From NCBI GenBank assembly GCA_003999685.1, contig CP021220.1, positions 1,736,001-1,800,000 of the forward strand: a stretch of DNA of 64,000 nucleotides, read 5' to 3'. Under the pieces are notes generated by a model that worked only from the letters and a program-made list of their open reading frames with translations, had not been told where the DNA came from and did no database searches. The position numbers were made by a program, and so were the translations under genes. Shown in pieces: positions 1 to 64,000 of this stretch; the stretch's first letter is position 1; each line of letters starts with the position of its first letter. The stretch is from Taiwanofungus camphoratus (Eukaryota > Basidiomycota > Agaricomycetes > Polyporales > Taiwanofungaceae).

Positions 1-620
1 AGGTGACCTCCATGTTTCAATGCAGTGTAGTCCGCTAGAAGAGCATTCAGCGTGAACAGAGATGCCGACAGCGCCCATATGGAATCCGAAGACGTCGCCG
101 CTGTCAGCGTCCGCAACACGGGCGATAAGGACATCAAGGCAAGAAATACCAAAATCGAGGACTTTACAGTCTTGGCTCCTGTTGAACATGCGGTGAGAGT
201 ATAAGCGTCCAAAAAGGATCGGACGTACGATTGGAGTTAACATTGCGGGAGATTGTACTCTGACAGTCAAGTAGTTCCCATACAAGAAAGCCCACTACGA
301 AGCCGCCCACTGATGCCCATACCAAGATACGAGGATCCAACCTTCGTTCATTGAGATGGACGAAGATAGCAAGGAAAGTGAAGATAGTCGCAAGATGTTG
401 ACTGATTGCGCAAGATGCAATGACAAGATACCAGTACGTATACGCCTTGAAATTAGCTGTAAATGATGTCTGGTCATTTCGGTTTCGAAGGTGGTTTCGA
501 TGCCGACTCACAGTTCCTGCTCAGAGAAGAAAGAAATGACTGTGGAACATAATTATCGGGGTAAAGTTTGCTCTTCCACAGTAGCCTTTCCCATTCGGCC
601 TCCCATGCTTCTCCTGACAT
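1..620 (-). CDS. GPI2: GPI2/PIG-C, GPI-GlcNAc transferase subunit (3' end cut by window edge)
   Basis: Subunit of the ER-membrane complex that moves GlcNAc onto phosphatidylinositol, the first step of GPI-anchor synthesis. Model: complement(join(<1..178,229..456,512..620)), with introns of 50 and 55 nt. The start MSGEAWEAEWERLLWK leads into the PIG-C signature KLYPDNYVPQSFLSSLSRN, followed by hydrophobic helices (YWYLVIASCAISQHLATIF) and the conserved loop LSPVLRTLTAATSSDSIW. All three exons join in one frame. About 215 residues are visible; the C-terminal membrane part lies outside the window. The fit to the family is direct. The exact start is inferred from the first ATG upstream of the conserved block. 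Confidence 0.9.
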
Positions 621-868
621 TCATATGGTCAACACACCGGCCGACCTGCAGTTGTCCGTGAAGTCGGCTCGACTGGAAGCAGAAAGTGATCACGCCCTGA
701 ACCGAAAGAGGCTACCTCGGTCACGTTTTCTCCCTCATAAGTGTTGGCATACGACGGTACAAACTTTAGTATTGCTAACGGTCAAAAAAGGCCCAGACTC
801 TGGATATTCTGGCACACTTCTACGACAATTCCACAATAACAACCCTCCTTACTGTCTGCTAACTGTGA

Positions 869-1271
869 TCACTGTCCAGTGTCGGACACATATAAGGTCA
901 CCGCTACTGTTATCAGAAGTTGCACGTGTTCATGCATGGTCGCAACGGACACTTTAGCTAGAAGGTCGAAAGAAGCTAACGTGGAGGTCCAACGGGCATA
1001 GTAGATGCCATGGGGAGCTCCGTACGCCACACATAGAATGATGACTCTTGAAGACCCTTGAAGTTTGTCCACGACCTGTCGAAATATCTCATGATTGCAG
1101 GATATTACGGCAATACACTCTCCAATAGCATCCAGAGATAAGGTTGAGGGGTCCCCGCTGGATATCTCTCAGGAGACCTCTAGGCTGACTTGCGCCGGGC
1201 ACGGTAATCTGGTCGGAAGCATGTCCTTGCCGAATATCCCCTGAAAGCCGCGCTCGAACTAAAACGTCCAT
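869..1271 (-). CDS. unidentified minus-strand coding candidate, structure unresolved
   Basis: Open reading on the minus strand includes GFQGIFGKDMLPTRLPCP near 1170-1250 and IILCVAYGAPHGIYYARW near 990-1040, which look more like protein than chance translation. A 56-nt intron beginning with GT just after the first block and ending in GAG-AG would join them as SLE|CIAVISCNHEIFRQ, but neither a convincing start nor a stop could be fixed. I do not recognise the family. The opposite strand over 1100-1250 is also open, so the strand is not certain. It sits between PIG-C and the SVIP-like gene, both on the minus strand. It may be a real small gene, a decayed one, or noise. Confidence 0.25.
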
Positions 1272-1455
1272 ATCAAGACTATTTCGGGATGAAGAAATTT
1301 CAACTCATTGGGCTGCAATGGTACACTGATATCAAAAACGGAAGAATTCTATATCGCACATGCAAGTACCTGGTGGTGTGCAGCTGTCGGAGGGCAACGT
1401 GTGGGGTCATGATGCAGCGAAGCTCCGCGAAAAATTTCAGGATGTGTCTTAAGCA

Positions 1456-1840
1456 TCAATCCCACTGTGAATGTTTTAGTTCAGAGGAACGTCAGGAGCT
1501 GCGCTGATATTAGATTCCATGCACAGACCACGAGTCTTTCCTCCTGTCTCGGCTCCGGAACCCTGGGAGCTGACTTTGATGCTGCCAACTGGCTAGCCAA
1601 TTTGCCACGATTGGGATTTGAAAAATGAGTACCACGACTTTGCTCCTAGCGATGTGGGTTAGAACGCGGGAGGGGTAGTGGCAGATGACGACGAACCGCT
1701 TGTCGCCGTCTCTCGGCGGCTTCTGAGGCTGCGGCGCGAGGATCAGGACGACTGTTTTGGGGGCGCTCTCCGTTGCTTGCGCCACCGAGGACTGTATGTC
1801 CACCTGAATGTGTGCCAGGCTTCGAGCAGATTGAGCCCAT
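1456..1840 (-). CDS. SVIP-like small N-myristoylated protein
   Basis: Model: complement(join(1456..1464,1529..1645,1697..1840)), giving 89 aa. It begins MGSICSKPG, a textbook N-myristoylation start (Gly2) with Cys5 nearby for palmitoylation. The middle block PRAAASEAAERRRQAEQSRG continues across the first splice into GKLASQLAASKSAPR, an Ala/Arg-rich helix like the p97/VCP-interacting motif region of SVIP (small VCP-interacting protein) and its fungal relatives. The last exon is only 9 nt and adds Trp-Asp-stop, so the protein ends QEERLVWD, matching what I know of the fungal family. Likely membrane-tethered and acting with Cdc48/p97 in ER-associated degradation; that function is inferred by family resemblance only. 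Confidence 0.75.
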
Positions 1841-2284
1841 AGACCACCACTACTGTGGTACTCTGAAGTTCAGAGTTGATGGAAGTTGACGAGGTAAACT
1901 CGGATACGGAGGGTCAGCTGTCTATTTCGGGTCCCATGCGCGTGCAGCACCACGGTAGCGTAAAATAATTTAAACAATGCATAATCACCGATAGTAACAT
2001 TTTTAATCCAAACAAACTTGCTGCATCGTACAAGTACAACCGTTGTCGACGGCGGTGAGAAGCGATAGCTAGCTTCCGGTCAATTGTAGATTATTAATCT
2101 GATTTAATGCCTACAACGATATGCAAGACTATGGCGATAATGGGCTAGAAACGCTAGCATATTCCCCTCTTGTGTCATTCGGTCTTTCTCGACTCCAGAG
2201 GCCACGGACGCGGTCTCCTAATCTGATATCGTCTAGTTGTCTGTGTGGGACCCAGGCCTGAGAGTTATTGCCAACTCAGTGAGA
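1841..2284. other. intergenic stretch, no gene seen
   Basis: Nothing recognisable. It holds the promoter side of the SVIP-like gene and the 3' flank of the Cys-rich membrane protein gene. No long open frame, tRNA or repeat was seen. Confidence 0.5.
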
Positions 2285-2930
2285 TTATGGCAGATCAAGA
2301 CAACGATTTACCTCCCACCACCTCCTGCTCGCACTCCAAGGCAAACTGGTATCGAGTCCCGCTTTGACCATTCTACCCTTGATACCGGCGCCGAGTAATA
2401 GACCAAACACGGTCAGCAGGAACAGCGTAACAACGAGCTGGTCTCTAGGAGAGTCACGTTCTTGAGAAGATTCCTGTATAAATCAAGGCGTGAAGGGAAA
2501 AGAAATCCATAACATACGGAAGCATCTAGCTTCGACGTCGCCCTCCTTTCCAGTGGCTGTGTCGGGATCTGCATCTCCGAGGGACGCGCCAGCACATATA
2601 GGTAGATTCTGGTTCAGACACCATTGCTTGGTGCACGATAAGCAAGGTTGGCTAGGATTGTCGGGGATTTCCATATGCAATATGGTGTAATTTGAACCAA
2701 AGCATATGCCTAAGCAGCCAGCGCCGTGGGCATAGCACTGTAATGGGACGGCAAAGGACGTACATTTACAGAAATCGGTAGCCTCCCATTTGTGACCTAG
2801 GATAGCATTGGCAGAAAGCTAAATCCGAACAGTGCATACTGAGTTTTGACGTCCTAGACAAAGAAAAAGGTATGTAGCTCACAGAGAAATACAGAAGCAA
2901 TAGAACATACAGGCGCGAATTCAACGGCAT
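2285..2930 (-). CDS. small Cys-rich single-pass membrane protein, unnamed fungal family
   Basis: Model: complement(join(2285..2460,2518..2796,2840..2930)), 181 aa. An N-terminal signal sequence (MPLNSRLYVLLLLYFS) is followed by a Cys-rich outer part (FCKCTSFAVPLQCYAHGAGC, PCLSCTKQWCLNQNLPIC), a conserved-looking block TATGKEGDVEARCFQRDSPR, then one membrane helix (LVVTLFLLTVFGLLLGAG) and a short basic tail. Splices use GTATGC...CTAG and GTATGT...CAAG and keep frame throughout. An upstream in-frame ATG at 2948 would add six residues. I do not know a named domain for it, though the block before the helix reads like a conserved fungal family. It is divergent from ARP1 with only about 140 bp between starts, so the two may share a promoter. 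Confidence 0.7.
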
Positions 2931-3073
2931 GATCGACGTCCGACACAAACAGAAGAGCAGCGCGGCTATATGCTAACAACAACGCGACTCAACCAACTCG
3001 ACGACCCAATCTCTAGCATATAACTTGGACAGGTCCTCTATATAGTCCAGCCATCGTATTTCACGCAGGGTCG

Positions 3074-4696
3074 ATGTCTGCCGAATTTGAAGACGTTCTC
3101 ACGAATCAACCTGTTGTAATAGACAATGTCGGTCATACTCTTCGTTTTGCAGTCACTGACTAACGTGTACTGAGAATGCTGATACTCTGGCCTCATTATT
3201 TAGGGCTCTGGAACAATAAAGGCCGGATTTGCGGGTCAAGACCACCCAAAATGCTTCTTTCCGTCTTTGTGCGTCTTCACGGTTAGGGCCATCCCACACA
3301 GCGCATGTCTTGATCACTAACGTCAATGGCACTGCGACCATGTAGTGTGGGTCGGCCAAAACATATACGAGTGATGGCAGGCGCATTAGAGGGAGATGTA
3401 TTTATTGGTCGGAAAGCACAAGAATTCCGAGGCTTGCTGAAGATCAAGTATCCGATGGAACACGGTATCGTGACTGACTGGGATGACATGGAGCGGATAT
3501 GGAGTTGGGTGTATGCAGAAGAGCTTGGGACGTTGAGTGAAGAGGTGCGTCCTCTGCGATGTCCATGCCATGATCGGAACTAATGTCTCGTTACTGCAGC
3601 ACCCAGTACTAGTAACAGAAGCGCCGCTGAATCCTAGACATAATCGAGACGTCGCGGCCCAAATTTTCTTCGATACTTTCAATGTTCCTGCCCTATTTAT
3701 ATCCGTCCAAGCTGTACTTTCGCTGTGAGCACTGCCACGTTACCCGTTCCGAGACTATTGAACTCCTTGACGCGCCTCCAATGCGATAGATATTCGTCAG
3801 GCCGCACAACGGGAATTGTGCTCGATTCCGGAGATGGCGTAACGCATGCAGTACCTGTATTCGAGGGGTTCTCCATGCCTCACGCCATTCGCCGAGTCGA
3901 TGTAGCGGGAAGGTAGGTTGTCGGAGCTTCTGCCCAACTGCTGATTAACTCTGAAAAACCAGGGACGTGACAGATCACCTGCAATTACTGTTACGAAAGT
4001 CTGGACATCATCTACACACGACAGCAGAACGAGAGGTAGTTCGAACAATCAAAGAGAAATGTTGTTACGTCGCCCTGAACCCTGCTAAGGAAGAGAAGGA
4101 TTCCTCAGGGCGAGGAGAGGAATTCCGCTTACCTGATGGCAATACGGTACAGGTGTATAGAGGTCTCTTCCGATGCGTTTGACACCACTGATTATATGCT
4201 CGCTGACAGCTCGGTCCGGAACGTTTCCGGGCACCAGAAATTCTGTTCAATCCTGAGATCATCGGCCAAGAGTATGCCGGTGTACATCAGGTTGTTGTGG
4301 ACGCGATCAATCGCGTCGACTTGGATCTGAGGAAGAGCCTCTTCTCGAATATCGTTCTCAGTGGCGGCAGCACACTTTGTCGCGGTCAGTTCGCTTCGAC
4401 CCATTTCTCCCTCACTCTCATATCTTTTGCAGGATTTGGCGACCGTCTCCTCAATGAGGTCAAGAAGCTTGCGTTGAAAGACATCAAGATCAAGATCTAT
4501 GCACCTCCAGAGCGCAAGTATTCAACTTGGATAGGAGGATCTATTCTAGCTGGCTTGAACACGTTTAAAAAGGTGTGCAGCCAGATGCGCTGTGTTGCTC
4601 AAATGAGCTTACATCATTCGTAATCCACAGATGTGGGTATCTGCCGAAGAATATCAGGAGGACCCGGATATTATTCATAAGAAATTGGGCTTCTGA
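3074..4696 (+). CDS. ARP1: actin-related protein 1 (centractin), dynactin filament subunit
   Basis: Arp1 forms the short actin-like filament of dynactin, the dynein cofactor for nuclear migration and vesicle transport. Model: join(3074..3127,3204..3268,3346..3544,3600..3724,3790..3912,3963..4152,4210..4384,4433..4572,4631..4696), 378 aa, the usual Arp1 length. Actin-fold blocks appear in order: [16 protein letters not shown] (phosphate loop 1), [41 protein letters not shown] (loop 2), [30 protein letters not shown] and [13 protein letters not shown]. It ends with [16 protein letters not shown] and the C-terminus favour Arp1 over conventional actin. All nine exons join cleanly. Confidence 0.96.
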
Positions 4697-5022
4697 GATG
4701 TCACTATGTAAAGACTCTCCTTGCTGTACTTGCTGATTCTGGCAAACCACATACCCTATTTCCGCAGTATGTTACCCTTCAAGTAGTGATCTGTTGTTAA
4801 TCTCATCGTGCAGTAAATCCATAACTGACATCTGTACTGCCCACACGTCAAATGAGTAATGTCAGGGATATGGTTTCCACATGCGCATAATATTCATGAA
4901 CAGTAAAGGAAAAAAGGCATGCATACGCAATGGGATACAAACGCAGAAAGGTTTTGCCAGATGAAACCGATATGCGATGTAGAGATGACGAAACCCTGAA
5001 GAAAATGCGGTAGGCCAAACCC
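4697..5022. other. convergent intergenic stretch
   Basis: Lies between the ends of ARP1 (plus) and eS24 (minus). It should hold both polyadenylation regions; no gene or repeat was seen. Confidence 0.5.
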
Positions 5023-5730
5023 TTACTTGCCCTTCTTCGGAGGCTCGGCAGCCTTGACCTTTTTAGTACCACGGAACTGGAGGTGAATGATGTGAGCAGG
5101 ACTCGGACCGCAACGGACAGACTGCTGACTGCACCTTCTTCGCACGATTCTTTCTTTCCTTCCGCAACTTGCGCGAGGTCTTGGTTGGTGCCTGCATAAG
5201 GCCAGCCTGTGCACAAGCAATATGAGTCGAATCTCAAAAATGGATAAGGACAGTCAACGGAAACGCACCCGAATCAATCGATATTTAGGCTCAAATTTCA
5301 ACTGTGACGCCTCATCATCATAAATCAATGCGAAGCCCGTGCTTCTACCACCACCAAAGTGTGTCCGGAAGCCGAAGGTAATGATGCGACCCTTGTCGGT
5401 CTTGTAAATGGTCGCAAGCTGTTCCGAAAGCTCTGCCTTGGAGACGTTTGGCCGCGACGGGTGGAGAACGTCCACGACGAACTGGCGGCGGCTGAGGAGC
5501 CGGTTGGTGATGAATTTGCGGGTGCGGATAGTGATTGGTGCTGTTGTGTCGGCCTGCAGAGAAGAAACAAGGTGTACAGTCAATTATATGCCCAGACGGT
5601 CATTCGGCCTGCTGTGTGCATCCAATCCACCAATCTTCCATCCGACGCTTTCCCACTCGAATCCACCAAATTGACGGCACTTAGAGTCTCCTAACGCATC
5701 CCATAGTAAGGTAGAGCGGGGACTCACCAT
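5023..5730 (-). CDS. RPS24: 40S ribosomal protein eS24
   Basis: Small-subunit ribosomal protein. Model: complement(join(5023..5076,5135..5206,5269..5553,5728..5730)), 137 aa. The first coding exon is just the ATG, followed at once by GTGAGT; the second exon resumes [20 protein letters not shown]. Family landmarks follow: [51 protein letters not shown], then a basic tail [16 protein letters not shown] and [17 protein letters not shown]. Length fits eS24 (about 135 aa). The gene is head-to-head with the Tic20-like gene at 5974, 243 bp away. Confidence 0.95.
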
Positions 5731-5973
5731 GATCAATGCACCGGCCTTTTAGTTTTCCTTTACTCTGGACGTCGGCTGGCCCGTGGAGATGTTTTCCTGG
5801 GTGCAGAATGAGGATCTGCACAAATAGGAGCAAATAGAGATGTGGCTGACGATCGGCTCTCCGCGTGGTCCAGGCTGCTATTACTGACACCGACATCAAG
5901 CGCAACTGCGTAGCATTAGTATTTATTCTATCTAGCACTTGCTATCTCATTTGCTTCATCGGTTTGGGATAAC

Positions 5974-6770
5974 ATGAGTAAATCTAGCTTTGCCTCCTTT
6001 GCGCCTTACGTGAGTCACTTGCTCTAATCCCTCAGACCTCAGCACTCAACTCAAGTTATAAAACTTTGCAGACTCCACCCCCCGACGACCCGTCCTATGC
6101 GTCGTCGTCGTCGAAATCCGCATCGCGGCCATGGTTCCCCCCTGCCCCGTCTCAGCCAGCCATGTCATATCAATCTGGAGGTATACCTACCCTCAACACC
6201 TCTCAGGCGGGTGGCCTTGCCGCGGTGGAAGATGCGGAGGCTCAGAGCGGACACAGTATGTGGGAGACACGATATGGTCTAAGGGTGGACATGCTTGCTG
6301 CATTTTCATATCTGTTAGGCCCTATATCTGGTGAGCACCGCTTTAGAGAAACTGCTTCGATATTGGCTCAAAGGCGGGCTACAGCGCTATTACTGCTCAT
6401 TGTCGAAACACACAACGACTACGTGCGCTTCCATGGTATGTCTCCTATGCTCGCAGTGCTTGCTGGATATAATGTAACCCAACGTCGTTTCATCAGCATA
6501 CCAATCAGCTCTCCTATCCACACCCCTAGTCGCGCTGCGAATTTTGGCATCACTCCTGCAATTCCCATCGTTCTTATGCACGATACTCACACTCACACTT
6601 ATACTACCGCTCCTATACATGACGTGAGTGAAGGCTACTTGCTGGATTGTGCATGGCTAATTACTTGAGCTAGATGGCGGGCGTATATTGACGCAACGCG
6701 AAATGGCCTTGTGCGCTTCCACATACCAGGAATTGGACCTATGGCGGACAGATGGGTATCAGAAGAGTAA
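5974..6770 (+). CDS. Tic20/DUF4870-like multi-pass membrane protein
   Basis: Model: join(5974..6009,6072..6330,6385..6435,6497..6623,6674..6770), 189 aa. A Pro/Ser-rich N-terminus (about residues 1-65) precedes a membrane core: YGLRVDMLAAFSYLLGPIS, then ALLLLIVETHNDYVRFHAYQ, then SLLQFPSFLCTILTLTLILP, ending GIGPMADRWVSEE. The pattern ETxNDYVRFHAxQS with flanking helices is that of the fungal proteins grouped with chloroplast-import Tic20-like/DUF4870 families; in fungi the role is unknown and the name says nothing about plastids. All five exons keep frame. It shares a short divergent upstream region with eS24. Confidence 0.8.
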
Positions 6771-7174
6771 TGCCGCAAATTATATCCACAAATCGTTTGT
6801 TAAATCATTGTTTTGTCGGATAAACTGCCAGTGCGAAGATAGAGCTCTTCGTTGCTGCTCTAGCATCAAGAGCAAGCACAGCTTGGCAGAGTCTTGGTCG
6901 TGGTGAATTACAGCCTATAGATGGCTCGTTGCTCTGGTTGTGTGACCCCTCATGTGTTTCACCTTAGCTTTGTCATGAGATTGAAGATTGAAGATAGATT
7001 GTTAGTCATGCATGCAATACGAAGGCAGAGATTATCATGATACACAACGATGCGAGACTATCCATACATATCAGGTTCCAGCCTGTGATCATACATAGTC
7101 GTACAATAACATCAACCTCGTTACTAGAAAAACGAAAAAAAAACTGTCCTTCGCGAACAACCACTCTTGTGAGA
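6771..7174. other. convergent intergenic stretch
   Basis: 3' flanks of the Tic20-like gene and of the helical secreted protein gene. It holds a small AT-rich run and an A-rich tract near 7130; no gene was seen. Confidence 0.5.
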
Positions 7175-8071
7175 TTATACTGTCATACAAAGACCTGCAA
7201 TCTGGAGCCCAGAATCACAGGTGGCCTGAATAGCCAAGTTGATGAGATCTTGAAGTAGAGGCCTCAGGTCGTTTATGATCGCATCCGTCAGATTCTCAGT
7301 TGCGTCCATAACTTCATCCAAGAGGCACTTGATGTCGTATATAACTGTCCAACAAGCAGGAAAATGACACGAATGAAATCGGTTAGCCACAGAGAAATAA
7401 GCCAATACTCACTGGGACCGAGTAAAGGACCGAGGACAGGGATACCACCAATAAGTTCATCGACGTTGCTCAGAAGATCCTTGACCGCATTGATCGTGTT
7501 CTTGAGCAATGTCTCCAAAGTATTATCCTTGTCGTAGTTAGCGAGACCTTTGTCAGCAGCAAGTTGAGCCAGAACGCCTTGGAAGTCCACAAGATTGGTA
7601 TGGAAGGCGGATACCGCGGAGACAGTCTGCTGGTTGAAATCGATACTACCACCCTGTCCAGACGCAGACTGGGACGCTAGGCTGTCTAGTAAAGTTGAGT
7701 AACCATCCGATTTCTTATGAAACGAGTAACTTACTGATCGTATGCGCGTTCTGATTGATCTGAGTATAGTATGAATTCAGTAGACCTATGTTGTCCAGGA
7801 TGCTGGTAATATCCCGCTTGTGGTAGGTCGGAGGCGTAAGCTTGGTTTCGTGATCAGTGCCGTTATGCTTGACTTGTTCCGCAAGAGCATGGCTGAGCCG
7901 AGGTCCAAGGTCCGAGGAGCGTTGAGCGAATTCAGCATAGGCCACTCTCAACGGCATCGGCACAGGCAAAGGAAAACCAAGGGCAGGAACCGAACAGAAA
8001 GGACCGCTGACCAAGACAGAAAAAACGGCAAGGTTTATGGCCACGATGATGGCGCGGATGATAGAATGCAT
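7175..8071 (-). CDS. helical secreted protein, HsbA-like in character
   Basis: Model: complement(join(7175..7344,7413..7685,7735..8071)), 259 aa. Signal peptide: MHSIIRAIIVAINLAVFSVL. The mature protein is mostly helical: DITSILDNIGLLNSYYTQIN, then an Ala-rich stretch AVSAFHTNLVDFQGVLAQLA, then NAVKDLLSNVDELIGGIPVL, GPLLGPIIYDIKCLLDEV, and DAIINDLRPLLQDLINLA with Cys near the end. Helix-rich secreted fungal proteins such as HsbA (hydrophobic surface binding protein) have this look, but I see no diagnostic motif, so the link is tentative. The start was chosen because the upstream in-frame Met would place the signal peptide internally. Confidence 0.65.
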
Positions 8072-8919
8072 GACGTTGTCGAGGTTGACCAAGGCAACAG
8101 ATATTATTTGAGAGTACAGAATTCGGCGGCTAGCGCGTCTAGAACTAAAGAAATACCTAGTGTAAACGAGGACGGGACGGTAGAGGCCGGAGGAGCGAGG
8201 TGTTGAGAGCAAGACGCGACGAGCGCTGTGTTCGTTTTCGGGGTGTACTTATAGTGTCGACGCGACAGAACTTTGTTTGACGTCTCGGACGATGCCCATT
8301 GGTCACCGCGTGATCGAGACATTCGAAGCACGTGACAGGAGTATCATACCATGATACTGTATCAGTATCATCTAAGTGTGGAAGGGAAAGCAAATGTGCC
8401 ATATCCAAGACAGTCGAACACGTAGTTTTGCACTAGAATGGACATCATGCACCCGAACGCACGAAATACTTGTCGCACAGACCGCCTCAGCGGCCTGAGG
8501 CCTGATGCGGTAGACGTGGCAATGAAGGGCGACATTGCAGTCACTTGATGGTGTCCCACATCGACCAGTCTTATACGAGGAACCGCGCCACCATCGCAAT
8601 AAATATTGAAAGCAAAATAAAATTAGGACCACCAAACAACACCGATGAGTCTGAGAAAGCAAGTACGGACAAAGTACGGTATCGACTACGCAAAATGTGC
8701 CAACGCCAGAGTATCCATACGGAAGGCGGGAACCATATCAAACAGTGTACAGTCCAAAGCCGGGTATACAACGAGTGCGTCGCGAAAGACTGTGATCGAA
8801 AAGAATGTGCGAAACTAAGATGGTCTAGAATTGTTCTCGAGTCTTTCCCCAGATGAGGCATTGGTTAGTCTTTGCTGATCCTCATATTCCTGTGTTCGGT
8901 CGGCATATAGTTTGTATGC
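8072..8919. other. intergenic stretch between two secreted-protein genes
   Basis: Promoter side of the minus-strand gene at 8071 and 3' flank of the priA-like gene. The palindromic cluster at 8341-8371 is described separately. Open frames of about 96-103 codons on both strands near 8545-8861 look like chance. Confidence 0.5.
8298..8371 (-). promoter_or_regulatory. candidate promoter cluster: CCAAT, CACGTG and nested GTATCAT palindromes
   Basis: Upstream of the secreted-protein start at 8071 (minus strand) lie a CCAAT box (8298-8302 read on the minus strand), an E-box-type CACGTG (8329-8334) and three GTATCAT/ATGATAC heptamers packed in 31 bp (8341-8347, 8351-8357, 8365-8371). The last two form a perfect 9-bp inverted repeat around a 3-bp spacer. 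Function is inferred from position and symmetry only. Confidence 0.4.
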
Positions 8920-9681
8920 TTAGAGCTTGATGCACAATTGGCCATCGGCGGACTGCTTGTAACCCTGCGCGCAAGTGTAAACTGTAGTGGCGGCATATTG
9001 AGCACACGAGCATTAGGACAGGTCGACATGAACAATACTTACTTGCGCAGCGGCCCTGGTTGCACCCAACATTCCATACACCCTCAATAGCGGTGCAATC
9101 CTGACCGGCACCAGTAGAAGCGCATCCACCGCACGACTCGAGATCGGCATAGGTATCGACACATTCGTAGTCACCAGCGACACCGCTCAGGCCTGGTAAG
9201 GGGCAAGCCATCAAGCTGTTGGGGCAAAGCGGGGCAGCACGGGACTTTTTGTCGCGAGGCCAGTGGAAGCCGCTACCACTCTTACCCGAAGGTTTCGGCG
9301 GGAATGCAGGCTGGCTCGGTGACGAAAAAGGGCAGCAGGTCGACGAACCGCCATTCCATTCCCAACCGCTGTTGCACTGGGGCGGGGGCATGTTCGCGGG
9401 AGGCTGGTGCGGGACACAGCACTGCTTGCCTTCATGCCACTCCCAACCAGACGTTGGGCATTGGGTGCCTTGCGGGGGAGACGGGGGACTGGGTGTACCA
9501 CCGTAAGGAACACAGCAGCTTTTGTCTTCGTATCTACATCAAACGAAGTTGGGTTGTAGTTTGATTAAGAGTAAGGAACTTATACTTACAAGAACTCGTT
9601 GCTATTGCAACTGGATTCGCTGTTAGCAAAGACGAATGGAAGGGCGGCAGCGACAAGGAGAAGGCTGGCGAAACGGGCCAT
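8920..9681 (-). CDS. priA: priA-like secreted Cys-rich protein
   Basis: Model: complement(join(8920..8981,9043..9533,9591..9681 region, exact exon 1 = 9590..9681)), 214 aa. Signal peptide MARFASLLLVAAALPFVFA is followed by CNSNEFL and repeated modules of the type SGWEW...CC (PTSGWEWHEGKQCCVPH, CNSGWEWNGGSSTCCPF). A charged linker then leads to a Cys-rich C-terminal domain: CPNSLMACPLPG, YECVDTYADLESCGGCAS, DCTAIEGVWNVGCNQGRC and YTCAQGYKQSADGQLCI. This order matches protein priA, first described from fruiting Lentinula edodes; its molecular job is not known. A TATA-like element lies about 105 bp upstream of the start. Confidence 0.9.
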
Positions 9682-9786
9682 AACAAAGGATCGTGGGCTC
9701 AAGGACGGACCAAGAGAGAGCGAAAGTAAAGAGGATGAGGGAGGAAAGATAGACTCTTAGGCAACGAGGAAAATCGTGGTATCCTT

Positions 9787-9796
9787 CTTATATAAG
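9787..9796 (-). promoter_or_regulatory. TATA-like box of the priA-like gene
   Basis: The palindromic decamer CTTATATAAG sits about 105 bp upstream of the ATG at 9681, a plausible TATA position for a strongly regulated secreted-protein gene. Confidence 0.5.
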
Positions 9797-10962
9797 AGAT
9801 CTGATCTCCTACGTCCACAAAAATAATGATACGGGGCACGATGCCGAATCGACACCGTGCGTCCCGGTAGTCGAAATTAGCCGCATTCCCTCCGGAGTCT
9901 GGGCGACGCATCATCATAATCAACATCGCTAACGACCGGGACTCACTGGTCCGCGATGTAAAATTCCTTTGAGGCTTTTACACGGATAGTATTGGATGTC
10001 GCGAGACCTTGTTTTCAAGGACAGACGAAGCCAGCCAAGAGACTGCCAGAAAGATATGTATACAGTATGATTGTTTAGGCCATACAATACGACACGCGAA
10101 GCTGCCTAAACAAAGGTCTTCGATGGGCTAGTCCCAACGAAGCGAGGGCCGTGCAGCCTGTTCAGGCCCTCAGACTCGCCATTCAAAAGGTTTCATTCAA
10201 ATTTGCCATTGTTGACAACACCGTGAGCATAGAAGGAACGAGTGCCGGGTGTATGTAAACGATGTGTGCACATTGTATGGGCGGGTGTGACTAGGTTGTC
10301 AGTGGATGACTTTCCATACTTAAGAAGTCTCCCATTAGCCGAAATGCCGAGAGAGTTTCAGAGACCGCTGATGGAGAAAGCCTCATTCTAAACGTTTGTC
10401 GCCAGGGAATCTTGCAAAGGGGTCCGACCTAATTGGCTGCTCACCTCCGGCTATCACCAAATGTCACGCCAGCAGCCCGATTTTCCGCTAAGTGAATCTT
10501 TCCACGCCCTTTCTGTGACGTGTGATGTACATATACAGGGCCGCTACGAGCTGGTGTGTTATGGATATGGCTTTGCTCGTACTAAATCACTTCAGCCTCC
10601 GCTCGGCTATCTACAGATGTCTACAAGTCTGCGGAAAGCTGCAGACCCTGATGGAGTGATGGATCGTTGCTGTCGCTGTCAGACCTGGGCGGTCTTTGCG
10701 CCACATATCTAGAACTGCCCGATCACCAAAGCGCCGAGTCGGGCACTGTTCTCACGATCCACTGTCCCTCATAAAGGCCGCCGGACGTGGGTACCAGAGA
10801 AAACAGTCATCGAGAAAGTATTTACAGCGTGAATTTGTACATTACACTTCTTGCTCTTCAATCCTCGGCACACTTTAAAGACAATGAATGTGAGAAAACT
10901 GTGAGGCTGCCATCTACTACAGAGTTCGGGCACAAACGAGGCGAACAGGTCCTAGCATCTTC
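9797..10962. other. intergenic stretch, no gene seen
   Basis: About 1.2 kb between the priA-like promoter and the 3' end of TPD3. Short open frames (for example 83 codons on plus at 10461) lack splice continuity or motifs. It is probably the upstream regulatory region of the priA-like gene. Confidence 0.5.
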
Positions 10963-13239
10963 TCATACTGTTCGGCGGACAATTCCGTCAGCATCAATCA
11001 ATCGGAACAGACGCAATTACACATACCTCCAGCAGAGTGCGCTTTCTGTAGCGCGCGTGAAGCAAAGAAACGCACGTCCGCATCCTGATCATTTTTCTGC
11101 GTTTCCAGCACATGTACAATCTTTTGTTGCGCGAGCTGCCGACCATCTGGGCTATCGGCGAAGATAGTCGCCAAGACCTCCAGAGCCTTTGCAACATTGA
11201 AGCGGATGTTAGGGATGGGGTCATTTGCCAGCTGCAATAATGTCTCGAGGATATCGCCACGAAGGATATCAAAGGTCAGCGAAGGCGCAATGGTCTTCAT
11301 ACCAACAACCTGTCTCAGTCTAACACTGCCATGGATTTCGCGTACCAATACTCACCGCGATCGCCTGTACAGTAGTCATCCTGTATAGATAGTTTGGATG
11401 TTGACCCATTCCGACAACCTTGGGTACAATCTGGGTCCTTGCCCAGTCAACGCCGAACACTTCGGTAAGCTTCTTCAAATTGACGGTTGCAGCCTCGCGA
11501 ATACTGAATACGGTGTCACCCAACCATGACATACACAAGTTGCCCAGCTGTTCATCGAAGAACGACTTTCCGAGCTGGTTCGCGAGGAGAGGAATATACT
11601 CGATAATAGCCTGGCGAACACGCCATGATTTGTCCTCGGCCAACTCCACGATAGCCGGGAGTAAGCTTTCTGACAGCAAATCAATCCCAATCACTAAAAT
11701 ATGCACTCAGGTGGGTGTTTGCTTAGCAATAGATGATCTAAAGCACACACCAGCATTAACTTGTTCAAGCTTGCTAATGATGTTCAACCGAACCTCGGGG
11801 AATTCATCCTTGAGGAGATGCAAAAACAGAGGTAACAGGTGCTCGATGGTTGCATCTTTTCCTAGCAGCGGTGCCACACCGCTGATCTGATTTGCCAGAG
11901 CAGCGCGGACATGTTGAGAGGTATCTTGACAAAGGTCGCGCACATATGGTACTACACGTGCCAATATGACCTCCTTCTCGAGTAGCTTCGCGAAGCCTAA
12001 TGACACAACGCCATCAGTGAGTTTCAGACCGTTCGGAGAAACCAGTGAGATACCTGGAATTTGCCCAGAGGCAGCTGTGCGGACTTCAGCTTCATTGTCT
12101 TTCAGGAGCTGCAGGTAGTGTCCAATCAGCTCCTCCCTCACCATCTCCTGGCCTACTGTCTCTGCAAGCTAGTGATCGTCAGCTCGCCACGGTGAAGTAT
12201 ACAGCGATTGATGAACCAACCTCGTCGAAATGACTCGCTGCCATATATCGCACCCGCCAACTCTTATCTGACATCGTCTGTCGGATCTGCTTGAGTAACT
12301 GCTCTTTCACTTCTGACGGCGAAAGTTGCTGGGCGATCGCAATCAGATCCTCCACGGTCAAAAGACGAACGGAGTCTTGGTCGTCAGATTGGAGTCTGCG
12401 ATAGATCACCAGCCCGTCAGTCAGAATGTGGGCCTTCGAGAACTTTTTCACTAGAGGCTATGTAGTCATCGGGTGGTATCAGCACTGAGACACATAATAT
12501 GCGGAAGTAGACATACTGCGAGCCATTTCGCTGCTGCTCGCCGGACCATCGGTGTGTCATCAGATCCAAGAGCAGCAAATCCTCTACGGAGCTCGTCCTG
12601 TGTGGGCGGCGTCACCTTGTCATACACAGGGGCGAACAGCGCACACGATGAAGTACGGGACGTGAACCATTCTCCATGTGATAGTCGCTGTAAAAGAGGG
12701 ATGCAATACTGCTCAATCTGCGCCTGACTCAGGACGGCAGATATGTTGGTGATAGATTCGGCCGCCTGACGTCAAAGGTAATGGCCATCGATGTGAGCAA
12801 TAAGAGTTGGAAGAATAGCGATCGACTCATGAATTGACATTAAAACGCACTTTATCTCTTACGAGTGTTTCTTCCACAGCAGAGAGGTTCTCAAGAGGAC
12901 CAAGTAGCAGATGCGCGTATTCGCTTCCTCCAATGTACTCCTCAAAATTCCTACCCAACTCCTCAGCCAATGCCAGCAAAACCTCGTCCTCATCATCCAC
13001 CGAGTCCTGCAAGAAGGGTATGAGCTCATCGCGTGCCCGGTCAGGGCCCAGGGCGAGAGCAATAGTCGAGATACGATGAATGGCGTTCAATCGCAGTTGA
13101 ACATCTTCAGACCGTAACTCATCCATAAGAATAGCGATCGGCGCAATCTGTGGAGTCCATTAGGTGTTCAACGACCATGGGTACTGGATAAACATTATGC
13201 AGAGAAACTGACATCGTCAACCGGGAATCCAGGATCCAT
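10963..13239 (-). CDS. TPD3: PP2A structural A subunit (PR65), HEAT-repeat scaffold
   Basis: Scaffold that joins the catalytic and regulatory subunits of protein phosphatase 2A. Model: complement(join(10963..10967,11027..11309,11356..11693,11751..12168,12221..12457,12517..12765,12851..13147,13213..13239)), 617 aa against roughly 590-635 in the family. HEAT repeats run the whole length, with typical pieces such as [76 protein letters not shown] and [18 protein letters not shown]. The last exon is only 5 nt and adds Val-stop after KAHSAG. That end is the least certain part: reading through the donor would instead add nine other residues. Confidence 0.93.
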
Positions 13240-15800
13240 TGTGCGCTGCAGTTTGCAACGGTATTTCATAAATAGATAGTCAATAAACAAAACATAGAGT
13301 AGAATACACAAATATGACAAACCGAACGTATGTGATTCTGAGGTTCAAAGGATAAGCAGATGCACGACAGCGGCGGGATGAATGGATCAGGTCGAAGAGA
13401 ATCTCAAGTGTCGAAACGTTGATGACCGTGCTTGGGCAAACTGCACGCGTCAACATCTCGTTTGTTACATCCCTAACCGCCGTACAATACTTCTGAGATC
13501 CACGCTTCCTCACTTCGATAATGCTCACGACAATACGTTGCTATTTTGTTTGGAATAAATTGGTTTGCTTGCCGTATTGCCTAGAACACAAGTTCATGGG
13601 CAGAGGGAAATAACACCCTAATTATTGCCGTTTGCAGTAAAGCGGGGCGGTGTCACGCATTTTGCTTGGTTTCGACAGTCAGGAAAGACATACCATCGAG
13701 TTTAGATTTGCTTATTATTAGCGCAGAACCGTTGCTGAAAAAAACACACGTTCAAATACTTTGTCGTGCATACAATACATGAGACGATGGATACAAAAAA
13801 ATTCTCCATCACCCCAACACAAATGTACAACCAAAACGGCGATCGGGTACATACAACCATACATATCAAGCCATTATTCAGCAGTCTCATACTTGACATG
13901 ATAGGGGAAGGGGGGAACATTCACGTCGAGAGAACATGGTACCACATCTCTTTAACGTACCCACGAAGGGCGTAGAAGATAATTGATCTCTTCACGAAGA
14001 AGAGAAGGGTTCCAAAAATTGTGCGGCTTGCAGGACACAAGCATCCCACATGTAATCACAGCTACAAGTCGGAAGTGTGGATGGAATGAATACTAAGCAA
14101 GAAAAATTAGTAGGAAGTACACATTGTACAAGTTTACGAAAAGCACTTACCTCCATCAGAGAGACGATGGCAGCATGGTAGGAAGCGCCATGGTGAAACA
14201 ATGAAGACGTAAGCCTCGTCAGGCCGACTACATGTCGTGCAACGGATGCTCGCCTTATTAGGGCGGGTTGTACGTCTTGCAACGGGTGGATAACCTCGTT
14301 AAGACGAATCATGCGGCTGACAGCGGACACTGCAAGGACAAGAGCCCTACGCAGTGGACTTCCAGCAGACGGATGCCCGGATCGCGTAAACGCCTTCTAG
14401 CAGTACATACACGCCAGGCAACGGACGCTATGAAATGGCGAAGTGCACGGTCGAGACGACGCACTGAGCGCCTTGCAACGACGATGCACCTTTCGGGATT
14501 CCAAGCTACACCATTCGGTGGGCACTGGACACGAGATGACGAACCACCCACAGGAGGAACGTTTATATCAAGCGCGAGGACCACAGCCTGCACTAACAGT
14601 TAAGCGGGTGATTTAGACGCGCTTTCAGCAACATCTGAATTGACCGAACTTTTTACTCTGGCGCGCAAAACAGATATGCACATGAACACCGATAAACAAG
14701 CCATACCACAACATGAGTTGCAGACTTGTCCTCGTATGTCACTTCCAGAGTGATCCAGACAGTTTGATGGCGCGATTACAGGACCCTAGACGTGGACTCC
14801 GCGCACATTAAAGCACATCGAACCACCGATAAACACTCAAAGAGTGTCCTCGTGCGGACGATACAGAGCCGGCCTAGACGTAATCATATCGGGTTTGTAT
14901 AAATCTTTTCGTTTATGCATGCCACGATGGTTTCCAATAAATTTGCAAAATAGTTCTGCTTCTAGAGATGTAGAAGTAGGTTCCGCAAAACGGCCATGCC
15001 AAAAATCGACATGAAGTATAGCCTGGACCAAAGATGCAAGATGTTTGTGGTGTCCAAGGGGAAGCAGCAAGAAAAAGTCCGTAAGGATGCACTTGCTTAT
15101 CTTCATAACTTCCGTTCCGCAGCACCGATGACACGGAGAGCACCGATATCTGTCTCGTGCACTCGATTCAGAACCATCATGCATGTCGCATGTTTGCCAT
15201 TTATCCATGGTGCGATGATTGCCAAATCTGTTTGTTTCAGAATGCAAGCTAAGAGCTTTCAACCTCTCAAAGGTCATGCAAACCGCGTCGGAAGATATGG
15301 CCCTCCCGACATCGCAGCTAGTCCTTGTTGCATCCGAAGAGCACAGGAAGTCCGATGGCCAAGGATAGCCCCGACCCTCGACAAGGAGGCTGACGAGATA
15401 GGATATCGTGGAGCATGAAGAACGCCTTTTGTTGTGACTGCAGCATAATCGTTAAGATGAAAACAAGTAGGGGGGGGTCGGAAGGATAGTCTTGTACATG
15501 TCGACCGGGTTCACAGGCAGTATTAATGGGGGTTGAGTCGGACAAAGTGGAAAAACAGGGGAATCTATAAGTAGAAACGACCTGAGTGTTTAGGGTGGGC
15601 TTCGGAACATGAAGCGGTGCTTAGTAAACTTGCTCAGTTCCCGGCATTAGTCTCTGACACGAACAGACCATTCCCATACTGAATATAGCATGTAATGCGT
15701 TGTCAGCGATGACGGATGTCAGGGACACGAGCGGGCCGTCAGCACCTTATATACCAGACACCAGTGCCAGCGTACAAGCTGAAGTACAGTACATATCGTC
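13240..15800. other. 2.5-kb stretch with no recognised gene
   Basis: Upstream of TPD3 and of the epimerase gene, which are divergent. Two open frames overlap on opposite strands: 14837-15277 (minus, 146 codons) and 14996-15418 (plus, 140 codons). Neither shows a motif I know. A loose family of GCAACGG-containing 15-mers recurs near 14234, 14273, 14411 and 14470. It may hold a fast-evolving gene, a non-coding transcript, or nothing. Confidence 0.4.
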
Positions 15801-16859
<1,059 letters not shown>

Positions 16860-17030
16860 TCAGAAGGATACCTGGTATTAAAAGTGTAAGATATGATCGA
16901 AGCAGCTTGTGGAGATGTTGTGTCGCTCGTTGTGAGAAACGGCGTGACTGCGTGACTGACGAATCTGTAACACGACGCGCGAATCGCGACCCTGCTCTCT
17001 CGCCCTGCGAATAGCGGAACATGCCATGTC

Positions 17031-20000
17031 ATGAGCACCCAAGAGCCGTCCTTCCGTGTACGAATAAACCAGATTGATCACACCATTGCCCAATCTGGCC
17101 CTCTCGACAATTCGTCACTCCCCCATGTACCTATTATCAGAATTTATGGGGAGTCCTCAACTGGGCAGAAGGCCTGTGTACACATACATCAAGTCTATCC
17201 TTATTTTTTTATTGAATATGCCGGCAAGATGAATCCCGATAGTGGTAATGTCGTAAATTCACTCTAGAGCAGCATAGTTTCTCATTCTTTGGAATAGTGA
17301 ACCGTTACATCGCTAGATTGACTCATTCCCTTAATCATGCTATGGCCATTTCAATGAAGCGCAACCCGCACTCCCCGAAATCCCAGTTCGTGCGCGCTGT
17401 TCTGCTTGTCAAGGGTGTTCACTTCTACGGATTCCATTCATCCTACTCCCCATTCCTCAAGATTCTCATTGCTGATCCTATATTCGTCAATCGAGCGGTG
17501 ACTATCATGCAATCTGGCACAATCATGAAGACTCATTTCCGTGTATATGAAAGCCACCTCAGTTATCTCCTTCAGTTTATGTGCGACTTTGGGCTTTATG
17601 GATGCGGCTGGATCGACCTCGGTGAGATTTGGCAGCGCGGACAAGATGAAGCACAATACCGAGGCCAGGCATCTGTGTGCACGCTTGAAAGCGAAGCTCG
17701 CGTGGGGGAAAATGCACTCAAACCGTCGCCGCATTTCCGCCAATCGCGCATGCCTCTTGAGGCGGATGCAGTTGCACATCAGATCTTGAATCGTCACCTG
17801 CTTAATGCACGGAACATGCATCACAAGCTGACCATTCCTGCGAAGCCGCTCCCGCTAGAGCCGCTTGTTCTCAGTGTGCGTGAGCTATGGGAAGACGAGC
17901 GCCGCCGTAGGCTTGCTAAGGGGTTATCTCCGTCTCCAGAGATCCCAAAAGACCCGAGCGAGAAATCAAGAGGCCGGGGCGCTGAATGGATTGCGGAAGC
18001 CCGATGGTGGGAAGAGATTAGGAAGAGAATCGAGAAGGAGCAAGGGAAAGAACAAGTGTTCAGTACTGGGAAAGGGTGGGAGAGGTGGGTTATGACAACT
18101 TTCGAAAGCATTGAAGCTCTTTGGGAAGATGAATGGAGAGTATGGAAACCTGGAAGAGGGGACGATGATGCAGCTATGGAAGAGCAAGCTGGAGAAAATG
18201 AGATCCAGGTAAATCCATACGATGCAAGCCGAGTCTATGAACCTTGGAGTCAAGAACGCGGATATAATCCGGGTAAAACAGAGGTGGATGTAGACGAAGA
18301 AATGCTGTCCAGCCAGACCATGAATCAACTAGTCGAGAATGAGGAAGCTGAATGGCAGAAGCGGGTAGGCGGGCATGGGGCGAATGACGAGTACACGCTT
18401 GAAGACGATGACGCTGCTGAAGATGGTCCACCCCCGGATATCCAGTCTAACGATCTACAGGAGGATGGAAGGTTGGTCGGTTGTCCGGAACAGGCTAGGG
18501 ATTTGCTGATGCGGTCGCAGCTCTGAGGCGCGCGAGAGATCGCCAAGTTCACCTGTACAGCGACCCAATCCGTTCGCAGAAGCGTGGAATAAACTAGCTG
18601 GGTGTGTTCTATTGCAACATTAATGCAATGAGAGAGATACCGATACTATACCCAGGCCACCAAGACATCGATCGTCTTCCATCGTGTCAACTGACACCTC
18701 GAGGACGCCGAGGTAAGGCTGCGAAAAAAATTTCATTTTTCAACAAGTAATCAAGTAATCGACACTTATCAGAGCAAGAATGGCAACAACACCATTTGCA
18801 ACACCTCCAAGGGTGCTAACACATCGAACGGCGCCTGATGTTATCGACATATTCTCCCCCGGAGTGGAGACAGCTACTCATTCTCAGGTTGCTTCGTTGT
18901 CGGCCGCGTCTACCAAGTATGTATTCTAATGTGCGTGGAATAAGAAACATTTCGAGTGATTTACCACCATTTGTGCCAGAACCATAAATATGGCGTCCTT
19001 TGTTCCGACAGTCGAAGAATCCCATGGGCAGGAAGGAGGCGGAGTTGCTGTATTGCCTCTAGGCGGCCCTTACGCAGATCCAAAGTAGGGAACGGCGAAC
19101 TGTCATATGTGGCAACACTCATCTGTTTTGAGAAATAGGGTACACCATTCGGCCGATCCCGGCAGTGCATCAGGTCTAGCATCCTACTCCATCATTGATT
19201 CTAGACGCTCATTTGCAATGCACTGTGACAGTTCCCTTCCTTGTCCGTCCTGCTCCGAATTTTGAGACGACGGAAACATTGAATGATAAGAGACACCATT
19301 CCGCAAGATTGACCAGAATTGGTGATGAATGTAACAGGTCTTCGAAGAGGCGAAGACCGAGCCCTACAATAGCTATGAGTAAAGATCACCTGTCAAACTC
19401 TTCACATTCATCGTCGTCGGTGCTGTATACATCATCAAGTGAAGAAATTGCGTCCCAATATACCAACTCGGTCCCCTTGACACTGGCTGACGGCTGTAGA
19501 ACGAATCCTAATCGCTACGTATATGCACACCTCCCGCCTTCCACGTCAGAGCTGGTGGGAAGCGTTGATAATTACGGCATCCCCAGCAAGATCTATCGGG
19601 ATCCGTATTATTCTAAACAAAGCGATGTACCGGAAAAGCCGAGAGAGTATGCAGGGTTAGTTTTCCACCTTAAAGGTGGAGATGTCCTCGAAGAATGGCA
19701 TAGCGCTTCCCGTACGCTCGTTGACAACTCGGCACTCAAGAGGACGACAAAGCTTCATTCCATCGGAATCAGCGGTTGGGAGTATGCTAGTTCTGCCCCG
19801 AGCCCCGGGCGCGTACGTGGATGGCTGGAAGATGAGAAATACCAAAAGTACAATTCGAATCCTCGCCCAAAACAGACATCGCAGGTACATTTGATTATTT
19901 TTCGCTCATAAGGCTTTTGCGCTACTGACGTTAATGAGCTAGATCGAAGGACCTACTCAGTTAAATCCATATGGATTGAAAGGTTCGCTTGCGAAGCGGT

Positions 20001-23000
20001 CGAAGCTGACTCCGGAAAGACAAAACATGAGCGTGTTTGCATTGGAGATCTTTGGTCAGTAATCGAAATATCTGATACATGGGTGTTATTTAGATGTTGA
20101 CTTCTCAAATAGCACTTTCTCGGGATGATCGTCGTCCCGACCCCGCCATAGACGAGATTGTCGCAGTATTTTACTCGTTCCGAGACTCCGACGTCGACTA
20201 TTCAGACGGTGATGGGGCATTCGTGTGCGACTCGGGCATTATTGTAGTCGAGAATGCCCAGTTTGACATGCACAGATTACGTTCCACTTCTTTCGAAACA
20301 GTACCAACTGAGTTAGACCTACTGAACAGGCTTGTCGACGTGGTAGTGGACATAGATCCAGACGTCATTGTGGGATGGGAGGTACAGGCCGCCTCGTGGG
20401 GGTACCTGAGCGCCAGAGCAGACACATACGGTTGGTCATTCTTCACTGAATCGGCGCCACTCCCTCCACATGAATGCTAATGACAGCCGGAGGTCTTGAT
20501 ATTGGTGATCAGATATCGCGTGCGCCTGGTCGACATATTGGTGTTGGTTCAGATCAGTGGGGCATGAGGACCATGTCGACTTTCAAGGTTGCTGGTCGAC
20601 ATGTCTTGAACTTATGGAGAATTATGCGTGCCGAGCAAAACTTCACGAGTTATACGTTCGAGAATGTAGTATTCCACATTCTACGACGGCGGTGAGTGAT
20701 GAGACGGGCTTGAGATTTCAAAAAACTGAGGTTGGGCTCCTTGAATAGTGTTCCACGATATTCTTCGAGAACTTTGACTGAGTGGTATTACAGCACAGTT
20801 CCCAATCATACTTCCAATATCCTGCATTACTTCTCCCGTCGCGCGTCTATGGTTCTAGAAATTTTGGATATGGCTGATGTTATAACCAAGAATGTGTGCG
20901 TTATTGATTTTTTTGTTATATACAGGCCTAGATCTAAGCTTTTCTAGCGAGTTTGCTCGTGTCTTTGGCGTTGATTTCTTTTCGGTTTTAAGTCGCGGAT
21001 CTCAGTTCAAGGTAGAGTCGTTTATGTTTCGAATAGCTAAGCCGGAGAGCTTTGTTCTTTTGTCACCCAGTAAACAGGACGTGAGTCGTTGATAATCTTC
21101 CGTATACCTCACACACTTGAGGCTTTCTTTACTAGGTCGGCAAACAAAATGCGGCGGAATGTATGCCACTAATAATGGAGCCGCTTTCTGCATTCTACAA
21201 TAGCCCTCTTGTAGTATTAGACTTTCAATCACTGTATCCATCCATCATGATTGCCTACAATTATTGTTATTCAACTTGCCTGGGACGCATTACGGACTTT
21301 AAAGGACAGAACAAGTTTGGTGTCACGGAGCTGCGCCAACCTGTAGGATTATTAGATACGTTACACGATCATATTAACGGTACGCCGTTCTTGTCGTTCT
21401 CGGCCAGATAATGACTAATGTCGAATGTTTTCTAGTCGCCCCTAATGGCATCATGTATGTGAAACAAGACGTGAGGAAGGGACTCCTGGGAAGGATGTTG
21501 ACAGAGCTGTTGGACACGAGGGTGATGGTCAAGCAGGCAATGAAGGGAGTGAAAGACGACAAGGTCTGCATCCGCGACTCGGCGAACGTGATTTGACGCG
21601 ACCTTCCTGCAGGCCCTCAGGCGTATTCTCGACGCCCGCCAGCTCGGGCTGAAATTCATCGCTAACGTCACGTACGGTTACACGAGCGCCACTTATTCTG
21701 GCCGAATGCCTGCTGTCGAAATTGCTGATAGTATAGTGCAAAGCGGTCGAGAAACCCTCGAGAAGGTGATTTGCAAGCACGTCATGGTTCCTGGCAGGAT
21801 GATTGATCTGTATACTGAAGGCGATACGCGTAATCGATTCGACAGAGAAATGGGGGGCCAAGGTTGTCTACGGTGATACAGATTCGTTATTCGTCTACTT
21901 GCGAGGCAAGACCAAGGAGCAAGCCTTTCGAATCGGTTACGACATGGCGGAAGCAATCACCGCTTTGAATCCTGCACCGGTCAAACTGAAATTTGAGAAG
22001 GTAATGAGGACGGTTGTATTCTATCTGGACTAGGCGATTCAATTTGGCCTTACGGTACTCTAGGTGTATCTTCCGTGTGTCTTGATGGCCAAAAAGCGTT
22101 ACGTTGGATTCAAGTTCGAGAATCCTGATGACAAGGAACCAGGATTCGATGCCAAGGGTATTGAAACTGTCCGTCGGGATGGAATTCCCGCCCAGCAGAA
22201 GATGACGGAGACTTGTTTGAAGTAAGATTTGTTTTCGACAGCTCGATCACTCGAGATTAATTAGATCACAGGATTCTGTTTCGAACTCAAGATTTAAGCA
22301 AAGTAAAAGACTACTGCTGTAGATCCTGGACGCAGATAATGGAAAATAAGGTCTCCATTCAGGACTTCATCTTTGCCAAAGAAGTGAGAATGGGCACATA
22401 TAGGTATGTATTGTCCATCCGTTGCAGCGGCACAAAGGTCTGAACTATTTATGTCAGCGATAAGATCCCTCCACCTCCCGGCGTGACAGTTGCTGCACGG
22501 CGCATGGTAGAAGATCCGAACGACGAGCCACAGTATGGAGAGCGTATTCCGTATGTTATCGTGCGCGGGGAGCCGAATTCCAGGCTAGTGGATAGGGCAG
22601 TCGCCCCGGATGAGCTCCTCAAGAACAGGTACACTCATCTAATATCACGGGTTAATCTCTTTTGACTAACGTGCGCAGTCAAAAACACCTGGATGCGGCT
22701 TATTACATCTCTCGTGTGCTTATTCCCCCTCTAGAGCGCATCTTTAACCTGGTCGGGGCAGACGTGAGGAGTTGGTACGACGAGATGCCGAAGGCGCTGC
22801 GGGCTGATCAGCCTGACCCGTTGCTACTATCACCAAGAAAGCTCAAGAAGAACGTGGACGCGGCAAACGCATTGAAGATTGACGAGCACTTTTCAACGAC
22901 GCATTGCATCCTTTGTGGCGCCCTCACGCCGGAAGGTACATCACTTGATTTCTGAAGGTCTTGGGGATACTCAATGACGACTATCGTACAGGCTTGTGTG

Positions 23001-23260
23001 AAGTCTGTCGATTGGATCCTCAGATATCCATCAGCGGCCTTCTCTCACGACTACACCTCACGGAAGATCGACTGCGAAATGTGCAGATGATTTGCGGCTC
23101 CTGCACCGGCACAGCACGTACAGAACCCATCAAGTGCGACTCACTGGACTGTCCATGGTTGTTTGAGAGGAGGAAGGTCGAGAACAAGGCCGACTCCTTG
23201 GTTGTCATAGAAAACCTGATCAAAGAGCTCGAAGGGGAACGGCAAGATGCTGAGGATTGA
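17031..23260 (+). CDS. REV3: DNA polymerase zeta catalytic subunit
   Basis: B-family polymerase for error-prone translesion synthesis. Model, 22 exons, 1,698 aa: join(17031..17244,17298..18471,18521..18601,18656..18712,18773..18916,18980..19084,19139..19173,19205..19884,19943..20054,20113..20430,20487..20691,20749..20895,20948..21080,21136..21379,21436..21563,21613..21765,21821..22000,22064..22221,22272..22403,22458..22628,22679..22935,22992..23260). An N-terminal domain (MSTQEPSFRVRINQID) leads to a variable acidic middle, the exonuclease-like region (VDIDPDVIVGWEVQ), then EFARVFGVDFFSVLSRGSQF, motif A DFQSLYPSIMIAYNYCYS, motif B KFIANVTYGYTSATYSGRMP and motif C VYGDTDSLFVY. The end carries the Cys motifs CILCG, CEVC and CGSC...C...C that bind zinc/Fe-S and accessory subunits. 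The 31-nt intron 19174-19204 is suspiciously short, so that join is uncertain. Confidence 0.94.
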
Positions 23261-23398
23261 GGTGAGTACTTCTGGCTCTGGCTTGAACGAAAATGGTCAA
23301 CAATCTAACCAGCCTTACTTTGATACGGTCTAATTGTACAAGCGTCGAAGAACATTGCGAGGGCGAAGCAAACACGAATGCAAACACCTGTTCCCTCA

Positions 23399-24743
23399 TT
23401 AGTTTCCGTCCAATTCCTTCCGAATCAAGTCTTTCGTCTTCTGTTCCATTTCATCGAATATCTTCAGCGCATCAGCCAGCTTCCGTGTAGCCTCTGCGTC
23501 TGCCACCAGCGCCCGCTCGAGCGCATTTGCTCCGTTCGCGAGGAAGTCAGTCTTGTAGACAGAGGATTCTTAGGGGGAGATGTGCGTTAGAAGCCGTCGC
23601 TCGTGTTAGAAGTTTGCCAATACCTTCGACAGTTGTTGCATTTCCTATAGAGACATGAGGACTAGGGTCGTTGTGTTTGTTCTCTGCGGATGCCAGCTGG
23701 TCCAGGACTGTTCCCGACAGAGTAAGGTGATCGGGGTGCAACGACGCTAGAGCAATGGCCTTGCATTACTTCAGCCCAAGTGTCTGACTTCACAAATACA
23801 TGATTCCTACCTCTGCTGACGTCACGATACTTGGTCATCACGATATTTGAGTAGGCAAATACACGTAGAAGGATGTTAACACACACCTAGCTGGCATGAC
23901 GAGTGTTTTCGACCCGATGTTTCTGAATGCCTCGACGACGGATGCTATGACCGGGCCCATGGGGTGTTCCTTTGCGGTGTCCTTGTATTCTTTCCACAGG
24001 GATGGCTCAGAATGCACGCGTAGCTCTGCCATCTGGATTAATGCCCCATTGCGTGCGAGATACATTGTGCTGACCATTGAAATACGGTGCGACGTAGAGG
24101 CAGCCGGCCTGGGAGGCTGCGACGGCTTGCGGAAGAGAGAACAGGCATGTCGCTAGAGTGCGAATGCCCTGCTGCTCTAGACGTTGGCAGGCGACAATCG
24201 ACTCGGGGGTGGCAGGGATCTTGACGCAGACTCTGGACCTGGATGCAATCACGACTCTGGCGCCGACACACAAGGATCAACGTTAACTAGCGCACTTGGG
24301 TATGCCGTTCTCCTCGAACAGGGCGACGAGTTTCTTCGCGTGGGCGACCGTGCGCTCGGTGTCGTAGGCGGTCGACGGCGACGTCTGCGCGTGGACACGG
24401 CCCGTCAAGTGAGGATAGACTTCCTTTGCGAACAAGACGGTCTGGTCACGATTCAGTGCTCAAATCTACGTCGATCGGAGATCGCGCGGACCAAAATGTC
24501 CAAAGCATCGACGATCTGCTGCTCGACGCCGAGCCCGCCGGATTGGGCTTTCTGGCAGGCCGCCTTGAAGATGTGGGCGCGCTCTGGCCTCGCTGCCTCG
24601 GTATGGACGATGGCTTGGTTTGAGGTCATGTCGCAGAAGCGCGCCGTGTCGGTGGTGTGTCGGGCCGCGACGCTAGGGTCCATCGAGTCGACGTCGATGG
24701 TCACTTGTGAGCGGATCCAGGACAGAGGGCTGCCGTTTGACAT
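23399..24743 (-). CDS. transaldolase
   Basis: Pentose-phosphate enzyme moving a dihydroxyacetone unit between sugar phosphates through a Schiff-base lysine. Model: complement(join(23399..23568,23624..23759,23811..23829,23887..24025,24075..24238,24296..24441,24492..24743)), 341 aa. Landmarks: TIDVDSMDPSV, MTSNQAIVHTEA, LTGRVHAQTSPSTAYDT, RVCVKIPATPESIVACQRLE (the KIPAT lysine is the catalytic one in the family), GIRTLATCLFSLPQAVAA, CLYVAPYFNELRVH, TLVMPASIVTSAEAIALA and LHPDHLTLS. One exon is only 19 nt and encodes IVTSAE; without it the frame breaks. An upstream Met at 24809 is possible. It is convergent with REV3 and divergent from the OGT-like gene. Confidence 0.93.
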
Positions 24744-25495
24744 GGCTGGTTGCAGTAGAAGAGACGGCGGGGCATCCTGGCTCACGATAATCGCCAGAAG
24801 CGATAACATGTAATAGACATGTCCTGGGCACTAGCACATCTACAACGCTTGCCAGACCGGGTCGTCAGCGATCAGCACCACCGTCTAGACTCGGCATGCC
24901 CCACAGGCGAGACCCCAGATCGTGCCGGCAAGTTGGCGCCAACATGTGGCAGACAGTCCGCGACGGCAACGTGGGTAGGAATTGAAACTTCCAAGTTGAG
25001 ACCAATCCGCCTCGGTGCTCCTCAACGTCGGGCAGATCGCCACAGTGCCGTCTTCCAGGCAAAGTCCAGCAGGCCGGCAGGGTTCCGCGTGCTCAGCACA
25101 GACGCTGGGACCCGGGGGAGCCACTGGTGTCGGTATTCCGTGGTTGACAACCCGAGTAACGCCAGGCAATTTGATCACGGTGTCCGTGTAGCATGACCGG
25201 GTCGCTGCAATGGGCCAAGGCGACCGAGCCTGGGGACAGCTGCGATTGGACTCCGTCGCTGGGTTCGGCGGGCGACTGGCAGCGCGCAAAACACCGATGT
25301 ATCCCAGCGCATACGTCATAGCATCATCGCCCCCCCTCCGGTGCGACTGCTGGCATTTTGTTTGCACTTGTCGCGCACCTATCAATATCGAAATCGTTTT
25401 AATAACCTTCATGTCCCCCTTTTCCGCGTGCATTTCCCTCCCACATCTCCCCTTCCTTTCTGACCCACACAACGCCTTCTTCCCTGTCCTCTTCC
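24744..25495. other. divergent promoter region between transaldolase and OGT-like genes
   Basis: About 750 bp shared by two divergent genes. The part next to the OGT-like start (25400-25495) is strongly pyrimidine-rich, typical of fungal core promoters and 5' leaders. Long open frames on both strands here (253 codons on minus, 188 on plus) lack motifs and were rejected as genes. Confidence 0.5.
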
Positions 25496-28400
25496 ATGCA
25501 CCACCACACAGGCAATTCGCAGCAGGTTGCGGGGGAAAATCCCCCACTGCCGAGCAGCTCTGCTCATCAAACGGTGGGCTTCCATGCCACCGACTTCTTT
25601 CAGCTGCAGCAACAGGGCTGGGACCCCCATTCTGTTTGCACACCATCGCTAGATCCCGAAGATGTACTTCCTGCTGGCCCTCTAGCGAACAATTCTACAA
25701 CCATGCCGCCCACGGCAAGACCTCTACTGTCTCACAGCAGCAACCCATCGCCATCCCATCAGGGCGTAATTGGTAAGCGCATGTATGCACCTCATTCTTC
25801 TCTCCCGGATCTTTGACGATATGCCTGATTTGCATTCAAGGCAGCTTCAGAGGTGCAGCGACGGCCGGTGCAGGTGATTCACACGATAAAATAATACCGA
25901 TCGTGTCGCCACATTCTCGCCCGTTTGGCGCTCACACCGATGAGCATCCTCCAATGGCCGACCCCTCATCCGCACATCCTCGAGCGGATCTGGGCCAGAA
26001 CCCGTTCGCGACTGCTATGGCACGCGACGCCGCGATGGCCTATGCATACAACTTGTATGAATCGCCAGCAAATCCACCGCCAGCAGGCCTTACTTCCCTT
26101 CCACTAGCCCACTCAAATACACCCATAGTGCTATCAACAGAAAATATCTACCGGTTCCGGCTTTTGCCTCTCCTTACTTCGTTGCGCTCCGTGCATCCAG
26201 ATCATCTCCCAGTCTTACTTCTCTTGGCCTGCACATACCACGCTCTAGGGGAATATGAATCTAGCTTGGCACTATGCTTTCAAATTTTGGCTATTGATAG
26301 TACTTGCGTGGAGGCCATGTCCAACGTGGGCGTAACCTATAAAGCGCTTGGCCGTGCCGATAAAGCTTACGAATGGTGGTGGAAAGCCCTTCAGCTTCGT
26401 CCTACTTACTGGGATGCTTTGGCATGTGTCTCGTTCCGATAATATTGTCGGCCCACCGCTAACACTGTCAACAGGACAATATCCTCGGACTGCTGTTTGC
26501 GCTCGCACAGAGCGTCTCCGATGTTAGCCGCCGTATAGTCTATCATCAACAGGCCTTGGAGCTTTGTCAATATGTGCAGCGAAGGACTGTTAACAGCGAA
26601 GGACGACTTATCATCTCTGTCCCAAACGATGAACTCCATCGGCTGCAAAGAGTGTACTTCACGTCTGCCACTCTTCGTACATTGATCTCTTCCGATGATT
26701 TTCAGGGCGTGATCGACGATTACTTCAAGGCAGTCGAGCTCGTCATCAGACCTCCGTCTCCGTACTCTGAAGAGGAGTGTTATACTACACGAGACTTGCT
26801 CCTGTCCGTCTGTGTAGCAGGCTATATGCTATCGGCGGCGTCCAATGGCCCAATACCGCCCGAGATCCTTGCAAGCCTTGACGTAGACGGATCTCTCCCG
26901 TTCTTGGAACGCAGTGCTGGGCCCGGGCTCAACCTGCTTAGTGTTGTGCATGCTTCTGGTGACAGACTGGTGCAAGCATTGCTCCATGTGGGCAGGGGCG
27001 CGTTACCTGTTCTGCTCCTTCTCCCTGAACAAGTCATGCGATCTTTAATCATTATCTTCCCGACGTATACGGGTGTATTACCATCGATCTGCACTCGAGC
27101 AGCGACGAGCAGAAGTGTGGAGCTCCTTTCGGAAATCACCAGGCAGCGGACCAACCTGATGACGAGCACTGTGGTACTTACGTTGGCCAAGAGGTTTCAA
27201 GATGATGCATTGGAAAACAGGACAGTCCCTGGCTTCGGCGGTACTATTCACATCAGCACGTCGTTGGTGATCTTGTTGTACTACACCGCGTTGACCTTGT
27301 CGCCGTCCCCGTCGGCCTACAACAATCTGGGCATTTTGTTATCCAACCTTTCGTCCGCCATGACATTGAGAAATCTACAAGGGCAACAGCATTGGGTGGA
27401 TGGACCCATGCTCGCCAGAATCTATTACCAGGCTGGATTGCAGATCGATTCGACCCATCCTCATCTGTTGACTAACCTGGGGTCACTGCTCAAAGATCAT
27501 GGGCAGTTGGAACAGGCCATCGAGTCAGTCTTCAGCTCCTGCTACGCAACCTGATCAGGCCTGACGAGGCGTGATTTATTCGGAAGGTTATACATGAGAG
27601 CTATCCAGCGCAAGCCAGACTTCGACATCGCGCTTGCCAACCTAGGCAACGCGATCAAAGATATGGTCCGTCTCAAGATGTTGATATATACGCGTCACTA
27701 ATTTGTCCTCAGGGCCGTTCCTGGGATGCCATCGAGTACTATCGTCGGGCCGTTAGCGTCAATCCAGATCTCCCAGAAGCGACGTGTGGCCTGGTTAATG
27801 CCCTATGTTCAATCTGTGATTGGCGTGGGCGCGGTGCGGTCATGCATGAGGTCGGGGTGGACGATCTGGGTGACATCCTTTGTCCTAGACAAACAGGAGG
27901 TGCAGCGCACCCTGGATGGATCACGAATATGATTGAAATATGTGATCGTCAATTAAACTTGGGATATACACAAAGCATCGGTATTATCGAGAAGTCTGGT
28001 ACGCTCGACCAGTGGCTGCAGGTTGTCGAGAGTGCGAAGGGGCATTCCCTTCGCCCAGATGAGCGAAGGAGATGGACCGCATCATTCCAGAGGTTCTTTG
28101 GCAAGACCGATCGAGTACAAAAGAGGATCAACGAAGCAGGCTTCGTCCTCCGGTTCATTGATTGGGTGCAACCTCGACTCCAGCGCCAATGGTACATCCA
28201 GGCGTACGGGAAAAGACTTTCTTCCGAGCAGCCTATCTTTGATCTCTCTTCGGATCGCAGTTCTTCTTTTCTCCGACCCCCTTTGCCAGGCAATCTGGAT
28301 TGCCCTCCTACCCCTTCGGTCCTTCCCTTCCATACCGTGAGTCTGTCTTGTTCGAACAACTAGGCTGGTCTCTCACTCACTGGTAGTTCACTTACCCGTT

Positions 28401-30600
28401 GTCCCCAAGACTAGCACGTCTCATAGCCCATCGAAACGCGCTTCGCATTTCCTATACGGCGTTCTCCCAGTCCTGGCTCCCAAGACATGTGTTTCATCCG
28501 CCGCCGCCCCCTGTGGGTGGCAAGCTGAATATCGGTTACCTTTCAAATGACGTGAAGTACGCACTTACTCTTGTCTCGGCGCACTTTGCGCTGACCGATG
28601 ACCCTGCAGTGACCATCCTCTGTCGCACCTGATGCAATCCGTGTTTGGATTTCATGATCGTGATCGTTTCGCTGTCTACTTGTATACCACAAGTCCTTGG
28701 GACGGCTCCGGCTATCGTCCAAAAATTGCGACCCGAGTAGACCATCTCTTGGATGTGTCTTCATGGCCTACCAGTGCTATCATAGAGCATATTCTCCATC
28801 ATCAGATTCACATTTGTGCGTGTTGCGTATTCCTTTGTGCCATGTTCATTAGCCAGAACATGTTCCCCAGTGATCAACTTAGGTGGCTATACCAAAGGCG
28901 CGAGAAATGATATTTTCGCAGTACGGCCATGTCCCATACAGATACAGCTCATGGGCTATGCGGGAACACTAGCAGCAGGTACAATGCCATCATCATTACG
29001 AAACTTTACGTTTTTCTTGCTCACCATCTGTACACCTGTAGGCTGGTGCGACTATCTGGTCTGCTGTGAGGTTTCATGCCCTCGGCAAATGAGCTCAGCA
29101 GAACTTTGGCGGCGACTCAGAAGGGATTTCCAGACACAGTTATCGCCAGACGAAATTTCCGTCGCTGGTATCACATTCGACCTCGACGCGGACGCGGATC
29201 CCGAATCACCTTCAGATGATTGGGTGTAGTGAGTTTAGGATCGGCATCATTGCCTCTCCTCATCTTAAATCTTGATTTGGTGCTGCACAGTACGGAAAAG
29301 CTGATTTATATGCCCGTTCGCAAGCTATTCACCGGTCCTGAGAGTTTGGGCTTTGACCTTTGATTTTTTAGCATACTTTTATGGCAACAGACCATAAGCA
29401 GTCCTTCCGCGAAGACGAGAATCTTAGCCCAGAAGAACGTGCCCACACACCTGTGGAGAAAGTATGGCGTGATGAAGAGCGGAGACGAGCGGAAATGCGA
29501 CAACATGTATTCCCTGATCTTCCCCCGTATGCTTTCTGTATCATGCCGACAGTCGCCATGGGCTGATTTCTGACTCAAGAGATGTTGTAATCTTCGCCAA
29601 TTTCAGCCAGGTAAGAAAATATGCACCAGCAGGTTTTCATACATCTGACGCAAGATGTAGCTTTACAAAGTATTGCTTACAATCCTTCCGGAAAGAGCGT
29701 GACTGATCTGTGTACTGTAATTTCAGGTCGATCCAGTAAGCAGCATATTCATACTTTGATTGCACATACCTAAGATGTCATTCACAGGGTATTTTTGCTG
29801 TATGGCTGAATATTCTTACCAAGGTACCGCATAGCATACTTTGGCTTCTCAAGTTCCCTGCTGCGGGTGAGGAGCATCTCCGTCGTGCAGCGAAAGCTTG
29901 GGCCGGTGAAGCAGTCGCTGCACGGATTCATTTCAGTGCTGTGGCCAGGAAAGATCAACACGTGTATCGCGGGCGTGTAGCTGATTTATTTCTGGACACC
30001 GCTGAGGTCAGCATCTCCATGCTAGAGCAGTTATCCCTGGGCTAACGGGTACATGGTTCTAGTGTAACGCGCACACAATTACAGCAGAGTAGGTATCCCT
30101 GTATATGTATTGTTCGTATCCGTATGCTTATGTCGTCTGTCAGCGTCTTGTGGACGGGCACACCGATTTTGACGCTTGCGACACATCCCTATAAGATGTG
30201 TGCTCGTGTAGCTGCGAGTATGGCCAATGCCACTGGCTTCGGAGATCAAATGGTGGTGGAATCGATCGAAGAATACGAGAATCGAGCCGTGGTTTTTGCG
30301 AACAGTATTCAGTACGTATCTGTCCAGGAGCCCTCCGGCATTGCAGAGGCTCGCGGCCGCGGAGCCCTGATCAACCTTCGTCGCAACCTTTTTCTCAACC
30401 GAGATCGTATGCCGTTATTTGACACGATGAGATGGACAAGAAATCTAGAGAAAGGCCTCCATGAAGCGTGGAGACGTTGGGTAGAAGGAACACAATATGA
30501 GCTGTCGGATGAATGGGAGGCTAGCCTGCGCCAAGAAAAAGACAGTGGGTGTATCTGGGTGACCGACGATGCCCCAAACGAAGTCATTCAATATAATTGA
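25496..30600 (+). CDS. O-GlcNAc-transferase-like TPR glycosyltransferase (GT41)
   Basis: Model, 17 exons, 1,403 aa: join(25496..25772,25841..26421,26475..27523,27587..27665,27713..28336,28387..28556,28610..28815,28871..28978,29042..29228,29291..29315,29372..29526,29580..29610,29661..29669,29727..29735,29788..30006,30063..30088,30144..30600). A disordered N-terminus precedes TPR repeats (CTYHALGEYESSLALCFQIL, VGVTYKALGRADKAYEWW, LTNLGSLLKDHGQLEQAIE, LANLGNAIKDMGRSWDAIEY). The catalytic half shows LNIGYLSNDVNDHPLSHLMQ, INLGGYTKGARNDIFAVRP, NFSQLYKVDPGIF, VPHSILWLLKFPA, LWTGTPILTLATHPYKMCAR and FDTMRWTRNLEKGL. These match animal OGT and plant SPINDLY/SECRET AGENT. Donor substrate is not decidable by eye: UDP-GlcNAc or GDP-fucose. 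Intron 26422-26474 is GC-AG. Confidence 0.93.
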
Positions 30601-30756
30601 CAATCTGAGGTCTAGCCAAGAGACAGCCGTTTACTTTCTTCTATCACTACTCTGCATAGACATCACTGTAGCTTTATATAATTTGATCTATCTGTAGAGA
30701 TTGTATCAATAGCTGCCGCTCTCGTGTAAACCCTTCGTCCTCAAATAAACATCTCG

Positions 30757-31524
30757 TTACACCGACTGGTATGCACCAGGGGCACTAGATTGAATATTGG
30801 AAGGAGCCGTACCCAGAGGTTTTGGAGTTTGGGTGTCAGCAGGCTCGTCAACAGTCTGATACCCATCTCTAGCAGCGGAGGTGAATCCACCAGGCATGGA
30901 CCAGACTGCAAGGACAAGATACAGCAGCCGTCTACAATAACATCGTACCCGCCTTACCTGTCGCACCGCTCAGGTCACTGCCACGGAACCCAAGGTTGGA
31001 AATTTGGCCTCCTCGTTGGTTCAGAGCCGTGACAAATGCGAATATTGTCGGCACCTAGAGAAAGAACTCCATGAGCTGAACAATGCCACCTTATTTAATG
31101 CTGATGACGCACCTTGAGGATGACAGTAATGACAGTGATTAATCCCGTGAGCCAGTGTTGCTTATGATTGTACATCCATATGATGTCGTAAAGCACAGAG
31201 GCGCTGACGAGGTAGGTGAACTGACAAGTCTGTGTTTTAGCACAGGCGCTATGAACGCTAACAGGGGACCGTCAGGAGTTCGAGTCACCGTTTTCAACGA
31301 CTGCACAGCTTCAGAGTTTTCTTGAGCATAGACGCCGAACAGAAAGATGGGGAGATTGTACTTGGGTGCGTCGAAGGCGCTGACAGCGAACGAAAGAGCC
31401 TATAGAATGACGTGTAGTAGAGTATCAGGACTGGTCACCACGGGAGTAGCCTTGACTAGGCATGACTGACGGTCTCTGCGAGAACCAATTTGGAGGGATC
31501 CAGACGTTGGATGAATTCAGCCAT
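30757..31524 (-). CDS. AGTRAP-like four-helix membrane protein
   Basis: Model: complement(join(30757..30905,30958..31054,31113..31220,31289..31399,31471..31524)), 172 aa. After a short start (MAEFIQRLDPSKLVLAET) come membrane helices: ALSFAVSAFDAPKYNLPIFL, YLVSASVLYDIIWMYN, LTGLITVITVILK and VPTIFAFVTALNQRGGQ. The tail is GYQTVDEPADTQTPK. The helix arrangement, the RGG(Q/E) turn and the YQT(V/I)D motif recall the angiotensin-receptor-associated protein family; in fungi the role is unknown. All five exons join in frame. Divergent from DPH7 with about 270 bp between starts. Confidence 0.75.
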
Positions 31525-31797
31525 TGTCGTATTATAGTAGATAGAGATACGTGTTGGGCACGAGCAACCAGTAGTCGTATGCAACTAGCTAGCTGGATAT
31601 GGAGCGGGAATGGCTGTGGCCCTGTCTGACGGCTCGCACGTCTTCCGCTGCGCATTTCACCACGACTTATAACACCCGATTTCCCACCTCTCACAGAGGT
31701 TTTTTTAATGTATTAACTGAGGACAGGAGTCATCAGGTATTTCGCTCTAATCTAGCTTCTCGTTTGGAATATGCGATTAAATCGAGGAAGTGAAAGA

Positions 31798-33305
31798 ATG
31801 TCTGGCTTTGATACCATTTGGCCTGCAGACTCTGTCGAATTCTGTCCACATCCTGATGCTCGGGACGTCTTCGCCTGCGGGACCTACAGGCTCGAGGATC
31901 CTGAAGCTACAGACAGTACATTGGACAGCCATGAAGTTAGTGCACTTACGGCGGCTAAGCCGAAGAGGCAGCACAGGACAGGCAAATGCCTACTTTTCGA
32001 AGTAGATGGTGAACAAGATCCAAGATGGTACGGTGGAAAGAAGTCGTCGACTACGTCTTGCTGATATGTTTTGCTAGATAGCTCATTGCTCCAAGAAACT
32101 TCATTGCCCGCAGTACCAGACATAAAATGGTGAATATCACAATGTCACCATGTGTGGTTGTGTATTTAGATGATTTAGGTGCCATAGAACCTCCGTCGCA
32201 ACCCCAATATTGGGTGTAGCGGATTCAGAGGGCCATGTCACTCTGCATGAGTTAGCAAGTCATGACCGGCAGGTTTGTCTCTGCATTTGCAGTTAGAAGG
32301 AATACAGTCTTACGTCTATTGCCCCGTTTCATGTCAGCGTGAACTTCGACAGATACAATCTATAACCTGCGGCCCTATTGATGTTCTGTGCCTGTCACTT
32401 GACTGGTCGAATCGTCGGTCCCCTACAAGGCAAGTAGTTTGTCTATACTGGCCGACGAAAAAAAAAATATAAAGTTGCTCTAGTACCCTTGGGTTGTTGG
32501 TCGTTTCCTTATCCGACGGTCGTATTTCCCTCCTCCGTGCTCAAGACCAAAGTGGCCTTACTGTGACTGACGTCTGGGCGGCACATGATTTTGAGCCATG
32601 GATTGTAGCTTGGGACTACTGGGATACCAACATTGTGTACTCAGGTAAGCAATTGATATCGTTTCAGAGACGTTTGATTAAATTCGTTGTTACAAAGGTG
32701 GTGACGACCTGAATTTGAAGAGCTGGGATATCCGGCAAGGCTTCTCTCAGCCTCTTTTCGTGAACAAACGGTGCTCTGCTATGTCCAGCGATGACAATTG
32801 GTTTCTGAATTCAACATACATCTAGCTTTGACGCTGGCGTCACTACAATCCAAAGTCACCCTTACGTCGAGCATCTCATCGCCGTCGGCAGGTATTTCAC
32901 CGTTCCTCCATCCAGTATCCTGATGCTAATCGGACCATTTCCTGAAGTTATGACAACACCGTCAGGCTCTTCGACACACGCAAAATGCTTAGTCCGCTAG
33001 TTCAAGCAGATGTGGGGGGTGGTGTCTGGCGCGTCAAGTGGCATCCGTCCATTCAGCGCAAGAACGATTTGCTTGTTGCATGCATGCATGACGGCTTCAA
33101 GGTCGTTCAGTTCGACATTGAGAATAGGGCTGGCACATCTCAGCACTCGGGTGCGCCAGAGTGGGAGATCAGGAAACGCTTCGATGCGCATAAATCTCTG
33201 GCATATGGTGTAGACTGGAGTTACGATGAAAAAAGAGACGAGGCGGACACGCTGATAGCTAGCTGCTCGTTCTACGACCATACTTTGCACCTATGGAAAG
33301 GATAA
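31798..33305 (+). CDS. DPH7: diphthine methyltransferase, WD40 protein
   Basis: Acts in diphthamide synthesis on elongation factor 2, removing the methyl ester before amidation. Model: join(31798..32027,32082..32129,32179..32272,32308..32429,32484..32644,32698..32770,32826..32891,32948..33305), 383 aa. WD-repeat landmarks of the family: DVLCLSLDWSNR, LLVVSLSDGRISLL, AHDFEPWIVAWDYW, VYSGGDDLNLKSWDIR, RFDAGVTTIQSHP, LIAVGSYDNTVRLFDTR, GGGVWRVKWHP, LLVACMHDGFKV, SLAYGVDW and LIASCSFYDHTLHLWKG. Two points are uncertain. Intron 32273-32307 is only 35 nt. Intron 32430-32483 appears to be GC-AG with the strong donor AAG/GCAAGT. An ATG at 31771 could extend the start by nine residues. Confidence 0.92.
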
Positions 33306-33403
33306 ATACAAAACAACAGCTGGAAACACTAAAAGGCTAGGTGAACAAGGACATTTTGCAAATGAACCGGCGGGGTCTGTCTGAGTCACATTAAGGGAGC
33401 ACT

Positions 33404-35479
33404 TTAACCAGTGGATTTTGAGGCATTGGAGCCGGTAGGGGGAGACGGATCGACAGTTGTTTGGCGTTTTCGTTGCCAGAAGGCAGCGCTGGGGCCCTTC
33501 ATGACGAAGGCGGCTGTCCACCGCGACAATCCACGCAAGCACTCTGGGCGGTGGGTTGCGGCTGTAAGTAGCGTGGCCAGCGAAAGTATGAAGGCTAGAC
33601 TATTTAACGAACGCCGTAAGAATTTGTTCGCAGAAATTTGTAACGAGCCACAATTACCGTTCACCAGACCGTATAAGTGAGCTCCCGCTTCGCACCCATT
33701 TATCGGGTAAGCAGGCCCTGATCGCCCTTGGAAGTACATACAGCGCTATCTCCCCTCTCCTCTTGCCCTGTTCGATCCAAACGCTCCCGCCACATGCTAG
33801 GCAGCCGAGGAACGTGCATCCATATGGACCGTCCCAGAAGTCATGCGACACCCATGGGAAGAGACGCGCCAGGAGAAGGGTACGGGTGAGGCAGACGCCG
33901 AGCCATACCGAGGAGACAAAGGTGCTAAGAAAAGATGCGCTGCGAAGGACAGACAGAAAGATAGTGGTGAGGCGGGGTATATGGAAGAGTGAGCGTGGAT
34001 GTGCAAGGAGGATTGGAAGGAAATGAGCCTGTGAAGATGGATGATGAGTGTATTAATAAAGATCTACTGTAACAGTAAATATTGACCGGAAGGTAGAGCG
34101 CAAGCGCTTCAGCAAATGCTTGTGCACCTCTGATTGCCACATTTGCGGTACAACTTCCACCAGCAACCGATCCATGGACAAGTTCGCACGGGATGCCACC
34201 GACACCCTTCCGTCCTGGCACACCCAGTATCTCCCACGCTGCGTCCGCTACCTTGCCGCCGTATGCTGGCAGAAGGGTAGGTTCACCCCATATCGCAGGG
34301 TAACCGATGTCGCGCGCGTAGGAGGACACCAGGTCGGGTTGCGTCGAGTGATGGCGTTTATAGGACCAGGCACCGGAGCGGAGAGCACGGAGGGTGGCCA
34401 GAATACGAGCGTCAATATTCGCTAATGTCATGATCCTGTAAGTCAGGCTATTCAAAAAGTCGCCTCCTCAGCCTTTGATGGGGCACGCGCACCATTTGTT
34501 GTAGGATCGTGGGAGCCTGTTGCGGGGACTGAGTTCAGCGGAACTTCAGTATATGATCGGCAAGTACAACCTTTGAGGCTCGTAGAAGAAACACCACATT
34601 ATCCTGCATATACAGAAGTAAGTGCATAATCGTCGATCAATGCCTGAGTAAGGCACACCTCGCACTGCATGCCCAGAAGCTCAGAGCATCCAGCCGTGTC
34701 TGCCAGCGTTGCCTCCGCTGATTATTCTCAGTCGTGGTCTCTGCACGTGGCTCCACGTCCGTTCCTCCACAAACCTTTCGAAGAGTATCCTGCACAATGG
34801 CGTCCATTGCCCGCACCAAGAGGAGCAGTGTGAGGTCCAGTGTGATCGAAGATTTACGTCCCACACCCTGAGAAGGATATCCTGCTGTAGTTGGAGCCAC
34901 GGGTACAGCAGTGTTTCCCATTGACGAGGTAGGACCCTTGCTTGCAGCGCCTTGAAGCAGCACAATGGCCAAAAAGGCAGAAAGCATGTTGGACACAAAA
35001 GTCTTGTGCGAGTCTTTCAGCGATGAGAGCCGTGTCTTGATGATGTGTAGAGTCTCTTTATTTCTCTCTACTCTGCTATTGATACTCGCCGTGTGTTTCG
35101 GGTCGTCCAACATGCCCCACAACCGCCGGAGGGCGGTCCCGCCTCCCACGCCTACCGCCATTGCAAATGCGAAACCCGTCACGCCGAACTCCCTCTTCAG
35201 TATTCTCTTCAACCGGTCTAGACCATTGCTTCGGGCTTTGGCGGAGGTAGCAAATGGGAGTAAAGCAGGTCCTAACGAAAGCGAGAGCGCGAGTCCATAT
35301 GTACGGAGTGCGATCTGGAGAGGGTGGTCGTCAGGTAGGGCGTACAAGAAGTCGCAGGCTGTGCGCGGGAGCGCGGGCAGCTGGCCATTATTGTTGTCTG
35401 TATACGGGAACGACATGCAAACGGTCTTGGTAGCCAAGCTCACGGCCGTCCAAAAGAGCAGGGCCCGGGCGCCTTGCAT
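33404..35479 (-). CDS. TMEM135-like membrane protein
   Basis: Model: complement(join(33404..33599,33658..34028,34087..34435,34571..34603,34659..35479)), 589 aa. Landmarks: several hydrophobic spans (LALSLSLGPALLPFATS, FGVTGFAFAMAVGVGGGTAL, FVSNMLSAFLAIVLL), the block IMWCFFYEPQRL, the Cys/Gly-rich block GVGGIPCELVHGSVAGGSC, ALALYLPAHFLPILL, SASFLSTFVSSVWLGVCLTR, GPYGCTFLGCLACGGSVWIE and YVLPRAIRACLPDKW. Animal TMEM135 is tied to peroxisomes, mitochondria and fat storage; the fungal role is unknown. Intron 34436-34570 is longer than usual for this window. Convergent with DPH7, and followed 182 bp upstream by another gene with a peroxisome-type domain on the same strand. Confidence 0.85.
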
Positions 35480-35661
35480 ACACGACACAGCGACTACAGA
35501 CTACATGGTGAGAAACACTTATCACATGCTTCTTTCATGCACCAACGGCCGGAAAAGGCAAGCGAAGCAGTTGAGAAACGACAATACAAGTACAATAGCA
35601 TGAAAGGAAAAAAAATTAGACTACAGCTTCAATATATATGACAACAGGTCATCTCCACTCC

Positions 35662-37091
35662 TCATTCCTCTTGCGATAGGGCCGCTTCGTCTTTTCGAAT
35701 ATCAATACGGCCGTTGTCACTCCAGAAATCCAAGATTTGTGGGCAACCAGAGGACTTCAGTCCAGCTTCGAGCTCTTTCGAAAGTCCCGCTCGGCTTAGG
35801 ATACCTAGGAATTGGACGCGAGAATCCGGATAGACGAATGACTGAAGGATTTGAAGACCCTGGTTACATGAAAGACTAGTAGTTGAGGCAATGGTTTCAG
35901 TAAAGGACCAGATAACGTGGGCGTACATGAGCGCGAAGAACAACTGCCATATAGTTCTTCGATGCTTCGCCAGTGCTGGCTCGTGTATATGCTGCAAGTT
36001 CTTCGTCTCTAACGGTTTCGGAGGGAGAGACAACCCCATCCACAGTCCACCGCTTTGTTTTCGTTTCCCTTTCCTCTTTCACCATTCCTTTGGTAGCTCC
36101 TTTTCCTAAGTCAGTAGATAAGCCAGTCCACAGCTTCCACAGCTCCAGCTTCCGCCCATCGCGACCAATTCGCTTCAACATAGCACGACACCTGTCCCAA
36201 TCATCTTCGTTGCCCATCCACACTTCTACCTCCTCAGCCTGCACATCCTCGTCCACGGTGGGTGCAACGGACGGTGGACGCGTCGCCCCCCTCTCGGCAT
36301 GCACCATCTCCGGCAACTTCATCTCGCCCTCAAAATCGTGCGCCGCCCTCTCCTGGTCTCGCCCAACCTTCCTCCTAGGTCTGACCATCAATCGCACCCA
36401 CCGCTTCCGCCGTACCCACCCGCCCGCACTCAACAGCCCAGTTTCAGGCCGCCACTTGCGCGAGCGGAAGGACCATGCATACTGGAAACCGTCATACTCC
36501 ACCTGGCCATCGCCGCTCATGTCAATCATCCAGGCGCGCGAGACCCAGTGCCAGGTTCCGTCAGGGAGAGGGTAGTCTGCAAGCGAGACAGTCGGCTGGG
36601 GGCGCCGCGGAGAGACAGCGGCGCAGGGGAATGTAAAGGCGGGCGGGTCGAGAGGAAGGAGAGACTGGGGAGAGTAACGTGGGGTGGAGAAGAAAGTCGC
36701 ACTAGAATAGTGCGTTGGTGTGCGAAGATGGTGGTAAAAGGAAAAGAAAGGGTTACCCTCGTTGGTTCTCATAAAGGACTGCCCATCTGTAGACATCCTT
36801 ATCGTCTGGGGGGTCAGAGAGCAGGCCATCATGCAAATAAACTGCTTCCGCATCACATTCGAAAGCATCTAACGGAGAAGGCCACTCGAGGGCTGGTGAA
36901 GACACTTGAGGTTCCTCATGTTTTGCTCTTCGTCTCTCATTTGATTTGTTCCTGTGAAATAAGAGATAAGGAAGAGACCTTCTTCGTAAAACGTGCAGGC
37001 GAGCTTCGTCTGCCGCACAGTGCTCATCCTGACGCATATGCGCTGGCGGCGGCGGACCCAGCGACGAACTCGACGACGATGATGGAGACAT
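35662..37091 (-). CDS. peroxin/dysferlin-domain (DysF) protein, Spo73/Pex24-like
   Basis: Model: complement(join(35662..35859,35927..36701,36757..37091)), 435 aa. After a low-complexity Ser/Pro start come VYRWAVLYENQRGATFFSTP and SQ(S)LLPLDPPAFTFP, then the DysF core: DYPLPDGTWHWVSRAWMIDM, EYDGFQYAWSFRSRKWR and GWVRRKRWVRLMVRPRR (the Trp/Arg-rich pairs are the signature). The C-terminal part has SFVYPDSRVQFLGILSRAG and ILDFWSDNG, also typical of the fungal proteins. Known relatives act in peroxisome number control or spore-wall/lipid exchange. It is head-to-head with JAC1 with only 96 bp between start codons. Confidence 0.85.
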
Positions 37092-37187
37092 GGTGGGGGA
37101 AATGAAGTTGAAGCTACAACTAACTGAATCAATGTCAATCACATGATGTGATGTGTGTCTCAGACCGCCCGCAGAATATCGCCCGCC

Positions 37188-38057
37188 ATGCATCGCCTAC
37201 CCCTACTTGCGGCGGCCCTGCCCAGGCTGTCTCGTCCTGTTCCCCGTCGCCTAGTCCCACAAATCCACCTTGTAGACTTTGCATTCTCGTCTAGAGCCGT
37301 CTTCAGACATCAGTTCAGTACATCTACCAAAATTACAACATGTCCTCAATGTTCTGCGCTTCTTCCGACTCCCCTGCCCGTCTGTCCGAATTGTTCCTAT
37401 ATTTCTACCATTCCTCAAGAAATGACATACCATGAGATGCTTGGAGCTTCATATGAACCTAATCCGTTCGTTGTCAAAACCCTGCAGCTCAAGACGAAAT
37501 TCAGAGACCTCCAGTCAGTTGTGCATCCCGATCGGTGGGTAGGGAAGAGTGAGGTGCGTGTACAGAATATCTTCGTCTGGCCCATTTTCATCCCTACGCT
37601 CTGATGCTTTGTTCGATTCAGCAGCAACAAACAGCGGCGGCGGTCATGTCCTCCCGCATAAACGATGCGCTACACCATTTATCAAATCCTCTTCGGAGGG
37701 TAGAGTACATTCTCGAGCATGAGGGTTTTGGTCGACAAGAAACGGATAGCCTTGACAACCCTATGCTTCTTATGGAGATTTTGGAGATGCGAGAGCAGCT
37801 TGAAAGCGCGGAAGCGCCTGAAGAGGTCGAAAAGATAAGGTCGGAGAACGCTGGTATGCACTAGAGTCCCCCTGAGCCTACAGACGATTGAACATATTTA
37901 CTTGGTAGATAAACTCGACGACACTGTTCGGGAGATCGAGCTCCTTGTCGGTGACAAGGATTGGCCAGCCGTCAAAACTGCTGCAGTCAAGCTGAAGTAT
38001 TTGCAGGGTATCGAACAAGCAGCTACAGCGTGGCCCGACCGTTTTAGCGATCATTGA
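37188..38057 (+). CDS. JAC1: mitochondrial J-domain co-chaperone for Fe-S cluster transfer (HscB type)
   Basis: Delivers the Isu scaffold to mitochondrial Hsp70 for Fe-S cluster transfer. Model: join(37188..37553,37622..37853,37909..38057), 248 aa. An Arg-rich, hydrophobic presequence (MHRLPLLAAALPRLSRPV) fits mitochondrial import. Two CxxC pairs (CPQC, CPNC) precede the J domain, as in human HSCB. The J domain has the HPD tripeptide in LQSVVHPDRWVGKSE, then SSRINDALHHLSNPLRRVEY. The C-terminal three-helix domain shows NPMLLMEILEMREQLESA and DKLDDTVREIELLVGD. All splices keep frame. Confidence 0.94.
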
Positions 38058-38496
38058 TGATTCATGTCTATAATTTCTATGTACTATCAAATGTATTCAT
38101 ACAATGATAACCCTTCAGAATGTACACGTTCTATAGCTAGAAGAGCATGACAGGTGCAATTGCATGGCCAAGTTAGGTCAGTCGGCAATTGCCAGCTTCC
38201 AAGAGAGGCAACAATTTGTCGGACAGCATCGTCCCAAAGTGCCCGACCTTGTCGTGGTCCAACCTCCAAATCTCTTGAGTTTATCGATATAGCCGCAAAA
38301 CATTCGAGTGTGTCCATCCGTGTATGTGAGTGATCCATACCAGTTAAACACATTAAACAGGTCAGTAGAACGTGTGAAAGACTCAGAGCAGCAGGGTGCT
38401 AGGTTAGTCGTCGCCTGTTGCGCATTCTCGACTTCGACAGGTGCAAACTAAAGTGCTCATTGCTTGACGACGAACAGATCCTTGTGGCTGCTACTT
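38058..38496. other. intergenic stretch, no gene seen
   Basis: 3' flank of JAC1 and 5' flank of the helicase gene, same strand. No gene-like structure was seen. Confidence 0.5.
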
Positions 38497-41400
38497 ATGC
38501 GCCTTGCCTTTTTCCTGCGACACAGGCGCCGCCTCCTCATGCAATTAGACCCTTCTCAGCGGCTGTCTCCTCTCGCTTCTCCGTCCCGCCCATCATCCCA
38601 TTCTACCCTCAAGCGGCCTTTTGTGCACCAAGCAGCCGCACAGTCCGCATCCACCACTTCATCTTCGACGTGCTCGCCCACAACTGACCTGCCTTCCGAA
38701 TCTGAGCGTCCTGGTAAAGTACCGAAATTAGACGGCACGGCATCACCTTCCGCATCTGCGTCCACTTCCGCGCCTAAATCTACGTCTGCGTCTAAACTAC
38801 CCTCCATGTCCCGCTCCAACCACCCTCATGCGCGCCATACTTCCGGTCCCTCGCTGCTGTCCAGGATGCCTCCGCCACAGGCCCCGTCCTCGGGAAGAGG
38901 ACGGAGAGGAAGGGCTACTGCTGCTGCGGTCAAACAGACCCTGCCAGGCCCTGTGTATGACCAGGATTATATCACGAACACCTATAGAACGAAACATCTC
39001 AAGTCGGCGTGGGAGGAAAATCCAAAGTCGCCTCTTGCAAATTTCTATAGTCAGCATTTTAACGACCAGCCAGTGTATGAATCGACGCAAGGTATCGGTG
39101 CAAACGGGCGAACTACATGGAGGTATGTATATCTTCGACTGGTTGTATTTTTGGGCTGTGCGACTGACGGACTGGCTTCGCAGATCGACAATACGAATAC
39201 ACGGTGGCGATATCGATATCACTGCTCATGGCGATAATCCAAACAGAAAAGACTCTGAGAAGCTTGCGGCATTATGTGCGATGTATCAGCTAGATGGCCA
39301 GGGAGTGGTATGTGCGACTTCCGCAGCAATGATACCGCTAGAGATGCTTACAGCCATTGCTTATATTGTAGTTAAATCGGGCCCCGCCGAAAAGTGCCTC
39401 CAAGAAGGAAGAAGAATTCCCGCCCTCCGAGGTCAAACTGTCCGATGGCAGCGTTGTCGGCTACGAGCGAGCTCGTGAATTCATGGATTACTATTGCCGG
39501 CGCTTCCGTTTTGGCAAGCCCGACATTACTTACAGCAATCCGAACCCCCGCGCGTCTCATACGATCTGGCAGGCGGACATGACTGTCAATGGGAGGCGCA
39601 TAGGCTTCGGCAAGGGTCCAAACAAAAAAATGGCGATGACGAGTTGCTACGTTGATGTCACACAGTACCTCGAACAGTGCGACCCGAGCGTATGGAAGGA
39701 GTTCCTGGCCGACGCGAGGACGGGTCGGGACCTCGGGATGGCGCCGCGTGTGCTATTTCAGATAGATGAAGCTTTGGATGATCAGATACACGATCTATGC
39801 GTGGACATCAAGCGCAGCACACTCTATAAAAACAGGCCAGTGATCGGCTCGCAGGTGACAAGGGGTGATGCACCAGATTCGACTGGTGTCCAGCCTCCAG
39901 TCGCACCCAGAATGCCGTATCGACGTCAGGCGCCGACAGAGGTATTGGAGACTAAGTCTGAACAGCTACGCAAACGCAGGGAAGAATACCTGCAGGACCC
40001 CAAAATGGCTAAGATGCGCGAAACGCGTGCCCAGCTTCCTGTCTATACCAAGTCCGCCGAACTTCTGCAGCATATACGGGACTATGAGGTGACAATTTGC
40101 ATGGCGGCCACTGGGTCCGGTAAGACGACGCAGATCCCGCAGCTCATTCTCGATGACATGATTGAGCGAGGCGAAGGCTCTAAATGCAATGTTGTTTGCA
40201 CCCAGCCTCGGCGCATCGCCGCCATCACCGTCGCTGATCGTGTGGCCAAGGAGAGAGGAGAGGTTGCCGGGAGAGGCTCCTCGGTGGGATATCAAGTCAG
40301 ATTTGAACATAATCTACCGGACGAGCATGGTTCGATCACTTTTTGCACGACGGGTATCTTCCTCAAGAGGATGCAGTCAGCCTTGCTTGGGGGTGGCTCG
40401 ATCGGTAGAAGTTTGGACGATGTCACACACGTCGTTGTTGACGAAGTGCATGAGCGTGATGTCGACACTGATTTACTGCTCGTGGTACTGAAGCGTCTGC
40501 TTGCAGAACGGAAGGCACGTAACAAGCCTATCAAAGTCGTGCTTATGAGCGCGACGATCAATCCAACCCTGTTCCAGGAGTACTTCCCCGATGAAACAGG
40601 TAGACCCACAAGTGTGATAGAGATCCCTGGCCGTGCATTCCCTGTGGAGAAGAGATACCTGGATGACTTCGTTCCCGAAATGGCAAGTAAGCAAAGCTCG
40701 GCATGGGTGTTCCAGGATGAGGCCGTACAGAAGTACCTCGCGCATCAGATGGGCTCAGCGGCGCCCGTCCCACGCAATTCTCGGCACCGCTCTTTGAATG
40801 AGCCGTCAGTATCGGTTCTTTCATCAGGAGACAGCCCTCGTGATGACGACCTCGACATGCCCATCCCTCTGGTAGCTCTGGCTATCGCACATGTACTTCG
40901 CAACTCAAGCGATGGTCACGTTCTGGTCTTCTTACCAGGGTGGGATGACATCATGGCTGTGCAAAGGTGTCTCTGGGATACAAGACCCCTGCTAGGTGTC
41001 AACTTCAACGACAGCAGTAGCTTCAAAATTCATCTCCTGCATTCCAGTATTCCTGTTGTGGAACAGCAAGCAATCTTTGAGCCTCCTCCTCCAGGCATAA
41101 GGCGTATCATCCTCGCAACCAACATCGCCGAGACATCTGTAACAATTCCAGACGTGGTCTATGTCATTGATACCGCGAGGGTCAAAGAACAGCGGTATGA
41201 TCCTGAACGACACATTTCCTCGCTTGTCTCGGCCTGGGTCGGTTCGTCGAATTTAAACCAGCGAGCTGGACGTGCTGGGCGGCACCGACAAGGAGAATAT
41301 TATGGTCTACTCAGCCGACAGTTCGCAGATAGTCTGCATCCGTACCAGACTGTGGAGATGAAACGTGTGGATTTGAGTAATGTCGTCATGCATGTCAAGG

Positions 41401-42859
41401 CGCTCAATTTCCCGGGCATGACGGTGGAGGAAGTCCTTTCGCTCACCATCGAGCCGCCAGCTCCTGAACGAGTAGCAGCGGCTATGAAGTCACTGCAGAT
41501 GGTGGGTGCTCTCGACGCCGAAAATAACCTTACCTCTCTTGGGCGAGTACTTCTTCAGCTGCCAGTGGATGTGCAGATGGGCCGCCTTGTGCTTTTCGGA
41601 AGCTTCTTCCGGTGCTTGGATCAGGCGCTGACACTGGCAGCAATATTGACTAATCGAGATCCGTTTGTTGCACCCATGCACCTCAAGGTCGAGGCTGCGA
41701 GAGTAAAGAACTCGTGGTGCCCAGAAGAGTTTCGCTCAGACGCATTGGCAACTTTGCGTGCGTTCAATGCCTGGTGGGATTTACAGAGACGAGGCGTATA
41801 TGTTGCTGCGAACAAATTCTGTATGGACAATTTCTTGGCCAAGCCGACCCTTCTGATGATCCAGAAGATCAAAGAGCATATTTTCCAGTCACTTTATGCG
41901 GCCGGTGTCATTGACGTCTCGGCTGGTGGAAGCGTCTCGTCGCAGCCAGGTGGTCCATCAAGAGGAGAAGCGTTTACCGTTCCGTCACAACTAGACCGCC
42001 ACGGTGATTCGCTACCCCTCCTTGCTGCTCTCATTGCAATCGCTACGCAACCGAAGTTCGCGATCAGAACAGGCGAGAAAATATACCGGACAGCTGAAGA
42101 CAAGGTTGGTGAATCTCTGTTTATCTCGTTCTTTCACACTGACGCACATGTTCAAAGACCGTGTTTATTCATCCTTCAAGTGTAAACCATCGAAAAAGGG
42201 AGCTCTTTGACCAACAAGATGGGAATGCGGCACCGACTGAGAAGCAGATCATCGCTTATGCGGAAAAACGTCAAAATGTATCTGTTGGCTCGGCTAACGC
42301 CCAAAAATTCTTGGTAACAACAACTCGACTGGATCCCTTGACATATATTCTCTTTGGGGCCTACCGTATAGAGGTAACAGCGCGAGGACTGGAGTGCGAC
42401 GAATGGCTACCGATCATCGGTAGGCAGGATGCGCTGGATGAAGTCGAACGACTCAAGTCGTCGATGGAGTCATGTTTGCTCCGTGTGTTTGAGGGTATCA
42501 TTGCAGGAAGGTCGCAGCAGGGTAGGCGCAAAGTCTCCCCCCGCGTTTATGACCGTGAGCAGGAATCAGGAGACGAAGATGTCGAAAAAGACCTGTCTCT
42601 TTCGGACACCGAGATCAAGGAACTGGACCTAATGACCGGGGATATTGTGCAGATCTTGAATCGTTACAGCACGTATCGCATGGCTATGCAGTCGCAGCAC
42701 AATTCCCGACCTGCAACACCGATGGAGTCTCCATCTATGGCGTCCAGTCGACTGCCGTCTATGAGCGGGTCGCGTTCTGGGTATTCAACGCCTTACAATA
42801 TGGGTTCATCATTCAATTCAAGGCCGGGCACTCCCAGTCGTTTGTCTCGAAGGTTCTAA
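38497..42859 (+). CDS. DExH-box RNA helicase with dsRNA-binding-like regions (DHX9/DHX30/DHX36 group)
   Basis: Model: join(38497..39122,39184..39307,39372..42104,42158..42859), 1,394 aa. A Ser/Pro-rich start and an RG-rich patch (SSGRGRRGRATAAAVK) precede two dsRBD-like segments (around TIRIHGGDIDITAHGDNP and IWQADMTVNGRRIGFGKG). The helicase core is complete: motif I ATGSGKTTQIPQ, Ia TQPRRIAA, Ib TTGIFLKRM, II DEVHERD, III MSATIN, IV VLVFLPGWDDI, V ATNIAETSVTIPDVVYVID and VI NQRAGRAGRHRQG. Winged-helix/ratchet and OB-fold regions follow (AIATQPKFAIRTGEKIYRT, LTYILFGAYRIEVTARG). Motif II reads DEVH rather than DEAH. The tail is Ser-rich. One exon of 2.7 kb holds most of the core. The start ATG is the first in frame after an upstream stop-free but unconserved lead. 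Confidence 0.93.
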
Positions 42860-43233
42860 AATTCAAGCTTTATGTCCCATGAGCAATTGTTTTGTTGCTA
42901 GAGTCATTACCTTACATTAATCATGTACATTACGAGCCGCACCTACGTTTGTTCAAAGGCATATCATTTCGTTTTCCACCGCTCAAAGTAAACGTCTGGT
43001 CTATTTCTACCTAATTGGGAAAGCTGTGATGTGACCTCTCGGTTTCTTGTCAAGCCAGTTCTAATATGTGACTGCTTCCTCTCTCAATGGTATCCTTTCA
43101 AGGCTCGATCACTTTATCGAATCGCCCCCCTCCTAGTCAAGAGCTCTGTTTGCAATCATTTCAACATATTCTTGATAAAATTATCAAAATCGCTGGCTTG
43201 GCTCACTAACCTGACCGCACGTTCACGTCCATC
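42860..43233. other. intergenic stretch, no gene seen
   Basis: 3' flank of the helicase gene and 5' flank of the AP-2 alpha gene, same strand. Nothing recognisable. Confidence 0.5.
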
Positions 43234-46200
43234 ATGGCCACTAACATGCGAGGTCTGACGCAGGTCTGTTCAACGCCGACTCAATGCCATTGTCTGTCAT
43301 CGAATTGAATACGATGTTATGTAGTTCATTGCGGATATACGAGGAGCTCGCGTTAGGGAGCTTGAAGAGAAAAGGATTAACAAGGAAATGGCCAACATCA
43401 GGAAGAGATTCAAAGGTACCGTGAACAATCCACATGAGCTCTCGGTCTTATTCCCAATGAATCACTAGACGGGAACTTGGATGGATATCAGAAGAAGAAG
43501 TCAGCTTATATATTGTGACTATTACCAAGGTACTAACATATATCGCAATGAAGATACGTTGCAAAGGTTATTTTCACGTATATCCTCGGCTATAAAGTCG
43601 ACGTTGGGCATATGGAAGCCGTCAATCTCATTTCGAGCTCAAAGTATAGCGAAAAGCAGATCGTGAGCATTTCAGGTAGCAGGGTGTGACAGCAAATTGA
43701 TGTGGGTTCGGCCAGGGCTACCTTGCGGTCACTTTGCTCATGCACGAGAACTCGGACTTCTTGCGGCTAGTGGTTAACTCAATACGCAAAGACCTCAACG
43801 AGAACAATGAAGTCAGCAATTGTCTTGCTCTGCATGCTATTGCGAATGTTGGCGGACAGGAAATGGCTGAAGCTCTGGCGGAAGATGTGCACCGCTTACT
43901 GATATCTCCGTATGTTTCGTCTATGTGAAGCATGCCATGCGCGTGCTAAGTATTGTAAACAGAACATCCCCGAAGTTTGTGAGGAAAAAGGCTGCACTCA
44001 CCCTGTTGAGAATATACCGCAAACACCCAGACGTCATCCCGGCTGCTGAATGGGCTTTACGGATAGTGGCTCTCATGGATGACTTGGACCTGGTGAGTAT
44101 AACTGTTCATGTACCATACTTTCGGTTATAAGCCGCATCTAGGGTGTTGTTATATGCGTTACCAGTCTGGTTATGGCCTTGGCACGAGATCATCTGGATG
44201 CGTACGCTGTTTGTTATCAGAAGGCCGTGGACAGGCTGCATCGGGTGAGTGGTTATTTCATGCATCATGAGGCTGCGCTTACATGTCCAACAGCTCGTTG
44301 TAGGACATGAGTATGCCGCCACTTATGCATATTATAAGGTCCCTTCGCCGTGGCTTCAGGTTAAGCTGTTGAGACTTCTACAATATTATACACCTTCAGG
44401 TGCCTTTTTTCCAGTTCTTTAACAAACTGAAATCACTGACAGGCTGTGATATTAGACGATCCGACGATCCAATCTGTCTTGCATGAAGTACTACAGACTA
44501 TCATGAACAATTGTGCCGAACCTTCCAGGAATGTGCAGCACAACAATGCTCAGCATGCAGTGTTGTTCGAGGCTATCAGCCTGGCCATTCACCTGGATAC
44601 CAGCTCTCCTCTTGTCAACACAGCTGCTGTCCTTCTCGCTCGATTCATCAGTTCTAAAGAGACAAATGTGCGCTACCTTGGGTTGGACACTATGGCGCAT
44701 CTTGCAGCGCAGACAGACAGCCTGGGAGCGATTAAGAAACATCAAGGAACGATCATTCTCTCTCTCCGCGACAAGGACATATCAGTCCGGCGTCGTGCTC
44801 TCGATCTACTGTACAGTATGTGTGACACAGATAACTCGGAGCTCATCGTAGGCGAGCTTTTGAGATATTTGAAGGTCGCGGATTATGGCTTACGGGAGGA
44901 GGTGGTGCTTAAGATCGCCATCTTGACTGAGAAATATGCAAGCACGTACAAGTGGTACGTCGACACTATATTGGAGCTACTCTCTGCTGCCGGCGATCAT
45001 GTCGGCGAAGAGGTATGGTACCGTGTGGTACAAATCGTGACGAATACGGAGGACCTGCAAGCCTATGCTGCTAAAGTGGTATTTGAATACCTCAAGTCGC
45101 CTTCATCACATGAAAGCCTGGTCAAAGTTGGAGGTAGGTAGTCTGTACTTGGAATATCACATGGACCCATCAGACGTCTTATATTCGTGACAGGTTACAT
45201 TCTTGGAGAATACGGCCACCTCATTGCCAATGAGCCAGGATACAGCCCTATAGAGCAATTCCAAGTACTTCACTCCAAGTCACAGTTCTGTATGGCTCCA
45301 ACACGTGCCCTTCTTCTTTCGACATATATCAAGTGGGTGAATGTCTTCCCTGAAATCAAGCCTCAGCTCCTCAATGTCTTCGAGCGCTATCGACATGTTT
45401 TGGATGTCGATCTTCAACAGCGTGCATGCGAGTTCTATGCACTTGCCTCGCGGCCAGACGATGACGAGCTACTACAAAATGTATGTGAAGAGATTCCTCC
45501 GTTTCTACCACGAGAAAGCGCCCTCTTGGGTCGACTCAAGAGTAAACATGGTGACAAAGACGTGACGTTGGAGCGGGAAGGCACCAGGAAGATGTTGAAA
45601 AAGCCAACGTTCGCTGAATCAAATGGTAACGGCACTACAGCAGCGACCAATGTTGGAAATGATATCACGAGCTCTCTCATGGGCCTTGATCTGTCAGCGT
45701 CTCCCGTCAGTGCTCAAGCAACCGCATTCTTTCCAGATGCATCAGCGCAGTCTTCTGCTGCTTTGGCTGAAAGGGGTATTCCACGTCTGACTGCGGGCCC
45801 CAATGTGGAACGGTGGTTTGAGAAACTACTGTACAGTGCAGAGGGGGTTCTCTATGAAGATGTTCAGATACAGATCGGCATCAAGTCAAGGTATCATGGA
45901 CACCTCGGTCAGCTGGCTGTTTACATGGGCAACAAGATTTCAGCACCTTTGACATCGTTTACGGCTACCCTACATGTCGAAGAGCCGGACGCAATATCGG
46001 CCACGTTCACCAAAATTGCACCAAGTATGATTGCCCCTCGAACGCAAACCCAGCAGCTGCTGCATGTCGAGTGCAAGAAGCCATTTACCAAACCACCAAT
46101 ATTGGCCGTGTCGTTTTTGGCGGGTTCTCATCAAACCATTGCCGTGCGCCTCCCCATTGTCATCACCAAGTTCCTTGAACACGTTAAGCTGGGCCAGGCG

Positions 46201-46476
46201 GACTTCTTCGAACGATGGAGGCTGATTGGTGGCCCACCGCGGGAAGCACAAAGCATTTTCCCCATCACCCTTGATGCCGCAGGCCATATTGATCGAGGGA
46301 AACAGCGGCAAATTGTATCAGGGTTCTCCTTCAATTTACTTAACGATGTCGATCCCAACCCAAACAATTTAGTCGGCGCTGGCATTCTTCATATGTCAGC
46401 CGATGGCAAAGTTGGCTGCTTGATGAGACTGGAACCTAACAGGGACGCAAAGGTGCGAATCAAACTTATGCTATGA
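43234..46476 (+). CDS. APL3: AP-2 clathrin adaptor, alpha (large) subunit
   Basis: Large subunit of the plasma-membrane clathrin adaptor for endocytosis. Model: join(43234..43263,43325..43415,43469..43499,43554..43662,43716..43909,43963..44092,44143..44244,44294..44399,44456..45133,45194..46476), 917 aa. The trunk shows [93 protein letters not shown] and [17 protein letters not shown] hinge (around residues 640-700) leads to the ear domain ending at KVRIKLML. An alternative start is the second ATG, which gives MRGLTQ, as in many homologues. The acceptor before DDPTIQS was set by reading frame. Convergent with the RasGAP gene. Confidence 0.94.
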
Positions 46477-46708
46477 TGTCGCTGTACTGAGTGAGCCTTA
46501 TCAGCTTTGTCGCATCACTGTGCGGAGTACGTCTGAGGACGTGGCTTCTGAAATACAGAAATTGGTGCAAAAGCCACTCAGCGTAGACTCCCAATCATAA
46601 CAATCTATCCCTTGTTTTGCATGGACCACCTTTGAATATACATCATACGTGTAGTGATATACTGACAACTAATAATTATACCGGTACTAAGATGAATGGC
46701 AGAAGTTC

Positions 46709-49700
46709 TTATCTTCGGGTCAAAATTCCGCGGAATATGCTTCTCCGCTTCTTGGCTGCATCTTCAGACGTATTTGTGAGTGAGTTGCTTGTCTGGTGTG
46801 AAGGACGACCCTCCCCCGACATATCCTTGCCCAATAAAGCAGAGTCTGTGGATGATGAACGGGGCTGATGGGCGAAGCGCTCTCTTGGCCTTCGCAATGA
46901 ACGGGAGCCATTGCGAACATCTCCGACAGAAGGTGGTTGGCTTGAGTTCGTTTCTGATCGTGAGATTGACGAGAGTGATTGGTCGACAGAGCCAAGGTCG
47001 GTAGCCAAAGGTCTGGACACCTGTGAGGATGGCTCCGTAGAATGAGAGATTTCTGGGCTGTCGCGGCCTGATGGTGCTGTGGAGGGACGGATTGATTCCT
47101 TCATTCGCGGTCTTTTCCGCGGGCTCTTGTTGACAGGCAACGTAGGCGAAGGAGGTAGAGGTATCTCAGCGGCGACCGGCGAGACATGAGGACTGCGCGG
47201 GCCCGCGCTCTTCCGCCTAGGCCTGCTCGCGATTTGACTGACGCGACGCAGAGCCTGTTCTTCTACCTCCAAGCATCGCGAACAGAACTCATCGAAGTAA
47301 CGCTCTTCCATTGACAGAGAGCTGGGAGAGACGTGGCTGTGTGATCTCGAATATCGCACTACGACAGAAGTAACGACAGCAAGGTGTTTGGGGATGTCGA
47401 GGAGGTGGGGTAGCAGAGGGGTTGCCTCTCTATGTAGGACAGGCGCAGCTGCACCGCGTTGGCGTAATGCATTCATAATGCGCAATCTCTGATGCCTATC
47501 GGTCGCTGAAGTTGTCGAGCCATGCTGTTCGCGTTCGGGGGTTGACACCACGATAATGTAATCTATCATAGCCTGAAGGCTGCCAGTCAAGAAGTCTTTG
47601 ACTCCGCGCATGAACTCTTCTTTCTGGACAGTCTACGGCAAGCTTGTGAGCGAGAACATGTGCCAGCGGTAGTGATGAACACTCCTTACCGCATTCAGAT
47701 TTGCAAGGTTTTGTATGACCTTGGCTATTAATGTGAGACTGCGTTGTACGCGGGCGTCCGGTAGACCTGCGGAGGAGTCAGGAGATAGGCTTTCTGGGGC
47801 TACTTCAAAGAACGAACCGGGCCAAAGACCGAATAAATGCGGATGCAGAATTGCAGGCACGATGAATCGTAAGAAGCAGAAGGCCGAAACGCTTTGCCAA
47901 GGAAGTCGTCGATCCTTGTCGTCATTGGAACGATAGCGTTTCTCAACTAGTTGACGAATGTGTTCGAAGAGTCTCCGCATCTCGCTAGGATAGTCGGGTT
48001 AGCGGAGACAAAGGAGAAGGATAATGACATACGGTGGGCACTCCCTCCGCGCATCGTATATACAGGTCCAGAGCTCTTGACACCAGTGCACAAGAAGTTC
48101 GACACTCTTTTCAGTGCTCTTTGCACCTTTGCCGCTACGGGCAGGATCAACTTCGATCGCCACTTTCTCCGCACATAGGCGGCGAATGGTAGGGCCTATG
48201 CTAGCCTCGAGGAAAGATGCGCCATACCACGACATGAACAACTCCATAGTCTTCGTCAGAACCGTATTGCCTCGACTACTGAACGTTAATTCGCATGTAT
48301 ATGAAAAAGGGGGAAGACGCACAAAAGTGTGTTATGTGCTTTATAGACGTCAGCAGCGGAGCAGCGCCCACAATGATCGGGACTCACAAGTCAAGGTACC
48401 ATCAACCTCGCGATCTGCAAGCTCCATGATGTTGTCGACAAGGACATTCTTCGCGATCGCAATGGAGATGATGTGGTTCGAGACGTTCCTGAGTTTAAGT
48501 TTCGATTCGAGATCTGTCATCCAGTCCAGGCAGTTTCGCGAGTTGAACGTCTGGTGTCAACACGGGTCAGCAGATTAATGATCGGAGGTTTTGCCTGCAT
48601 CCAGCGAAGACGCACATTTAACATTCCAGAGTATGCCGAATATGGGAGGATGATCTCTCTGTGGACTGTTGAGTGCGTACATTCTATCGGGACCTTTAAA
48701 TGTACTGACTCGTCAACCTTCACTCGCAGCCTCATCTCTCCCGCCTGGACACTGCTCGTGGGCCCGCCATATAGCACAGGAAACCAACCCTCTACGTACT
48801 CCCCCCGCCGAAAGTTGACCAGGACGATTGTGACGGTCCCTACCACCGTCGGCTTCGTTAGCTTCTTGTCCCTAAATACCACGATCTCGAGATTCTCGAA
48901 AGGAGGCAGATCCGAAAAAGTGAAACGCTCCTGCCAGTCCGGCGAGCCGATGCCCTTCTTGACGGTGGTGCGCCCCGAGAGACAGCCGTTGACGAATATC
49001 TCGCAGTACACGTCCATGTCGATCGCGTCACCCTCCGACCGCGCGTCGGCTTCGTGACCGGCCGTGTCTTCTGAGAGCGGCCGCGACGTGCCTAGGTTGC
49101 GGCCCTGCAGACAGGTGAGTTCGACCTGGCGCCACATGCGATACAGACCGCCGTCTTCGGGAGAGAGCCATCGCCCGTAGACCTCGGGCATGGCGTAGGA
49201 CCGCAGGAGGGCCAGCCAGACCTTCATCATGTCGGGGTCCGCGAAGTACAGAATCACGGGCTCTGCGGTGGGAGCAGGGCTCCATGTCTGCCCGCTGGTT
49301 TTATCAGTGCCATAACGAGTATTGTCAGCACGCGAAAAGATGCCTGGAAACGCAATGACGCACGCGACGCAGAATATGCCAAGGCAGTCTCTGCGGTCCA
49401 ATAGGGAGCGATGAACTGGGCGGATGTCGGTGTGGTACAGCATATCGACGTAGACGGTTCTGTGTAACATAGTTTCCTGCTGACAGAGATCTGTATTAGA
49501 GCTAACCTGTGTATACAGCACCAAGAGTTTCCGACTGACGTCAATGTAGATGTTCAAGAGGCAAGCTTCCTCATCCTCCACCAACTTACATGTCGCGGAC
49601 CTCCATTGTCCTGTTCCGGCGGGGTTTCGACCGAGACTGAGCCAGCTTGATTTCTCTGGAAACACAATTAATACATAACCGCCACAGCGATAAAAGACGC

Positions 49701-49969
49701 TTGACATGCCCTTGACTCTCTTCTGGTGGCCGTCGTTTACCCCGCGCAAAACCCTTGAAGGATCGCCCGATTTCTCGAGCTTGTCATGGCTCTTCTTATA
49801 TAATACGGTTGGCTGGGAGTTGCAGAATAATGATGAGCATAAAGAAGGCTGACACGCTGACTGTGCGACATACCTTCCGCAGTGTCATAGCCGTCTTGGC
49901 CGATATATACAATTCGACGGAAACGTAGAACTCCCTGTCCGCAGTCGATCCAGCATCTCTGGGTTGCAT
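46709..49969 (-). CDS. C2-domain Ras GTPase-activating protein
   Basis: Model: complement(join(46709..47632,47690..47984,48033..48278,48372..48550,48616..48658,48710..49294,49364..49476,49540..49794,49874..49969)), about 911 aa; the 5' end may lie further upstream. PH-like region: WRSATCKLVEDEEACLLN, DRRDCLGIFCVAGQTWSP. Then GRWLSPEDGGLYRMWRQVEL, the C2 domain (VYCEIFVNGCLSGRTTVKKG, SPDWQERFTFSDLPPFENLE), then EIILPYSAYSGML, and the GAP domain: SRGNTVLTKTMELFMSWYG (its Arg is the arginine finger), ELWTCIYDARREC and SAFCFLRFIVPAILHPHLFG (the FLR motif). The tail is long, Ser/Arg/Pro-rich and likely disordered. The splice at 48278/48372 is the weak point: the textbook donor nearby breaks the frame. 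Confidence 0.87.
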
Positions 49970-50960
49970 ATTGGATACAGCTTGCACTTGGAATATACAC
50001 AGATGGTATTGCAATCAAGGCGAGTATGCTACAGCCTGGTGGAGAGAAAGGGGACGCGTAGAGTGGTGAAATGGAAACAAAGGGCAGGGCTGGGCATGAA
50101 GACGACGAGTCGGACTCAGTCTTCAGTGGGGGCCAAAAGGACAAACAGATACAACAAAGCGGGACAGTACAGAAAATGTAGAACCCCTTATGCGGTAAGT
50201 AAGGTACAGGGCTCAGAGCTGTTGGAACATTTTATAATGGACGCGATAATGGGAGCCTGGAGGGGATAAGTACTGCATGAGGACGGCAAAGCACCGTTGA
50301 GCACGTGGGTGCCGGCATTAACTCGATCGGTGCAGATCGGATCGCTACTCAGCCTGTTCACCTCGACGTCCACAACAGCACACATCCCAGTCAGTGGCAC
50401 AGATAGCAGCTGGATGTTACATGGCAGACAGATGCTGGGTGCACTTTGACATGGCGGCGTGATTGACTTCTATCGGCACCAGTGGGCGATATCAGTCCGA
50501 GTCGGCGTTGTAACCACAGCAACTCGCGCTGCAGAGTCTGTTTATGGCTGTGAATTCGCAGGTGCAAGTCACCCAGTGGTGAACCTAGGGTGCGCCAGAC
50601 GAGGCTCCCAATAGATGCCAAGCTTGACCGTTACGTTACATGTTTCGCACAAGGGATCTCATCCTGTTGATATTCGCGTTTCTGCGTTTCTATCATAAGG
50701 CCTACAGACCTCGCATGGATTTGTCAATACCATGTATCTATACCAATTTGAGAATGATTATCCAACAGCCCAAACGCAAAGCCACATTCGGACATGTAAG
50801 TTTTCAAACAGCCCCAATTTACAAATAAAGAGGATCTACAATACGGAAAGGATGGTGGAGTTATGGTGTCAGTATGTTGACGTTATGTCGCAGCGGGGTA
50901 TCATTGAGTTGCAGTGCGAAGGGGGGACAATCGTTCAATGTTCGTCACCAGATTTTGTGC
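49970..50960. other. upstream region of the RasGAP gene
   Basis: About 1 kb between the RasGAP start and the end of the elongase gene, both minus strand. A pyrimidine-rich stretch (minus strand, around 50020-50110) may be the RasGAP leader, or hold a missed first exon. No other gene was seen. Confidence 0.45.
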
Positions 50961-52234
50961 TCACTCGAGCTTGTGCCTACAATAAGACATGTTCAGTAAA
51001 GCGACGCAACAGAGCATGATCATTACGCACGCATGGCCATTTGCAACACCATTTGCGACGCCGTTTCCGTTGGCCACAGGCTTACCATTTGCCATGGGCG
51101 CCTTTGCTTTGATGGGCTTATTATACGTCTTGATGTAGAACTGGATGAACAGGACCAAATAGCTCGACAGCAGTGCACAACCGAAGATCGCAGCCGACTC
51201 AGTTCCAGCGCAAGAGCCAAATGTGGGAAATCCGACGAGGACCTCTGCAGAATAATACGAGTATGCTACACGAAGGACAAGGTGAGCCCGTGTTGACACG
51301 TGGCAAACTGATACGCACTCGCGAAGTAAACGGCGAAGAGATCAATGACGAATTGGACAATCTGTATAGTCGTCAAGTACTTCTTCCACTGTATTGAAAA
51401 CTGTTAATGGGTTCTGAACAACAATGTAGCAGGTAGACCCACCCATATCTTAGCGCCACCCGCCGTCGCAAAGTAGTAATAATCTGCAACACGTTCGATC
51501 CGAGGCTCGTAGTGGCAATGACTTCACTTACACATTAGAACGTGGACAAACAAATTTATCGTGATGGGGATCCATTGCTGAAAGAAGCTCGTCAAGACAC
51601 CGCGAGACCTCAATGCGCAAGGTGACTGACCACACTAGTCCTCCCGTTGAGCTGAGTATAACATAACAGAGCAGTTGCAGAGTGGTGATACACATGCAAG
51701 AACGCTACACAAGGAGCTGTGGTCAGAAAAACACGTCTCAAAACGCGGAGGAGAGCCACTCACCGAGAGGCTTCTTCTTCAAAGCCAGAAAAACGGTGTC
51801 TATAAGCTCCAGATACTTGAAGTAATAATTGATGATGTAGTAAAACTCCAGTCTCTGCAAACAACCGTTTACGATCTCTGCTCTACTGAACGCGAAAAGA
51901 AAGTCACATTCGTCCACATCTTCGTATCACACATCGCCCAGAACAGACCATTCTTGACAAACATGGGAAAAATCTCCTCGATCATTAAGGACAACAAGAG
52001 AGCACTGCCAGCACTCAGGATGATATTGTGTAGCTGGAAGAGACCTTGCAGCCTCATTGGTGGGCGGTTTTTCATGTACTCTCGTAGCCCAAAGACGGTG
52101 ACGAGGTACGCGACAAGAGATGGGAACACTTCCTGTGGTGTCGAGAGGGGTGTCTTTCCGGGTACATATTTCGTCAGGTATGTTGGGAGTGTCAAGGGAA
52201 GGGCATGGGTAAGGAAGTCTGCAAGGGGAGCCAT
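50961..52234 (-). CDS. fatty-acid elongase, ELO family
   Basis: ER 3-ketoacyl-CoA synthase of very-long-chain fatty-acid synthesis. Model: complement(join(50961..50976,51031..51265,51319..51388,51443..51483,51532..51577,51631..51704,51764..51854,51908..52234)), 299 aa. Landmarks: [59 protein letters not shown] (the HxxHH box), [39 protein letters not shown] and [17 protein letters not shown]. The tail carries repeated VANG units and ends AHKLE, with a Lys at -3 that may aid ER retrieval. The final intron is a multiple of three without stops, so its retention would change the C-terminus in frame. Confidence 0.92.
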
Positions 52235-53006
52235 TGGAAGGAAGGGATAGAAAGAGATGGAGGAGATGAAAAAGGTTGATTTATGGTTGGTGACTTCCTC
52301 GTCACCGGCTGGCCCGAGCGCGTGGTTATTTTTCGGTCCCCGAGTCCCGGCGTAGCGGCCGAGGGCGCTTCGCGGGGTCCCCACTCATTCCTAGAGTTAC
52401 ATAATGCCGAATTGCTCATCGGCTGGCATAATATACGATTGCAATACCTATTGACCGTGCTACAACTCGAATATTAGAGTCAGGGCCGAAAAGGAAATTT
52501 TCTTACGTTTCTACCACCTGATTGGCCCATAATCGAGACCTAGGTCACTGTAAATACACTCTATTATAACCTTCCGAATATTATAACCTTCATCCAGCGA
52601 TCAGCCACTCTCCGACTCACAAGGGCGCCGTCAGTCAGCATGCGTAATCAACTCACCTGGAGGGACATATCTGGTGGGCAGGATGCGCTTTAGGGCATGA
52701 GCTCCCACATGAAGGATCGCATGATCCTGTAGCTGACAGCATCAACGTGCTTGAGGACACTGTACATGATTGAACGCAGGGGCAGCAAAGCGCTGGACAG
52801 ATAATCGCATCGGATCAGTTCCTAAGAACGCGACACGCACTTGTGGTAGACGACGCTCGATGAATAGCAGTAACGAATAATAGAACAAGTAGAGGTAACG
52901 GATATGCAGATGAGGAAAGCCAGTATAGATACAAAGCCGGACACATATGGGAAGACGAAATAGAAGTCAGTAACCCCAGAGCAGAAGGACAAAAGAAAGT
53001 CCCATA
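52235..53006. other. intergenic stretch, no gene seen
   Basis: Promoter side of the elongase gene and 3' flank of an unresolved minus-strand gene. A short tandem repeat (TATTATAACCTTC twice) lies near 52561-52592. A minus-strand open frame at 52822-53115 is rich in hydrophobic residues but overlaps the unresolved gene. Confidence 0.4.
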
Positions 53007-53935
53007 TTATGTGATAACAAGTGCGAGTCCATCCTCCAGATCTGCCAATAGTGCTTTCTCTCTGTGACGCCACCGTCAGCCATTTGTCAGCGTGGATGCA
53101 AGAGATAAGACTCACTTGAGTTCGAGGTTAGCATTCTGGACGGCTGCTACCGCCGCAGCTTTGACCTTGGTCGGGTCAAGCCCTGGCGGCAAAGCGCAAA
53201 CGAGACAGAGCGGGCAGTTGGAAAGCTGTAGTCGATAAGATGCCGGAACCTACCATCCAGTCCAAACCTCCGTTGAGTAGGCATAGCACAGCGTTTACGA
53301 ATCTGCTCACCCCGGAAGCTCGAAGCGACTCAACCAAATTGTGAACGAACACCAGCGAACGAGAGCGGAGATCGTGAAGGTCGTGAAGGTCTTTACCTGC
53401 CCACGTCAGTGAGTATCAAAAGAACCAGAAATCACAACCGAGGAAACTCACATGCGTTGGAGGAAGAACATACTGTCGGTATCGTGCAGTGTAATCGCAC
53501 AGAACGACCAGACCGACGAATCAACCTGGCCAAAACTGTGAGGAACCACTGTCAAGGTAGTAGCTAGAATTACGCACTGCGCGAATGGTTCCAGGGCATC
53601 CTGAAGATTGCCAAGCTTCGAATCGAATGAGCCTCGAAATTTGAGGTCTGAGCACTGAAAAGAGTGAGATTACCTCGTTGAGTTCCACGTCCTTTGGCTG
53701 GTGATTCTCAACATGAAGGGGTATATGAGCAGGTTGTGCAATCACAGACATCATCTTGAAAATGGAGAGCTAGGTTCACCGAGGTCGCACGAGCTTGGGA
53801 TGGCAGTGGTCTGTGAACATGCCCATCTCCATGAAACATTTTTAAGTACGGCATACCAAGTCCTCGTTGCGGTCTTCGCGGAGCAGACCGGAGAGGAGCC
53901 TGAGCCCCACGAGACTGATCGGTGAATAGGGCCAT
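53007..53935 (-). CDS. unidentified multi-exon candidate gene, structure unresolved
   Basis: The 3' part is fairly convincing: exon 53116..53225 encodes a stretch with ALPPGLDPTKVKAAAVAAVQ and joins at a GTGAGT...CACAG intron to 53007..53061, KALLADLEDGLALVIT and a stop. Upstream pieces that look coding are DLHDLHDLRSRSLVFVHNLV (53311..53396), VDSSVWSFCAITLHDTD (near 53450-53530), LGNLQDALEPFAQ (near 53580-53610) and an ATG at 53935 (MALFTDQSRGAQAPLRS). The exons at 53311 and 53450 do not join in one frame with the splice sites I can see, and a rival frame through both gives a hydrophobic reading. The family is not recognised; the C-terminal part suggests a helical or coiled-coil protein. Confidence 0.35.
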
Positions 53936-54702
53936 GGTTTAGAGAGTTCTCGATCTGTTCTCGGTCGTCAGCTGTTGCCTGCGGTCATCGGGCCTGTTAC
54001 TGTCTCTCAGAGGCCCCAGTGCCAGTGGTGCCGCCATTGCGGGGCACAGAGCACCCTGGATGATGGCAGAACCCACGCAGAACCTGATCGACCTGGTAGA
54101 CGTCGTCAGAACTCGGATGGCACTGCCATCGAAGCGTTCTCGACTATCGTGTCTCTATCGGTCGTCCTCGCTCATGAATGAATTCAATCGATTGTTTCTA
54201 GTCCTCGTACAAGTAATCTAAACCCCTTCTGTAGACGCTGTGAGCCTCGAGCCACAGCACGCCATGCTAGAGAAGCCCTAGACAGGTTTCGTGTTGTCCA
54301 CATGTGTCTCAATACACCATTTTGAATTGGATGCAGGAGAAACCAAGTCCCGCTGTCAGGCCCAGCATCCCTGAGGTGCAATGCTCCACCCAAAAAAAAA
54401 AGAAACCAAGTCCCGCAAACGTTGTACACGGCACCTCTGTAGTAATTGACGCTCTCAGGATCCTCGAACGCCGACCCGGTATGATATAGATTTCCGTATT
54501 TAGCAGTAGGTCACGTGAATTTGTCGCGTCTGGTAAGATGACGTGCAAATAAGTAGGCGCGCATGCACCCGCTGCGCACTGGATGGCGGCGAGACTGTCG
54601 GTAAATACTGTACACCACTCATCTAGCTTTCGAGCTTTCGACCGCTCTATTCACCCTATTCACCACTGTAAACAACAATAACCAGCGCTCAAATTTCCCA
54701 AT
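53936..54702. other. intergenic stretch upstream of VPS13
   Basis: Contains a small poly(A)-ended insertion with direct repeats (described separately) and the VPS13 promoter. Open frames on both strands near 53975-54430 lack motifs. Confidence 0.5.
54338..54416 (+). repeat. poly(A)-ended insertion flanked by 16-bp direct repeats
   Basis: The 16-mer AGAAACCAAGTCCCGC occurs at 54338-54353 and 54401-54416. Between them lie 47 nt that end in a run of nine A. Target-site duplication plus A-tail is the usual mark of target-primed reverse transcription of a short RNA. The source RNA is not recognised. Confidence 0.55.
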
Positions 54703-57700
54703 ATGTGGTGGTCGGACCCAGGCAAGGAGGTCTTGAACATCGTATGTGATTGCAATTGTGGACGCGTAACGTGAACGGTCTAACGATTCTGATCGAATCA
54801 GCTGTTCAACCGTGTCCTTGCTCCATATGTCGAGAACTTGGACATGAACCAAGTGAACTATGGAATTGGCCAGGGTATACCATTCTCCAAGCGAATAGAA
54901 CTAGGAACTGACTCATGGGCTAGGTCGTGTTACATTGAGCAACCTGCGATTGAAGAAGGGAGCTCTAGACAAATTCAGGCTGCCGGTAGATGTAATTGAA
55001 GGCAAGGATACTTGCATTCGTTGGACGCAAATGATGCCATTGCTCTCATAGGTCATCTTGGAAAGTTCACGCTGTCCCTCCATTGGATGAACTTGGGGAA
55101 CCAGCCTGTGGAAGTTTTGGTCGAAGATGTATATCTGCTCGTCGTTCCGTCTTCTGAGTCGGCATATGACTCGGAAGAGGAGGAACGGAGAAAGCATGCT
55201 ACAAAGATGGAGCGTCTAGAAAATGCAGAGTTGCTACATATGCGTGGCCAGTCGGAAGTGTCACAGGGTGCGCGAGATTATCGGCAGGTTTCCCATAATG
55301 CTCATGTTACCTCTTGAAGATACCCCGCAGCCCCAAGGATTACTGGCCTCGCTTGTTGCGAAGATAGTCAACAATCTTCAGGTGTCCGTTAAGAACATCC
55401 ACGTTCGATATGAAGATAAATTGAGTGTACCTGGCGTGAGTCTAAGACTACTGTTCTGGGTGCGCACTTGATGTTTATTCCCTCTTCAGCACCCTTTTGC
55501 TGCCGGTGCCACATTGGCGGGCTTCACTGCTGTCTCTGTCAACGAGAAGTGGGAGCCTGCGTTCATCGACAGCAAGGCTGGTGCCATACATAAGGCAAGA
55601 TAGTTCTATAATATATTGCGAGCCTACAGACAATGCTCAACGACTAAACTTTTCGCAGTTGGGGAAATTGGAATCCCTCGCGATTTACTTCGACACCGAT
55701 GCTGAGAGCATGGCCGGATTGTCTCATGTGGACTTCATGAAGAAGTTCACTGACCAGGTATAGATTCTCGTCCACTTTTGCAGCACTGTTGATCTGGAAT
55801 GACGCGCATTCTAGATATCAACAGGAGGCCACTTGCCTAGTCACCAATTCATCCTCAAACCAGTCACAGGAGAGGGCAGGGTAGATCTTTTCGTCTTCGA
55901 TCCTTCGTATTCAGATTAACACGGCCGCAGATTGTAATGAATCAGAACTTGGACAGGGAGACACCGCGATTTGACGTGCAGCTCCTTTTCGATGAGATAG
56001 GCGTATTATTAGACGACAATCAGTACCGTGACATCATTTCGCTCGTTGATATGTACCATTTTTATACACGTCAACATCAGGTACGTCTTGTATTTTGGCG
56101 TATCGCGTCGAACTCACTGTCACACTTCTGATCAGTATCAAAAATACCGTCCCCCGATAGACAAACTTGAAGAAAATAGGCCAAGGGCGTTGCTCCGCTT
56201 TGCTGGAAGCGCCGTACTGGATGAAGTACGCGAGCGCAGGCGCAAGTGGACTTGGTCATATTTTGCAGAGCGACGCGACGATCGACATCGATACGTTGAA
56301 TTATTCAAGAGGAAGCAGCTGAGTCCATTGGCAGAAACGGTGAGTTCTTAGGCGACGGTTCAAACGGTAGCCAGTGTAACTCATTCTCTGTGATTGATCA
56401 GGAGTCATCGGAATTTGACGCGTTGGAACGAAAGTTAACATACGAGGACATCCGGTTTTACCGCTCGATCGCACGCTCGCAGCTCCGGAAAGATATCGCA
56501 TCAAGAAAGAAAATCGAGGAAGAAAGGAAGAAACAGCAGTTGCAGACGCGGACCAGCTGGACCAGCTGGATATGGGGTTCGTCAGACGACACATCTTCGA
56601 CCCCGGACGAATCCGCGTTCTCCGGAGACTTGACGGACGAGCAGCGCCAGCAGCTCTATGAGGCTCTTGATTATGACGAAAAGGCTGCTCTGGCGGAGTC
56701 CTTCGAGACACCCCGGGACGCCCTCAAGGCCCGCGTGGCGACACAGTTGAAGCGGGGTTCGTTCGCTTTGAGGTCGGACCCGCACGGAGTGAACATGGAG
56801 ATATTGTCCATTGTGTCTGATGTGTTCCAGGCTACCTTCATACAAAGGCCAGACAACTTCGAGACGTCTCTCTCGCTTGGCAGTTTCGCCGTCCGTGATG
56901 GAACAACAAAGAACACTCTATATCCTCAGATAGTGCACGTCCAGGAGAGTCAGAATGGCGGCGAAGTCGTCAAGGCTCAAGTCATCAATGATGACAAGAA
57001 AATTCCGGATACGGTCGGCCCTTTCTTGTTCCTGAAATTCGAACAGAACCCTCTCGACGGCCGTGCAGACAGCGCACTGATTGTGAAAATGCGCTACATG
57101 GAGATTGTGTATCACAAAGGGTACATTGAGGCAGTTTATAGGTTCTTCAAGCCTCCTTCCAGCCAGTTGGAGTCTGTTGAAGCACTTTTGGTGGGACATA
57201 CTGAATCTGGTGGATTCCTTTAGCCTAATTTGTACTACCAGGACGTAGCAAGTCAGACCCTCGAAGGTCTTCGCAAGGAGACCAGAGCGGGTCTAGAGTA
57301 TGCACTCCAGACGCACAAGACCATCGACGTCCAGATGGACCTCAACGCGCCCATAATTATCGTCCCTGAGGAGTAATCGCTCAACCTTTCGTGTCTTGAC
57401 AGGAGCTCACGCATCATTCGCAGCGTCGCCTCCTACAATTGTAGGCATCTCGTTATTGATGCTGGTCACATTGCAATCGAGAGCGACCTTGTGGACAAGA
57501 AAGCTATACAGGATATTCAGGCAAAACGCAAGCAACAGTACACGGCTGAGGACTACAGACGTTTGGAATCCATGATGTATGATAGGGTATCAGTAAGGCT
57601 GCAGGCCGCTCAGGTATTCATTATTTTTCCCCTGCCGAGACAGTATTGACATTCAGACGCAGTTTCTCATTGGTAACGATCTCGAATCGTGTCTCGAGGC

Positions 57701-60700
57701 TCTCAAATCGAATTCACAAGACAATCTTCATTTGTTGGAGCGTGTCAATCTTGACCTTCAGGTGCAGAACTCCATCGTACCAACTGCTTATAATCTCGCG
57801 CGATTTAAGATTTCAGGGCATTTACCAACTCTTCAAGTAAACCTATCTGACAGCAAATACAAGTCTCTGATGAGATTGATTGACGTTTGTATTCCAAACT
57901 TTGATTCAGATGATGACGAGACACCAGCAACTCGCCCTTTACCCAGTCATGATGGACCAAGAGCTTTCCGGATCTCTTCGGGCCTATTTGGCTCCTCCGG
58001 GACGGAATACAACGTAGAAGATGGTGAAGAGGATCAGGATGAAGCTGCAGGTAGTACTCTCCAGGGTCAAGAGGACAACGATGATCAATTTTTCGAAGCG
58101 AATGAGGGTGTCATTGAGGTAAGTCATGCCGCCATCAATATCCGATGCTAATTGCTGATTCTACGATGACCCGTACAGAATCCAGAGCTACATCAACACA
58201 TTGTTGAATTCGATTTTCAGGTGGAGACCTTACAGGCTTCCCTATTGAAATCTGGTAGTGACGGCAGCGAGAAAACTCTCGGAGATGTTACATTCCACCG
58301 ATTCTCTCTGGCATTTTCTATGGCCAAGTACGTCATGAATGTGAACGTGAACCTCAGGTGGGACTTTACCACTTCAATTGCAACGTCTCCTGATTCTTGC
58401 ATCAGCGCAGTATCGATGAACATCGTCCAGCTGGGAAGGGGACCCATCGAATTCGTATCTTCCCCAGAAACGAGAACGGAGGGAGATCTTCTGTCCATCA
58501 AGTATACTCGAGTGCAGCAATTATCGCCAGACTATTTGACCGTATACGAGGGCATGGACCAGAGCATTGACATCAAGATCACGACATTCGTATTTCGTGT
58601 TGCTCCCGAACCGATACTGTCTTTATATGAATTTGTGATGACGACATTCGTACCCCAGCAGGCTGACAAAACTGTTGCTCCATCAGAGAGGGAGGTTCCT
58701 CACATACACGATGGGGCTGCAGATGTGGACGTCGATCAGAACTCTGTCGAGAAGATCCGGGTTGTGTTGAAACTTGCCGGCATACAAGGTGATGCTCTAC
58801 TCCTGTTACTAGTCGCCAAAACTGACAAATTTCTCAGTTATTTTGATCAATAATGACATCAGACTGGGAACACTGTCGCTGTCGACAGCAAACGTGTCCA
58901 TTCTTTTCCGTGCGAATACGATGCGGGTCAATGCCCGCCTGGGAAGTCTAGACCTTCACGATGATTCTGAGATGGAGACAGCGGTACCGACATTTAAACA
59001 ACTTCTCTCCATAGAAGGTGATAATTTTGCGGATTTTCAATACCAAACATTCGATCCAGCGGACAAAGACACGTACACCGGCATCAGGTCATCAGTTCGT
59101 CTCATCACTGGATCGCTCAAACTTCTTTACCTCGAGCAATCTTTGCATGACATGTACCTTTTTGTTGCCAAACTGGCTAAACTGAAGGGACTCTATGACG
59201 CCGCCGCTGAAGCTGCTGTGCAAAAGGCGTCGGAAATTGAAAGAATGCAGTTTGAAGTATCCATCAAGACTCCTATTGTCGTGTTCCCATCCGACCCCTT
59301 GCGGACGCGTGATGTATTGACTATGCGTCTCGGCGAGCTCACTGCTCGGAATAGCTACGAAGGCGATACGAACCGGATCAATGCAAGCCTTCGTGGTATT
59401 CAATTATCTTCGCGCTTTTACTACGAAAACGAACCGTCGGTTCTCAAAATGGTCGATGACATTGATGCCAATACGGATATTCTGCAGACAAGTGGGATTG
59501 ATCGCGCTAAAGATACCGATCATCCTGACACGCAAGTAACTACAGCTTCCTTAGTTTCACAGCGTCCGACTCTGACGATCCTTATAAGATTACGATCAAG
59601 ATTTCGGATGTTCGCATGCATCTGACTCAATATCAATATGGATTACTCGTAACTTTGTCTCAGTCTATTCCAAGGGTACTCGCTGGTGTACCTGAAGGTT
59701 TCGCTCAGGCCAGTGAATCCTCTGTATTAGACAGATCTTCCGCCATCGAAAAATCTCTGGTGTCGATACCTCATGTCGAACTGCAGCCTGAACTAAGGAC
59801 GATACAGTCTGTTGAAGCTCCGCGACCATGGCCCACCATCGATCTCGTCGTTACTGTGAACACCGTCAAATTGCACTTGTATGACGAATTCGCTATCACC
59901 GATGCTGACCTAAAGGATCACGGCATTGCGAGATTTGCTCTCAATCACAATAGCCTGAGGATCAAAATACTCTCCGATGGCGCGATGGAAGCAGAGGTCA
60001 TTTTCAAGTCGTTGACAATGAACAATACGCGACCAGGAAACTCAAGATTCCGAGAGATAGTTCCTGCGGTTACACACGAACGGAATCAAGTCATGCTTCT
60101 GTTCACGAGGTCTGGTGCAAACGGTGGATCTACCATGGCGATATTGACCGTAGACTCCCCCAAAGTCATCTTCTCTGTAGATCCCATTATTACACTTATG
60201 AAATTCTTTACTAGCGCATTCTCACCACAAGCTACTTCAGTGCAATCGGATGGGCACTTGGATAGTCGTAGCGACATCACAGAACAAGATTCGCAGAACT
60301 CACGCCTCGATTTCCGTCTTGACCTTCATGATGTCTCAATCAGCGTGCTAGAGGATGATTCTGATTCGGAATCTCAGGCAGTTCGTTTAACTGTCAAACA
60401 AGTTCTCCTCTCTCAACAGGTCGGTTAGTATATCCTAGCATTCTCGCGTAGTCTGACCGAGATCTGTAGGGTATCTTTGCCCTCAGTGTTAATCGTCTTG
60501 GCATGTCTCTGATGCGCATGGGCAAGACCGATGAAAATGTGCGGTTCATGGACGATGTTGATTTCACATTGTCTTTGGATAGCCGCTCGAGCTCTGTGGA
60601 ACAATCGTCGGATATAGAAGTCTCTGTCAAACCAATTGTATTTCGGGCGTCCTATCGAGATATCAACCTAATTACGACAATTGCAAATAGAGCAGTTGAG

Positions 60701-63700
60701 CTCTACACCAGATCTATTTATTATTCCGAGACAGAAAACCCTGCAACCCTCAAGCAGCGTACCATTGCTTCATCAAAATACCCATTGACAACTTCTCACC
60801 AGGCACCCAAAGGAACAAATTCTCAAGAGCCACCTGTGGGTCGTGCACGTGTACTGGTAGCTAAAGAACAGGTGAGAAATACTACTTACCTCTGTGATAT
60901 GTTTAGTGTCTAACCCGTTTTCTTTAGTTCAGAGGGTCTTTCGACGGTCTTCGCCTTGTCCTCATTGGAGACTTACAGGAACAACCACTGCTACATCTGA
61001 GAGTCAAGCCCTTTATCCTTGGAGCAAAGGATTGGTCTGGACAGGTGGGTTTCATCGTGGAGTATTGAATCATGTTCTTGAAATACCCCCAGCTTCAAGC
61101 AACATCGACTATGGTTGTTCATATCAGTTACTGGAATATATCAAATTCACACTGGGAACCTCGTAAGTACTTCGGTATGGCTATTGGGGATCTACTCATC
61201 GTTCTACATCCAGTTATTGACCCATGGACCTTTACCACTTCAGTAAGTTCGTGATTTAAAGTTTTCCGGACTGGGCTCATGTCATTTTAGATAACAAAAG
61301 AGAGTCCATCCGATGGGACCAAATTCATTGTGTCCGCCCGAGAGCGATTGGACCTTAACTTAACTACCACTTTCGTTGAGCTCGCTCTTACCGCAGTGAA
61401 TTTACTTGGCAAAGCAGATGAGAATGTCCTTGAAAAAGCTCGGGGAAGTTACGCACCCTATCGGATACGAAACCGCACAGGGTCGTCAATCTATGTTTGG
61501 TCCGACCTCGATGGCAGCAGTAACACCAAGGATGCTGCGTCTCAGCAAATTCTCAATGACAAAACCATTGATTGGCGATTCGATGATTGGAAGACCATGC
61601 GAGAGGTGAGCTGAGCATAATCTAGTAAATGATATGTGGGATTCACTGTTGGCCAGCATGTATCCTCGAGCGGTCATAACAGCATAGGTTTGCAAGTGGT
61701 AGGAAAACCATGGGAACACTTGCGCGGTATTCCAGTAGACAGAGAAGGGGAGTATACTTTCTCGCTAAGACCACGAACGGAAAAATACGCCTATCGCCTG
61801 CTATGCGAGGTTAGAGTGCAAGACAATGTCAAAGTTATCACTCTGCAATCGACATATAAAGTTGTGAACGAGACATTGTACCCACTGGAGCTCACGCTTG
61901 TGGATGATTCTGGACAACCTACCCATTCAGTGGAGAAGATTGGTGAGAGCCTTGCGGTTACTGGCGACTGCCACTAAATTCTGTCAAACCCCACAGTTCC
62001 AGGGCAAGACTATGCTTTACCAATTGAATCTGTGAACAAGTACAGGATCAAATTGCAACCAGATCGTATGTAAAACACTCATTTGTCCTCGAACAGTCCT
62101 TATTCGTCCTCTATCATAGAGGGATTCGGCTATAGATGGTCGACTGCCATTCGATGGGAAGACCTTGTTTCGAAGCGAAGATTTCCTATTCGATGCCCTC
62201 ATACTGATTCAAATGAGGCCGCATTTCGTTTCCAAGCGTGGGTAGAGACAGACGTGAGCGATCTCAACTCAAGGTGAGGCGGTCCACCATATTTCCAAAC
62301 CCTATTGTTCTCAATTTATCGCAGGAAACTGCCGAAGATAACTCTCAAATTGCGTGCTCCCATCGAGTTGGAGAACTTGCTACCTTACAACTTGGAGTAT
62401 CGGATCTATGACAAAGACACGGATCAGAATTGGCGGAGTTATCTCCGTAAAGGGGGTGTGATGCCTGTTCACTCCGTGGAGTTAGGTCATTTGATCCTTT
62501 TGAACATTCATGTCCAGGATACAGGTAAGTTTGCCCCTTGTGAATTGCGCTGCTGTCATGAGATCCACCCATAATAGCCTTCAAGCAAAGCGACTTTGCC
62601 ATCATCAACACGGACGGGAACTCGGATTTCGATACAGAAACTAGTCTGAGCTTGAGAGACACTCTGGATCGAAAACTGGACTTGAGACTCAACTATGTGT
62701 ATGTTCAGATGACTCTAGATCCTGGCAGATGACTAACATCGAATCTGAAGCCGTCATCCTGACGCGGGGGGGTCTTTCAAGGTGCAAATTTACTGCCCCT
62801 ACCTGATCATCAACAAGACCGGATTACCCTTTGCCGTGAGGCCATCTCGATCCACTCGAATGGGCTCGCAGGACGTTGCTGGAGAGACGAGATCAGGTGT
62901 GCTTCCTTCAATCTCGATTAGATGACAATTCCGCTGAACCTTTTAAGACGTCCTTACAAGACCTATTCCGTTCAGTGAGGGCAGACCGCTATGTCTCCAA
63001 CACCTGAGACTAATTGCAGGTGAATTCAGTGTTATCTCATCCAAATGCCCAAGGCAAGGACTTCGTCTTTAAAGTCGGCGAGTCGATATGGTCTCAGGTA
63101 CAGTAGCTATGTCTTTGGTGAGGTGTGGTATTCAGCGAAGACCAAAATTTCTGCAGACTGTCAGCTTTGAGGCCCCCGCTGCCGACACACGACTAGTCAT
63201 CCCTTCGGACTCTCATAGGCCAGAAGAGATACATATTGGTCTCTCATGGTCAGAAGGACTAGGAAAATACAAAATGACCAAAGTGATTACGCTAACCCCA
63301 AGATTTATCATCAAGAATACTTTCTCAGAAGCACTATCCTTTCGTGAACACGGAGTTGCACCGCGAGGCCGCTTTACGCTCGGACCTGGCGAACGCTGTC
63401 CTTTACATTTTACCCGTGCAGGAGAGGAGAAACTTCTTACGCTCGCGCTCCCCGGCCTGAATGCTCAATGGCAAGGCTGAATGTTTTTCAATCCGATTCT
63501 GCCAGTATTCTCATGAGAACTTTGTAGGTCTGCACCCATCAATATGGAGGACATAGGTTCTGTACATTTCCGCCTCCAAGGTCCAGAAGGTCGTCCTATC
63601 ATGTACCTCTTGCGAGCCGATGTCAAGCTTCAAGGATCTACTATCTTTATCCTCCTGTCTGAATCGTCCGAAGGTTGGCCATTTACCATCGAGAACGACA

Positions 63701-64000
63701 GTGATTACTCTTTCACATTTTATCAGACGGTACGTTTGCCACTACTTGCTCAGTGCGTTCTGGCAGTTGATGATGTTGACAGGATCAGACTCGTCTCGAC
63801 GTCGAGCCTTCGACCAAATCTATTCCGGTGTATACTGTTCCAAAAAAATCGAAAGTGGACTACGCATGGGATTATCCGGCTGCTAGAGGGAAGAAAATAG
63901 TACTTGGGGTCAATAATTCGCGCCGCGCTGTTGATATTATGGAAATCGGCGATCTTATGCCTTTCAGATTCTTGGTACGTCGAGCGCATGTGGGGCGATC
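54703..64000 (+). CDS. VPS13: VPS13 bridge-type lipid transfer protein (3' end beyond window)
   Basis: Rod-like lipid channel at membrane contact sites. Model, 34 exons, 2,502 codons to 63974: join(54703..54741,54802..54874,54924..55001,55052..55267,55338..55435,55490..55594,55659..55757,55815..55880,55931..56080,56136..56339,56402..57190,57242..57372,57403..57613,57657..58118,58179..58357,58406..58788,58838..59491,59563..60419,60470..60871,60928..61044,61093..61162,61214..61242,61291..61605,61657..61942,61997..62065,62120..62273,62325..62524,62578..62698,62751..62896,62948..62974,63030..63097,63157..63470,63528..63729,63783..63974,...). The N-terminal chorein motif is clear: VLNILFNRVLAPYVENLDMN, NLRLKKGALDKFRLPVDVIE. 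Later blocks: TPRFDVQLLFDEIGVLLDD, SYRDINLITTIANRAVEL, ARGSYAPYRIRNRTGSSIYV, YLIINKTGLPFAVRPSRS, RRAVDIMEIGDLMPFRF. Three introns are GC-AG (55002, 55595, 63471); intron 57373-57402 is only 30 nt and its join is uncertain. Confidence 0.95.

Follow-up and report, generated by a model that had tools for sequence, protein, structure and literature searches.

The OGT-like gene and its surroundings

The window (the whole stretch of 64,000 nt analysed here) contains an O-GlcNAc-transferase-like (OGT-like, GT41) gene, whose spliced model, constructed from directly read sequence, comprises 17 exons and 1403 amino acids, with the frame open throughout (Table 1). The start codon is a predicted one, and exons outside the conserved regions are placed less securely than exons 12–16. 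Within residues 158–1403 of the model, Pfam searches recovered both the catalytic domain and the N-terminal TPR repeats that characterise GT41 O-GlcNAc transferases: PF13844 (Glyco_transf_41) matched over two stretches (E 2.6e-100), and 12 TPR models matched at E ≤ 1e-3, 10/12 of them above the curated cut-off. The top PDB match for the same residues was to chains of the OGT 110 kDa subunit (E 4.9e-131), to which the TPR stretches also aligned; these chains are taken to be human, the species not being printed in the alignment. A GT41 search of the organism's own genome (33.2 Mb, 15 contigs) gave four matches, and since 4/4 were exons of this same locus the gene looks single-copy. Judged from its sequence, it apparently encodes a single-copy, intact O-GlcNAc-transferase-like (GT41) enzyme.

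Small exons (25, 31, 9, 9 and 26 nt) crowd into the latter half of the catalytic domain, between 29291 and 30088. Exons of ≤30 nt make up 4/30 of the internal exons in three genes of the window, and all four belong to the OGT-like gene. Intron 2 of this gene (26422–26474) is best read by eye as a GC-AG intron (TTG/gcatgt...caacag), joining YWDAL to DNILGL.

Upstream lies a gene for a REV3-like DNA polymerase zeta catalytic subunit (about 17200–23260; E 2e-164 to chain 7lxd_A). Elsewhere in the window are a DEAD/DEAH-box helicase with a double-stranded-RNA-binding motif (39372–42185), AP-2 alpha adaptin (43234–46600), in which nine short GT-AG introns were placed, and VPS13-like stretches (56300–60428). 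At the level of the genome, DUF6533 gave at least 60 matches, six of them clustered within about 39 kb on contig C9 (about 534980–573824), and the class II peroxidase extension gave one; together these are presumably consistent with an Agaricomycete, perhaps one poor in ligninolytic peroxidases. Neither O-GlcNAcase (GH84, PF07555) nor the microexon splicing-factor domain SRRM_C (PF15230) had any match in the organism's own genome, and both likewise had none in 14 control genomes. When the fungal OGT protein was compared with genome contigs, 28 stretches were returned, 0 of which were confirmed as relatives; viral contigs returned five stretches, again with 0 confirmed, and a degenerate pattern had 0 matches there.

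Table 1. Location of the OGT-like coding span and of selected exons and introns within the window
Feature	Position	Strand	Support or remarks
OGT-like coding span	25496..30600	+	spliced model, PF13844, OGT PDB match
Exon 10, 25-nt microexon, YTEKLIYMP region	29291..29315	+	aligned to yseklaymphtf (short, weak stretch, 7.2 bits)
Exon 12, 31 nt, ends NFSQ	29580..29610	+	spliced model, spliced alignment
Intron 12, 50 nt, gtaaga...gatgtag	29611..29660	+	branch-point-like CTGAC 29645-29649
Exon 13, 9-nt microexon CTTTACAAA, Leu-Tyr-Lys	29661..29669	+	sequence, spliced model, spliced alignment
Intron 13, 57 nt, gtattg...tttcag	29670..29726	+	branch-point-like CTGAT 29703-29707
Exon 14, 9-nt microexon GTCGATCCA, Val-Asp-Pro	29727..29735	+	sequence, spliced model, spliced alignment
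Intron 14, 52 nt, gtaagc...tcacag	29736..29787	+	spliced alignment
Exon 15, 219 nt, GIFAVW... to ...LDTAE	29788..30006	+	spliced model; first part also spliced alignment
Exon 16, 26-nt microexon, CNAHTITA	30063..30088	+	aligned to cnghttgm

Two consecutive 9-nt exons

The preliminary description had proposed that two consecutive 9-nt exons lie between NFSQ and GIFAVW, and this structure was recovered at exactly the same coordinates by an alignment independent of the gene model, and stood up to chance controls. All three introns concerned (introns 12–14) are GT-AG and phase 0, and exon 15 opens at 29788 with GGT ATT TTT (GIFAVW). At 9 nt each, with canonical sites, exons 13 and 14 are on predicted splicing well within the length taken to define a microexon (≤30 nt) and, with lengths divisible by three and flanking introns that share a phase, they have the frame properties of cassette exons. 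A 401-base query over introns 12–14, run with an introner-like origin in mind, matched only itself in the organism's own genome; no close copies of these introns were seen there, more diverged copies being possible.

For the model-independent alignment, a 50-residue OGT segment (letters from the PDB alignment) and the raw DNA of 29372–29905 were given to a spliced aligner to which the gene model was not supplied, and which accepted exons of any length and weighted alike all GT-AG introns of 35–200 nt. Identical introns 12–14 were returned, gapless, with a score of 130. With the inner 165 nt dinucleotide-shuffled, 0/2000 versions scored 130 or more (the highest gave 127), and 1/1973 random inserts from the window surpassed the real one (131 vs 130; 2000 inserts were drawn, and 27 near the locus were dropped). 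A parse with the wrong insert can therefore also score well, making the whole-alignment test too lax, so a stricter test was added, in which six gapless residues were compared with LYKIDP under BLOSUM62 (possible maximum 33). By this measure the observed locus scored 32/33. Among 20,000 shuffles the top score was 17, and among 42,425 real placements in the window (every third base on both strands, leaving out + strand placements <200 nt from the locus) it was 15; none of the shuffles or placements reached 20.

These controls also bear on the proposition that some other splicing is real and the microexons are coincidental, with either a 21-nt exon (29696–29716, SVTDLCT) in their place or a direct join of 29610 to 29788. 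The 21-nt exon is indeed the best parse once exons <10 nt are barred, but its score falls to 96 from 130, a gap has to be introduced and the lysine found in 43/43 relatives is lost, while no shuffle or placement in the strict test approached the real match. We regard this proposition as hardly credible. The twin 9-nt structure, as predicted from sequence and homology, is confirmed to the extent that chance is ruled out for practical purposes.

Residues encoded by the microexons

The QLYK motif previously noted at this position is present, and alignment with the PDB chain places its lysine, Lys1167 encoded by exon 13, opposite Lys842 of human OGT (alignment position 852, chain 7yeh). Here the literature numbering is taken to be the 7yeh number minus 10, and with the same offset H558, D554, K898, H901 and D925 fall on the letters expected of them. 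D554, H558, K842, K898, H901 and D925 of human OGT all have identical counterparts in alignments with the fungal protein, which therefore possesses the QLYK lysine of GT41 provided that exon 13 is spliced in. The lysine was invariant in 43/43 bacterial GT41 loci, and the six columns encoded by the microexons were filled in every row; these loci had been found via a different motif, and in 43/43 that motif lay in an open frame.

It had further been claimed that this lysine is UDP-binding. That description is sound in so far as K842, together with K898 and H901, is reported to interact with UDP-GlcNAc, K842M, K898A and H901A each abrogating Nup62 glycosylation (PMC4840301). It is nevertheless loose: K842 is elsewhere described as the key catalytic lysine, K842M binding UDP-GlcNAc with similar affinity (PMC4703063), so the residue is better read as a catalytic lysine.

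Two positions differ from human OGT, H498 being replaced by Phe (window 28328–28330) and T922 by Ile (30078–30080), the latter in a column with Thr in 41/44 rows and two gaps (43 bacteria plus human). We take T922 of human OGT to have a role; neither H498 nor T922 is established as required for GT41 membership. Because of these two differences the activity of the enzyme is not certain, and either its donor specificity or its activity could be affected; in the fly enzyme, the residue corresponding to H498 is among those listed as contacting substrate (PMC4703063).

Splice-site strength

Intron lengths and splice sites were compared over 33 introns of the window, 16 from the OGT-like gene, 8 from the REV3-like core and 9 from AP-2 alpha. 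All had been positioned by homology and visual inspection, and the REV3-like junctions are supported by the DNA polymerase zeta alignment. The position matrix was derived from 30 of these, introns 12–14 being left out and the others scored leave-one-out. In length, introns 12–14 (50, 57 and 52 nt) are typical of the other 30, which span 47–68 nt. Intron 12 has the weakest acceptor (rank 1/33) and a strong donor (rank 31/33), and the donor of intron 13 is weak (rank 4/33 from the weakest), such that, of 30 internal exons, the Leu-Tyr-Lys exon scores lowest for its two splice sites combined (0.9). Next lowest were the 25-nt and 26-nt exons of the OGT-like gene (1.8 and 4.6). The sites of the Val-Asp-Pro exon are ordinary or better (acceptor rank 21/33, donor rank 24/33). 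When scored on the 16 introns of the OGT-like gene alone, exon 13 was lowest for acceptor and donor both. The lowest place among 30 would fall to one of two pre-specified exons by chance about 2 times in 30.

Having the weakest sites, exon 13 may be included leakily, and it lacks the strong sites reported for constitutive microexons in human brain, whose splice-site motifs are described as stronger (PMC8831610). The scores hint, weakly, that exon 13 is the likeliest spot for a splicing slip, which would predict both retention and skipping. Site weakness was considered as grounds for claiming regulated skipping, but that claim was not adopted, the donor being only fourth lowest among 33 introns.

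Computed products of skipping and retention

That skipping of one or both microexons would remove the lysine in frame, as first suggested, proved true in part. The computed product keeps the frame in every case, and the lysine is gone when exon 13 is skipped (NFSQVDPGIF) or both exons are skipped (NFSQGIF), but it is kept when exon 14 alone is skipped (NFSQLYKGIF), omission of 29727–29735 alone leaving NFSQLYKGIFAVW. The skipped forms would need introns of 116, 118 or 177 nt, as against a maximum of 68 nt among the 33 introns. Retention of intron 12, 13 or 14 is computed to bring a stop after 1193, 1177 or 1177 residues, respectively, and with such early stops one would expect less enzyme, through decay or truncated protein, and not a dead enzyme of nearly full length.

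Probable mode of splicing

Both microexons are probably included constitutively in the GT41 motif, joined by intron definition into a competent enzyme, with skipping at most minor. By this account the QLYK(V/I)DP segment would be interrupted by three short phase-0 introns that leave two 9-nt exons in a row; the spliceosome would pair splice sites across each short intron, so that exons too small for exon definition would still be joined; and the main mRNA would carry both microexons and yield a catalytically competent protein, any microexon skipping being a minor product at most. Splicing in fungi is reported to proceed mainly by intron definition (PMC2397502), under which a 9-nt exon is no obstacle, and constitutive inclusion is thus the default expectation. 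In fungi and protists, retained introns are put at 37 times cassette exons (PMC2397502), and in the mushroom Schizophyllum commune the main count puts exon skipping at 1% of events in coding regions (PMC5034255). The junction analysis of the same study, however, finds 7,851 alternative splice sites and 1,527 events of exon skipping within coding sequence (PMC5034255), so that by this measure skipping is not negligible, which counts against constitutive inclusion.

Two departures from constitutive inclusion were weighed. Leaky splicing at the Leu-Tyr-Lys exon might mainly yield intron retention, as the weak acceptor of intron 12 and weak donor of intron 13 would allow: retention is described as the commonest event in fungi (PMC5034255, PMC2397502), and in plants 50/69 constitutive microexons are reported to be flanked by an intron with delayed splicing (PMC8831610). 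Since introns 12–14 are of ordinary length, and the scores that mark their sites as weak rest on 33 introns, we consider this unlikely. Very unlikely, in our estimation, is a regulated omission of exon 13, with or without exon 14, to give an in-frame, lysine-less, TPR-keeping OGT that is dead or dominant-negative. It has in its favour that the skipped forms stay in frame, that the weakest of 30 exons sits between a strong upstream donor (31/33) and a better downstream acceptor (21/33), that human K842M is inactive (PMC4840301), that S. commune junction counts include skipping in coding regions (PMC5034255), and that there are fungal precedents in Trichoderma Xlr2 (PMC11121469) and in the Tuber NACHT-ANK genes, with their codon-size, alternatively spliced microexons (cited in PMC4986451). 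Against it are the scarcity of skipping by the main S. commune count (PMC5034255), joined introns of 116 or 177 nt that would exceed the longest seen, and the chance, about 2 in 30, that one of two named exons takes the lowest rank. The stronger proposal, that the Leu-Tyr-Lys microexon is a built-in switch, whose skipping takes out only the catalytic lysine triplet and produces an inactive full-length TPR-bearing protein in a share that varies with nutrition or fruiting, is likewise most doubtful.

With constitutive inclusion, the spliceosome must join two consecutive 9-nt exons to build an active site, which makes the twin microexons a handy test of intron definition where exons are too short to be recognised by exon definition. 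There is also a practical consequence. Since both microexons have lengths divisible by three and are flanked by phase-0 introns, the frame would survive in an annotation that missed them, and the protein described would look full but lack the lysine. The pair would thus be an in-frame annotation trap for gene predictors, and surveys of fungal OGT could wrongly report lysine-less 'dead' enzymes. OGT function in fungi is said to be little studied (PMC3551598).

Comparison with known systems

Apart from the two substitutions at H498 (Phe) and T922 (Ile), the fungal protein resembles human OGT in its TPR repeats, its GT41 catalytic domain and the matched residues K842, K898, H901, H558, D554 and D925, and differs from it in the stretch between the aligned blocks YMPHTF.. 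and LP.D.., which is 123 residues long in the human enzyme and 36 in the fungal one. No report of microexons in a fungal OGT was found in searches of the open-licence PMC literature.

A close likeness is to the P450 genes of Phanerochaete chrysosporium, nearly one-third of which are reported to have microexons coding for 2–10 amino acids, with a shortest exon of 6 bp and frequent introns of 45–55 bp (PMC1184071). There too basidiomycete microexons fall inside conserved enzyme motifs, for example the I-helix motif (PMC1184071, PMC12940212), but the enzyme family differs, and in the OGT-like gene two consecutive 9-nt microexons carry a single catalytic motif. Rice Os08t0562700-01x similarly has a 5-nt and a 12-nt microexon next to each other, validated by RT-PCR, although in a plant gene (PMC8831610).

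The 1-nt exon of Fusarium CYP621A also lies within a conserved motif, was inferred by homology and had been missed in database gene models (PMC12940212), and the microexon of Trichoderma virens Xlr2 is a further fungal case in which loss changes the protein (PMC11121469). The Fusarium exon is confirmed by reads and its omission breaks the frame (PMC12940212), and inclusion of the Xlr2 microexon is reported to be glucose-dependent (PMC11121469), whereas the OGT-like microexons are predicted from sequence and homology, and their omission would keep the frame. The 2026 Fusarium paper raises the idea that tiny exons may be favoured where introns interrupt conserved motifs (PMC12940212). Set beside these systems, the twin microexons look real and stand as a neat extreme of a class already described from fungi, whose tiny exons occur inside catalytic motifs too.
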